Positions 1 to 42,444 of a DNA stretch of 42,444 bases are shown piece after piece. The stretch is from Parcubacteria group bacterium M6-OD1-4 (GTDB lineage Bacteria; Patescibacteriota; Patescibacteriia; Patescibacteriales; UBA12465). Positions within the stretch are counted from its first letter, which is position 1, and the number at the start of each line of letters is the position of its first letter. A program made the position numbers and the translations under genes. The notes under the pieces are model-generated. The model did no database searches. It worked only from the letters and a program-made list of their open reading frames with translations, and had not been told where the DNA came from. The DNA lies in NCBI GenBank assembly GCA_003056205.1, contig LSNS01000018.1:1-42444 (forward strand). The letters are read 5' to 3'.

Positions 1-1
1 G

Positions 2-736
2 ACTACGTACACACTAGGAGCGGAGAAAAAAATTATTGAAGCTAATTTACGCTTAGTGGTTTCCATCGCTAAAAAATTTGCTGGCGCCAAAGGAATGAGC
101 TTGTTAGATTTAATTCAAGAAGGGAATATTGGTCTATTCCGGGCCGTGGAGAAATTTGAATATCGGAAAGGCTATAAATTTTCAACCTATGCCACTTGGT
201 GGATTCGTCAGGCCATTACTCGTTCTTTAGCTGATCAATCACGAACGATTCGTATTCCCGTGCACATGGTAGAAAATATTAATAAATTTCGGCAAATACA
301 ACGAAGTTTAATCCAGGAATTAGGACGAGAACCTTTGGCTGAAGAAATTGCTTCGGAAATGAAAGAGACGATTGAAAAGGTGCGTTATATTATGAAGATT
401 TCTCAAGATACAATTTCTCTCGAAACAACAATTGGTGATGATGGTGAAGATTCCACTCTTGAAGATTTCATTGAAGACGTCAAAAATGTTAGTCCTGATC
501 GAGCGGCCGCTCTCCAATTATTGAAGAATTATGTGCGAGATATTATTACCCAATTATCCCCTCGGGAACAGAAAATTCTAGAAATGCGTTTTGGTTTGGT
601 AGACGGAGTAGCTCATACTTTGGAAGAAGTTGGTCAAGAATTTGAAGTAACCCGAGAACGTATTCGACAAATTGAGTCTAAGGCCTTAGAAAAAATTAGG
701 AAATTTAAAGGTTTAGAGAAATTAAGGGATTATTAA
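2..736 (+). CDS. rpoD: RNA polymerase sigma factor RpoD/SigA (5' partial)
   Basis: Frame is open from the window edge ([26 protein letters not shown]...). Sigma-70 region 2 ([37 protein letters not shown]) and region 4 ([28 protein letters not shown]). Confidence 0.96.
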
Positions 737-737
737 T

Positions 738-1157
738 ATGCGTTCAGAAATTATTAAAAAGTTAATGCAAATTGCAGAAAAAGAGGCAGTCATAGCGGTC
801 CAGACTGGTAATAGTAAAAGACCTTTTGGTGCGGTGTTAGCTGATAAAACTGGCAAAGTTATTGTTCAGGTTGGAAATACAAGTAAAAGTGATCAGGATT
901 TAACTGCTCATGCTGAAATGAATATTTTAAGAAAAGCTTTTAAAAAACTAAAATCAGTTGATTTATCTTCTTATATTTTAATATCCAATATGGAACCCTG
1001 TTCAATGTGTGCTTCTGCTAGTATTCAAGCTGGAATTAGAACTTTTTATTATGCTCACTCCTTAGAGGATAAGTGCAATCCGCATTTAAGTTTAAGCGAT
1101 ATAATTAAAAAATCACAAGGCAAGTTCACTGTCAAACAACTTGACATCCAGAATTAG
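738..1157 (+). CDS. Nucleoside/guanine deaminase-like (CMP/dCMP deaminase fold)
   Basis: HAEMN and PCSMCASA zinc-binding motifs (HAE / PCxxC). Confidence 0.85.
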   Translation: MRSEIIKKLMQIAEKEAVIAVQTGNSKRPFGAVLADKTGKVIVQVGNTSKSDQDLTAHAEMNILRKAFKKLKSVDLSSYILISNMEPCSMCASASIQAGIRTFYYAHSLEDKCNPHLSLSDIIKKSQGKFTVKQLDIQN

Positions 1158-1218
1158 TTTGATATTATATTAAATGATATTTTATCAGAATCGTTTTGTT
1201 CTGGAGATAATAAAAAAT

Positions 1219-1290
1219 TCCCGGGTGGCGCAGCGGTAGCGCAGTTGGCTGTTAACCAATTGGTCGTCGGTTCGAATCCGACCCCGGGAG
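1219..1290 (+). tRNA. tRNA-Asn (GTT)
   Basis: Full cloverleaf: acceptor TCCCGGG/CCCGGGA, D stem GCGC/GCGC, anticodon stem GTTGG/CCAAT with loop CTGTTAA, T stem GTCGG/CCGAC with TTCGAAT. 3' CCA not encoded. Confidence 0.96.
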
Positions 1291-1301
1291 CAAATTTCAA
1301 A

Positions 1302-1327
1302 AACACCTATATTTATAGGTGTTTTTT
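1302..1327 (+). terminator. Intrinsic terminator after tRNA-Asn
   Basis: AACACCTAT-ATTT-ATAGGTGTT followed by T-run. Confidence 0.85.
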
Positions 1328-1350
1328 GTGTATTATGGTTCTAATCCTTG

Positions 1351-1379
1351 TTGGGGTATGAATAAATTTGTGATATAAT
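1351..1379 (+). promoter_or_regulatory. Putative promoter with extended -10
   Basis: TTGGGG - 17 nt - TATAAT with TG extension, 26 nt before the ATG at 1406. Confidence 0.5.
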
Positions 1380-1405
1380 TTTTATATAAATTTAAAATTA
1401 AAAAT

Positions 1406-1966
1406 ATGAAGTTAGTAATAATATTTGGTCCACAGGCAGTGGGCAAGATGACAGTAGGGTATGAGTTAGAAAAAATAACAAAATTAAAACTATTTCATAA
1501 CCACATGACTATTGAATTAGTTAATCCTTTTTTTAATTACAGTACAAAAACTGGAAAGAAGTTGGTTAATCTATTTAGAGAAGAAATTTTTAAAGAAGTC
1601 GCAAAAAGTGATATGAGTGGCTTAATATTTACATTTATCTGGGCGTTTAACGAAAAAGATGATTGGGATTATATAGATAAAATAAGTAACATTTTTGAGT
1701 CTAAAGGCGGGGATGTCTGTTTTGTTGAGCTTGAGGCAGATATAAATGAAAGGATTAAACGCAATTCGACTCCTTATAGGCTGGAGCATAAACCAACTAA
1801 AAGGAATATTGACAAATCAAATATTGACCTAAAGAAATCTATGGAAAAATATCGAATGAATTCAGAGGCAGGTGAAATAAAAAAGGAAAATTATATTCGT
1901 ATTAATAATAAAAATTTAGAGCCTGCGGAGGTGGCTAATATAATAAAACTAGAATTTGGTTTATAA
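1406..1966 (+). CDS. P-loop NTPase / AAA-type small kinase-like protein
   Basis: N-terminal Walker A-like IIFGPQAVGKMTVGYEL; single-domain length. Confidence 0.6.
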   Translation: MKLVIIFGPQAVGKMTVGYELEKITKLKLFHNHMTIELVNPFFNYSTKTGKKLVNLFREEIFKEVAKSDMSGLIFTFIWAFNEKDDWDYIDKISNIFESKGGDVCFVELEADINERIKRNSTPYRLEHKPTKRNIDKSNIDLKKSMEKYRMNSEAGEIKKENYIRINNKNLEPAEVANIIKLEFGL

Positions 1967-2011
1967 AACAATTTTAGTCCTAACATCGTTCACGACCTCG
2001 AGTAAATTCAA

Positions 2012-2041
2012 AAAATACGCTAAAATTAGCGTATTTTTTTT
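2012..2041 (+). terminator. Intrinsic terminator
   Basis: AAATACGCTAA/TTAGCGTATTT hairpin plus T-run. Confidence 0.8.
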
Positions 2042-2097
2042 GTATTAGTTGTTTAATTTAACTTTTAATATATTTTTTAGTATGATCATATTAATAT

Positions 2098-2634
2098 ATG
2101 AATATAAAAAAACAACAAGAAGAAGATAATTTTGCGTTTGTTAATGGACAAAATTTATATATGGGGACAGACTCGGATAAGCCGAGTTGGCATATAGATT
2201 TGAAGAGATTTAGGATTTATTTAAAAGATAAATATAAAGTATCTAAAGCTTTTTATTTTTTAGGATGTGTGATTGATGGTCATGATAAATTATATGATGA
2301 AATACAAGATGCTGGTTTTATTTTAAAATTTAGAGAACATAATTCTGCTATGTTGGGGGTAAAGAAGGGAAATGTTGATTCTGATATTATTTTTCATATT
2401 ATGAAAATAATGTATCAAAAAGAAGTGTTTGATAAAATAATTTTAGTTTCAGGCGATGGAGATTATAAAATGTTAGTTGATTTTTTAATTGAGAATAATA
2501 AATTTAAGAAAATTCTTTTCCCAAATAAGCATTTCGCTTTTTCTTTATATAAAAAATTAGGATCAGAATATTTTGATTATTTAAGCAATGAAGGTATAAA
2601 AAATAAGATTATATATAAAAAAAAGACTCCTTAG
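2098..2634 (+). CDS. NYN domain (LabA/DUF88-like, PIN-fold) protein
   Basis: FVNGQNLYM N-terminal acidic/Asn motif, KGNVDSDIIFHIM and ILVSGDGDYKMLVDFL, characteristic of NYN/LabA proteins. Confidence 0.75.
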   Translation: MNIKKQQEEDNFAFVNGQNLYMGTDSDKPSWHIDLKRFRIYLKDKYKVSKAFYFLGCVIDGHDKLYDEIQDAGFILKFREHNSAMLGVKKGNVDSDIIFHIMKIMYQKEVFDKIILVSGDGDYKMLVDFLIENNKFKKILFPNKHFAFSLYKKLGSEYFDYLSNEGIKNKIIYKKKTP

Positions 2635-2796
2635 GCACAAGGCCGTTCGGATTCTTTTTGTCTTGATATTATTATTATATACAATAATACCTTTTAAGTC
2701 AAGATTCAAGTTATTTCTTTCAAGTCTTTGATTGTGACGCCATTGCGTCGTTCCTGAATAATCTGTGATGTTTCCTTATGGCGATTCTAAGTGAGG

Positions 2797-2935
2797 ACTG
2801 ATTTTGGAACGGTATCAGAAGAGCAAATTAAGACATATTAAATACTTAATTAACTCTCGACTGAGAAAAAGACTTGGCTGGAAGACCCCTTATAAGGTAT
2901 TCTATGAAATAACAGGTGTTGCACTAAAAGTTTGA
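2797..2935 (+). pseudogene. IS30-family transposase C-terminal remnant (frameshifted)
   Basis: Two frames spell DFGTVSEEQIKTY (2800-) and INSRLRKRLGWKTPYKVFYEITGVALKV* (2849-2935), resembling the IS30 transposase C-terminus (..LNxRPRKxLGxKTPxEVF..). Confidence 0.75.
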
Positions 2936-2952
2936 ATGTACCTAGGGGCAAT

Positions 2953-2981
2953 TTGACAATCATTAGGAATAATGATATAAT
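2953..2981 (+). promoter_or_regulatory. Consensus sigma-70 promoter
   Basis: TTGACA (2953-2958) - 17 nt - TATAAT (2976-2981), with TG extended -10. Confidence 0.8.
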
Positions 2982-2995
2982 GTTATCTGGGAATA

Positions 2996-3086
2996 GATCT
3001 TTAACAAATAAGATTAATTAAACTAATTATTAAGTTTATCTCTGAATTTAGGTAAATTTAGTAATTAGTTTAATATTTATAATCTT
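2996..3086 (+). ncRNA. Structured 5' leader RNA, copy 1 (boxA-like element + long hairpin)
   Basis: GATCTTTAACAAATAAG (2996-3012), then 3018-3038 pairs continuously with 3053-3073 (21 bp including G-U). Outer pairing AAGATT (3010-3015)/AATCTT (3081-3086). Shares architecture and apical TATCT/AGGTA with copies at 26090-26178 and 34438-34522. Confidence 0.75.
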
Positions 3087-3097
3087 AAAAAAAAATC

Positions 3098-3649
3098 ATG
3101 AAAAATTTAAAAAAAATTTTTTCCTTATTAAAAAAAAGAAATTCTAAAATTGTTTCAAGTATTGATCAAAAAGTCTCGTCCCTTTTAGCAAGAGAGACAA
3201 AAATGATGCAAGGTTATCGTAGTGAATCGTCTGGTTATGCAATACATAAACAGGCCGTTAAAATATTAACAGCCTATCAAACAGGTGAAAAGTCTTGCAA
3301 AAATATATTTTCTAGCCGTGCAGTGGATGTGGCAAGAGAAGCTGGAATTTGGTTGGCCGGTGAAGCTCCCGCAGAAATCTTTTTTATTGGTTTGGGAGAA
3401 AAAGAAACAGCTGAAATTAAAACGTATAACTGTCTACAGGAATATGCTTCTCTTCAAGCTAGTGGGGATGTAACGAAGAACAAGTATGATTGTCTGAGAG
3501 ATGTTTGTGCTAAATTAAATCTCTCGGGGTCAGAGGATTTAAAGAATCTTTCAATTGACAGATTAATGGAGATTCAATCCATCATACAGAATTGGTCTGA
3601 AAGTTTTATAGGTAAATTAGTACCTCGGACTTATGAAAAAAAAATCTGA
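3098..3649 (+). CDS. Hypothetical protein (183 aa) downstream of structured leader copy 1
   Basis: Open reading frame with promoter, structured leader and downstream terminator. No family recognised. Confidence 0.65.
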   Translation: MKNLKKIFSLLKKRNSKIVSSIDQKVSSLLARETKMMQGYRSESSGYAIHKQAVKILTAYQTGEKSCKNIFSSRAVDVAREAGIWLAGEAPAEIFFIGLGEKETAEIKTYNCLQEYASLQASGDVTKNKYDCLRDVCAKLNLSGSEDLKNLSIDRLMEIQSIIQNWSESFIGKLVPRTYEKKI

Positions 3650-3667
3650 AAAAATAAACGTTCATAT

Positions 3668-3693
3668 TTATTGAAATAATAATTTTTCAATAA
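3668..3693 (+). repeat. Hairpin TTATTGAAA/TTTCAATAA 3' of the 3098 gene
   Basis: Perfect 9-bp inverted repeat (3668-3676 / 3685-3693). Confidence 0.5.
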
Positions 3694-3706
3694 AGTAGAT
3701 ACTTTA

Positions 3707-3732
3707 GGGGCAATCAAAAATTGTCCCTTTTT
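3707..3732 (+). terminator. Intrinsic terminator
   Basis: GGGGCAAT caaaa ATTGTCCC followed by TTTTT. Confidence 0.8.
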
Positions 3733-4096
3733 ATTTAATATATCACTAATTTGTATATGTTTTTATGAATAATATCTTTAGAATATAAATCAAGTTATAA
3801 ACACTCTACAAATATGCTATAATTTGTTTATAGAGAAAGGAATATTTATTAGGCTAAGATTAGGGTTGAAAAATATTTGAATTGTGAAAAAGAATTTATA
3901 ATGGAAAAATATAGAAAGAAATTCGTTTTGTCAACAAATTATTAAAATTAAATTTTCTCGGAGCATAACGGTAAGTTGCTATGATCTTTATGAGAAAAAT
4001 AATATTCGCCATCATCTTTTAGAGGAAAATATAGTATTTTAAAAATATTTATAATAAGTATTTAAAATTTATTTTTTTTAATTTAAAAATATTTCT

Positions 4097-4762
4097 ATGA
4101 TTATTATCACTGGAGCGAGCGATGGGCTGGGCTTGCAAGTCGCCAAGCTATATCAAGAAGCGGGGAAAAAAGTTATTAATATTTCTCGCCGTGAATCTAA
4201 ATTTGCCAATGTTAATATTTTGGCCGATTTAAGACAGGGAAGTGATATTCAAAAAGCAGTGCGAGAAATTAAAAAGCTTCGACAACCCTTGGAGGCAATT
4301 ATTAATTGTGCTGCTGTTTTATCTATTCAAGAATTGGGAAAAATTACCGAAGAGGAAGTTGATCGGATTCTCACTACTAATGTTAAAGCCGCTATTTTAT
4401 TAGTTTCTAACTTGATGAGTAGGATTAAGAAAGATGGCACTGATATTGTCAATGTTGCCTCTTCTGTCGGATTTAAGGGATATACCAAACAAAGTGTTTA
4501 TGGTGCTTCCAAATGGGCGATGAGGGGCTTTAGTGCTAATCTGCAAGCAGAATTTAAAGGAACTCCATCACGAGTAATTAGTTTTTGCCCCGGAGGATTT
4601 AAAACTAAATTTTTTAAAAAAGCGACTGGTATTGATAACACTAAAAATGCTGGTAACTGGATGAAAGCTAAAGATGTGGCGCGGATTTTAAAACAAACTC
4701 TGGATCTTCCGAAGAATATGGAAGTTAGTGAAATTATAATCAACCGAAAAAAATTTGAATAA
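4097..4762 (+). CDS. SDR-family oxidoreductase
   Basis: N-terminal TGASDGLG and YGASK (YxxxK) active-site motifs. Confidence 0.88.
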   Translation: MIIITGASDGLGLQVAKLYQEAGKKVINISRRESKFANVNILADLRQGSDIQKAVREIKKLRQPLEAIINCAAVLSIQELGKITEEEVDRILTTNVKAAILLVSNLMSRIKKDGTDIVNVASSVGFKGYTKQSVYGASKWAMRGFSANLQAEFKGTPSRVISFCPGGFKTKFFKKATGIDNTKNAGNWMKAKDVARILKQTLDLPKNMEVSEIIINRKKFE

Positions 4763-4798
4763 TAATATTAATCAGAAACATAAATTATCTCCAAGTCC

Positions 4799-5344
4799 AT
4801 GTCAATTAAAATAACATATTTTGTTCACGGAACAAGTCAAGATAATGAAAATCATATTTCTTCTGGGTGGTCAGATGTGGAACTTTCAGAATTAGGGATC
4901 AAACAATCAATTGAACTTAGAAAACATCTTAAGAATCTATCTTTTGATGCTGTTTTTTCTTCTGATTTAAAACGAGCACTGCAATCTGCTAAATTAAGTT
5001 TTGGAGATCAAATAAAAATAATTTCTGATTCCAGACTACGAGAATGTAATTACGGAAAATATAATGCTTTTCCTTCAGAAATTGTTGAACCTCAGCAAGA
5101 AAAAAACATCATTAACAAATTTCCTGGAGGTGAATCTTATCAAGATGTTGAGCGTCGTGTTCGTGATTTTATTAAATTTTTAACAAAAAATTATTCTGGA
5201 AAATCTATTGCTATTGTTTCTCATAAAGCCCCTCAGCTAGCCTTAGATGTCTTATTGAAAGGTTTAAGCTGGGAAGAGGCTTTCGCTCATGATTGGCGAA
5301 AAAATAAAGCTTGGCAACCCGGTTGGGATTATATTATCAATTAA
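4799..5344 (+). CDS. Histidine phosphatase-family (phosphoglycerate mutase-like) protein with variant RHG motif
   Basis: FVHGTSQDN in place of RHG, FSSDLKRALQSA, LRECNYG, FPGGESYQDVERRV and VSHKAP retain the family layout. Confidence 0.8.
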   Translation: MSIKITYFVHGTSQDNENHISSGWSDVELSELGIKQSIELRKHLKNLSFDAVFSSDLKRALQSAKLSFGDQIKIISDSRLRECNYGKYNAFPSEIVEPQQEKNIINKFPGGESYQDVERRVRDFIKFLTKNYSGKSIAIVSHKAPQLALDVLLKGLSWEEAFAHDWRKNKAWQPGWDYIIN

Positions 5345-5449
5345 TTATTTTTTTAAATATTAGCAACTTTGAACCTTAAATTAGTTTGGGCCGTGCTTAT
5401 CACTTTAATCCTGATTGTTGGTTATTTGTCCTGCTTAAAAGATATTTTT
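5342..5449 (+). pseudogene. Truncated duplicate of the N-terminus of the 6666 PQ-loop-like gene
   Basis: Ungapped 108-nt match to 6651-6758. Encodes (ATA)LATLNLKLVWAVLITLILIVGYLSCLKDIF vs MLATLNFKLIWAILATLLLIIGYLPYLRDIF, then diverges. Confidence 0.82.
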
Positions 5450-5480
5450 GGAATGGTACATACATTAGTGTGAATGGAGA

Positions 5481-5505
5481 ATCTATTCTTATTGTCAGAA
5501 TAGAT
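5481..5505. repeat. Perfect 9-bp inverted repeat upstream of fic
   Basis: ATCTATTCT tattgtc AGAATAGAT. Confidence 0.5.
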
Positions 5506-5569
5506 GTTTAGTTGTGTTAATCAGCGAGTCTTGTTATAATTAAAGTATAAAAAAATATACCTAACATTT

Positions 5570-6499
5570 ATGATAAAAATAGAGAAGAAAATTATTAAAA
5601 ATAAAGCTTTTTTCTATCTTTCAGAACAAATTAATATTGGTAGTGCTTATAAGAAAAATCAAGTTTACTTGGGTAAAAATATACCTAAAAATCTAAAGCC
5701 ATATTATGATCAGTTGCAAGAAAAAGAAGTTATTGTTATTTCCGATAATATAAGTAAGATATTTAAATTAGATGAAATTTTTAGTTTAAAGGAGTATATA
5801 GAAATTGAGAAAACTAGAATTAAATTAAAATATCTTTTTCAAGGATTAACAAAATACCAGAAAGAGATTCTATGGAAGAAATTTGCGATTCGATTCATTT
5901 TTGAATCAAACGCTATTGAAGGTAGTAAATTATCAGAGAAAGAGGTGATAGCTATAGTTAGGAAAAAATTTGGAGATCAGAATGAAAGAAAAGAGATTAT
6001 TGAAGTTCATAACGCTATTAAAGCTTTTGAAATTATTAAATCTGGTCTTTTCGCATTAAACCAAAGAAAGATTATTGCATTGCACAACACACTAACTCAA
6101 GGGTTAGATATTACTAGGGGATATAAAAAAAAACATATTGTTGTGAATAATAAAGAAACTGTTAGTCCAGGCAAAGTGCGTGATAATATGGCTACTTTAA
6201 TTAATTGGTGGCATGAACAGAAAAAAGCCAAGCTACATCCTTTTATTTTAACAGCATCATTCCATAGCAGGTTTGAGCATATTCACCCCTTTGCTGATGG
6301 GAATGGCAGGGTGGGTAGACTAATTTATATTTGGATGTTACAAAAGTTCGGTTATGGTGTAATACTTTTTGAGAATAAAAATCGTCAATCATATTTTACA
6401 GCTTTAGATCAAGCTGATAATGGTCGACCTCGGAAATTATATTATCATTGTTTGCGTGCTTATCGAAGAACAGCAAGCTATTTATCACCAGAAAGTTAA
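5570..6499 (+). CDS. Fic-domain protein (N-terminal inhibitory-helix type)
   Basis: HPFADGNGRVGRL catalytic Fic motif; upstream SNAIEGS matches the (S/T)xxxE(G/N) inhibitory motif. Confidence 0.92.
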   Translation: MIKIEKKIIKNKAFFYLSEQINIGSAYKKNQVYLGKNIPKNLKPYYDQLQEKEVIVISDNISKIFKLDEIFSLKEYIEIEKTRIKLKYLFQGLTKYQKEILWKKFAIRFIFESNAIEGSKLSEKEVIAIVRKKFGDQNERKEIIEVHNAIKAFEIIKSGLFALNQRKIIALHNTLTQGLDITRGYKKKHIVVNNKETVSPGKVRDNMATLINWWHEQKKAKLHPFILTASFHSRFEHIHPFADGNGRVGRLIYIWMLQKFGYGVILFENKNRQSYFTALDQADNGRPRKLYYHCLRAYRRTASYLSPES

Positions 6500-6665
6500 T
6501 ATTAAATTAAATCAACTTGCCGATTATTTACCTTCACTTTAGTAATTTGACATTAAGTTCCGAACACGCTTGCTTGTTAATGATTTTTCGTAATCATGCA
6601 GAATTACAAAGGTTTTTGTAAAGCTTAGCAACTAAAATTATCTCATAAATTAATTATTTTTTTAA

Positions 6666-7295
6666 ATGTTGGCGACTCTTAATTTCAAATTAATCTGGGC
6701 TATATTAGCTACTCTCCTCCTGATTATTGGCTATCTACCCTATCTGAGAGATATTTTTAACAGGAAAACTAAACCCCATATCTATACTTGGTTAATTTGG
6801 GCGATTACGCAGGGGACAGCGACTCTGATATTATTACAAGGTGGTGGTAAATTTGGCGGTCTAAGTCTGTTGGTCGGTACAATTTTAGTGTTAGTTGTTT
6901 TTTTTCTTTCCTTTCGTTATGGAACCTTAGATATTAGCCGTAGTGATAAAATTTTTCTTCTCCTCGCCCTGCTCGCTATTATTATCTGGTGGCAATTAAA
7001 AAATCCTGTTCTTGCCGTCTTATTGGTTTCGCTAATTGATGCTTTAGGATATCTTCCAACTATTAGAAAAACTTTTAAAAACCCAAGGAGTGAAACACTT
7101 TCTTTCTGGATTATGATGGCTCTAGTAGATATTTTTGCTCTGGCTTCTAATGCAAAATATAATTTGTTAACTACGGTTTATCTTGCAACAATTCTTGTTG
7201 CTAATCTTCTGATGGTCTATATTTGCCTGTTTCATAAACCAAGTAATAAAGATAAAATAACTAACAATAATCCGACATCATCGTTTACTAGTTGA
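6666..7295 (+). CDS. PQ-loop/SemiSWEET-like multi-pass membrane protein
   Basis: Two internal repeats with LPYLRDIF..KTKPHIYTWLIW and LPTIRKTF..PRSETLSFWIM. Confidence 0.6.
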   Translation: MLATLNFKLIWAILATLLLIIGYLPYLRDIFNRKTKPHIYTWLIWAITQGTATLILLQGGGKFGGLSLLVGTILVLVVFFLSFRYGTLDISRSDKIFLLLALLAIIIWWQLKNPVLAVLLVSLIDALGYLPTIRKTFKNPRSETLSFWIMMALVDIFALASNAKYNLLTTVYLATILVANLLMVYICLFHKPSNKDKITNNNPTSSFTS

Positions 7296-7335
7296 GGATT
7301 ATTAGTTAAAATAATAGTTGAAGATTATTCATTAA
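7290..7335. repeat. Imperfect tandem direct repeat (20 nt x 2)
   Basis: AGTTGAGGATTATTAGTTAA aataat AGTTGAAGATTATTCATTAA. Confidence 0.5.
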
Positions 7336-7352
7336 GAGAGAATTTCGAAAAT

Positions 7353-7946
7353 ATGACTAAATTTATTTTACATGGTGGACAAACTGGGATTCCCAATGAA
7401 GCGAATAAAAAGTTTTATCAAGAATGGATTAAGGATTTCTCTAGCGATTATGTACCTACAATTATGTTAGTATTTTTTGCACGAGAGCAGAAGGACTGGC
7501 AGAAATTAAAACAGCAGGATGAAGAAAGATTTGCAAAGTATAATCAACAGCGTCCCGCTAAATTTATCATTGCCTCAACCGATTTAAATGTTTTTAAAGA
7601 TCAGCTTCAACAGGCCGACGTTATTTATTTTCGCGGCGGTTCAACCGAAAAATTAATGAGGACCATCCAAGGTTTGCGGAGTGAATTACGGGATTTGTTA
7701 GCTACAAAAGTATTCGCTGGTTCTTCAGCTGGGGTAATGCTTATTTCCGATTTTAGTCAGAGTACCGACACTGAAGTGGGTGCTAACCATTGGACGCGAG
7801 GTTTTGGTTTAATTCCGATTAATTCTATTGTTCACTATACGGCAAAATCCTTAAAAAATGTGGAAGATTTTAAAAAGAATCATCCCGATAATAAAAATGA
7901 ATTTATTCTTTTACCTGAAACTGAATTTGTAGTTAGAAATTATTAA
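7353..7946 (+). CDS. Peptidase S51-like / type 1 glutamine amidotransferase-like protein
   Basis: FRGGSTEKLM and FAGSSAGVML (Ser nucleophile elbow). Confidence 0.78.
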   Translation: MTKFILHGGQTGIPNEANKKFYQEWIKDFSSDYVPTIMLVFFAREQKDWQKLKQQDEERFAKYNQQRPAKFIIASTDLNVFKDQLQQADVIYFRGGSTEKLMRTIQGLRSELRDLLATKVFAGSSAGVMLISDFSQSTDTEVGANHWTRGFGLIPINSIVHYTAKSLKNVEDFKKNHPDNKNEFILLPETEFVVRNY

Positions 7947-7972
7947 GATTATTTAAATTATTATTTATAATT

Positions 7973-8662
7973 ATGACTAATACTCAATCAAAAAACAAAA
8001 AGCATCTTGTTATTTTCTCTCATGGTTCGGGAGTCCGCAAAGATGACCGAGGTTTATTAAGTGAAATTGCAGAGGCGCTTCCCGAGGTTCAAGCCATTCT
8101 CTTTGATTATTACCAGATAGATGAAACTAATAAAACTTTGACCATGACTTCTTTTAGCGCACAAACCCGGCTTCTTAATCAAGTTATTGATAAAGCTAAA
8201 CAAGAATATCCGGGAGCAACTATTGATATTATTGCTCATTCTCAAGGAACAATTGTGACCGCCCTTGCTCAACCTCAAGGTATTAGAAAAACGCTTTTAT
8301 TATCTGCTGTTTTTGATATGGGTTTAGAGCGGACTCTGAAAAGATATCGTTCTCGTCCAGAAGCTGATATTAATTTAAGTGGTATTTCTAAACTTCCCCC
8401 TTTAGATGGACTAGTGAGAATTGTTCCTGCTCAATATTGGACAGAGCGAGTGGCGATTAAACCTTTTCTGGAATACAATACTTTTGCTAAAAAAACTGAT
8501 TTGATTATTATTAATGCTCAGCAAGATCAAATTTTGGGGCCAGTTGATTTAAGTGGTCTTGATTCCGATATTAAGATCATGTCTCTTACTGGTAATCATG
8601 GTTTTGAAGGGAAAGATCGAAAACCTCTTATAGAAACTATTAGAAAAATTCTTTTTAGTTAA
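7973..8662 (+). CDS. Alpha/beta hydrolase
   Basis: VIFSHGSG and AHSQGT nucleophile elbow; C-terminal GNHGF. Confidence 0.8.
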   Translation: MTNTQSKNKKHLVIFSHGSGVRKDDRGLLSEIAEALPEVQAILFDYYQIDETNKTLTMTSFSAQTRLLNQVIDKAKQEYPGATIDIIAHSQGTIVTALAQPQGIRKTLLLSAVFDMGLERTLKRYRSRPEADINLSGISKLPPLDGLVRIVPAQYWTERVAIKPFLEYNTFAKKTDLIIINAQQDQILGPVDLSGLDSDIKIMSLTGNHGFEGKDRKPLIETIRKILFS

Positions 8663-8712
8663 ACTAAAAGATTTAAAGATAAATAATTCTAAGAAAAATA
8701 ATTTATAATAAT

Positions 8713-9297
8713 ATGAAAATTGCTCTTATTTCAGACATCCATGATAACTTTCATAATCTTGTTTTAGTTTTAGAGAAAATTAGAGAGAATAAAGAAATAA
8801 AACAGATTATTTTTCTGGGAGATTTTATTAATAACGGAATTGCCAAGTTTTTAGCAGGATTTAATCTTCCAGTGTATGCGATTTGGGGGAATAATGACGG
8901 TGATCGTTGTGCAATCACCAAGACTGCTTTAGCCAAAGAAAGCAAGATGACGATTAGTAGTAATATTTATGATTTCCTAGAATTTGATAATCGAAAAATA
9001 TTTATTACTCATTACCCCGACTTAGCAAAACCCATGGCAAAATCTGGCGAGTATGATGCCGTCTTTTATGGTCATAATCATCTTCAGCATAAAGATCAAA
9101 TCGGAAATTGTTTAGTTGTTAATCCCGGTGAAATATCTGGTCATAAGGAAAACCGAGTTTCTTTTGCAGTTTATGATACCAAAACAAATGATGCCAAATT
9201 TATTGAAATTGATCATGCTGTTTATGTTAGGACTAAGGAAGTTGATAAGTATTTGAATAATTTAAACTTTGAATTTAGCAAAACCAAGGATCATTAA
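8713..9297 (+). CDS. Metallophosphoesterase, YfcE/MJ0936-like
   Basis: ISDIHDN, FLGDFINNG, IWGNNDGD, YGHNHLQ, VVNPGE motifs. Confidence 0.9.
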   Translation: MKIALISDIHDNFHNLVLVLEKIRENKEIKQIIFLGDFINNGIAKFLAGFNLPVYAIWGNNDGDRCAITKTALAKESKMTISSNIYDFLEFDNRKIFITHYPDLAKPMAKSGEYDAVFYGHNHLQHKDQIGNCLVVNPGEISGHKENRVSFAVYDTKTNDAKFIEIDHAVYVRTKEVDKYLNNLNFEFSKTKDH

Positions 9298-9307
9298 TAT
9301 TAATTTT

Positions 9308-9841
9308 ATGGAACTCATTGATATTTTAAATAGCCAGGGGCAAGCGACGGGTCTTGTTAATAGTAAAGCAGAGGTTCATCGCCAAGGCTTGTGGCATGCC
9401 GTGGCTCATGTTTGGATTGTTAATTCTCAAAAAGAAGTCCTCTTGCAACTTCGTTCCCAACAAAAAAAGTACTATCCTAATCACTGGGATATTTCTGTTG
9501 CTGGTCATATCTCTAGCGGTGAAAGTATGGTTCAAGGTGCACTTAGAGAAGTACAAGAAGAAATTGGTCTTAGCCTTAAAGTTAGGGATTTAAAGTTAAT
9601 TGGTCACTTAAAAGACAAATCAGTTCAAAATCAGAAAACATATTTTGATAATGAATTTAGTGATATTTTTCTAGTTAAATTAGATTTAGATCTCAATCAA
9701 CTTCATCTTCAAAAAGAAGAATTAGCGAGAGTTCAGTGGATATCAATAGATAAACTCAAACAATGGATTGCCACCAAGAAATCTGATTTAGTCCCGCATC
9801 TTCAGGAGTATTCTATATTGCTAAAAGCACTTCAAGACTGA
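9308..9841 (+). CDS. Nudix hydrolase (IDI/YfcD-like)
   Basis: Nudix box GHISSGESMVQGALREVQEEIGL. Start at ATG 9308 preferred over 9269 because it avoids overlap with the upstream CDS. Confidence 0.88.
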   Translation: MELIDILNSQGQATGLVNSKAEVHRQGLWHAVAHVWIVNSQKEVLLQLRSQQKKYYPNHWDISVAGHISSGESMVQGALREVQEEIGLSLKVRDLKLIGHLKDKSVQNQKTYFDNEFSDIFLVKLDLDLNQLHLQKEELARVQWISIDKLKQWIATKKSDLVPHLQEYSILLKALQD

Positions 9842-9867
9842 TTATATTTAGTCTTTAATTTATTATA

Positions 9868-9897
9868 TTGACATTAATTCTATAACTATGGTATATT
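9868..9897 (+). promoter_or_regulatory. Promoter of purA-like gene
   Basis: TTGACA (9868-9873) - 18 nt - TATATT (9892-9897); AGAAAGGA ribosome-binding site before ATG 9967. Confidence 0.65.
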
Positions 9898-9966
9898 CCA
9901 TTATTACCTTAACAATTGAATAAAATTCTGAAAAATAAATATAAACCCTAAAAGAAAGGAAAAATC

Positions 9967-11496
9967 ATGGAAAAGAAAACAGCTAAGCTGTTACAAGGTG
10001 TAAAAACCTTAAGTATTAATTGTCGCCAGTGGGGAGACACGGGTAAGGGAAAATTTGTTGATCTCTTTGCTGATTGGGCAGATATTATTGTCCGTGGTAA
10101 TGGTGGTGATAACGCTGGTCACACCATTTCTTATGAAGGGCAAGAATTAATTACCCACCTTATTCCTTCGGGAATACTTTATGATTCCCACGGAAAAATT
10201 AATATCATTGGCAGTGGAACAGTGGTTTATCCCCGGACTCTGAATCAAGAATTAAAAGGTTTAAGAGAACGTGGTTTAAGTTATGACAATCTCTGGGTGG
10301 CTTTTAATGCCCACCTAATTACTCCGGCTGAAATTGTATTAGATCGGATTAAAGAAAATGTTGCTGGCCAAAATAAAATTGGCAGTACTGGTAAGGGTAT
10401 TGGTCCGGCCTACAGCGATTTTATCGCTCGTCAGGGATTAATAGTCAATGATTTATTAAATCCAATATTCTTATGGCCAAAATTAAAACGCCACTTGAAT
10501 TATTATCGGAATATTCTGAAAAATTATGATTCTGATTTAATTAAAGAAATTATGAATCATGAGCATTTGGAATCCGGTTTGTATTATGATGATCAAAGAA
10601 TCCTTGATGATGAGAAAATCTATTTTCGTTACTTAGAATATGGTAAAGAATTTAAAAAATTTGTTTTTGATACCGATTCTTTTATCAAATCTCAATTAGG
10701 AATAAAAAATATTTTGGTTGAGGGTGCTCAAGGTGATTTATTGAGCGTTAAATTTGGTACTTACCCCTTTGTTACCTCTTCAGACCCTAGTGTTTGGGGT
10801 TTAGCTGAAGGAATTGGATTACGAGAAGCTAACTTTGATTTATCATTGGGAATCATTAAGGGTTTCTATATGACACGAGTTGGCGGTGGTCCTTTTCCAA
10901 CTGAACTTGGTGGTCTAAATTCAGAAAGACTATGTAATAAAGAGGGAATGAATCGAGAGCAAGAATTGAAATCCTATGGAGAAATTTCAGTAAATTGTGA
11001 TGATGATTTGCTTCCAGGCCATCATGATGATGAATTTCTTCAAGGTATTGCTTTACGCCAGGCTGGCCAAGAGTATGGAGCGACTACGGGACGGCCGAGA
11101 AGAGTTGGTTGGTTAGATTTACCTCTTCTCCGATATGTTTTAACTTTCAACCGTCCTGATATTATTCTCACAAAATTGGACGTTCTTGATGAGTTAGAAA
11201 TTATTCCTATTTGTCATTCCTATCAATATCAGGGCCCAGATATTTTTTGGCGGGGCAGGGAAATTCATCATTTGGATCAGCTTCAAGTAGCCATTCCAGC
11301 TGCCGAAATTTTGCAATATTGTCAGCCAATCTACACTGAATTTCCTGGTTGGAAAAAAAGCCTTAAAACTTGTAAAAGTTTTGCCGATTTTCCGTCGGAA
11401 TTCAAGGAGATTTTAAAATTTGTTGTTTCGGAAACGGGAATCCAACCACGAATAATCTCAGTTGGACCCGATCGCAAAGAAACAATTTTTTTGTAG
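9967..11496 (+). CDS. purA: Adenylosuccinate synthetase, divergent PurA-type
   Basis: NCRQWGDTGKGKFVDLFA, GNGGDNAGHTI, IGSTGKGIGPAY, VEGAQGDLLSVKFGTYPFVTSSDPS, TTGRPRRVGWLDL. Confidence 0.88.
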   Translation: MEKKTAKLLQGVKTLSINCRQWGDTGKGKFVDLFADWADIIVRGNGGDNAGHTISYEGQELITHLIPSGILYDSHGKINIIGSGTVVYPRTLNQELKGLRERGLSYDNLWVAFNAHLITPAEIVLDRIKENVAGQNKIGSTGKGIGPAYSDFIARQGLIVNDLLNPIFLWPKLKRHLNYYRNILKNYDSDLIKEIMNHEHLESGLYYDDQRILDDEKIYFRYLEYGKEFKKFVFDTDSFIKSQLGIKNILVEGAQGDLLSVKFGTYPFVTSSDPSVWGLAEGIGLREANFDLSLGIIKGFYMTRVGGGPFPTELGGLNSERLCNKEGMNREQELKSYGEISVNCDDDLLPGHHDDEFLQGIALRQAGQEYGATTGRPRRVGWLDLPLLRYVLTFNRPDIILTKLDVLDELEIIPICHSYQYQGPDIFWRGREIHHLDQLQVAIPAAEILQYCQPIYTEFPGWKKSLKTCKSFADFPSEFKEILKFVVSETGIQPRIISVGPDRKETIFL

Positions 11497-11520
11497 AGTT
11501 ATTTTCACATAATGACTCTG

Positions 11521-11552
11521 ACCGCTAGTTTTCAAGTACTAGCGGTTTTTTT
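11521..11552 (+). terminator. Intrinsic terminator
   Basis: ACCGCTAGT/ACTAGCGGT stem plus T-run. Confidence 0.88.
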
Positions 11553-11584
11553 AAAATTAATCATATTTAGTCTTTAGTTTTCTC

Positions 11585-11613
11585 TTGACCACTTTTTTCA
11601 TATTTGTTATCAT
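11585..11613 (+). promoter_or_regulatory. Promoter of the mer-like operon
   Basis: TTGACC (11585-11590) - 17 nt - TATCAT (11608-11613). Confidence 0.6.
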
Positions 11614-11635
11614 TTGAACAGTTATGCAAATGAAC
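11610..11635. promoter_or_regulatory. Putative ArsR-family operator
   Basis: Inverted repeat TCATTTG-N10-CAAATGA (11610-11616/11627-11633) overlapping the -10 and start codon; contains two TGAAC half-sites. Confidence 0.55.
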
Positions 11636-11941
11636 AAAAAAAATAAAATTAAAAAAGAATTAAAAAACCATCAAGCTTTAGTGCAATGTGCTCAAGAATT
11701 CAATATGATTGGTGATCCGACGCGCTTGAAAGTTTGTTATATTCTTTGCCATCATCAAGAACTAACAGTTGGCGAAATAGCTGATTTAGTGGGGGTTTCT
11801 ATATCTGCTGTTTCTCATACTTTGCAAAAATTAAAGGAAGGACGGGTGGTTAAAGACCGTCGGGATTTTCGTCATGTCTATTATCAATTTCGACGTTCGC
11901 CTTTAGTAACGATGATTAAAAAACGACTTAATAATTTATAA
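11624..11941 (+). CDS. ArsR/SmtB-family transcriptional regulator
   Basis: FNMIGDPTRLKVCYILCHHQELTVGEIADLVGVSISAVSHTLQKLKEGRVVKDRRDFRHVYYQ winged-helix pattern. Confidence 0.9.
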   Translation: MQMNKKNKIKKELKNHQALVQCAQEFNMIGDPTRLKVCYILCHHQELTVGEIADLVGVSISAVSHTLQKLKEGRVVKDRRDFRHVYYQFRRSPLVTMIKKRLNNL

Positions 11942-11953
11942 TGTATATTAGCG

Positions 11954-13357
11954 ATGAAAAAATTTGATTTAATTATTATTGGTGGTGGTGCCGGAGCTTT
12001 CGCCGCTGCCGTGCGAGCCAATGAATTAAAAAAACAGACGCTTATCATTAATACTGGTCTGCCTCTTGGAGGGACTTGTGTTAATGTCGGCTGTGTCCCC
12101 TCTAAAAGATTGCTGTGGGCAAGCGAATTATTACATCAGACTCAGCATCATGGTTTCTCGGGTATTGAATTAGCAATCAAGAAGTTTGATTTTTCTAAAG
12201 TAATTCAAGAGGAGTTAGCGCTAGTTAGCCAGATGCGTCAAGAAAAATATGTTCAAGTTTTAAGTAATTTAGAATATGTTCAGGCAATTTCTGGCCGAGC
12301 AAAATTTATTTCTCCAGTGGCCGTAGAAGTCGATGGTAAAAAAATAATGGCGAAAAAAATTATTATTGCGGTAGGCTCCACGGCTCGAGTTCCAGAGATT
12401 CTTGGTTTGCAAAAGGTGGGTTTTCTCACTCATATTGAAGCTTTAAAACTTAAAAAACAACCCCGGAGTCTAATAATTATCGGAGCGGGGCCACTCGGTC
12501 TAGAATTTGCTCAAATGTATGCTCGTTTTGGTACGACGGTTACTATCTTACAGCGTAGTTCCAGGATTCTGCCTCGAGCCGAGAAGGAGCTGACAAAACG
12601 TTTAACGGAAATTTTAATTGCCGAAAAGATTACTATCAAAACTCGGGTAGAGATAAAGAGCGTTAGTCAGCGCGGAGCACAAAAAATTATTAGTTTAAAA
12701 GTTAATGGTCGAGCAGAAAAAATTCAAGCTGAGGAAATTCTATTGGCGAGTGGTAAAATCCCTAATACCACAAATTTAGGATTGGAAAAAATTGGTGTTC
12801 AGATTGATCAACGACAAGCAGTGATTGTTAATAAGAATTTTCAAACGGCAACTAAAAATATTTTTGCAGTTGGCGATGTCATCAGTGCTCCATTACGTTT
12901 AGAAACAACTGCTGGCCGTGAAGGCACATTGGCTACTGATAATGCTTTAACTGGCAGTAGCTTATCTTTAGATTATCAAACCGTACCTTATACTGTTTTT
13001 ACCGACCCGCAATTAGCTGGAGTAGGTTTAACTGAAGAAGAACAGATTAAAGAATTAGGACTTTGTGCTTGTCGGACAGTTCAGTTTACCAGTGTTCCGA
13101 AAGCAATTATTATGGGTCAAACTACCGGACTAATAAAAATGCTTATTCATCCGGAAACTCAACAGATTATGGGGGTTCATATTTTGGGTCCACAGGCGGG
13201 GGAATTAATTGCTCAGGCGATGATTTTAATTAAAAATAAAAACACGATTGAAGAAGTAGTTAATTCACTACCAATGTTTCCCACTCTAGCTGAAGCCTTA
13301 AAAATTGTTGCTTTGTCATTTACAAAAGATATCTCTAAATTAAGTTGTTGTATTTAA
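11954..13357 (+). CDS. merA: Mercuric reductase (no N-terminal HMA domain)
   Basis: GGTCVNVGCVPSK redox motif, FAD/NAD motifs, and C-terminal FTKDISKLSCCI with the vicinal Cys pair typical of MerA. Confidence 0.9.
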   Translation: MKKFDLIIIGGGAGAFAAAVRANELKKQTLIINTGLPLGGTCVNVGCVPSKRLLWASELLHQTQHHGFSGIELAIKKFDFSKVIQEELALVSQMRQEKYVQVLSNLEYVQAISGRAKFISPVAVEVDGKKIMAKKIIIAVGSTARVPEILGLQKVGFLTHIEALKLKKQPRSLIIIGAGPLGLEFAQMYARFGTTVTILQRSSRILPRAEKELTKRLTEILIAEKITIKTRVEIKSVSQRGAQKIISLKVNGRAEKIQAEEILLASGKIPNTTNLGLEKIGVQIDQRQAVIVNKNFQTATKNIFAVGDVISAPLRLETTAGREGTLATDNALTGSSLSLDYQTVPYTVFTDPQLAGVGLTEEEQIKELGLCACRTVQFTSVPKAIIMGQTTGLIKMLIHPETQQIMGVHILGPQAGELIAQAMILIKNKNTIEEVVNSLPMFPTLAEALKIVALSFTKDISKLSCCI

Positions 13358-13368
13358 ACTCTAAAATT

Positions 13369-13737
13369 ATGACTACTAAAAAACCAATTAAAATTGGGCT
13401 ATTAGCGGGGTTTATTGCTTCTTTATGTTGTCTTGGACCATTAATTCTGATTGTTCTCGGAATTGGCGGGGTTAGTACTGCCTTGGCAATTGGACAAAAA
13501 AGTCCTTATTTTTTAGCTCTGGGAATTTTAATTTTAGGGGGTGGTTTAGGATTTTATTATTGGCGCCAACATCAAGAAGCTTGTCAAAAATGTGAGGTTG
13601 TACGATTTAATTGGCAAAAAATGTTAGCGCTTATTATTCTAGCTTGTGCTATTTTTTTCATTGTTTACTATCTTTTATTATATGTGGTCGTTCCTTGGTT
13701 AGCACCACTGGTCTATAAAAATTTTTATTCTTATTAA
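13369..13737 (+). CDS. merT: MerT-like mercuric transport membrane protein
   Basis: First TM segment LLAGFIASLCCLGPLILIVLGIGG with the Cys-Cys pair of MerT/MerF-type transporters; later CQKC pair. ATG 13369 avoids overlap with merA. Confidence 0.75.
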   Translation: MTTKKPIKIGLLAGFIASLCCLGPLILIVLGIGGVSTALAIGQKSPYFLALGILILGGGLGFYYWRQHQEACQKCEVVRFNWQKMLALIILACAIFFIVYYLLLYVVVPWLAPLVYKNFYSY

Positions 13738-13759
13738 TCCATTCTCATTTTTAAATTTT

Positions 13760-14128
13760 ATGAAGAAAAATATTATTATTACCATTATTGTTATTGTTAG
13801 CGCTGGTTTGATTGGTTTAGTTGTTAGACAAGCGCGACTAACAGCCTCGCGGTCAGCTCTCAAAGCGGCTACTAGCCATTCTGAAATTCAGTCCACTGCC
13901 AATCTTCGACAAGCAACTATGAAAATCTCCGGAATGTTTTGTACTAGTTGTGCAACGGGGATTGAGTATTCCTTAAAAGGGAAACCGGGAGTTGTCTCAG
14001 CGACTGTTGATTATAATAGTAAAATTGGTCAAGTAGTTTACAATCCAGCCCAGATTTCTAAAGTAGAAATTATTCAGGCCGTTAAGCCTTATATAGCAGT
14101 AATTACCAATGATCAGTCCTTTAAATAA
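13760..14128 (+). CDS. Membrane-anchored MerP-like heavy-metal-associated (HMA) protein
   Basis: N-terminal TM segment, then MKISGMFCTSCATGIEYSLKGKPGVVSATVDYNSKIGQVVYNPAQ (HMA CxxC). Confidence 0.85.
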   Translation: MKKNIIITIIVIVSAGLIGLVVRQARLTASRSALKAATSHSEIQSTANLRQATMKISGMFCTSCATGIEYSLKGKPGVVSATVDYNSKIGQVVYNPAQISKVEIIQAVKPYIAVITNDQSFK

Positions 14129-14250
14129 GTACTAGTTTATTTAAATTTTCCTTAAATCTTAATTATTTTATCATTGACAGAATATCATTACTATACTATT
14201 ATAATCTTAATTATTGTTAAAATTGTTCATTAAAATAGAAAGGAAATGTT

Positions 14251-14853
14251 ATGAGTAATGATCTCGGTATCTTAGTACCATGGGTGATTGCTCATGGATA
14301 TTTATTAATCCTTTTGGTGGGAATAATTGAAGGACCTTTTATGGCGTTGGCAGCCGGCATTGCTGTTGCCTTAGGTTATTTTAATATTTACATTATTATA
14401 GTTCTGGCTTTCTTAGGTGATACAATTGGCGATTTATTTTATTATGGCCTTGGTTATTTAGGGTCTAATTTTAATAAATTTGCCTTTCTGAAAAAATTAA
14501 TAAATCAGCCCCGAGCACAAAAGATAAAAAAGATTCTTTTGAATAACACGGTTCGGGCGGTAGTAATTATCAAGCTTTCTCCCGGGGTTGGTTTTCTCGG
14601 ATTAATTGTTCTCGGATCGATTCGGGCTTCTTTTAAGAAGTTGGTGAAAACCGCAATTCTGGTTTCTATTCCAAAATCAATTCTTTTTGTTCTGATTGGA
14701 TATTGGGCTGGTCAAGCTTATCTGCAATTAGACAAAACTATCGCTCAGGGACGATATATCATTTTAGGAATTACTATTTTTTTGCTTTTAGGATATTTTG
14801 CCTATTTAAAATTGGTAAAGTTAATTACAAGAAAATTAGAAGGAAAGGAATAA
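14251..14853 (+). CDS. DedA/VTT-domain membrane protein
   Basis: EGPFMALAAGIAVALGYFN, FLGDTIGDLFYYGLGY, SPGVGFLGLIVLG; AGAAAGGA ribosome-binding site. Confidence 0.78.
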   Translation: MSNDLGILVPWVIAHGYLLILLVGIIEGPFMALAAGIAVALGYFNIYIIIVLAFLGDTIGDLFYYGLGYLGSNFNKFAFLKKLINQPRAQKIKKILLNNTVRAVVIIKLSPGVGFLGLIVLGSIRASFKKLVKTAILVSIPKSILFVLIGYWAGQAYLQLDKTIAQGRYIILGITIFLLLGYFAYLKLVKLITRKLEGKE

Positions 14854-14857
14854 AATG

Positions 14858-14886
14858 GGAGTTTAAAAAATTAAACTCCTTTTTTT
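14858..14886 (+). terminator. Intrinsic terminator
   Basis: GGAGTTTAA/TTAAACTCC plus T-run. Confidence 0.85.
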
Positions 14887-14966
14887 ATAAATTATTTTTT
14901 ATTTCTAAATATGTTATAATTTTTAAATAGAGAATTGATTAGTTATTCTATTGATATTTTTAAAAT

Positions 14967-15350
14967 ATGATTAATAAGAATCTTACTTATGCTGTTGTTG
15001 GTGCTTCTAATAATCTGGAAAAGTATGGTTATCAAGTTTTTAAAGATTTACTTCAAGCTGGTTTTCGAGTAATTCCTATTAATCCTAAACTAGGAAAAAT
15101 ATTAGAGGAAAAAGTTTATCCTACCTTAAGTGCTTATAAACAGAAAATTGATCTTGTTATTTTTGTTGTTCCTCCTGTGATTACTCAGAAAGTTTTAAAA
15201 GAAGTTAATAATTTAAAAATCAAAAAAGTTTGGTTACAACCTGGCAGCGAAAGTTCAGCTGCCATAGAATTTTGTCGACAACATAAAATTGATTGTGTTC
15301 ATGGCGCTTGCATCATGTTCGAGCGACGTCAGCCTCAGTCTAATTACTAA
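14967..15350 (+). CDS. CoA-binding domain protein (YccU-like)
   Basis: YAVVGASNNLEKYGYQVFKDLLQAGFRVIPINP and VWLQPGSES. Confidence 0.85.
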   Translation: MINKNLTYAVVGASNNLEKYGYQVFKDLLQAGFRVIPINPKLGKILEEKVYPTLSAYKQKIDLVIFVVPPVITQKVLKEVNNLKIKKVWLQPGSESSAAIEFCRQHKIDCVHGACIMFERRQPQSNY

Positions 15351-15362
15351 AATAAATAAACT

Positions 15363-16163
15363 ATGAATTTAAAAATTCTTCATTTAAATATCGAACGTAA
15401 TCGACACTTGAAATCAGTTATTAAACTTCTTTAAGATGAAAAACCTGACCTAGTCTGTTTTGAAGAGGCTTTAAGTATGGATGTTACAAAAATAGCCTTA
15501 GAGTTAGATTATCATCTCGCTTTTGCTCCACTGTTGATTTTAAAAGAGGAATCAGAACAAGAAGGAGAGGGTTCGGCAATTCTTTCGCGTTTTCCAATAA
15601 TAAAAATTAAGAAATATAAATATAGTGATCATCCTTCAGCAGATATTTTAGTTCGCACTCCAGAGCAAGTTGCTTCTCATCAGGGGAAAAGAGCAAGCGA
15701 TCGTTTTTTATATAATTATACCTTATTAGCTATTACTATTAAGAATCAGCACGGGAAACCAATTACTATCGCCACCACTTATTTCCCGGTTGTTGATCAT
15801 AATAGCCCTGGCTTAGCAGATCATGAATTAAAGAGTTTAGAAGATGTTCAAGAATTAGAACATATTGATTTTACTCTAGAACATTTTCTTTCTAAATTGA
15901 GATTATTAAAAGCTCCAATAATTTTCACAGCTGATTTAAATAATGCTCGTGGTGAATATGTTTATGATACGATTGCTAATGAATTAGTTGATATTGTCCC
16001 GCAGTCAGTACTGTCCACGATTGACCCTAAATTACATCGTCATCGCGGATTAAAGTTAGTTGTGGACACGATTATGATTAGCCCGAACATCTCTGTTAAA
16101 AGTTTCACTATGATCCAGGGAGTTAGCGATCACCAAGCTTTAATTGCTTCTCTTAAGATTTAA
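15363..16163 (+). pseudogene. Endonuclease/exonuclease/phosphatase-family protein interrupted by an in-frame TAA
   Basis: MNLKILHLNIERNRHLKSVIKLL*DEKPDLVCFEEALSMDVT... is collinear with the EEP fold; TAA at 15432-15434; the rest of the ORF (15477..16163) contains TADLNNARGEYVYD and SDHQALIA. Confidence 0.8.
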
Positions 16164-16228
16164 TTAGGTTTAAATCTAATTAATATCATTGATTTAAATG
16201 AGTTTTTATGGTAATTTTTTATTATCTA

Positions 16229-16244
16229 GTTCTTTAAAATTTAG
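16229..16244 (+). promoter_or_regulatory. boxA-like leader element without hairpin
   Basis: GTTCTTTAAAATTTAG shortly after a TATTAT -10-like hexamer (16220-16225), then AAAAAAAACAAAAATCATG. Confidence 0.4.
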
Positions 16245-16266
16245 AAATACAAAAAAAACAAAAATC

Positions 16267-16827
16267 ATGATAAAAATCAATGCTCTTGAATTAAGAAAAT
16301 TGTTGGCAGTAATGGAGGCTAGAGGTTTTTCCATTCCCGAGGTTATTTCTTTAATTAGAAAAAATATCAGTCAACAAGAAAAAAATGAATCAACTGATAA
16401 ATTAGTTTTTGTCGTTGATTACTCTAAAACTGTTCCAGAAATGATCAAGTTGGGTCGTTATGACTGGAAAAACAGCGGTGTCAGTAAAAAGAATTTCCCA
16501 AAGTTGAATAAATCTTCCGATAAAATAAAATTATCGGGAAAATTATTTTCTTTGGAGTGGGGAATTAGCAGGAAAAAGGCGATTAGCAAAATGAAAAAAC
16601 TAGGTTATCGTCCGGCGACATTTTTTGAACTTTTATTTTTAGGTTATTTATTTCCGAACCTACAACGTTTATTTCCAATTGTTGCCTTGGCTTCAGTTTG
16701 GGATGATGAACATGGTGCTCATAGCATTCCCTATCTCGATGCTAATGGTGATTGGCGGGGATTGAGTCTCAGTTATCTCTTTGATGATTGGGAGGGTAAA
16801 TTTCATTTTTTAGGAATAAAGATTTAA
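16267..16827 (+). CDS. Uncharacterised protein, paralog of the 33918..34421 product
   Basis: FVVDYSKTVPEMIKLGRYDWKNSGVSKKNFP / GYRPATFFELLFLGYLFPNLQRLFPIVALASVW match VDYSQTLKRMITNGNYDWIHSDITKEHFP / GYRPAILAELLVLGETNPKLQSQFPIIALGSVW. ATG 16267 preferred over 16198. Confidence 0.75.
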   Translation: MIKINALELRKLLAVMEARGFSIPEVISLIRKNISQQEKNESTDKLVFVVDYSKTVPEMIKLGRYDWKNSGVSKKNFPKLNKSSDKIKLSGKLFSLEWGISRKKAISKMKKLGYRPATFFELLFLGYLFPNLQRLFPIVALASVWDDEHGAHSIPYLDANGDWRGLSLSYLFDDWEGKFHFLGIKI

Positions 16828-16850
16828 TAATTTATTCCTGATAACTTTTA

Positions 16851-16886
16851 AATCTCGTTTTATTTAGTTATAACGGGATTTTTTTT
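16851..16886 (+). terminator. Intrinsic terminator
   Basis: AATCTCGTT/AACGGGATT stem plus T-run. Confidence 0.75.
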
Positions 16887-16892
16887 ATATTT

Positions 16893-16921
16893 TTGACAAA
16901 AATTAATAATAATGATATTAT
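16893..16921 (+). promoter_or_regulatory. Promoter
   Basis: TTGACA - 17 nt - TATTAT with TG extension. Confidence 0.7.
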
Positions 16922-16968
16922 CTAACTTTAAGTAGTTCATTAAAATTTTCATTAAAAATAAAAAAATC

Positions 16969-17544
16969 ATGAAAAAACAGGAATTTTTGAAGGAGTATGC
17001 TTCACCTTTTATGGTATCAGTGTTAAGCAGTATTCTTTGTTTATTTATTTTTTTGGTTTTCCGCTTTAAACCGGTCACAGAATTAATTTTATTCCAGAAG
17101 GCAAGCAATACTTTTGCTGGGTTACCAGTGATTTATCATTTCTTCTTTATTTCCCGTTATTGGGATATTCTATTTGTTTTCCTATTCACTCTTTTATTAA
17201 CGGCAATTATCCAATATATTAAAGATTCTCAGGACGATTTTACCTCTGGTTTAAGTATTGGTTTGATTCTTACAGTATTTGTTTCGTTGATATTTGTTTT
17301 TGCCATTAGTCCAGTTATTGCTGGCGCTATTATTTTAGTTTTAACTTTGTTAATGGCCATGGGATCTAATTTTGAAGTGATACATGGGTTTGTGATTACT
17401 AGCAGTATTATTTTTGGTATTGCTATTTCATTGGTATCTAGTTTCGCTTTTGGTTTTATCGTGATGTTGGCTTTTTTTGTAATTTCTATCGTAATTATTG
17501 AATTAATTTTGATTTTTAAAATATTATTAAAAAAAGATTTCTAA
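16969..17544 (+). CDS. Hypothetical multi-pass membrane protein
   Basis: 191-aa ORF, several hydrophobic segments, promoter and terminator flanks. Confidence 0.65.
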   Translation: MKKQEFLKEYASPFMVSVLSSILCLFIFLVFRFKPVTELILFQKASNTFAGLPVIYHFFFISRYWDILFVFLFTLLLTAIIQYIKDSQDDFTSGLSIGLILTVFVSLIFVFAISPVIAGAIILVLTLLMAMGSNFEVIHGFVITSSIIFGIAISLVSSFAFGFIVMLAFFVISIVIIELILIFKILLKKDF

Positions 17545-17591
17545 AATATTATTAAAAAAGATAAAAGACAAAAAAGCTAAAGAATTATAAA

Positions 17592-17617
17592 GGAGATTAT
17601 CAAAGTCTCCTTTTTTA
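17592..17617 (+). terminator. Intrinsic terminator
   Basis: GGAGA/TCTCC hairpin plus T-run. Confidence 0.7.
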
Positions 17618-17776
17618 TTTGACAAAGACATAGTTTTCTGCCAATATTAATTTGTTAGTACTTTAATAATCATGGTCATTTTTTTTATCTTAATTTTTAT
17701 TGGATTATCTTGGTTTTTCTATTAAATTAGGAAATCTGTGATAATTCAATAAGGTATTAATTTAAAAAATAGAATC

Positions 17777-18625
17777 ATGAAAAAAATAAGATTGAAAAAA
17801 AGAAGTCGTTCAGAGCTTTTAAAGCGGGAAACTGAACTATTGAAAGAAATAGGTGTTTTAGAAGTGAAACATCTTAAAGTTGAAGATGGACTCCGCCTAA
17901 AAATAAAGAGCCTGGAGATTGCTCTTAATAAATCTAGCCAGGTTGAGGATGAAGCTCAAAATGATTTGGCAGCGGCTATGGAATATATTCGAATTCTTAA
18001 TCATGACTTTCGTCATAGTTTAAGTCCGATTATTGAATTTTCATCTCTCTTATTAGAGGAAAGTTGTACTGCTAAGGAAACTAAAGATTTTGTACAGCTT
18101 ATTCTTTCGGCTGGGGAGAAGCTTTTGGAAAAAATGACTTCTTATCTCCTGCTATTAAAAATAGAGCAGAGGAAAGAAGTTGAGTTGGGGAAAACTCCTC
18201 GCTTAATTTCAGACTTGATTTCTGAGATTGAAAGAATCTTTTCTAATTTTGGACGAATTGAGAGGTTACATTTCTCCTGTTCTCCAGAATTAAAAAAAGA
18301 ATTTGTTTCCCTTGAAGAGGGGTTGGTTGATTCTCTCCTTGTTAATTTAATTCAAAATGCTTTGGAGGCTGCTCCACGGCGTTCACAAATTAATATTAAC
18401 TTATTTAAGGAGGGGAAATATTTTTGTTTAAGTATTTCTAATCTAGGTGAAGTCCCGGAGAAAATTAAGGGAAGACTTTTTCAGAAATTTGCCACTAGCA
18501 AAAAGCATGGGAATGGTTTGGGGCTGTATAGTGCTAAACTAATTGCTCAAGCTCACGGCGGGAGTTTAAAATATATCCCGTTTTCAGGTGGGACAAAATT
18601 TACAGTAAGTATTCCTTTTAAATAA
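17777..18625 (+). CDS. Soluble sensor histidine kinase (HisKA + HATPase_c), orphan
   Basis: LNHDFRHSLSPIIEFSSLLLEES (H box), LVNLIQNALEAAP (N box), KHGNGLGLYSAKLIAQAHGG (G box). Confidence 0.85.
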   Translation: MKKIRLKKRSRSELLKRETELLKEIGVLEVKHLKVEDGLRLKIKSLEIALNKSSQVEDEAQNDLAAAMEYIRILNHDFRHSLSPIIEFSSLLLEESCTAKETKDFVQLILSAGEKLLEKMTSYLLLLKIEQRKEVELGKTPRLISDLISEIERIFSNFGRIERLHFSCSPELKKEFVSLEEGLVDSLLVNLIQNALEAAPRRSQININLFKEGKYFCLSISNLGEVPEKIKGRLFQKFATSKKHGNGLGLYSAKLIAQAHGGSLKYIPFSGGTKFTVSIPFK

Positions 18626-18647
18626 AGGAGGCTTACTGAGTGGTATT

Positions 18648-18693
18648 GGCCGATTAATTTTGAATTTTATTCAATTTTAATTCGGCCTTTTTT
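18648..18693 (+). terminator. Intrinsic terminator
   Basis: GGCCGATTAATTTTGAAT...ATTCAATTTTAATTCGGCC plus T-run. Confidence 0.8.
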
Positions 18694-18793
18694 AAAACCT
18701 ATTTATTTACTTTTCAAAAAATAACGTGCTATAATCAAGATTAAGAAAGTTTAACTATGATTTAAAAAAGAATTTAGAATTTAAGATAATAAT

Positions 18794-19852
18794 ATGAATT
18801 TTTTAAATAATTTAACTTGGCAAACTCTTTGGTACCACAATACTTTAAATAGTTATCTCTGGGCTTTAGGTCTGTTCGTAATTTTGATTATTATTTTTAA
18901 AGTTATTGTTTATCGTTTTTGGCGACGCTTAGAAAAAATTAGTAAACACACGAAAACCGATCTCGATGATAAATTAGTGAAAATGGGAGAATCTATTCGC
19001 CCCAGTTTTTATTTAGTATTTGCTCTGTGGTTGGCAACACGAGCCTTAGTTTTAAATAATATTATTTCTAGTATTATTGATATTCTATTGATTTTAGTTA
19101 TTTTTTATCAATCCTCAATTTTATTGGAAGCTTTTTTAAAGTATTGGGTTAACAAAAAAATTGAAAGTTCAGCCGAGAGAAATAATATTTTTTCCTTGCT
19201 CTTAGTAAGTTTAAGAATAATTATTTGGACTTTAGCTCTTTTATTAGTGCTTTCTAATCTCGGAATTAATATTAATTCTTTAATTGCTGGTTTAGGAATT
19301 GGGGGGATTGCGATTGCTTTAGCAGCCCAAAGCTTATTAAGTGATATTTTTGCCTCAATTACTATTTATTTTGATAAACCTTTTAAGGTTGGTGATTTCA
19401 TTGTTTTAGATGATGGTCAAACGACGGGAACGGTTCAACGAATTGGTTTTAAAACCACTCGCTTAGCAGCTTTAGATGGCGAAGAAATTATTATTACTAA
19501 TTCTGATTTACTTTCACATAAAATTCATAATTATAAGGGGATGAAAAAACGACGAATAGTTATTGATTTTGGGGTAGTCTATAGCACTCCTCAAGAAAAA
19601 ATGAAAGCTATTCCAGCAATGGTTAAAGTTATTATTGATAGCATTCCAGAGATTGACTTTGATCGAGCTCATTTTAAGAAATTTGGTGATTCGGCTTTGA
19701 TTTTTGAAGTAGTTTATTTTGTGACGACGGGAGATTATAAAGCTTATTTAGACTATAACCAGACTCTTCATCTTCAATTAAAGGAAAAATTTGAACAAGA
19801 AAAAATTGAATTAGCTTTTCCGACACAGACTATCTATTTAAATAATAATTAG
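18794..19852 (+). CDS. MscS-family mechanosensitive ion channel
   Basis: IAGLGIGGIAIALAAQSLLSDIFASITIYFDKPFKVGDFI signature. Confidence 0.92.
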   Translation: MNFLNNLTWQTLWYHNTLNSYLWALGLFVILIIIFKVIVYRFWRRLEKISKHTKTDLDDKLVKMGESIRPSFYLVFALWLATRALVLNNIISSIIDILLILVIFYQSSILLEAFLKYWVNKKIESSAERNNIFSLLLVSLRIIIWTLALLLVLSNLGININSLIAGLGIGGIAIALAAQSLLSDIFASITIYFDKPFKVGDFIVLDDGQTTGTVQRIGFKTTRLAALDGEEIIITNSDLLSHKIHNYKGMKKRRIVIDFGVVYSTPQEKMKAIPAMVKVIIDSIPEIDFDRAHFKKFGDSALIFEVVYFVTTGDYKAYLDYNQTLHLQLKEKFEQEKIELAFPTQTIYLNNN

Positions 19853-19921
19853 AAGAAATTATTTTACTTTTACGTATTTTTATAAAGGTCTTATTCTGTT
19901 TCAAAAATAAATTTGTATAAT

Positions 19922-20227
19922 ATGAAAAAAATATCAATTTTCTCATTATTATTTATTTCGCCATAATTTTTCAGCGGGTTTATTATTCCTAGGCCTATTA
20001 TGAGCACTCGCCAGACAGCGAGCGGAACGAGTATTATAATGAATTTACCGACTAATTATCAAGGGCAAGTTTATACTTATTTTAATGGAACTAATTGGCA
20101 AACTTATGCTACTAGTTCTCCTTTAAGTAGTAAGCAACTCTAGGAAATAAACGCTAATTTAATGGTTCAAGAGCAATATTGACATAGATTTTTGCAGGAA
20201 CAGGAAAAAATATTTAATAGTCTATGA
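19922..20227 (+). pseudogene. Degraded small secreted-protein gene
   Basis: One frame reads MKKISIFSLLFISP*FFSGFIIPRPIMSTRQTASGTSIIMNLPTNYQGQVYTYFNGTNWQTYATSSPLSSKQL*EINANLMVQEQY*HRFLQEQEKIFNSL*, with stops at 19964, 20141, 20180 and 20225. Confidence 0.5.
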
Positions 20228-20384
20228 CTAAACTTTCTTAATTTTTAGTAAGAATTTAATTAAAACTATTAGTGTTCTTAATGTTCTTATAAAATAGTTT
20301 TTTAGTAACTATTTTTATTTTTAATTAGTTATTTTTGTTTAATTTTGTTAAAATGTATTTGAAGTCTTTTTTAGAGAAAAATTT

Positions 20385-20546
20385 ATGAATAAGAGAACAA
20401 TAATTTTAGGGATGATTTGGGGTGGAATTATTGGTGGCTATATACCAATTGCTTTGGGAGCGGGAACTTTTTCCCTTTATTCCATTCTTGGAAGTTTTTT
20501 AGGAGGAGTCCTAGGTATTTGGTTAAGTTTTAAATATTTAAATTAA
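20385..20546 (+). CDS. Small glycine-rich membrane protein (53 aa)
   Basis: MNKRTIILGMIWGGIIGGYIPIALGAGTFSLYSILGSFLGGVLGIWLSFKYLN; hydrophobic with GxxxG spacing; below the supplied ORF size cutoff. Confidence 0.55.
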   Translation: MNKRTIILGMIWGGIIGGYIPIALGAGTFSLYSILGSFLGGVLGIWLSFKYLN

Positions 20547-20606
20547 AACTGTGAATTGCTAAAGTAATCTAAGGCTGATTTATCATTCAGTCTTAAATAA
20601 CACTTT

Positions 20607-21329
20607 ATGAATAGTAAAAATGTTAATCTTGAAGATAAAGTTTTAAAAATTCCGAGACATATTGGAATTATTATGGATGGTAATCGTCGTTGGGCCCGAG
20701 CTCATCATTTGCCAGCACTTGAGGGGCATCGTCGTGGCTTACTGAATGTTAAAAAGATTGTTAGAAAAGCAATTAAAACTGGAGTTAAAATTCTAACTAT
20801 TTATGCTTTTTCTACTGAAAACTGGCATCGAGATCAGAAAGAGGTAGATTATTTAATGAAGTTGTTTAAAGTTTTTCTCAATCAGGAAATCAAATCTTTG
20901 ATAAAAGATGGAATTAAAGTTAATTTTTTTGGTCGTTTAAGTGATTTGAGTTCTGATTTGCAAGAAGATATCAGAAAAGTTAAGAAAGAGACCGAGAAAG
21001 GACTGACGGGAATTTTAAATATTTGTTTTAGCTATGGTGGCCGTGATGAGCTAGTGCGAACTTTTCAGAAAATTGTAAAGAAGAAGGTAGCTGTTAAGGA
21101 TATTTCTCAAGAGTTAATCAAAGAAAATTTAGATTCGGCTGGCTTAGTAGATCCTGATTTAATAATTAGAACTTCTGGCGAACAACGTTTGTCAGGATTT
21201 TTGACTTGGCAATCAGTTTATAGCGAACTGTATTTTACGAAAAAATATTGGCCGGAGTTTGGAACACTAGATTTAGTTAAAGCTATTAAAGAATATGGTT
21301 TACGACAAAGACGTTTTGGGCGAGCTTAA
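20607..21329 (+). CDS. uppS: Undecaprenyl diphosphate synthase
   Basis: HIGIIMDGNRRWAR, TIYAFSTENWHRD, DLIIRTSGEQRLSGFLTWQSVYSELYF. Confidence 0.95.
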   Translation: MNSKNVNLEDKVLKIPRHIGIIMDGNRRWARAHHLPALEGHRRGLLNVKKIVRKAIKTGVKILTIYAFSTENWHRDQKEVDYLMKLFKVFLNQEIKSLIKDGIKVNFFGRLSDLSSDLQEDIRKVKKETEKGLTGILNICFSYGGRDELVRTFQKIVKKKVAVKDISQELIKENLDSAGLVDPDLIIRTSGEQRLSGFLTWQSVYSELYFTKKYWPEFGTLDLVKAIKEYGLRQRRFGRA

Positions 21330-21374
21330 AAATAAGATAATTAAAAGATTTTTAATTTATTAATCTTTAAAAAT

Positions 21375-21578
21375 ATGATTAAAAATGAAGGTGTTATCGA
21401 TCGTTTAATTAGATTAGTATTAGCAATTATTTTTTTGGTCATTGCTTATTTCTACGCTGCTAGTGGTTTATGGCAAACAGTGTTTTATGTTTTAGCTGCG
21501 GTTTCTTTAATAACTACTCTCACAGGTTTTTGCTTGTTCTATCAGATATTTGGTATTAATACTCATAAAAAAAATTAA
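21375..21578 (+). CDS. DUF2892-type small membrane protein
   Basis: IDRLIRLVLAIIFLVIAY..TLTGFCLFYQIFGI. Confidence 0.72.
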   Translation: MIKNEGVIDRLIRLVLAIIFLVIAYFYAASGLWQTVFYVLAAVSLITTLTGFCLFYQIFGINTHKKN

Positions 21579-21592
21579 AAAATTGATATTTT

Positions 21593-22096
21593 TTATTCAA
21601 TTTTAATAATCTTATATTTCCGAATTTGATTTCCAACTCGGATTTGAATTGTTTCTCCAACTTTTCTATTCATCATTGCTAATCCCAATGGAGAATTATG
21701 AGAAATAACTCCTTGAGCAGGATTAGTTTCTTCTGAACCCAGGAGACGATAAGTTTTAATAGTTTTTTCAATCGTTTCTAAACTCACTACACTACCGAGA
21801 GCGACGGTTTGATGTTCAATATTCTGCGGAATTATTTTTGCTGCTCGTAATTGTTTCTCAATATTTAAAATATTTTGGTTGATTCCTCGTAAGCGTCTTT
21901 TCGCTAGCTGGTAACCAGTGTTTTCTGAAAAGTCACCCATGAGAGCTAGACGCTTAACCTCTGCTGCTTCGCGAGGTTGTTTGATAGTTTTTAAGATTTG
22001 TAATTTCTTCTGTAAACTATTAAATTTTTCTTTCGTTACATAGGGATCAGCTTGTGGTCGTTGATAAGTTTCTTTTTTTCTTTTAGGCACTTGCAT
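21593..22096 (-). CDS. greA: GreA/GreB-family transcription elongation factor
   Basis: LALMGDFSENTGYQLAKRRLRGINQNI coiled-coil tip; C-terminal SPLGLAMMNRKVGETIQI. Confidence 0.88.
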   Translation of the reverse strand: MQVPKRKKETYQRPQADPYVTKEKFNSLQKKLQILKTIKQPREAAEVKRLALMGDFSENTGYQLAKRRLRGINQNILNIEKQLRAAKIIPQNIEHQTVALGSVVSLETIEKTIKTYRLLGSEETNPAQGVISHNSPLGLAMMNRKVGETIQIRVGNQIRKYKIIKIE

Positions 22097-22259
22097 AGGT
22101 TTTTATTTTATCTTTAACTATTAATATTTTCTTTAATTATTATAACATATCTCCAGCTAATAAATCTCTAATTTTAAATCTTTTAATTAATATGTTAAAC
22201 TAAGTAAGCGATTAAAATAGTTCGCTATTAAATTATTCTTAGAAAGGAGGTGAAAAAAT

Positions 22260-22553
22260 ATGATGTATTATTTAGGAATGAATTCTGGTTTCGGTTGGGT
22301 CTTAATGATTCTTTTTTGGGTTTTAATAATCTGGTTAGTGGTTACCCTAATTAGGGGAGCAGATAATTGTGGACATCATCATAACCATGAACACTATGAG
22401 CATGAGCATCATGATCACGAACACCATGAGCATCACCAGGATCATCATCAAGAAGCTTCCCAATCTGCTGTAAATTTGCTCCAAGAGCGTTATGCTAAAG
22501 GAGAAATTTCTGAAAGTGAGTATGAGGAAAAAAAGAAAGTTTTAAACTCTTAA
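22260..22553 (+). CDS. SHOCT-domain membrane protein with His-rich linker
   Basis: N-terminal TM, HHHNHEHYEHEHHDHEHHEHHQDHHQE linker, C-terminal LLQERYAKGEISESEYEEKKKVL (SHOCT); AAAGGAGGTGA Shine-Dalgarno. Confidence 0.85.
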   Translation: MMYYLGMNSGFGWVLMILFWVLIIWLVVTLIRGADNCGHHHNHEHYEHEHHDHEHHEHHQDHHQEASQSAVNLLQERYAKGEISESEYEEKKKVLNS

Positions 22554-22649
22554 TTTTTCTATTCGCTTTTTAGCTAGAGATTTTTATCTATTTTTAAAAA
22601 CGTCAAATTACCACCACGTTATTTTTTTGTGTAAATAATTATTTTATCT

Positions 22650-23786
22650 ATGAAAGATGTTTATCAACGAGCAGTGGAACTTCATCATCAGCATCGCGGT
22701 AAATTAGCGGTCGTGAGTAAAATTCCCGTAAAGAATAAAAATGATTTATCGCTTGCTTATACTCCTGGAGTTGCTGAAGTTTGTCGGCTTATTGCTAAAG
22801 ATCCCTCAGCCGCTCAGCACCTGAGCCTGAAGGCTAACACCGTGGCCGTTGTTTCTGATGGCAGTGCTATTTTAGGACTTGGTAATTTAGGAGCTTTAGC
22901 CGCCATCCCAGTTATGGAAGGGAAGAGTGTACTCTTTAAAGAATTCGCCGGGGTAGATGCTTTTCCAATTTGTTTAAATATTCAAGATGTAGAGGAAATA
23001 ATTAGGACTGTTAAAAATATTGCTCCGGTTTTTGGGGGTATTAATCTTGAAGATATTTCCGCTCCTCGTTGTTTTGAAATTGAAGAACGTCTTAAAGCGG
23101 AATTGGATATTCCAGTCATGCACGATGATCAACATGGAACAGCGACGGTAGTTTTGGCAGGTTTAATTAATGCCTTAAAACTACGTGGTTCTTCTCGAGA
23201 AGAGGTTAAAATTATAATTAATGGTTCCGGGGCGGCTGGCGTCGCAATTACCAAATTTTTATTTTTCGCGGGTTTCAAAGATATTATTGTTAGTGATCGT
23301 CGGGGAATTATTTATCAGGGACGAGATAATTTAAATCCGATTAAAGAAGAATTAGCACAGTTTACTAATCGTCAGAAAATAAGTGGATCCTTGGCCACTG
23401 CTGTCCAAGGACGAGATATTTTTATTGGGGTCAGTGCTCCAGGAATATTGACGACAGAGATGATTAAAAATATGAACGATCAGCCAATTATTTTCGCTTT
23501 AGCTAACCCCGTGCCAGAAATTATGCCTGATTTAGCACAAAAAGCTGGAGCCTTTATTGTCGCTACCGGACGTAGTGATTTTCCTAATCAGCTTAATAAT
23601 GTTCTCGCTTTTCCTGGTATTTTTCGAGGAGCCCTAGATCATCATGTCCGACAAATTAGCGATGCTATGTTGTTAAAAGCTGCTGAAAATTTAGCTGCTG
23701 TTGTTTCTAATCCTCGTCCAGACAAGATTTTACCAGATCCTTTTGATAAAAAAGTAGTCATGGCTGTTGCTCAAGCTATTCGTTAA
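22650..23786 (+). CDS. Malic enzyme (NAD(P)-dependent)
   Basis: LSLAYTPGVAEVC, VVSDGSAILGLGNLG, MHDDQHGTATVVLAGL. Confidence 0.94.
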   Translation: MKDVYQRAVELHHQHRGKLAVVSKIPVKNKNDLSLAYTPGVAEVCRLIAKDPSAAQHLSLKANTVAVVSDGSAILGLGNLGALAAIPVMEGKSVLFKEFAGVDAFPICLNIQDVEEIIRTVKNIAPVFGGINLEDISAPRCFEIEERLKAELDIPVMHDDQHGTATVVLAGLINALKLRGSSREEVKIIINGSGAAGVAITKFLFFAGFKDIIVSDRRGIIYQGRDNLNPIKEELAQFTNRQKISGSLATAVQGRDIFIGVSAPGILTTEMIKNMNDQPIIFALANPVPEIMPDLAQKAGAFIVATGRSDFPNQLNNVLAFPGIFRGALDHHVRQISDAMLLKAAENLAAVVSNPRPDKILPDPFDKKVVMAVAQAIR

Positions 23787-23807
23787 AATTATTAAATTTG
23801 ATAAAAG

Positions 23808-23839
23808 AAAGCCCGTTCTAATAAATGAACGGGCTTTTT
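23808..23839. terminator. Intrinsic terminator
   Basis: AAAGCCCGTTC/GAACGGGCTTT plus T-run, after malic enzyme; lies between convergent genes. Confidence 0.88.
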
Positions 23840-23858
23840 GATATTCACCATCTCGATA

Positions 23859-26081
23859 CTAATCTAAGTAACGAGACTGTGAGATATAAGGACACCTCTC
23901 ATTAAAAAGGCTCCAAATATCTTTGAGAGTCAAAAAGAATTGTCCGATCTTTCTGGCTATCCAAACAATTCCTTTTCCAACGTATACCGGAGGGGCTGTT
24001 AATATCCTCCAGGTATTATTTATTTTTCCTATCAGCTTTGAATTTCTTCTTTTCCGGCGCTGAAGGGTTCTCTCTATTCTAGAAATCGAATATCCGCCAA
24101 CCATCATTGTTATAATTGCTGGCCTATCCTCATCGGAAAATTTTCGTAATATTTCTAGCCCATGAAATTCTAGAGTTGATAGAATTTTTAGGTTTCCTTT
24201 TACTGCGAGAAAACGAATAAATTCAATCTGATAATCAATTTTATCACAGAAGAAAAAATAGGCTAACTCCTGTATTTCCTTAATTGTCTTTTGTTTCTCT
24301 TCTTTTCTTAGTGCGTTTAACCACTCACTTTCAGTTATAACTGAAATATACCTTTTAAACCTTAAACCACTAAGTTTAGGATTAATATTAGACAAAAAGT
24401 GAGCAGTCAGGTCCCGTTCTGTAATATTGCTTTGATTAACTTGAAATAATATAATCAAGCTAGAACAAAACAATGATAAGATTAGGATAAACATCAGGGA
24501 GGGAACAAGGCCAACTTCGGTAAAGTTTATATAGCCTAATTGATTAAAAGAAATAGCAAAAACTCCTACTGTTAGTAGAAAAAATCCTCCACTAGAGTAT
24601 TGAAAGGTTTTTATATATTTGATAAATTCTTTTTCATCTTCTAAAAATAAATTAAAGAAATGAAAAAATAATACTATAAAACCGATACTCATCAACAACC
24701 AAGTGGATACTAACACATTAGCTGTATACCAGGCCCAAATTAATTTGCCAACAAGTATGCTAAGACTAATAAGTTTAGCAGCTAAGAATTTATCAAACAA
24801 AACAATTACTATAGCGACCACTGTTCCATGTAGCATAAAGCGAATAATAGCCGGAATATCATCGTAATCAAACCATGAATTATCCTCTCCTATACATGTT
24901 ATTAAGTAAACAACATAAAAGACAAAGGTAAAAATGGAAAGTAAAGCCAGTAAAGGACCGAGAATTTTTGACAGTATAGCAAGCAAATGTACAAAAGCAT
25001 ATAAAAACCCGGCACTTAACGCAATCACTATTACTGTTAAAAAGATTGCTATTAAAGCAGTCCTTATAGCTTTAATGATTATATTTTGAGAATTAATTCT
25101 CTTAATGGTTTTTACTACTATTCGTATCATAACAACTAAGCCCCAGGAAACCATTGGTAGGGCAAAAACAAATGGCAATAATCCCCAAAAAGTCCAACCA
25201 TCTTGGATAATAATTGTTCCGGTAATAGCTAAAGCGATTGGAGAAACTATCCAAAACATTGTATGTAATACTAAAGTTGCCCAAAATCCTGGGCAAACAT
25301 GGCTTTTCATTTCCACCTTACGCTTGGGGTGAAAAGCATAATTTGATCTGGCCGTCCGATACAGCCACCAATATTTTCCGTCTTCATAATTAACGACAAA
25401 GTCGTTAATATGCTCTTTGACAGATAAAAAGCGGCTCCATTTTTGGTTGGTGATTTTGCTATCATTATTATCTCCCTTTGGATATAAGCTGAAACCAAAA
25501 TCCAACCTCAGTAGACTGAAAGCATAGGCACCTTTACTCAGATAGCGCTTTTCTGGTTCTGTTGTCTCGGCTAATAATTTTTTAGTGGAGATAACATTAA
25601 AAAATACTTTTACGCGGTCTCGCCACGATTTTTTCAAAACTCGTGGTGTCACCGGCAAATCGTTAAAAAGGTCTTGGTAATTGTCTTGAATTGCTTCCTT
25701 TTGCTTTGGAGTCAATCGGCGTAAGCAGGATTCATAATTAGCGAAATCAATGTTCTCTCGCCACAGAAGTTTTCGCCAAATAGTAACCGGCAAAGCTTCA
25801 ATCATGGCAACTATCTCAAGATATTGATTTAGCCTTTTAATCCTGCTTTGCCCTTTGACAAAAAAATCAATAAAAGACCTTTTTTGTTTCATATCCTCCG
25901 AGAATCTTTTTCTGAGAAATTTCCAGAAAATTAAGGCCACGGTTATTTCTTCTCTCTCTGCTTCTTCGTAGTAGCGGAAGGTGATTAACCCATTTTCTGG
26001 GTTCGTAAAATTCTTGAGTTCTTTGCGCAAAAACCCATAGAAATCTTTTTCAATTTGGTGATTTTCTTTCATAATAAACAA
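23859..26081 (-). CDS. Large multi-pass membrane protein of unknown function (740 aa)
   Basis: Long ORF with charged N-terminal region and many TM segments. Preceded by structured leader copy 2. Alternative start MKEN at 26072. Confidence 0.75.
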   Translation of the reverse strand: MFIMKENHQIEKDFYGFLRKELKNFTNPENGLITFRYYEEAEREEITVALIFWKFLRKRFSEDMKQKRSFIDFFVKGQSRIKRLNQYLEIVAMIEALPVTIWRKLLWRENIDFANYESCLRRLTPKQKEAIQDNYQDLFNDLPVTPRVLKKSWRDRVKVFFNVISTKKLLAETTEPEKRYLSKGAYAFSLLRLDFGFSLYPKGDNNDSKITNQKWSRFLSVKEHINDFVVNYEDGKYWWLYRTARSNYAFHPKRKVEMKSHVCPGFWATLVLHTMFWIVSPIALAITGTIIIQDGWTFWGLLPFVFALPMVSWGLVVMIRIVVKTIKRINSQNIIIKAIRTALIAIFLTVIVIALSAGFLYAFVHLLAILSKILGPLLALLSIFTFVFYVVYLITCIGEDNSWFDYDDIPAIIRFMLHGTVVAIVIVLFDKFLAAKLISLSILVGKLIWAWYTANVLVSTWLLMSIGFIVLFFHFFNLFLEDEKEFIKYIKTFQYSSGGFFLLTVGVFAISFNQLGYINFTEVGLVPSLMFILILSLFCSSLIILFQVNQSNITERDLTAHFLSNINPKLSGLRFKRYISVITESEWLNALRKEEKQKTIKEIQELAYFFFCDKIDYQIEFIRFLAVKGNLKILSTLEFHGLEILRKFSDEDRPAIITMMVGGYSISRIERTLQRRKRRNSKLIGKINNTWRILTAPPVYVGKGIVWIARKIGQFFLTLKDIWSLFNERCPYISQSRYLD

Positions 26082-26089
26082 TTTTTTTA

Positions 26090-26178
26090 AAGATTAATAA
26101 ATAAAGTTAATTATCAAAGCTACCTCAATAGAGATAAGTTTAATAATTAACTTTATAAAATCTTATTTTTTAAAGATC
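26090..26178 (-). ncRNA. Structured 5' leader RNA, copy 2
   Basis: Minus strand: GATCTTTAAAAAATAAG (26178-26162); 13-bp perfect stem TAAAGTTAATTAT/ATAATTAACTTTA (26102-26114/26143-26155) continuing almost to the loop; outer AAGATT/AATCTT; apical TTATCTC-TATT-GAGGTAG. Confidence 0.75.
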
Positions 26179-26192
26179 AATTGTCAGGCTAT

Positions 26193-26221
26193 ACCGTATC
26201 ATCATCGTTGGTTTTTGTCAA
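26193..26221 (-). promoter_or_regulatory. Putative promoter for leader copy 2
   Basis: Minus strand TTGACA (26221-26216) - 17 nt - TACGGT (weak -10). Confidence 0.45.
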
Positions 26222-26515
26222 TAGAGATAATTTATTATTTCTATTTCGAACTTTGATTAAATAAAAAAACGAGAATTAAACAAAAATAGAACAAATAGTA
26301 AATCTGGTTATAATATTGGAATGACTAAGATAAAAACTTCACTATCTAATTTATACTAAAATATTTTATTAAGACTATGCTTTGAACTAGAATTTGAGTT
26401 AACAGTATATAAATTTCTTAACCAATTTTTTTACTTTATTTTTTAATTATTACTTTATATGCTATAATAAATTAACAATTAGTTTAATTTAATTTTTATT
26501 TTTTATATAAATAAT

Positions 26516-27535
26516 ATGAAAAAAGCAAAAAAAATGAACGTGGCAATTAATGGCTTAGGAAGAATTGGTCGAGCCGCTCTAAAAATAATTTATTTACATT
26601 TTCCTAATTTACACATTGTGGCGGTTAATGATTTAACTTCTCCTGAGGTATTGGCACACTTATTGAAATATGACTCTCTCTATGGTCGTAGTCAGCAAAA
26701 AATTAGCTCTACTAAAGATTCTTTGATTATCAATGGTCAGCAAATCCCTGTTTTAGCAATTAAAGATCCTCAAGAACTTCCTTGGAAAGCTTTAAAGGTA
26801 GACATTGTATTAGAGTGCACTGGACGTTTTACTAATAAAGAGGGGATGAGTTTACATTTAAAAGCTGGCGCTCAGAAAGTAGTCTTATCAGCACCGGCTA
26901 AAAAAGGTGGTATTAAAACGGTTGTGATGGGGGTTAATGATGATAAAATTACAAAAAAAGACAATCTTTTATCCTGCGCTTCTTGTACCACTAACTGCTT
27001 AGCGCCGATGACTAAAGTGGTACGAGATGCTTTTGGGGTAAAAAAGGCTTTAATGACTACTATCCATTCTTATACCGCTAGTCAGAATTTAGTGGATGGA
27101 CCGCATAAAGATTTACGTCGAGCTCGGGCAGCAGCCATTAATATTATTCCCACCACCACGGGAGCTGCGATTGCCACTACTAAAACCATCCCGGCTCTAA
27201 AAAATAAATTCGATGGCTTAGCGGTTCGTGTTCCTGTTCCCGTTGGTTCACTTTGTGATGCTGTTTATGTTTTAAATAAGAAAACTGATGTGGTCAGTGT
27301 TAATAAAGTTTTTCAGAAGATGGCTCGAGGAAAAATGAAAGGAATTATCGAGGCTTCTAATGAAAAACTAGTTTCGACAGATATTATTGGTAATCCCCAC
27401 AGTGCAATTATTGATTTAGAAAATACACGGATTATTGGTGGCGATCTATTAAAAGTTATTGCTTGGTATGATAATGAATGGGGCTATTCTAATCGTCTCG
27501 TAGAATTAGCAAACTATGTTGGAAAATTTATTTAA
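26516..27535 (+). CDS. gap: Glyceraldehyde-3-phosphate dehydrogenase
   Basis: NGLGRIGRAALK, LSCASCTTNCLAP, WYDNEWGYSNRLVEL. Confidence 0.96.
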   Translation: MKKAKKMNVAINGLGRIGRAALKIIYLHFPNLHIVAVNDLTSPEVLAHLLKYDSLYGRSQQKISSTKDSLIINGQQIPVLAIKDPQELPWKALKVDIVLECTGRFTNKEGMSLHLKAGAQKVVLSAPAKKGGIKTVVMGVNDDKITKKDNLLSCASCTTNCLAPMTKVVRDAFGVKKALMTTIHSYTASQNLVDGPHKDLRRARAAAINIIPTTTGAAIATTKTIPALKNKFDGLAVRVPVPVGSLCDAVYVLNKKTDVVSVNKVFQKMARGKMKGIIEASNEKLVSTDIIGNPHSAIIDLENTRIIGGDLLKVIAWYDNEWGYSNRLVELANYVGKFI

Positions 27536-27587
27536 TGTTTAGAGAGGTGTATTCAAACTTTGTTTTTAATAAGTTTAATAATATTTT

Positions 27588-28388
27588 ATGTCTGAAGAAA
27601 AAAAGAAATTAACGTCTATTTCAGTTCTTTTAAGTTCTACTTATCAAACCTGGTCAAAGAATCTCTTAAAATTCATTAGAATCTATCTTTGGGGTCTACT
27701 TTATGCACTTATCCCTTTTGTAGTATTGTTCTCTTTAATGCTCTTAAACATGCTTAGTGGCTTAAGGCATAATGTGGTTTTCATGATTATTTCTATTTTT
27801 ATTGGCTTGATAGCGTTTTTATTTTTAATATATTTTTTAATTCGCACCATTATTACCCAATTTATTTTAATTAAACATGATTATCATGGACAAGAGCTAG
27901 CTCTTTATCGAGAATCGGCACATTATTTTTGGCCTTATTTATGGTTAAAATTCTTAATTGCTCTAATAATCTTTCTTTGGCTTTTATTTTTAATTATTCC
28001 TTTATTTTTGTTTTTCATTATTCCTTGGACTGTGGCAACAATTGTTTTACTACTAGCATTTATCCCCGCTTTTATATTTATTGTTTTTTACTCATTAGCA
28101 ATTTATGTCTTCTTTTTTGAAAAGAAAAAAGGTTTGTCGGCTATTAAAAGAAGTCGAAGATTAATTAAAGATTACTGGTGGCCAATGGCCGGTCGTTTTC
28201 TTTTAATTATTGCTTTAACTTTTTTAATTGAGTTTATTGTCAGTTGGCCATTAAATTATCTGTCAACTGGTGGCTTATGGGCGATAATTTATAATATTCT
28301 CATTAATATTATTATTTATCTAATTCTTCCATTCATTCTCTTATTCTTTTATCGTCTTTATCGAGATTTAGTAAAGATCAAGGATTAA
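27588..28388 (+). CDS. Hypothetical multi-pass membrane protein
   Basis: 266-aa highly hydrophobic ORF. Confidence 0.65.
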   Translation: MSEEKKKLTSISVLLSSTYQTWSKNLLKFIRIYLWGLLYALIPFVVLFSLMLLNMLSGLRHNVVFMIISIFIGLIAFLFLIYFLIRTIITQFILIKHDYHGQELALYRESAHYFWPYLWLKFLIALIIFLWLLFLIIPLFLFFIIPWTVATIVLLLAFIPAFIFIVFYSLAIYVFFFEKKKGLSAIKRSRRLIKDYWWPMAGRFLLIIALTFLIEFIVSWPLNYLSTGGLWAIIYNILINIIIYLILPFILLFFYRLYRDLVKIKD

Positions 28389-28398
28389 TTACACGTCA

Positions 28399-29898
28399 AT
28401 GAATATCCCGAGTTATATTAAAAAGATTATTCATGATTTACAGCAGGCGGGCCATGAAGCATATATTGTTGGTGGTTGTGTTCGTGATATTTTATTAAAT
28501 CGCCAAGCTCAAGACTGGGATATAACGACTAGCGCTCGTCCTGAACAAATTTTAGAGGTTTTTCCTGAGGCTAAATATGAAAATAAATTTGGAACTGTTC
28601 TTTATCCAATTCGTCAAGCTCCTCATCAGTCAAAAAATGATAGTCAAAAAATTCAATCTTCCAAGCCTCAATCTTCAGATTCAACAATTGTGGTTGATGT
28701 TGTAGAAATTACCACTTATCGTAGTGAGCAAAATTACAACGATCGACGTCATCCAGATATTGTACGTTTTGAAACTAAACTTGATAAAGATTTAGAACGT
28801 CGTGATTTTACTATTAATGCTCTTGCTCTTAACCCTAATCAAAGTGATAAGATTATTGATTTGTTTGGAGGGCAAAAGGATCTAAAATTAAAGATTATTC
28901 GTGCTGTTGGTGAACCCTCTGATCGTTTTAAAGAAGATGCTCTTAGAATGTTACGAGCAATTCGTTTTAGTGTTCAATTAGGTTTTAAATTAGAACCAAA
29001 AACTCAACGAGCAATTGTTAAATTAGCTGGAAATGTTAAATTTGTATCCGCTGAAAGGATTCGTGATGAGTTGATTAAAATTTTAGCCTCCCCCCAACCC
29101 AGTGAAGGTATTTTATTACTTCATGATACTAAATTATTACAATACATTCTTCCTGAATTAGAGCGTGGTTTAGGAGTTAAGCAAGATCGTCATCATATTT
29201 ATACTGTTTTCAAGCATAATATTTTATCTTTAAAATATTGTCCTAGTCAGGAATGGCCAGTTCGTTTAGCGGCTCTTTTACATGATATTGGTAAACCAAA
29301 AACTAGAAAAATTATTAAAGGAATAGCTACTTTTTATAATCATGAATATCTAAGTGCAAGAATGACCGAGAAGATAATGAAACGTTTAAAATTTTCCAAT
29401 GAAAATCGTCTTCGGGTTGTTAATCTGGTAAAAAATCATATGTTTTACTATAATGTTGGTGAGGTGACTGCAGCTTCGGTTCGACGTCTCCTGGTGAAAG
29501 TTGGTCAAGAAAATTTACAAGATTTAATTTATTTACGAGTTGCCGATCGTTTAGGTTCTGGGACACCGAAGGCGATGCCTTATAAATTAAGGCATTTACA
29601 GTATATGTTGGAAAAAGTTCAACATGATCCAATTTCAGTGAAAATGTTGAAAATTAATGGTGATGATTTATTGCTCAAGTTAAAATTGAAACCTGGGCCA
29701 AAAATTGGCGCTATTCTGGATGTTTTATTGAGTGCGGTTATTTCTCATCCCGAATTAAATACTCAAGAATATTTATTACGACGAGCTCGGGAGTTAAAAG
29801 AACTTAATTTAGAAGAATTACGAACTTCTGCTCAAGAAGTTATTGCGGAGAAGAGAAGTGCAGAAGATCAGCAAATAAAAAAACACTATCGAGTTTAA
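28399..29898 (+). CDS. cca: CCA tRNA nucleotidyltransferase with HD domain
   Basis: AYIVGGCVRDILLNRQAQDWDI, RRDFTINALAL, RLAALLHDIGKP. Confidence 0.93.
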   Translation: MNIPSYIKKIIHDLQQAGHEAYIVGGCVRDILLNRQAQDWDITTSARPEQILEVFPEAKYENKFGTVLYPIRQAPHQSKNDSQKIQSSKPQSSDSTIVVDVVEITTYRSEQNYNDRRHPDIVRFETKLDKDLERRDFTINALALNPNQSDKIIDLFGGQKDLKLKIIRAVGEPSDRFKEDALRMLRAIRFSVQLGFKLEPKTQRAIVKLAGNVKFVSAERIRDELIKILASPQPSEGILLLHDTKLLQYILPELERGLGVKQDRHHIYTVFKHNILSLKYCPSQEWPVRLAALLHDIGKPKTRKIIKGIATFYNHEYLSARMTEKIMKRLKFSNENRLRVVNLVKNHMFYYNVGEVTAASVRRLLVKVGQENLQDLIYLRVADRLGSGTPKAMPYKLRHLQYMLEKVQHDPISVKMLKINGDDLLLKLKLKPGPKIGAILDVLLSAVISHPELNTQEYLLRRARELKELNLEELRTSAQEVIAEKRSAEDQQIKKHYRV

Positions 29899-29928
29899 CT
29901 ATTATTTTGATAATTAATTAAAAATATT

Positions 29929-30720
29929 ATGTTTAAAAAAATCTTATTTATTTCTGCAGTTCTAATTGTTGGTTTAAGCGTCTCCGCTTGTTCCTCTCCT
30001 CATAGTCGTTCTGTTCAACAAACTGAAAATCATTCTTTAAATACGTCGTCTCTCAACAAAACTAATTCTTTTACTAAATCAACAGCAATTAAGAAAAATG
30101 CTGTGCCGGTTCAAAAGTCTGTTTCTCATTCTGAGCAACCACTTAGTTCCAAGACTAATCCGGTTAAAAATAATACTAGTATGCCCACACCCGCTCAACA
30201 AGTTAATCTTCTTCAAAAGTATTCTCAAGCAATTTTAAAAACTAATTTCGGTGATATTACTTTGAAATTTTATCCGCAGGGAGCTCCCCTGGCAGTGAAT
30301 AATTTTTTAAATTTAGCTCAAGCCGGTTTTTATAACGGTACCAAGTTTCATCGAGTCATTAAAGGTTTTATGATTCAAGGTGGTGATCCCCTTACTAAAG
30401 GATCCGATGTTGCTTTATATGGCACTGGTGGGCCAGGTTATCAATTTAAAAATGAAGACAGTGGTCATCAGTTAGTAGCAGGAAGTTTGGCAATGGCTAA
30501 TTCTGGACCGAATACTAATGGTTCACAATTTTTTATTGTTACCGCTACCGCTACTCCTTGGTTAGATGGTTCTTATACTAATTTTGGTCAAGTTAGTTCA
30601 GGAATGGAGGTTGTGCGAAAAATAGAAGATGTTCCAGTTAAAGCCAATCCCGGAAATCCCGCTGAAGTTTCTTTTCCAATTCAAGATATTATTATTAATA
30701 GCATTGAATTATTAAAGTAA
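29929..30720 (+). CDS. Cyclophilin-type peptidyl-prolyl isomerase, lipoprotein
   Basis: Lipobox LSVSAC; FHRVIKGFMIQGGDP, GSLAMANSGPNTNGSQFFIV. Confidence 0.93.
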   Translation: MFKKILFISAVLIVGLSVSACSSPHSRSVQQTENHSLNTSSLNKTNSFTKSTAIKKNAVPVQKSVSHSEQPLSSKTNPVKNNTSMPTPAQQVNLLQKYSQAILKTNFGDITLKFYPQGAPLAVNNFLNLAQAGFYNGTKFHRVIKGFMIQGGDPLTKGSDVALYGTGGPGYQFKNEDSGHQLVAGSLAMANSGPNTNGSQFFIVTATATPWLDGSYTNFGQVSSGMEVVRKIEDVPVKANPGNPAEVSFPIQDIIINSIELLK

Positions 30721-30724
30721 TTAT

Positions 30725-31306
30725 ATGAAATTAAATAATTTTTTTAAGTTAATAATCTCTCTCTTAGTTTCTGGATTGTCTGGTTTTATTGCTTGGTTCT
30801 TTATTGGTCCAGGATTTTCTAATTGGCATTTAGTTTGGTTAAAATTTGTCCTTGATCCTAGCAATTTAGTTTTTGTAATAGTCTGGATTCTGTTGTATAT
30901 TCTATTAGGTATTGCCGCTTTTCTAATTTGGAAACGTCGTGAACAAACTCAAAAAGTTCGGGCTGCTCTGTTAATTTTCCTTTTCCAATTAATTGCCAAT
31001 TCTTTTTGGTTAATAATATTTTTTGGTACTCATAATTTCTCTTTAGCTTTCTTGGAAGTTGTCAGTTTATGGTGTGCGGCTTTAGCGACAATTTTAATTT
31101 TTTATGAGATTTTTCCTCGGGCGGCTTATTTGTTAATACCTTATATAATTTGGATTACTTTTAGTGCTTATGCTAATTATACCGTTTGGCAGAACCCCAG
31201 TTTAAGTCAGAGAACTGTTCAGATTTCTTCAACAAAATCAGTAGTTGTGAGACCGACCCTGGCTAATCCAGCTTCTGTAAATTGTCTTAAAGAGGGGGGG
31301 CTTTAG
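30725..31306 (+). CDS. TspO/MBR-family (tryptophan-rich sensory) membrane protein, ends at a frameshift
   Basis: TspO-like layout: VFVIVWILLYILLGIAAFLIWKR.., FQLIANSFWLIIFFGTHNFSLAFLEVVSLW, PYIIWITFSAYANYTVW; then ANPASVNCLKEGGL*. Confidence 0.75.
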   Translation: MKLNNFFKLIISLLVSGLSGFIAWFFIGPGFSNWHLVWLKFVLDPSNLVFVIVWILLYILLGIAAFLIWKRREQTQKVRAALLIFLFQLIANSFWLIIFFGTHNFSLAFLEVVSLWCAALATILIFYEIFPRAAYLLIPYIIWITFSAYANYTVWQNPSLSQRTVQISSTKSVVVRPTLANPASVNCLKEGGL

Positions 31307-31575
31307 TAAATAAAAAAGATGGAGTTGGTGGAGAATATAGTTTATGTGATTTTGGCAGTGGTCAAGCTTGTGAAGAATGGGCTTTATTCCGAGGAAACTG
31401 TCCACAAGGTGGGATAAAAACTACTGGTTTTGATACTGAAGCTCAAAAATATTGTGCTTGGCTTGGTGGGCAAACTTTAGCTGTTCCTCAAGCTCTTTGT
31501 ACTTTTAAAGATGGCTCCAAATGCTCGGTAATTAATCTTTATCACGAAAAATGTACTCCTGGAGAAAATAAATAA
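31300..31575 (+). CDS. -1 frame continuation: two Cys-rich DUF333-like repeats
   Basis: ALVNKKDGVGGEYSLCDFGSGQACEEWALFRGNCPQGGIKTTGFDTEAQKYCAWLGGQTLAVPQALCTFKDGSKCSVINLYHEKCTPGENK*; the upstream frame supplies ANPASVNCLKEGG at the G7 tract. Confidence 0.7.
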   Translation, partial: ALVNKKDGVGGEYSLCDFGSGQACEEWALFRGNCPQGGIKTTGFDTEAQKYCAWLGGQTLAVPQALCTFKDGSKCSVINLYHEKCTPGENK

Positions 31576-31599
31576 TTAAAATTATATTTTTTATAAATA

Positions 31600-31629
31600 A
31601 AAACACCTCTTAAAAATAGAGGTGTTTTT
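31600..31629. terminator. Bidirectional intrinsic terminator
   Basis: AAAACACCTCT/AGAGGTGTTTT between convergent units. Confidence 0.85.
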
Positions 31630-31651
31630 AGAATAGATTTTGAATAATTAT

Positions 31652-32398
31652 TTAAGAAATTATTACCTTAACACCAGGACTCATTGAAGAAGAGAAGCTG
31701 ATATTTTTTAAATAGGTTCCTTTGGCGGAATTTGGTTTAGCCTGTTTCACGGTGATTAATAAGGCTTCGTAATTTTCCAATAATTTTTTGGTATCAAAAC
31801 TCAGTTTACCGATAATGGTGTGAATGTTGGAAGTGTCATCATTTTTAAAACTAATTTTACCTTTTTTTAATTCACTAACTGTTTTTGCTGGGTTGGTAGT
31901 AATTGTTTCATTTTTAGGAGAAGGCATTAAACCGCGAGTACCCAATATTTTAGCAATTATTGCTAATTTTCTCATTACCACTGGTTCAGCAATTGCTACT
32001 TGAAAATCGGTTTTTTCACTTTTTTTGATTTCTTGGATTAAATCTTCACTACCCACAAAATCTGCTCCCGCAGCTTTAACCTCTTGTTCATTTTCAGGAG
32101 AAACGAAGGCTGCTATTTTAACAGTTTTTCCAGTTCCATGAGGTAGGCTAACTGCACCACGAACTTGTTGGTCTCCTTTTTTAGCATTAATTCCAAGATG
32201 GAAATGAACTTCAACTGAAGCGTCAAATTTAGTTTTAGAAATTTTTCTAACTATCTCTAAAGCTTCTAAAGGCGCATAAGTTTTTATTTTAGAATATATA
32301 CTAGAATAATCTGTACTTTTTTTTATTGATTTTTTTGTTGCTTCTTGAGAATTAGACTTACTTTTAGTATTTTTCTCTTTAGTTTTACTTGTTGTCAT
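31652..32398 (-). CDS. rplA: 50S ribosomal protein L1
   Basis: GAVSLPHGTGKTVKIAAF, LGTRGLMPSPK, N-terminal K/S-rich extension. Confidence 0.94.
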   Translation of the reverse strand: MTTSKTKEKNTKSKSNSQEATKKSIKKSTDYSSIYSKIKTYAPLEALEIVRKISKTKFDASVEVHFHLGINAKKGDQQVRGAVSLPHGTGKTVKIAAFVSPENEQEVKAAGADFVGSEDLIQEIKKSEKTDFQVAIAEPVVMRKLAIIAKILGTRGLMPSPKNETITTNPAKTVSELKKGKISFKNDDTSNIHTIIGKLSFDTKKLLENYEALLITVKQAKPNSAKGTYLKNISFSSSMSPGVKVIIS

Positions 32399-32463
32399 AT
32401 AATCTAATTGTGGTCAAATGTTTCAAATTTTTAATTTTTGAAACTCCCACGATATTAATTTAA

Positions 32464-32886
32464 TTATTTAATCTCTACTCCCATTTGTCGAGCGGTACCA
32501 GCAATAATTTTTTTAGCCGCTTCTAAATCATGAGCATTTAAGTCTGGCATTTTGATTTTTGCTATTTCTGCCAATTGAGCATCACTAATTTTACCGATTT
32601 TTTCAGTCAATGATTTACCAGATCCTTTCTTAATACCAGCGGCTTTCTTAATTAATTCTGCGGCTGGTGGAGTTTTTAAGATAAAATCATAACTACGATC
32701 TTCATAGACGGTGATTTCCACAGGAACAATATCACTCATACGGTCTTTTGTCTTGTCGTTAAATTCTTTACAAAATTGGGCAATATTTAAACCGTGTTGT
32801 CCTAAGGCGGGTCCGACCGGTGGAGCCGGATTAGCTTGACCACCAGGAATTTGTAATTTTATTTTAGTTTTTATTTTTTTAGCCAT
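32464..32886 (-). CDS. rplK: 50S ribosomal protein L11
   Basis: [26 protein letters not shown]. Confidence 0.97.
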
Positions 32887-32963
32887 ATAGATTTAAGTTA
32901 AAATTAAAAAATTAAAAATTATTAGATTTAGAAGCGAATCTAGAAATCCTTATTTTTTTTGCT

Positions 32964-33509
32964 TTAAATTTTTCTGATTTGTAAGAAGTCTAACTCTACT
33001 GGTGTTTCTCGTCCAAACATTGAAATAGAAACTTTAACCTTCCCCTTGGTTTCATCAATAGCAGTAACTTTTCCTTCCATATTTTTAAAGGGACCTTCGT
33101 TAATATGAATTGGTGTTCCAACACTAACATTAATTTGAAATTTAGGATCTTCAACTCCCATTCTTTTTTGAAGAGCTTTAATTTCTGCTTCACCAATTGG
33201 CGTTGGGATTGTTCCAGTGCCAATAAAACCAGTGACATTTGGAGTATTACGAACAATATACCAAGATTCGTCGGTGACTTCCATTTCCACTAGAATATAG
33301 CCAGGAAATATTTTCTCTTCAATTACTCGTCGTTTACCATTTTTAATCTTAATTTTCTTTTCAGTAGGAATCAAGATATTAAAAATCTTATCCTCCATAT
33401 CTAAAGACTCTACTCGTTGTTTTAAATTTTGAGTAACATTTTCTTCATAACCAGAATAAGTATGGATCACATACCAACGGCGACCCTGATTTAAAAGTTG
33501 TTTAGCCAT
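32964..33509 (-). CDS. nusG: Transcription termination/antitermination protein NusG
   Basis: RRWYVIHTYSGYEENV, FPGYILVEM, GPFKNMEGKVTAID (KOW). Confidence 0.96.
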   Translation of the reverse strand: MAKQLLNQGRRWYVIHTYSGYEENVTQNLKQRVESLDMEDKIFNILIPTEKKIKIKNGKRRVIEEKIFPGYILVEMEVTDESWYIVRNTPNVTGFIGTGTIPTPIGEAEIKALQKRMGVEDPKFQINVSVGTPIHINEGPFKNMEGKVTAIDETKGKVKVSISMFGRETPVELDFLQIRKI

Positions 33510-33532
33510 AGAATTTTAAAAACAAATATTTA

Positions 33533-33718
33533 TTATTTATAGATAAGGAATTGAAAACCTTGAGTAAAAAAGTAGTCTAAGACGCCAATAAAAATAGCAA
33601 CCCCGATACTAATTCCGATTACTAGCCAAGTATAATTGTAGGTTTCCTTTTTTGTTGGCCAAGTAACTTTTTTCATTTCCTCAATGGACCCTTTAATGTA
33701 TTCACTAATTTTATTCAT
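33533..33718 (-). CDS. secE: Preprotein translocase subunit SecE
   Basis: SIEEMKKVTWPTKKET..., single TM, adjacent to nusG. Confidence 0.92.
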   Translation of the reverse strand: MNKISEYIKGSIEEMKKVTWPTKKETYNYTWLVIGISIGVAIFIGVLDYFFTQGFQFLIYK

Positions 33719-33768
33719 ATAATAATATTTAAAAAAAAGCCTTTCCGGCTAAGTTTTTATCTATTAGA

Positions 33769-33797
33769 ATAATACAAAAACTACGATGCTTTGTCAA
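33769..33797 (-). promoter_or_regulatory. Promoter of secE-nusG-rplK-rplA
   Basis: Minus strand TTGACA - 17 nt - TATTAT. Confidence 0.7.
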
Positions 33798-33870
33798 GAT
33801 GTTAAAGTCTAAACACCGAATAATTTAATTTTAGTCTTGATAAGTATTTTTAAATAAAAGTAAGGCAATG

Positions 33871-33904
33871 AAAAACCTCGTTTTATTTTCATAAAACGAG
33901 GTTT
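33871..33904 (-). terminator. Intrinsic terminator of the 33918..34421 gene
   Basis: AACCTCGTTTTAT/ATAAAACGAGGTT stem, then T-rich on the minus strand. Confidence 0.8.
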
Positions 33905-33917
33905 GGATTTTTTTTCT

Positions 33918-34421
33918 TTAATGATTAGGACTAAAAGAAATGAGTCTTTTAAACCCTTGGTCAGAGCTTTTATGTACGGCTAAAAAACGATAATCAATGG
34001 ATAAATCATTATCAAACTGATTCAGATTAAGTTCACGTTCGTTAAAGCGAACATATAAAAAAGGCATATTACAATCGTCATCAGTATCTTGCCAAACTGA
34101 GCCAAGAGCAATTATTGGAAACTGAGATTGTAGTTTTGGGTTGGTTTCACCGAGAACCAATAGTTCTGCTAATATGGCTGGGCGATAACCACCCTTATTC
34201 ATTTCAGCAATAACATCTTTATTACTCATTTGCCAGCTGAAATGGAATAATTTAATGGATACTCCCAATTTCCATCCAATTAATTTGGTTGGCAAAGGAA
34301 AATGTTCTTTCGTGATGTCGCTATGTATCCAATCGTAATTACCATTAGTAATCATTCTTTTTAAAGTTTGGCTGTAGTCTACAGTAATTATCCACTCTTT
34401 TTCTGATAATATTTTTTTCAT
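33918..34421 (-). CDS. Uncharacterised protein, paralog of the 16267..16827 product
   Basis: VDYSQTLKRMITNGNYDWIHSDITKEHFP and GYRPAILAELLVLGETNPKLQSQFPIIALGSVW shared with the paralog. Confidence 0.78.
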   Translation of the reverse strand: MKKILSEKEWIITVDYSQTLKRMITNGNYDWIHSDITKEHFPLPTKLIGWKLGVSIKLFHFSWQMSNKDVIAEMNKGGYRPAILAELLVLGETNPKLQSQFPIIALGSVWQDTDDDCNMPFLYVRFNERELNLNQFDNDLSIDYRFLAVHKSSDQGFKRLISFSPNH

Positions 34422-34437
34422 GATTTTTTTGTTTTTT

Positions 34438-34522
34438 AGTTTATATTTTAATTGACTATTAAAGCTACCTAGATTTAGATAGACTTAATGGTCAATTAAA
34501 TTAAACTTATTTTTTAAAGAAC
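34438..34522 (-). ncRNA. Structured 5' leader RNA, copy 3
   Basis: Minus strand: GTTCTTTAAAAAATAAG (34522-34506); TTTAATTGACcATTAA/TTAATaGTCAATTAAA stem; apical CTATCTA-AATC-TAGGTAG; outer AGTTTA/TAAACT (compensated relative to copies 1 and 2). Confidence 0.75.
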
Positions 34523-34538
34523 TTATTGTTAGATTCGT

Positions 34539-34567
34539 ATAATATAATTTTTTCTATTTTTTGTCAA
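34539..34567 (-). promoter_or_regulatory. Promoter for leader copy 3
   Basis: Minus strand TTGACA (34567-34562) - 17 nt - TATTAT (34544-34539). Confidence 0.72.
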
Positions 34568-34663
34568 TTCTTTTAAAATATGTACTTATTGCTTTTTCTA
34601 GATAAACAGGCTACAATAACAACATTAGAACTTGTTTTCTAATTAAATTTTTAATTAATATTT

Positions 34664-36388
34664 ATGGTTAGTCCTAATCTCAATAGACGCTTAGAACAAG
34701 ATAAGGCTCCGGAAATTAATGAAAATACCAAAAGATTGTTTCAAGTGATTTATCACGAAAGTACTAAAACTTCAGAAAACTCAGAAAACATCCCGCGTAT
34801 TAAGGTTTCGAGCTTAGTTTCGGGATTGTCTTTTTTTTATGAAAAAGTTCGGAATGCTGTTGATTATGATGAAGAGCATTTGTTACGCAAAAATGCTATT
34901 GCTCGTATTCTGAGGCGACAAATTTTAATTGAAGGGGTAGTTAAAGAAACGGATAACTTTAAAATTTCTGAACATCTTTTAGTGGAGTTAATCCGGGGAA
35001 GTTATCTGTCTAACAACTCTGTCCCTGAAGCAAAAATTAAAGAAATTGCTTTGATGTTGGAAAAATATATTGTTCTAAAAAATGAACTATCTTCTAATAT
35101 TAATGCTCAATTAAATTTAAAAATTGATCTTAATCGTGCTAAAGATCTTATTAATCAAAAAACTAAATTAATTCATTGGCTATTAAGTTTAGCAGCTTGT
35201 GAAATTGAAGAAAATCTTGCTCCACATCAAGTTAAAGAAGTAATTGTGAAGAATCTTTTTGATTTGTTATCTAAGAATATTAAACTTCCTGCCGGCCTAC
35301 TTAACCAATCCGATTTTGAAATTCAGATTTACCTCAGTATTAGTCGTAATTTTTTGAAGTTTGATGCCGATATGTTGAGTTTTGTTCTTTTTAAGTATTA
35401 CAATAGTTATTGGACAACTCTTAGTTCCCAAGAGACTTTAACAACTACTGATTTACAGAAAATTAAGACGATTGCGCAAGACTTTGAGAAATTAAAAAAA
35501 ATTATTTATCAACAAATCAAACTCCCAATTGCTCGGAAAATAGATAAAATCACTCGAGTGTATTCTCTTTACGTGAGTATTTTAGCGGAAACAATTGAGA
35601 CTGATCCGGTTCATGTTTATAATGAATTACAAAAAGGAGGAAATGATTTTGTCTCTCGAATTCGTAAGATTTGTACCCAAAAATATCAAAAAGCTAAAAA
35701 ACGTTTATGGCGCGTAGCAATTCGTAGTTTAATTTACATTTTCTTAACTAAATCTATTTTCGTTGTTTTGATTGAAGTTCCTGCTATTAAATTTCTTAAT
35801 GAACCTCTCAATTATCTAACTTTAGGAATTAATATTGCTTTTCCAGTTTTCTTATTATTTATTATTGTCTTATTGACTCGGGGACCAAGCAAGAAAAATA
35901 CGACTAAAATTATTCAGGGCATTAAAGAGATAGTTTTTGTTTCTGAACAAGAGGAACGGCAGATAATTATTCACCAAACAATTCGTCGTAACTGGTTTAT
36001 AGATACTTTATATAATTTGATTTATGTGGCGGCTTTTTTAGTTTCTATTTATTATATTGTGCTGGTTTTAAGCAAAATCAACTTTACTTGGGTGAGTATT
36101 CTTATTTTCTTATTCTTCCTCGCTCTAGTTAGTTTCTTTAGCGTGCGAACAACTGCAGGAGTCAAGGAATTAATAGTTATTGATCGTCGTGAAAATATTA
36201 TTACTTTCTTACTTGATTTATTCTATATGCCAATTATTTTAGTGGGACGCTGGTTATCCACTAATTTTTCCAAAATTAATGTTTTTGTTTTCTTTTTCGA
36301 TTTTATTATTGAATCTCCCTTCAAAGTCTTGATTGAAATTGCTGATGATTGGACAAAATATGTTCGAGAACGACGAGAAAATATTTAA
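34664..36388 (+). CDS. Large membrane protein of unknown function (574 aa)
   Basis: Long ORF; soluble N-terminal half, then several TM segments. Confidence 0.72.
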   Translation: MVSPNLNRRLEQDKAPEINENTKRLFQVIYHESTKTSENSENIPRIKVSSLVSGLSFFYEKVRNAVDYDEEHLLRKNAIARILRRQILIEGVVKETDNFKISEHLLVELIRGSYLSNNSVPEAKIKEIALMLEKYIVLKNELSSNINAQLNLKIDLNRAKDLINQKTKLIHWLLSLAACEIEENLAPHQVKEVIVKNLFDLLSKNIKLPAGLLNQSDFEIQIYLSISRNFLKFDADMLSFVLFKYYNSYWTTLSSQETLTTTDLQKIKTIAQDFEKLKKIIYQQIKLPIARKIDKITRVYSLYVSILAETIETDPVHVYNELQKGGNDFVSRIRKICTQKYQKAKKRLWRVAIRSLIYIFLTKSIFVVLIEVPAIKFLNEPLNYLTLGINIAFPVFLLFIIVLLTRGPSKKNTTKIIQGIKEIVFVSEQEERQIIIHQTIRRNWFIDTLYNLIYVAAFLVSIYYIVLVLSKINFTWVSILIFLFFLALVSFFSVRTTAGVKELIVIDRRENIITFLLDLFYMPIILVGRWLSTNFSKINVFVFFFDFIIESPFKVLIEIADDWTKYVRERRENI

Positions 36389-36402
36389 TTGAAATTTAAT
36401 TT

Positions 36403-37101
36403 ATGAGTATTTTAAGTATTGTCGCCACGCCGATTGGTAATTTAGAGGATATTAGTTTACGAGCTTTACGAGTTTTGCGAGAAGCCGATTTAATTCTCTG
36501 TGAAGACACTAGAACCACGCAACATTTACTCCAGCATTATCAGATTAGAACTAAAACTATTTCCTATCATAAATATTCTCAAGATTCAAAATTGGAAAAA
36601 ATTATTAAGTTGTTACGGAGCGGTCAAAATTTAGCTTTAGTCAGTGATGCCGGAACGCCAGCCGTGTCTGATCCTGGTTCCTGGCTTGTTTCTCGAGTTC
36701 GCCAAGAGTTTGGCTCACAATTAGTTATTGAGAGTATTCCGGGGCCAGCAGCGCTAACTACCGCCCTCGCTATCGCGGGCACTGGTTTTGATTCTTTTTT
36801 ATTTTTAGGATTTTTACCACACAAAAAGGGTCGGCAGACTAAATTAAAAGATATTTTTGATAGTAAGTATCCAGTTATTCTTTATGAATCTAAACATCGT
36901 CTTCTGAAACTTTTGGAAGAATTACAGTTGTTAAGCGTTAATTTATCTTCTCCCTTGGAATTGCGAATTGCTCGTGAACTCACCAAACTTCATGAAAGTT
37001 TCTACCAGGGAGAAATTAATGATCTCTTGAAACAATTATCGGAAAATGCTAATAATTTAAAAGGTGAGTTTGTTGTTTTAATTAAAAAACTTAATAAATA
37101 A
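36403..37101 (+). CDS. rsmI: 16S rRNA (cytidine1402-2'-O)-methyltransferase
   Basis: IVATPIGNLEDISLRALRVLREADLILCEDTRTT, LVSDAGTPAVSDPG. Confidence 0.95.
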   Translation: MSILSIVATPIGNLEDISLRALRVLREADLILCEDTRTTQHLLQHYQIRTKTISYHKYSQDSKLEKIIKLLRSGQNLALVSDAGTPAVSDPGSWLVSRVRQEFGSQLVIESIPGPAALTTALAIAGTGFDSFLFLGFLPHKKGRQTKLKDIFDSKYPVILYESKHRLLKLLEELQLLSVNLSSPLELRIARELTKLHESFYQGEINDLLKQLSENANNLKGEFVVLIKKLNK

Positions 37102-37156
37102 ACAGAAAATAGTTAATAATCCCAGTTTATTTTATTAATTATAATAATTTATTTTT

Positions 37157-38602
37157 ATGTCTGTTACTGATAAATATTTTTATATTACCACTACTCTGGC
37201 TTACATTAATTCGGAACCTCACATTGGTTTTGCTGCCGAAGTAATTCGGGCGGATGTTTTAGCCCGTTATCAGCGTCAACAGGGAGCAAAGGTTTTTTTT
37301 AACACTGGCACCGATGAGCATGGTTTGAAAATTTATCAACAAGCACAAAAAAAGGGTTTAGAGATACAAGATTTTTGTGATCAATATTCTTCTAAATTTT
37401 TACCTCTAAAAGAAAAATTAAATTTATCTTATAATCATTTTATTCGTACGACCAACCCAAAACATCAACGAGCTGCTCAAGAATTTTGGCGTCGTTGTTT
37501 AGCCGCGGGTGATATTTATAAGAAATTCTATAAAATTAAATATTGTGTTGGTTGTGAATTAGAGAAGACTGATTCAGAATTAGTTGATGGTCATTGTCCC
37601 TTCCACCCTCATCAAGACTTAGAAACTATTGAAGAAGAAAACTATTTTTTTCGTTTTTCTAAATATCAACAACAGCTTTTAGCACTCTATAACGAAAACC
37701 CCGAGTTTGTGTGGCCAGCAGGGAAGTTAAAGGAAATTAAACATTTTGTCCAAGGTGGTTTACGAGATTTTAGTATCTCCCGTCTTAAAAGCAAAATGCC
37801 CCACGGTGTCCCAGTTCCCGATGATGATGAACAGGTGATGTATGTTTGGTTCGATGCTTTAGTTAATTATATTTCAACTTTGGGTTGGCCAGAAAATTCT
37901 TCTGATTTTAAAAATTATTGGCCGGGTGTCCAAGTTTGTGGTAAGGATAATCTTCGTCCGCAAGCGGCGATGTGGCAGGCCATGTTAATGTCAGCAGGTT
38001 TAGCCCCTTCACGACAGATTTTAGTTTTTGGTTTTTTGACAATCAATGGTCAAAAAATTAGCAAAAGCTCAGGTAATGTTATTAATCCCTATGATTTAGT
38101 GGCAGATTATGGTCCAGAAGCAGTGCGTTATTATTTGTTAGCAGAGATTAGTCCGTTTAAAGATGGTGATTATTCTGAAGATAAATTTAAAGAACGTTAT
38201 AATGCTGATTTAGCTAATGGTTTAGGTAATCTTGTTGCTCGGGTTTCAAATTTATTAGAGAAAAATTCAATTTCCACTAATTTAAAAATTAAATTGGCAG
38301 ATCAAAAGGCGCAAAAACTTCTTCAAGAGTTAAAACCTAAAATGGTTAGCTATCGTTTTAATGAAGTTTTACAGTTAATTTGGGAAAGAATTAAAGAAAT
38401 GGATGAAGAATTGAGTGCCACTAAGCCCTGGAAAATGACAGACTTAAAAGATATTAAGAAAATTTTAGAACCACTGGCTCAAGATATTTTAAATCTAAGT
38501 TACTTCTTAGAACCTTTTTTACCAGCAACTGCTAAAAAAATTCAACTCCAGTTTAGTCAAGAACAAGTTAAAAAAGAAGAAGCTTTATTTCCTCGTTTAT
38601 GA
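37157..38602 (+). CDS. metG: Methionyl-tRNA synthetase
   Basis: TTTLAYINSEPHIGFA, NTGTDEHGLKI, KISKSSGNVINPYDL (KMSKS variant). Confidence 0.96.
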   Translation: MSVTDKYFYITTTLAYINSEPHIGFAAEVIRADVLARYQRQQGAKVFFNTGTDEHGLKIYQQAQKKGLEIQDFCDQYSSKFLPLKEKLNLSYNHFIRTTNPKHQRAAQEFWRRCLAAGDIYKKFYKIKYCVGCELEKTDSELVDGHCPFHPHQDLETIEEENYFFRFSKYQQQLLALYNENPEFVWPAGKLKEIKHFVQGGLRDFSISRLKSKMPHGVPVPDDDEQVMYVWFDALVNYISTLGWPENSSDFKNYWPGVQVCGKDNLRPQAAMWQAMLMSAGLAPSRQILVFGFLTINGQKISKSSGNVINPYDLVADYGPEAVRYYLLAEISPFKDGDYSEDKFKERYNADLANGLGNLVARVSNLLEKNSISTNLKIKLADQKAQKLLQELKPKMVSYRFNEVLQLIWERIKEMDEELSATKPWKMTDLKDIKKILEPLAQDILNLSYFLEPFLPATAKKIQLQFSQEQVKKEEALFPRL

Positions 38603-38629
38603 TTTTTATTTTTTATAATATAAAAACGT

Positions 38630-39163
38630 ATGTCAATGTTAGATATTAGCCTATTGGTTATTTTAGCAGGTTTTGCTATTAACGGTTTATTTAAAGGAAT
38701 AATTAGACTGATTGGTCATTTAGTTGGTCTTTTCTTGGGAATTTATTTAACAGTTAATTTTTATTTAATCTTTTTTGAATGGTCTAAAAGTTTATTTTGG
38801 CTCAAACCCTGGATTACCAGTCATGAATCTTTAGCTAAAGTTTTAGCTTTTATTCTTTTATTTGTTGTTTTAGTTAGATTAATTGATCTCTTTTTTGTCT
38901 TGTTAGAGAAAATCTTTAAATTTATTGCTGTTATTCCTGGTAGTCGGTATCTTAATAATCTTTTCGGAGCGGTTTTGGGATTCTTAGAAGGAGCTTTATT
39001 TTTGGGTTTGATTATTTATGTTATTTCTAATTATGCTCTGATTAATCATCTTCTCGGAGGAGCTTTAGCTAGTTCACGGGTAGCCCCATTTTTATTAAAA
39101 ATAGTTAATGTTATTTTGCCACTTCTTCCGAAAGCCTTAGTTACTCTCAAATCAATTATTTAA
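38630..39163 (+). CDS. CvpA-family membrane protein
   Basis: Four TM layout, DISLLVILAGFAINGLFKGIIRLIGHLVGLFLGIY, PGSRYLNNLFGAVLGFLEG. Confidence 0.8.
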   Translation: MSMLDISLLVILAGFAINGLFKGIIRLIGHLVGLFLGIYLTVNFYLIFFEWSKSLFWLKPWITSHESLAKVLAFILLFVVLVRLIDLFFVLLEKIFKFIAVIPGSRYLNNLFGAVLGFLEGALFLGLIIYVISNYALINHLLGGALASSRVAPFLLKIVNVILPLLPKALVTLKSII

Positions 39164-39169
39164 TTTTCC

Positions 39170-39778
39170 ATGATTTATCTTCGTTTGCCATCGTCAGCGA
39201 TAAAATCAGAAGTTTTAGATTTACTAGTGGCTCGTCTCCGAGCTGGTCAAGTTTTAGTTTTGCCCACGGATACGATTTATGGTCTAAGTTGTCTTGCCAG
39301 TCAAGTTTCTGCTTTACAACGTCTTTCTCGTTTAAAAAAACGTCAACCCCCAAAACCCTTTCTTATTTTAGTTAGTAATTTAACAATGCTTAGGAAATAT
39401 GTTTTTGTTTCTTCGGCACAAGCTTCATTATTAAAAAAAATTTCTTCCACAGAAACCCGTCCGACAACTTTTATTTTTCGCCAACGTGGTCTTTTACCCC
39501 TAGAATTAACGGCCGGATTGGAAAGCATTGCGGTGCGTTTGCCTAAAAGTAAATTTTTGATTAAAATAATAAAGAAAGTTCAAGAACCCTTAGTTTCCAC
39601 CAGTCTTAACTTGAGCGGTCAAAAGCCAATCCATGATTTACAAAATTTATCTTCTTATTTCTCACGCCCTCAAGACTACCCTGATTTAGTTGTGGACTGT
39701 GGTCCACCATCAGAGTTAAAGGCTTCTCGGTTAATTGATATCCGTCATCCTCAGCAACCTTTAGTTTTAAGAAAATAA
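39170..39778 (+). CDS. tsaC: L-threonylcarbamoyladenylate synthase (YrdC/Sua5)
   Basis: GQVLVLPTDTIYGLSC, KKRQPPKPFLILV, STSLNLSGQKP. Confidence 0.9.
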   Translation: MIYLRLPSSAIKSEVLDLLVARLRAGQVLVLPTDTIYGLSCLASQVSALQRLSRLKKRQPPKPFLILVSNLTMLRKYVFVSSAQASLLKKISSTETRPTTFIFRQRGLLPLELTAGLESIAVRLPKSKFLIKIIKKVQEPLVSTSLNLSGQKPIHDLQNLSSYFSRPQDYPDLVVDCGPPSELKASRLIDIRHPQQPLVLRK

Positions 39779-39838
39779 TGTTATTTCAAAATATTTATTT
39801 AAAATATTTATTATATATATCACATACTTTTTAATTAT

Positions 39839-41089
39839 ATGAAAATTACGAAGAGGGGAGTGAAGAGATTTAAGATTAGTGTATTGATTAGTGTCTTGCT
39901 GGTAGCTATTTTTGCTGGTGGTTTTTATTTTGGAAAAAATAGAAATCAAGCCAGTAATTCTTTAAATAGGCTCTTAGCTTATTCACCAGAAGTAGCCAGT
40001 CAAGCCTTGGGCACTAGTAGCAGCCCAACAATTAATTTTAATCTTTATTGGCAAGTTTGGAATACCTTGAAAACAAATTATGTTAATAAGAATCAAGTTA
40101 CTAATCAGAAATTATTTTATGGTTCTTTGAAGGGGATGGCTCAATCGACCGGAGATCCCTATACCGTTTTTATGACTCCTAAAGAAGCGCAACGTTTCTC
40201 CGATGATTTAGCGGGGACTTTCCAGGGTATTGGTGCTGAAGTTGGTATTCGGAACGGAATTACAACTATTATTGCTCCTTTAGATGGTACGCCAGCTAAA
40301 CGTGCTGGTCTTCAAGCTGGAGATAAAATTTATGCCGTTAATGGTCAGCCTACTCTGGGGATGACAATTGATGCTTTAGTTAATAAAATTCGGGGTCCGA
40401 AGGGAACTAAGGTTACTTTGACAATTATTCGTCAGGATGAGAAGCCTCAAAAAATTGTAATTACTCGTTCGGTGATTCAAGTAAAAAGTGTTAAAACTAC
40501 TTTACGACCCGATGGTATTTTAGTAATCAGAGTTAGTAATTTCAATAATGATACTGAGGGACTTTTCGAACAAGCGGTTAATTTAGCTGTCCAGAAACAA
40601 CCCAAAGGTATTATTTTAGATTTACGTAATAATCCCGGTGGTTATTTACAAACTGCCGTGGATATGGCTAGCGAATGGATTAAAGCTGGTCCGATTGTAG
40701 CGGAAGAGTTTAATAATAATCGTCGCAATGAATATCCCTCTAATGGGCGGGCTCGTTTACAAAATTTTCCCACTGTTGTCTTAGTTAACGGTGGTAGTGC
40801 TTCCGCATCAGAAATTTTAGCTGGAGCTCTACGGGACTACAAAAAAGCAACTTTAGTTGGTGAAACAACTTATGGCAAAGGCTCGGTTCAAGTTTTAGAT
40901 AATTTGCCGAATGGCGCGGAGTTAAAGGTAACTGTCGCCCACTGGTTGACTCCTGCTGGTGACTTTATTAATAAAAAAGGATTGAAACCAAATATTGTCG
41001 TGAAAATGACTCAAGCTGATGTTAATAATAATCGTGATCCCCAATTTACAAAAGCGATTCAGATTTTAATGGCTCAGAAAGCAAAATAA
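39839..41089 (+). CDS. S41-family C-terminal processing peptidase (PDZ)
   Basis: YGSLKGMAQSTGDPYTVFM, PDZ AGLQAGDKIYAVNG, catalytic VLVNGGSASASEILAGAL and GETTYGKGSVQ. Confidence 0.95.
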   Translation: MKITKRGVKRFKISVLISVLLVAIFAGGFYFGKNRNQASNSLNRLLAYSPEVASQALGTSSSPTINFNLYWQVWNTLKTNYVNKNQVTNQKLFYGSLKGMAQSTGDPYTVFMTPKEAQRFSDDLAGTFQGIGAEVGIRNGITTIIAPLDGTPAKRAGLQAGDKIYAVNGQPTLGMTIDALVNKIRGPKGTKVTLTIIRQDEKPQKIVITRSVIQVKSVKTTLRPDGILVIRVSNFNNDTEGLFEQAVNLAVQKQPKGIILDLRNNPGGYLQTAVDMASEWIKAGPIVAEEFNNNRRNEYPSNGRARLQNFPTVVLVNGGSASASEILAGALRDYKKATLVGETTYGKGSVQVLDNLPNGAELKVTVAHWLTPAGDFINKKGLKPNIVVKMTQADVNNNRDPQFTKAIQILMAQKAK

Positions 41090-41130
41090 TAAAATAAACA
41101 AAATAATAAATAATGTTAAATTCATAAATT

Positions 41131-42444
41131 ATGTCTAAATTCATTTTTGTTGTTGGTGGAGTAATGTCGGGTGTTGGAAAAGGGGTAACCACCGCTTCTA
41201 TTGGGCAGATCCTTCAATCTCGTGGTTATCGCATTAGTGCGATTAAAATGGATCCCTATATTAATATTGATGCGGGGACAATGAACCCGATTGAGCATGG
41301 TGAAGTTTTTGTTACTGCTGATGGTGATGAAACGGATCAAGATATTGGTAATTATGAACGTTTTCTCAATAAAAATATTTATCGGGAGAACTACATGACG
41401 ACGGGGCGGATTTATCAAACTGTTATTGCTCGAGAACGTAATCTGGAATACCACGGAAAATGCGTTCAAGTTGTTCCACATATTCCTCAGGAGATTCGCG
41501 AAAGAATTGAACGGGCAGTTAAAAAAACCAAGGCGGAAATTATGATTATTGAAATTGGTGGCACTGTTGGAGAATATGAAAATTTATTATTTTTAGAAGC
41601 AGCACGAGTAATGAAATTATATCAGCCACAAGATGTTTTATTTGTGATGGTTTCTTATCTACCAATTCCTCATAAAATTGGGGAAATGAAGACTAAGCCC
41701 ACTCAACATGCCGTGCGAAGCTTACAAGCCGCGGGGATTCAACCAGATTTTCTAATTGCTCGTAGCGAAAAACCGATTGATGCTACTCGTCGTGAGAAAC
41801 TTTCTATTAATTGTAATATTGCTCCAGAAGCTGTTATCTCGGCTCCTGATGCTGACTCTATTTATGATGTTCCTTTGAATTTTGAAAAAGACCATCTTGG
41901 CGATCATATTTTACAGAAATTTTCTTTACCGCTTGGTCACCAGAATAATAATCAAGATTGGAAGAAAATGGTTCGAGCTTCAAAAATCAAAAAACCAGTG
42001 GTGAAGGTTGGTATCGTCGGAAAATATTTTGCCAGTGGTAATTTTTCTTTGGGTGATTCTTATATCTCGGTGATTGAAGCGATTAAACATGCCGCGGTTG
42101 CTAATAAATGTCGAGTAGAGATTGTTTGGTTGAATTCTGAAGAAGTGGAGAAAAAGGGGACGCGAATTTTACGTGGTTTAGATGGCATTATTGTTCCGCA
42201 GGGCTGGGGTAAACGTGGTTCAGAAGGAAAAATCCAAACTATTAAATATTGTCGTGAACAGGGTGTCCCGTATTTTGGTCTATGCTATGGAATGCAAATG
42301 GCTGTTATTGAATTTGCCCGTCATGTTGCTAAATTAACAGATGCGGCTTCAGCGGAAATTAATCCTCAGACTACTAATCCTGTAATTCATATTATGCCAG
42401 GACAGGAAAAATTAATTGCCGAAAAAGGCTATGTGCGTGGTCGG
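41131..42444 (+). CDS. pyrG: CTP synthase (3' partial, runs off window)
   Basis: MSKFIFVVGGVMSGVGKGVTTASIGQILQSRGY, KMDPYINIDAGTMNPIEHGEVFV, GATase nucleophile GLCYGMQMAVIEFARH. Open to the window end, so absent from the ORF track. Confidence 0.94.
   Translation, partial: MSKFIFVVGGVMSGVGKGVTTASIGQILQSRGYRISAIKMDPYINIDAGTMNPIEHGEVFVTADGDETDQDIGNYERFLNKNIYRENYMTTGRIYQTVIARERNLEYHGKCVQVVPHIPQEIRERIERAVKKTKAEIMIIEIGGTVGEYENLLFLEAARVMKLYQPQDVLFVMVSYLPIPHKIGEMKTKPTQHAVRSLQAAGIQPDFLIARSEKPIDATRREKLSINCNIAPEAVISAPDADSIYDVPLNFEKDHLGDHILQKFSLPLGHQNNNQDWKKMVRASKIKKPVVKVGIVGKYFASGNFSLGDSYISVIEAIKHAAVANKCRVEIVWLNSEEVEKKGTRILRGLDGIIVPQGWGKRGSEGKIQTIKYCREQGVPYFGLCYGMQMAVIEFARHVAKLTDAASAEINPQTTNPVIHIMPGQEKLIAEKGYVRGR

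Follow-up and report, generated by a model that had tools for sequence, protein, structure and literature searches.

A TspO gene fused to a DUF333 pair and broken at a G7 tract in a small bacterial genome

The gene described here joins a TspO membrane protein to a pair of cysteine-rich DUF333 repeats, with the reading frame broken inside the first repeat, and the TspO-DUF333 fusion is real and lineage-specific. We consider it probable that this was one gene, in which TspO served as an anchor displaying the DUF333 pair, and that a G8 tract, shortened by one base to G7, accounts for the break. The architecture is mildly novel, and the frameshift itself is ordinary. The window, which is the whole stretch of 42,444 nucleotides that was analyzed, corresponds to contig C5 (33% GC) of a 785-kb assembly of 20 contigs rated 96% complete. 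The relatives recovered by search are Patescibacteria/Parcubacteria-type MAGs, and the host looks like a small uncultivated bacterium resembling a Patescibacterium.

A divergent TspO and its locus

The TspO open reading frame is positioned at 30725..31306 on the forward strand, from an ATG at 30725 to a TAG at 31304-31306, just past the start of a DUF333 domain. It encodes a TspO/MBR protein of 193 amino acids with five predicted transmembrane (TM) helices, as judged from hydropathy and charge distribution, and residues 14-155 match the TspO_MBR profile PF03073 over positions 3-144 of 145 (E=6.7e-32; 110.7 bits versus a cut-off of 24). The five hydrophobic helices are shared with the TspO/MBR family (PDB 4uc1, 4ryi and mouse TSPO, 2mgy), and the core residues common to both include W34, W54, N92, W95, P139, Y140, W143 and N151; residue 147 is a serine here, where mouse TSPO has A147 at the aligned position. 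In contrast to the family, the protein carries a C-terminal DUF333 tail, and both the KP/PP loop motif and the GPVW-type stretch are largely replaced. An alignment with 75 TspO ORFs located this loss in loop 1 and the start of TM2 (30806..30886, forward strand), which read NWHLVWLKFVLDPSNLVFVIVW versus the usual xWYxxxxKPxxNPPxWVFxPVW. W34, K40, P45, F50, V53 and W54 of the motif (WY..KP..NPP.W.F.PVW) are retained, and Y35, P41, N44, P46, W48 and P52 have been replaced. This motif is linked to ligand binding. Across the 54 strongly conserved columns, defined as at least 85% conserved among the 75 TspO ORFs, 34 are kept and 20 differ, which is the second lowest value of 76; the majority of the compared ORFs keep more than 90% of these columns, and the losses here are concentrated in loop 1/TM2. 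Still fewer conserved positions (28/54) were observed in another TspO, the ORF at 1492-1977 (reverse strand) of L042, which has no tail. Since the overall profile match stands, we file the protein as a divergent TspO, and on these replacements its presumed ligand function is in doubt.

Lysine and arginine residues are concentrated at the N terminus and in the second loop of the five-segment protein, from which the positive-inside rule predicts a topology with the N terminus inside and the C terminus outside. Published orientations of bacterial TspO disagree (PMC8243069).

The TspO locus is placed between a cyclophilin gene and the convergent rplA-rplK-nusG genes. The upstream gene (29929..30720, forward strand) encodes a cyclophilin-type peptidyl-prolyl isomerase with a lipoprotein-like N terminus (PF00160, E=1.1e-46), and its stop is separated from the TspO start by 4 bases, so the two genes probably form one transcript. 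Between the tail and the convergent rplA, a repeat search found a perfect 13-bp inverted repeat with T/A flanks (31598..31630, strandless), which is probably a bidirectional terminator; this repeat is absent from the output of a terminator pattern scan. Syntenic TspO genes were found in two congeners (G004 and G009), where they also face rplA convergently, separated from it by a gene for an RNA-binding protein, and carry unrelated acidic C-terminal tails instead of the DUF333 pair. A chimeric contig is disfavored, in that TspO and the DUF333 start share one frame ahead of the G tract and the locus resembles the TspO loci of these congeners. Neither a second copy of the TspO-DUF333 locus in the genome nor a strain copy in viral contigs was found. 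Elsewhere in the window, positions 11618-14128 hold a compact mercury-type operon, notable in so small a genome, with an ArsR/SmtB regulator, a MerA mercuric reductase (TIGR02053, 513 bits versus a cut-off of 454), and MerT-like and membrane-anchored MerP/HMA-like proteins. A second disrupted gene, of the endonuclease/exonuclease/phosphatase family (15363-16163), is broken by an in-frame TAA at 15432-15434, 23 codons past its likely ATG, and here the cause is a point change, not an indel.

A conserved DUF333 pair in the −1 frame

The first DUF333 domain has its N-terminal part, NPASVNCLKEGG, in the TspO frame at 31259..31300 (forward strand), as residues 179-192, the last 14. This part matches positions 2-15 of the PF03891 profile (2-22 in another run) with E=0.005, which is below the cut-off because the domain is cut by the stop. 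The remainder of this domain and a second DUF333-like repeat follow in the −1 frame (31300..31575, forward strand), which ends with a TAA at 31573-31575. The coding part (31300-31572) matches DUF333 in two stretches (E=4.6e-12), the best of which resumes at profile position 18, and the join between the two frames is exact at the G tract. Even with the first third of the domain set in the other frame, the tail alone passes the PF03891 cut-off (46.5 bits versus 25). A sequence-only reading had described a TspO ORF that runs into a DUF333 start and ends at the TAG at 31304, with the −1 frame continuing the first repeat and adding a second; coordinates and Pfam matches agree with it on both points.

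The tail is a 94-codon open frame in DNA of 33% GC, for which the probability of being open by chance is about 5e-4. Intact tandem-DUF333 proteins from related genomes share 54-62% identity with it; this homology excludes chance, and the tail is real. It retains 36 of 42 strongly conserved columns, within the range of intact homologues, as well as all eight cysteines (8/8) of the two-repeat form when aligned with 16 homologues, and its conservation exceeds that of the TspO part. The second repeat is weakly recognizable from its sequence. In an AlphaFold2 model of a homologous DUF333 pair, with a low model confidence (pLDDT 66), its predicted secondary-structure order matches that of the first repeat, and a PDB fold search with this low-confidence model returned nothing (best E 1.0). 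A scan of the tail's −1 frame for ATG, GTG and TTG found no start codon, and independent initiation of the tail was rejected on this ground.

The tail has the same two-repeat layout, with all eight cysteines, as the tandem DUF333 (PF03891) proteins of Patescibacteria-type genomes. The carrier is different: in the relatives, the element in front of the DUF333 pair is one TM helix or a lipoprotein-like signal, not TspO; in the gene described here, the frame is broken. Going by these signals in homologues, the DUF333 tail is as a rule exported and tethered to the membrane. Some of the relatives' proteins additionally contain MliC, a lysozyme-inhibitor domain (E=2.7e-11), or show weak similarity to FG-GAP-like parts, and the company of MliC suggests envelope protection as a putative role of DUF333.

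The G7 tract and the cause of the frame break

The frame breaks at a G7 tract (31294..31300, forward strand), identified in the sequence and in a genome-wide search for G/C tracts. The codons at the break are AAA GAG GGG GGG CTT TAG, so that the tract lies in the G_GGG_GGG (X XXY YYZ) register, as the sequence-only reading had noted when it proposed a slippery site for −1 ribosomal frameshifting. The geometry of that proposal holds; the mechanism is not supported. According to it, programmed −1 frameshifting, or transcriptional slippage, would yield a minor fusion product beside TspO, and both the exact register and a conserved tail without its own start codon are in its favor. A heptamer followed by a zero-frame stop is also the arrangement of dnaX and the IS3-type transposases, whose X_XXY_YYZ sites support −1 programmed frameshifting. 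However, the heptamer here is made of G only and lies outside any mobile element, no upstream Shine-Dalgarno-type stimulator was seen by eye, and downstream structure was not above that of shuffles (z = −0.20 and +0.70). No conserved site was found in relatives, among the matches listed, and this genome also has an intact dnaE in which an identically phased G GGG GGG heptamer (GTG GGG GGG CAG) is followed by 187 further open codons. In addition, the part of the E. coli heptamer study drawn on here (PMC4066793) ranks G_GG.G_GG.U, the closest assayed sequence, which differs from G7 at the last base, lowest of 64 heptamers, near background at 0.018% without a stimulator. Weighing structure, conservation, the dnaE heptamer and the published efficiencies, we reject programmed frameshifting as highly improbable. 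The absence of the tail from the TspO relatives that were found likewise speaks against a conserved programmed site; the fusion nevertheless stands, because this genome contains it and its conserved residues are in place.

An indel in the homopolymer, whether by mutation, phase variation or sequencing error, had been named as the other possibility and is the better account. The G7 tract is one of nine G/C tracts of at least 7 in the genome, and all of the other genic G/C7-8 tracts (7/7) sit in open genes, including GAG GGG GGG GCA in dnaK; systematic homopolymer undercalling in the assembly is thus unsupported. No match to MutS (PF00488) or MutL (PF01119) was found in this genome rated 96% complete, and both were matched in 11 of 14 control genomes. 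Slippage at a G8 tract would then escape repair, so that a genuine mutation or a mixed population gains in probability relative to a simple base-call error. The authors of GeneTack usually attribute homology-supported singleton frameshifts to sequencing errors or indels (PMC3711429).

If the tract flips between G7 and G8 in the population, the external cysteine-rich tail would be toggled while TspO is always made. In length this tract ranks with the longest G runs that the genome contains, the module around it is probably surface-exposed, neither frame is otherwise interrupted, the tail is conserved, and the lack of a MutS/MutL match would also fit. Phase variation is nonetheless unlikely, since phase-variable tracts tend to be longer than G7-8, equal-length tracts occur in dnaE, dnaK and mreB, genes for which switching is improbable, and the gene is represented by no relative and by one assembly with a single allele. 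We regard as more doubtful still a broader version, in which a ligand-loop-less TspO has been recruited as a polytopic anchor and its cysteine-rich module is switched population-wide via G7/G8 in a cell devoid of mismatch repair. Alternatively, the truncated TspO may itself be the functional protein, with the DUF333 tail as a dead remnant: the TspO relatives mostly lack a tail, many conserved TspO positions have been lost here, and another gene of the window has an in-frame stop. Such decay is very unlikely, as it would leave unexplained why the supposed remnant is better conserved than the TspO part and why 193 and 94 codons are still open in AT-rich DNA.

The reading we prefer is therefore a fused gene broken by a one-base contraction. 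The intact gene would encode a five-helix membrane anchor with its N terminus inside and C terminus outside, which would hold the disulphide-rich tail on the external face of the membrane, as single-helix anchors and lipoprotein signals do in related genomes. A G8 tract within the first repeat has then probably contracted by one base to G7, and translation of the gene as assembled halts at 31304 and produces TspO plus a stub. The contraction could be a real slippage mutation or strain variant, arising without detectable mismatch repair, or a consensus error. Two observations count against this account: the other G7-8 tracts are correctly assembled, which would make an error at this one exceptional, and the tail shows no decay, which also fits a frame that is still somehow expressed. 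The case calls for caution, in that an in-register G7 resembles a recoding site, yet all available controls favor a plain indel.

TspO as a carrier of cysteine-rich modules

The fusion architecture had been called unusual, and comparison supports this view. No other TspO-DUF333 junction was found among the matches listed in three overlapping genome samples, drawn at the level of order (111), class (381) and phylum (380), and none of the 83 TspO ORFs compared, among the matches listed, has a full DUF333 pair. The closest co-location among these matches is in L109 (G303:C1 34410-36841), where the DUF333-pair and TspO genes are separate and 1.6 kb apart. A literature search found no paper treating both DUF333 and TspO.

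C-terminal extensions of other kinds are more frequent. At least 25 extra C-terminal residues were present in 14 of the 82 other TspO ORFs, and 11 of these 14 carry a CTxEAxxCPDGSxVGRxGPxC-type module (L093, L096, L073, L003, L006, L113, L116, L124, L088, L107 and L123), often trailed by a further domain. Pfam scans of two such modules, one alone (L107) and one with a further domain (L113), gave no match. As in the gene described here, TspO is followed in these proteins (e.g., L093, L096, L107 and L113) by an external-looking cysteine-rich module; that module is not DUF333, however, and the TspO loop motif is intact there. A CPDGS-type module adjoins DUF333 in L110.

The degenerate ligand loop, the conserved tail and the predicted external C terminus together suggest that TspO is probably used here as an anchor that displays the tail outside the cell. 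Discussions of TspO usually treat it as a self-contained protein of five helices that binds ligands. With tails on about a sixth of the compared Patescibacteria-type TspO ORFs, mostly small, external-looking cysteine-rich modules, ultrasmall bacteria may also use TspO as a platform in the membrane that carries surface modules.

Follow-up and report, generated by a model that had tools for sequence, protein, structure and literature searches.

A recurrent, covarying 5' leader RNA with a boxA block in Candidatus Falkowbacteria

The three leaders of the window

The window analysed here is the whole 42,444-nucleotide contig LSNS01000018.1 of Parcubacteria group bacterium M6-OD1-4, and it carries three leaders, each in front of a different hypothetical gene with no Pfam family (Table 1). 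Every leader comprises a near-consensus promoter of the TTGACA type, a boxA block and a long hairpin with an outer helix, followed by the start codon. An earlier note on this DNA had described the three copies, and their coordinates, sequences, promoter spacing and placement before the ATG are as it claimed; the 17-mer that it reported is matched exactly in each. Taken alone, this 17-mer is no rarer than chance in the AT-rich window, where 3 sites with at most 3 mismatches were found and 4.6 were expected, a result that is not significant, and the evidence therefore rests on the composite of promoter, boxA, hairpin and ATG. The leaders were compared with 200 dinucleotide shuffles each, and none of the shuffles was equally stable.

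Co-transcription of copy 3 with the downstream secE-nusG is unlikely, because a hairpin resembling a terminator and a fresh promoter-like sequence separate them. No plasmid homologues of the copy 3 protein were found. Directly 5' of copy 1, at positions 2850-2935, there is a stop-riddled stretch, which we take to resemble the C-terminal end of an IS30-type transposase. The same stretch is found before leader L033, and a similar end before L105.

Table 1 Features of the three leaders in contig LSNS01000018.1.
Feature	Position	Strand	Basis or remark
Copy 1 promoter, TTGACA-17 bp-TATAAT	2953..2981	+	
Copy 1 boxA block TAGATCTTTAACAAATAAG	2994..3012	+	
Copy 1 long hairpin with outer helix	3009..3087	+	fold z -6.61
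Gene after copy 1, 183 aa, no Pfam family	3098..3649	+	predicted control by copy 1
Gene after copy 2, 737 aa, hydrophobic stretches, no Pfam family	23859..26072	-	predicted control by copy 2
Copy 2 long hairpin with outer helix	26091..26163	-	fold z -6.58
Copy 2 boxA block TTGATCTTTAAAAAATAAG	26162..26180	-	
Copy 2 promoter, TTGACA-17 bp-TACGGT	26193..26221	-	
Gene after copy 3, 167 aa, no Pfam family	33918..34421	-	predicted control by copy 3
Copy 3 entire promoter and leader, from TTGACA to the first base of the start codon	34421..34567	-	
Copy 3 long hairpin with outer helix	34438..34507	-	fold z -7.29; covariation
Copy 3 boxA block AAGTTCTTTAAAAAATAAG	34506..34524	-	
Copy 3 -10 hexamer TATTAT, 17-bp spacer	34539..34544	-	sequence; putative promoter
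Copy 3 -35 hexamer TTGACA	34562..34567	-	sequence

A family of covarying leader RNAs

A covariance model made from four copies of the source genome matched in 26 of the first 60 genomes, every one of which belongs to the same family as the source. A second model, made from 33 sequences, found about 90 copies in 32 of the 39 genomes of this family (Candidatus Falkowbacteria, Patescibacteria), and as many as 10 in a single genome. The source genome itself has 8 model matches in total. The count of three copies in 42 kb given in the earlier note is thus correct for the window, where all three are real, but these represent a sample of a larger family. In other families of the same order, the second model matched one of 72 genomes, with 4 copies, and in the rest of the phylum it matched none of 289, under filters that recover 7 copies of the source genome. 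Among named genomes, the strict-pattern matches are records of Candidatus Falkowbacteria and of other Patescibacteria. A search of Rfam 15 at gathering and at permissive thresholds gave no relevant family; the best match below the cut-off was to a microRNA family, with 19.6 bits against a cut-off of 80.

The helix is supported by covariation. Over the 33 sequences, 94.8% of the cells of a 24-pair helix are paired, whereas shuffles gave 84.2% and slid structures 24-51%, and two-sided changes are seen at 18 of the 24 pairs, compared with a mean of 7.0 in shuffles and 5-7 in slid versions. In the mRNA sense, the 91 copies have 257 G-U or U-G cells and 59 A-C or C-A cells, which indicates that pairing was selected on the mRNA-sense strand. 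The recurrent structured 5' leader RNA proposed from the window is therefore confirmed by its covarying helix and its clade-wide copies, and it matches no family at the curated cut-offs of Rfam. An artefact of AT-rich hairpins is ruled out by the clade restriction, the covariation and the strand asymmetry. This asymmetry also speaks against an attC-like DNA hairpin site, for which strand-symmetric pairing is expected. Concerted evolution within genomes was rejected as a main driver, because hairpin identity is 0.619 within genomes and 0.599 otherwise, a small excess that was equalled in 2 of 500 permutations. Leaders of different genera are up to 92% identical in front of unrelated genes. A phage origin was rejected on 0 matches in viral contigs, although a single strict pattern makes this a weak test.

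The hairpin can be described as one long stem of about 31 bp, counting the outer helix, with a loop that varies from 4 to about 80 nt, and the ATG follows a median of 12 nt past the leader element. A stem of this size is of typical length for an RNase III substrate. Within the family, the stem sequence TTAATTACYAAG and the tip RTCT..AGGY are conserved. For the stem, this conservation goes further than pairing requires and may point to a hairpin-specific protein, for which the Nus-factor model presented below has no need. A run of at least 5 T was found at the helix end in none of 84 copies, and attenuation of the terminator type was rejected for this lack of a U tract. The riboswitch role that the earlier note had offered as an option is unlikely, because the RNA folds into one long stem and lacks both an aptamer-like junction and a terminator.

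The boxA block, the optional hairpin and the downstream genes

The best conserved columns of all are those of the 5' boxA block. Six bases are nearly invariant among the 91 copies (G 90, C 88, T 91, T 90, A 88 and A 90), and they correspond to positions 1, 4, 6, 7, 9 and 11 of the E. coli boxA consensus, GYTCTTTAANA (PMC5725501). In E. coli, the C4T/T6C mutant of boxA abolishes recruitment of the Nus factor SuhB (PMC5725501). The model that collected the copies included the boxA columns, so that conservation among its matches is partly built in, and the motif was for this reason examined in two independent ways, in rRNA (rrn) leaders and with a promoter and boxA pattern that has no structure term. 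In the family, 16 of 21 rrn leaders carry the motif 5' of the 16S rRNA gene, where 1.2 were expected and at most 4 were obtained in 300 simulations, and it sits about 130-170 nt before 16S in nearly all cases. The structure-free pattern gave 43 sites in 24 of the 39 family genomes, while the reversed pattern gave 0. The resemblance to boxA, already pointed out in the window, is thus well supported by the E. coli invariant positions and by the family's own rrn leaders. NusB was found in 37 of the 39 family genomes, and NusG is single-copy in 35 of the 36 genomes searched, with none found in the remaining one. No Rho was seen with one motif in the fetched stretches, a result that carries no weight either way. 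Besides the conserved stem sequence, two observations weigh against a Nus-factor reading: 5 of the 21 rrn leaders have no strict match to the motif, and the boxA core has a predicted mean unpaired probability of only 0.64.

A promoter layout that would place boxA in a transcribed 5' UTR fits 86 of the 91 copies, and the spacer is 17 bp in 73 of these 86 promoters. A promoter subtype (leaders L029, L030, L038, L048, L049, L078, L085, L095 and L096) has an inverted repeat, AAAAGTATAC..GTATACTTTT, across the spacer and the -10, possibly an operator. In rrn leaders L058-L063 and L209-L220, a terminator-like hairpin, ACAAGATAT..ATATCTCTG TTTTTTT, lies between promoter and boxA. Locus L028 has a second, hairpin-less boxA, TATAGAACTTTCACAAATAA, in the gap between its first and second genes.

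Not all leaders carry the hairpin. The 43 pattern sites of the family include 27 with the modelled hairpin, 4 with another long hairpin and 12 without, in which the ATG is directly 3' of boxA. The copy 3 protein is 34% identical (E 1e-13) to that of L235, whose leader is a boxA without hairpin, and of the homologous genes L148 and L246 (44%), one has a leader with hairpin and the other a leader without. At L264 and L265, which come from two genomes in a different family of the order, the long hairpins after boxA are unrelated in sequence. The nut-like bipartite signal of boxA plus conserved hairpin, to which the earlier note had likened the leaders, is not supported in view of these hairpin-less and unrelated-hairpin leaders, some before homologous genes. 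In hairpin leaders, the distance from boxA to ATG has a median of 91.5 nt as written and of 18 nt (interquartile range 15-23) once the hairpin is removed, compared with 12-45 nt in the hairpin-less leaders of the family. The optional hairpin and the matching spacing without it suggest that the proximity of boxA to the ATG is what is kept, and that the hairpin is an insert that would loop out.

Outside the family, the promoter and boxA pattern gave 43 sites in 366 genomes of the class, compared with 12 in the control, so that chance would account for about a quarter of these sites; in most of the examples that were read, a start codon follows boxA by 12-53 nt. Because of this enrichment, the promoter-boxA layout is probably older than the Falkowbacteria hairpin. 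In one family of the class (f177; genomes G424, G458 and G558), there are 2-3 promoter-proximal boxA sites per genome.

The 87 complete downstream proteins have a median length of 169 aa and few Pfam matches, and 55 of them have an N-terminal hydrophobic segment, whereas 196 of the 683 remaining ORFs in the same stretches do. The downstream genes thus appear to be mostly ORFans that often encode exported or membrane proteins; 83 of the 121 proteins predicted to be controlled by a leader have no relative in the set. A Shine-Dalgarno-like motif is present at only 9 of the 87 genes, and most of the genes are immediately followed, by eye, by a terminator-like hairpin.

A large serine recombinase with Resolvase, Recombinase and Zn-ribbon domains lies divergently, within roughly 0.3-0.5 kb upstream, at about 7 of the 91 copies. 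We take this association to reflect one way in which leader and cargo move, rather than the function of the leader; as so few copies adjoin a recombinase, a mobile element was rejected as a general explanation. None of the three window copies has a serine recombinase neighbour or a tRNA-like flank. A serine recombinase of about 510 aa is divergent to the boxA-hairpin leader at L131, L133, L134, L140, L152 and L161, and the same arrangement is found at L110, L112, L115, L116 and L118. At such loci, the recombinase N-terminus is nearly constant, the cargo genes vary, and the 3' end seemingly enters tRNA-like sequence, so that recombinase, leader and cargo look like a small integrative element. 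A sequence resembling the 3' end of tRNA-Ser, TCCCACCCTCTCCGCA, and its variants lie directly 5' of the leader at L029, L030, L038, L078 and L085, and at L038 this sequence is the end of a real-looking tRNA-Ser. It repeats past the cargo terminator and is found in the downstream flanks of L034, L067 and L042. One leader copy with its gene (G008:C74:13868-13970) is located 257 nt downstream of a 16S rRNA gene. Some 16S rRNA genes (G024:C35:387-2818, G017:C20 and G025:C43) have long insertions, probably introns.

A Nus-factor model and its relation to known systems

The leaders are, in our judgement, rather likely to be boxA leaders of the Nus-factor (NusB-S10) type placed on mRNAs, with the hairpin as a looped-out accessory. 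With the boxA of rRNA genes at the front of accessory genes, the same factors probably control both, and dozens of unrelated accessory genes would then be under the control of factors of ribosome production. In this model, which we infer from sequence, RNA polymerase would start at the near-consensus promoter and transcribe boxA within about 10-15 nt. NusB-S10, with NusA and NusG, would bind the boxA of the nascent mRNA and stay tethered to the polymerase. By looping out about 70 nt, the hairpin would leave boxA about 18 nt ahead of the start codon, which is the spacing of the hairpin-less sisters; the hairpin could have other roles, perhaps in RNase III cleavage or in protection of the 5' end. 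The downstream gene is usually one short ORFan, often predicted to be exported or membrane-bound, and its expression would track free Nus factors and hence rRNA synthesis.

As for the direction of the effect, boxA is repressive via the Nus complex when it is near the start codons of suhB and of a Citrobacter parE-like toxin gene (PMC5725501), and it is an antiterminator or processivity signal on long untranslated RNA (PMC7862264). The anatomy of the leaders is nearer to the former, and by this analogy translational repression of the suhB type seems somewhat more likely than antitermination. A boxA that serves purely as an antitermination or processivity site, the role it has in rrn, lambdoid phages and CRISPR arrays, would shield weakly translated, AT-rich and recently acquired mRNAs from Rho-type termination, with the hairpin being incidental or protecting the 5' end. 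This is possible, if on the unlikely side: like the boxA of rrn, that of the leaders follows a strong promoter and sits close to where transcription begins, the targets are mostly ORFans with few Pfam matches, some of them within small serine-recombinase elements, and boxA boosts the expression of long untranslated arrays (PMC7862264). However, most units consist of one short gene and a T-rich terminator-like hairpin, so that there is little for antitermination to act on, and the short distance from boxA to ATG is retained despite the insertion of the hairpin.

The hairpin could instead be primary, as the site of an RNA-binding protein or as a target for RNase III through which mRNA stability is set, with the likeness to boxA secondary. 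The stem length, the strong covariation and the kept sequences TTAATTACYAAG and RTCT/AGGY agree with this, but similar and even homologous genes have leaders with an unrelated hairpin or none, and the boxA columns are conserved best; we consider it improbable. It is very improbable that the leaders are DNA elements, such as recombination sites or miniature transposons, spread by mobile elements and not kept as RNA. The divergent recombinases, the tRNA-end-like flanks of some copies and the near-identical leaders across genera before unrelated genes would fit such elements, whereas the G-U excess in the mRNA sense, the fixed orientation, promoter spacing and ATG distance, and the more than 80 of 91 copies with no adjoining recombinase do not.

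The boxA and the Nus complex have long been regarded as dedicated to rRNA, and the mRNAs demonstrated to be targets of boxA are, to our knowledge, those of a few enterobacterial genes (Enterobacteriaceae). In the clade described here, genomes of less than 1 Mb carry up to ten boxA leaders each, mostly before unknown genes, and the promoter-boxA layout reaches other Patescibacteria. If confirmed, these leaders would give a first handle on the regulation of unknown exported proteins in hard-to-culture bacteria, and a structured RNA family for addition to Rfam. Because homologous genes naturally occur behind leaders of both kinds, hairpin-bearing and hairpin-less, the role of each part is directly testable. 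More speculatively, a large mRNA regulon under Nus control may extend through Patescibacteria well beyond the family, in which a promoter-proximal boxA would make up most of the 5' UTR of fast-evolving accessory genes, many of them for exported proteins, with the hairpin as a Falkowbacteria add-on and with small serine-recombinase elements that carry the leader, so that acquired genes would from the outset be expressed and tied to the state of ribosome synthesis; we put this forward only tentatively.

The boxA of rrn leaders is the same motif in the same genomes, likewise behind a TTGACA promoter. There, it precedes 16S by the longer distance given above and comes after a terminator-like hairpin, while in our leaders it is near the transcription start and is followed by the hairpin and an ORF. 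The lambda nut site also has a boxA and then a hairpin near the promoter, and its short boxB hairpin is bound by the N protein. In contrast to boxB, the hairpin described here has a long stem and a variable loop, and is dispensable. The leader hairpin of the LoaP/dfn system is likewise a structured element tied to elongation control, but it is of the UNCG type, which ours does not resemble, and it requires a NusG paralog (PMC12691694). Antitermination of the LoaP, RfaH or UpxY type was rejected, as our genomes have one NusG each (35 of 36) and no paralog. According to the part of PMC7862264 that cites Stringer et al., boxA is also found 5' of CRISPR arrays, where it has likewise been recruited to non-rRNA transcripts; those are long untranslated arrays, whereas our boxA is on short mRNAs. 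The suhB and Citrobacter koseri parE-like leaders of Enterobacteriaceae (PMC5725501) have, as is predicted for ours, a boxA in the mRNA 5' UTR near the start codon, with the same invariant bases, and NusB and NusG are encoded. The leaders of Patescibacteria differ from these in the long hairpin between boxA and the start codon, and in that they precede tens of unrelated genes across a clade, on which they would exert their predicted effect.
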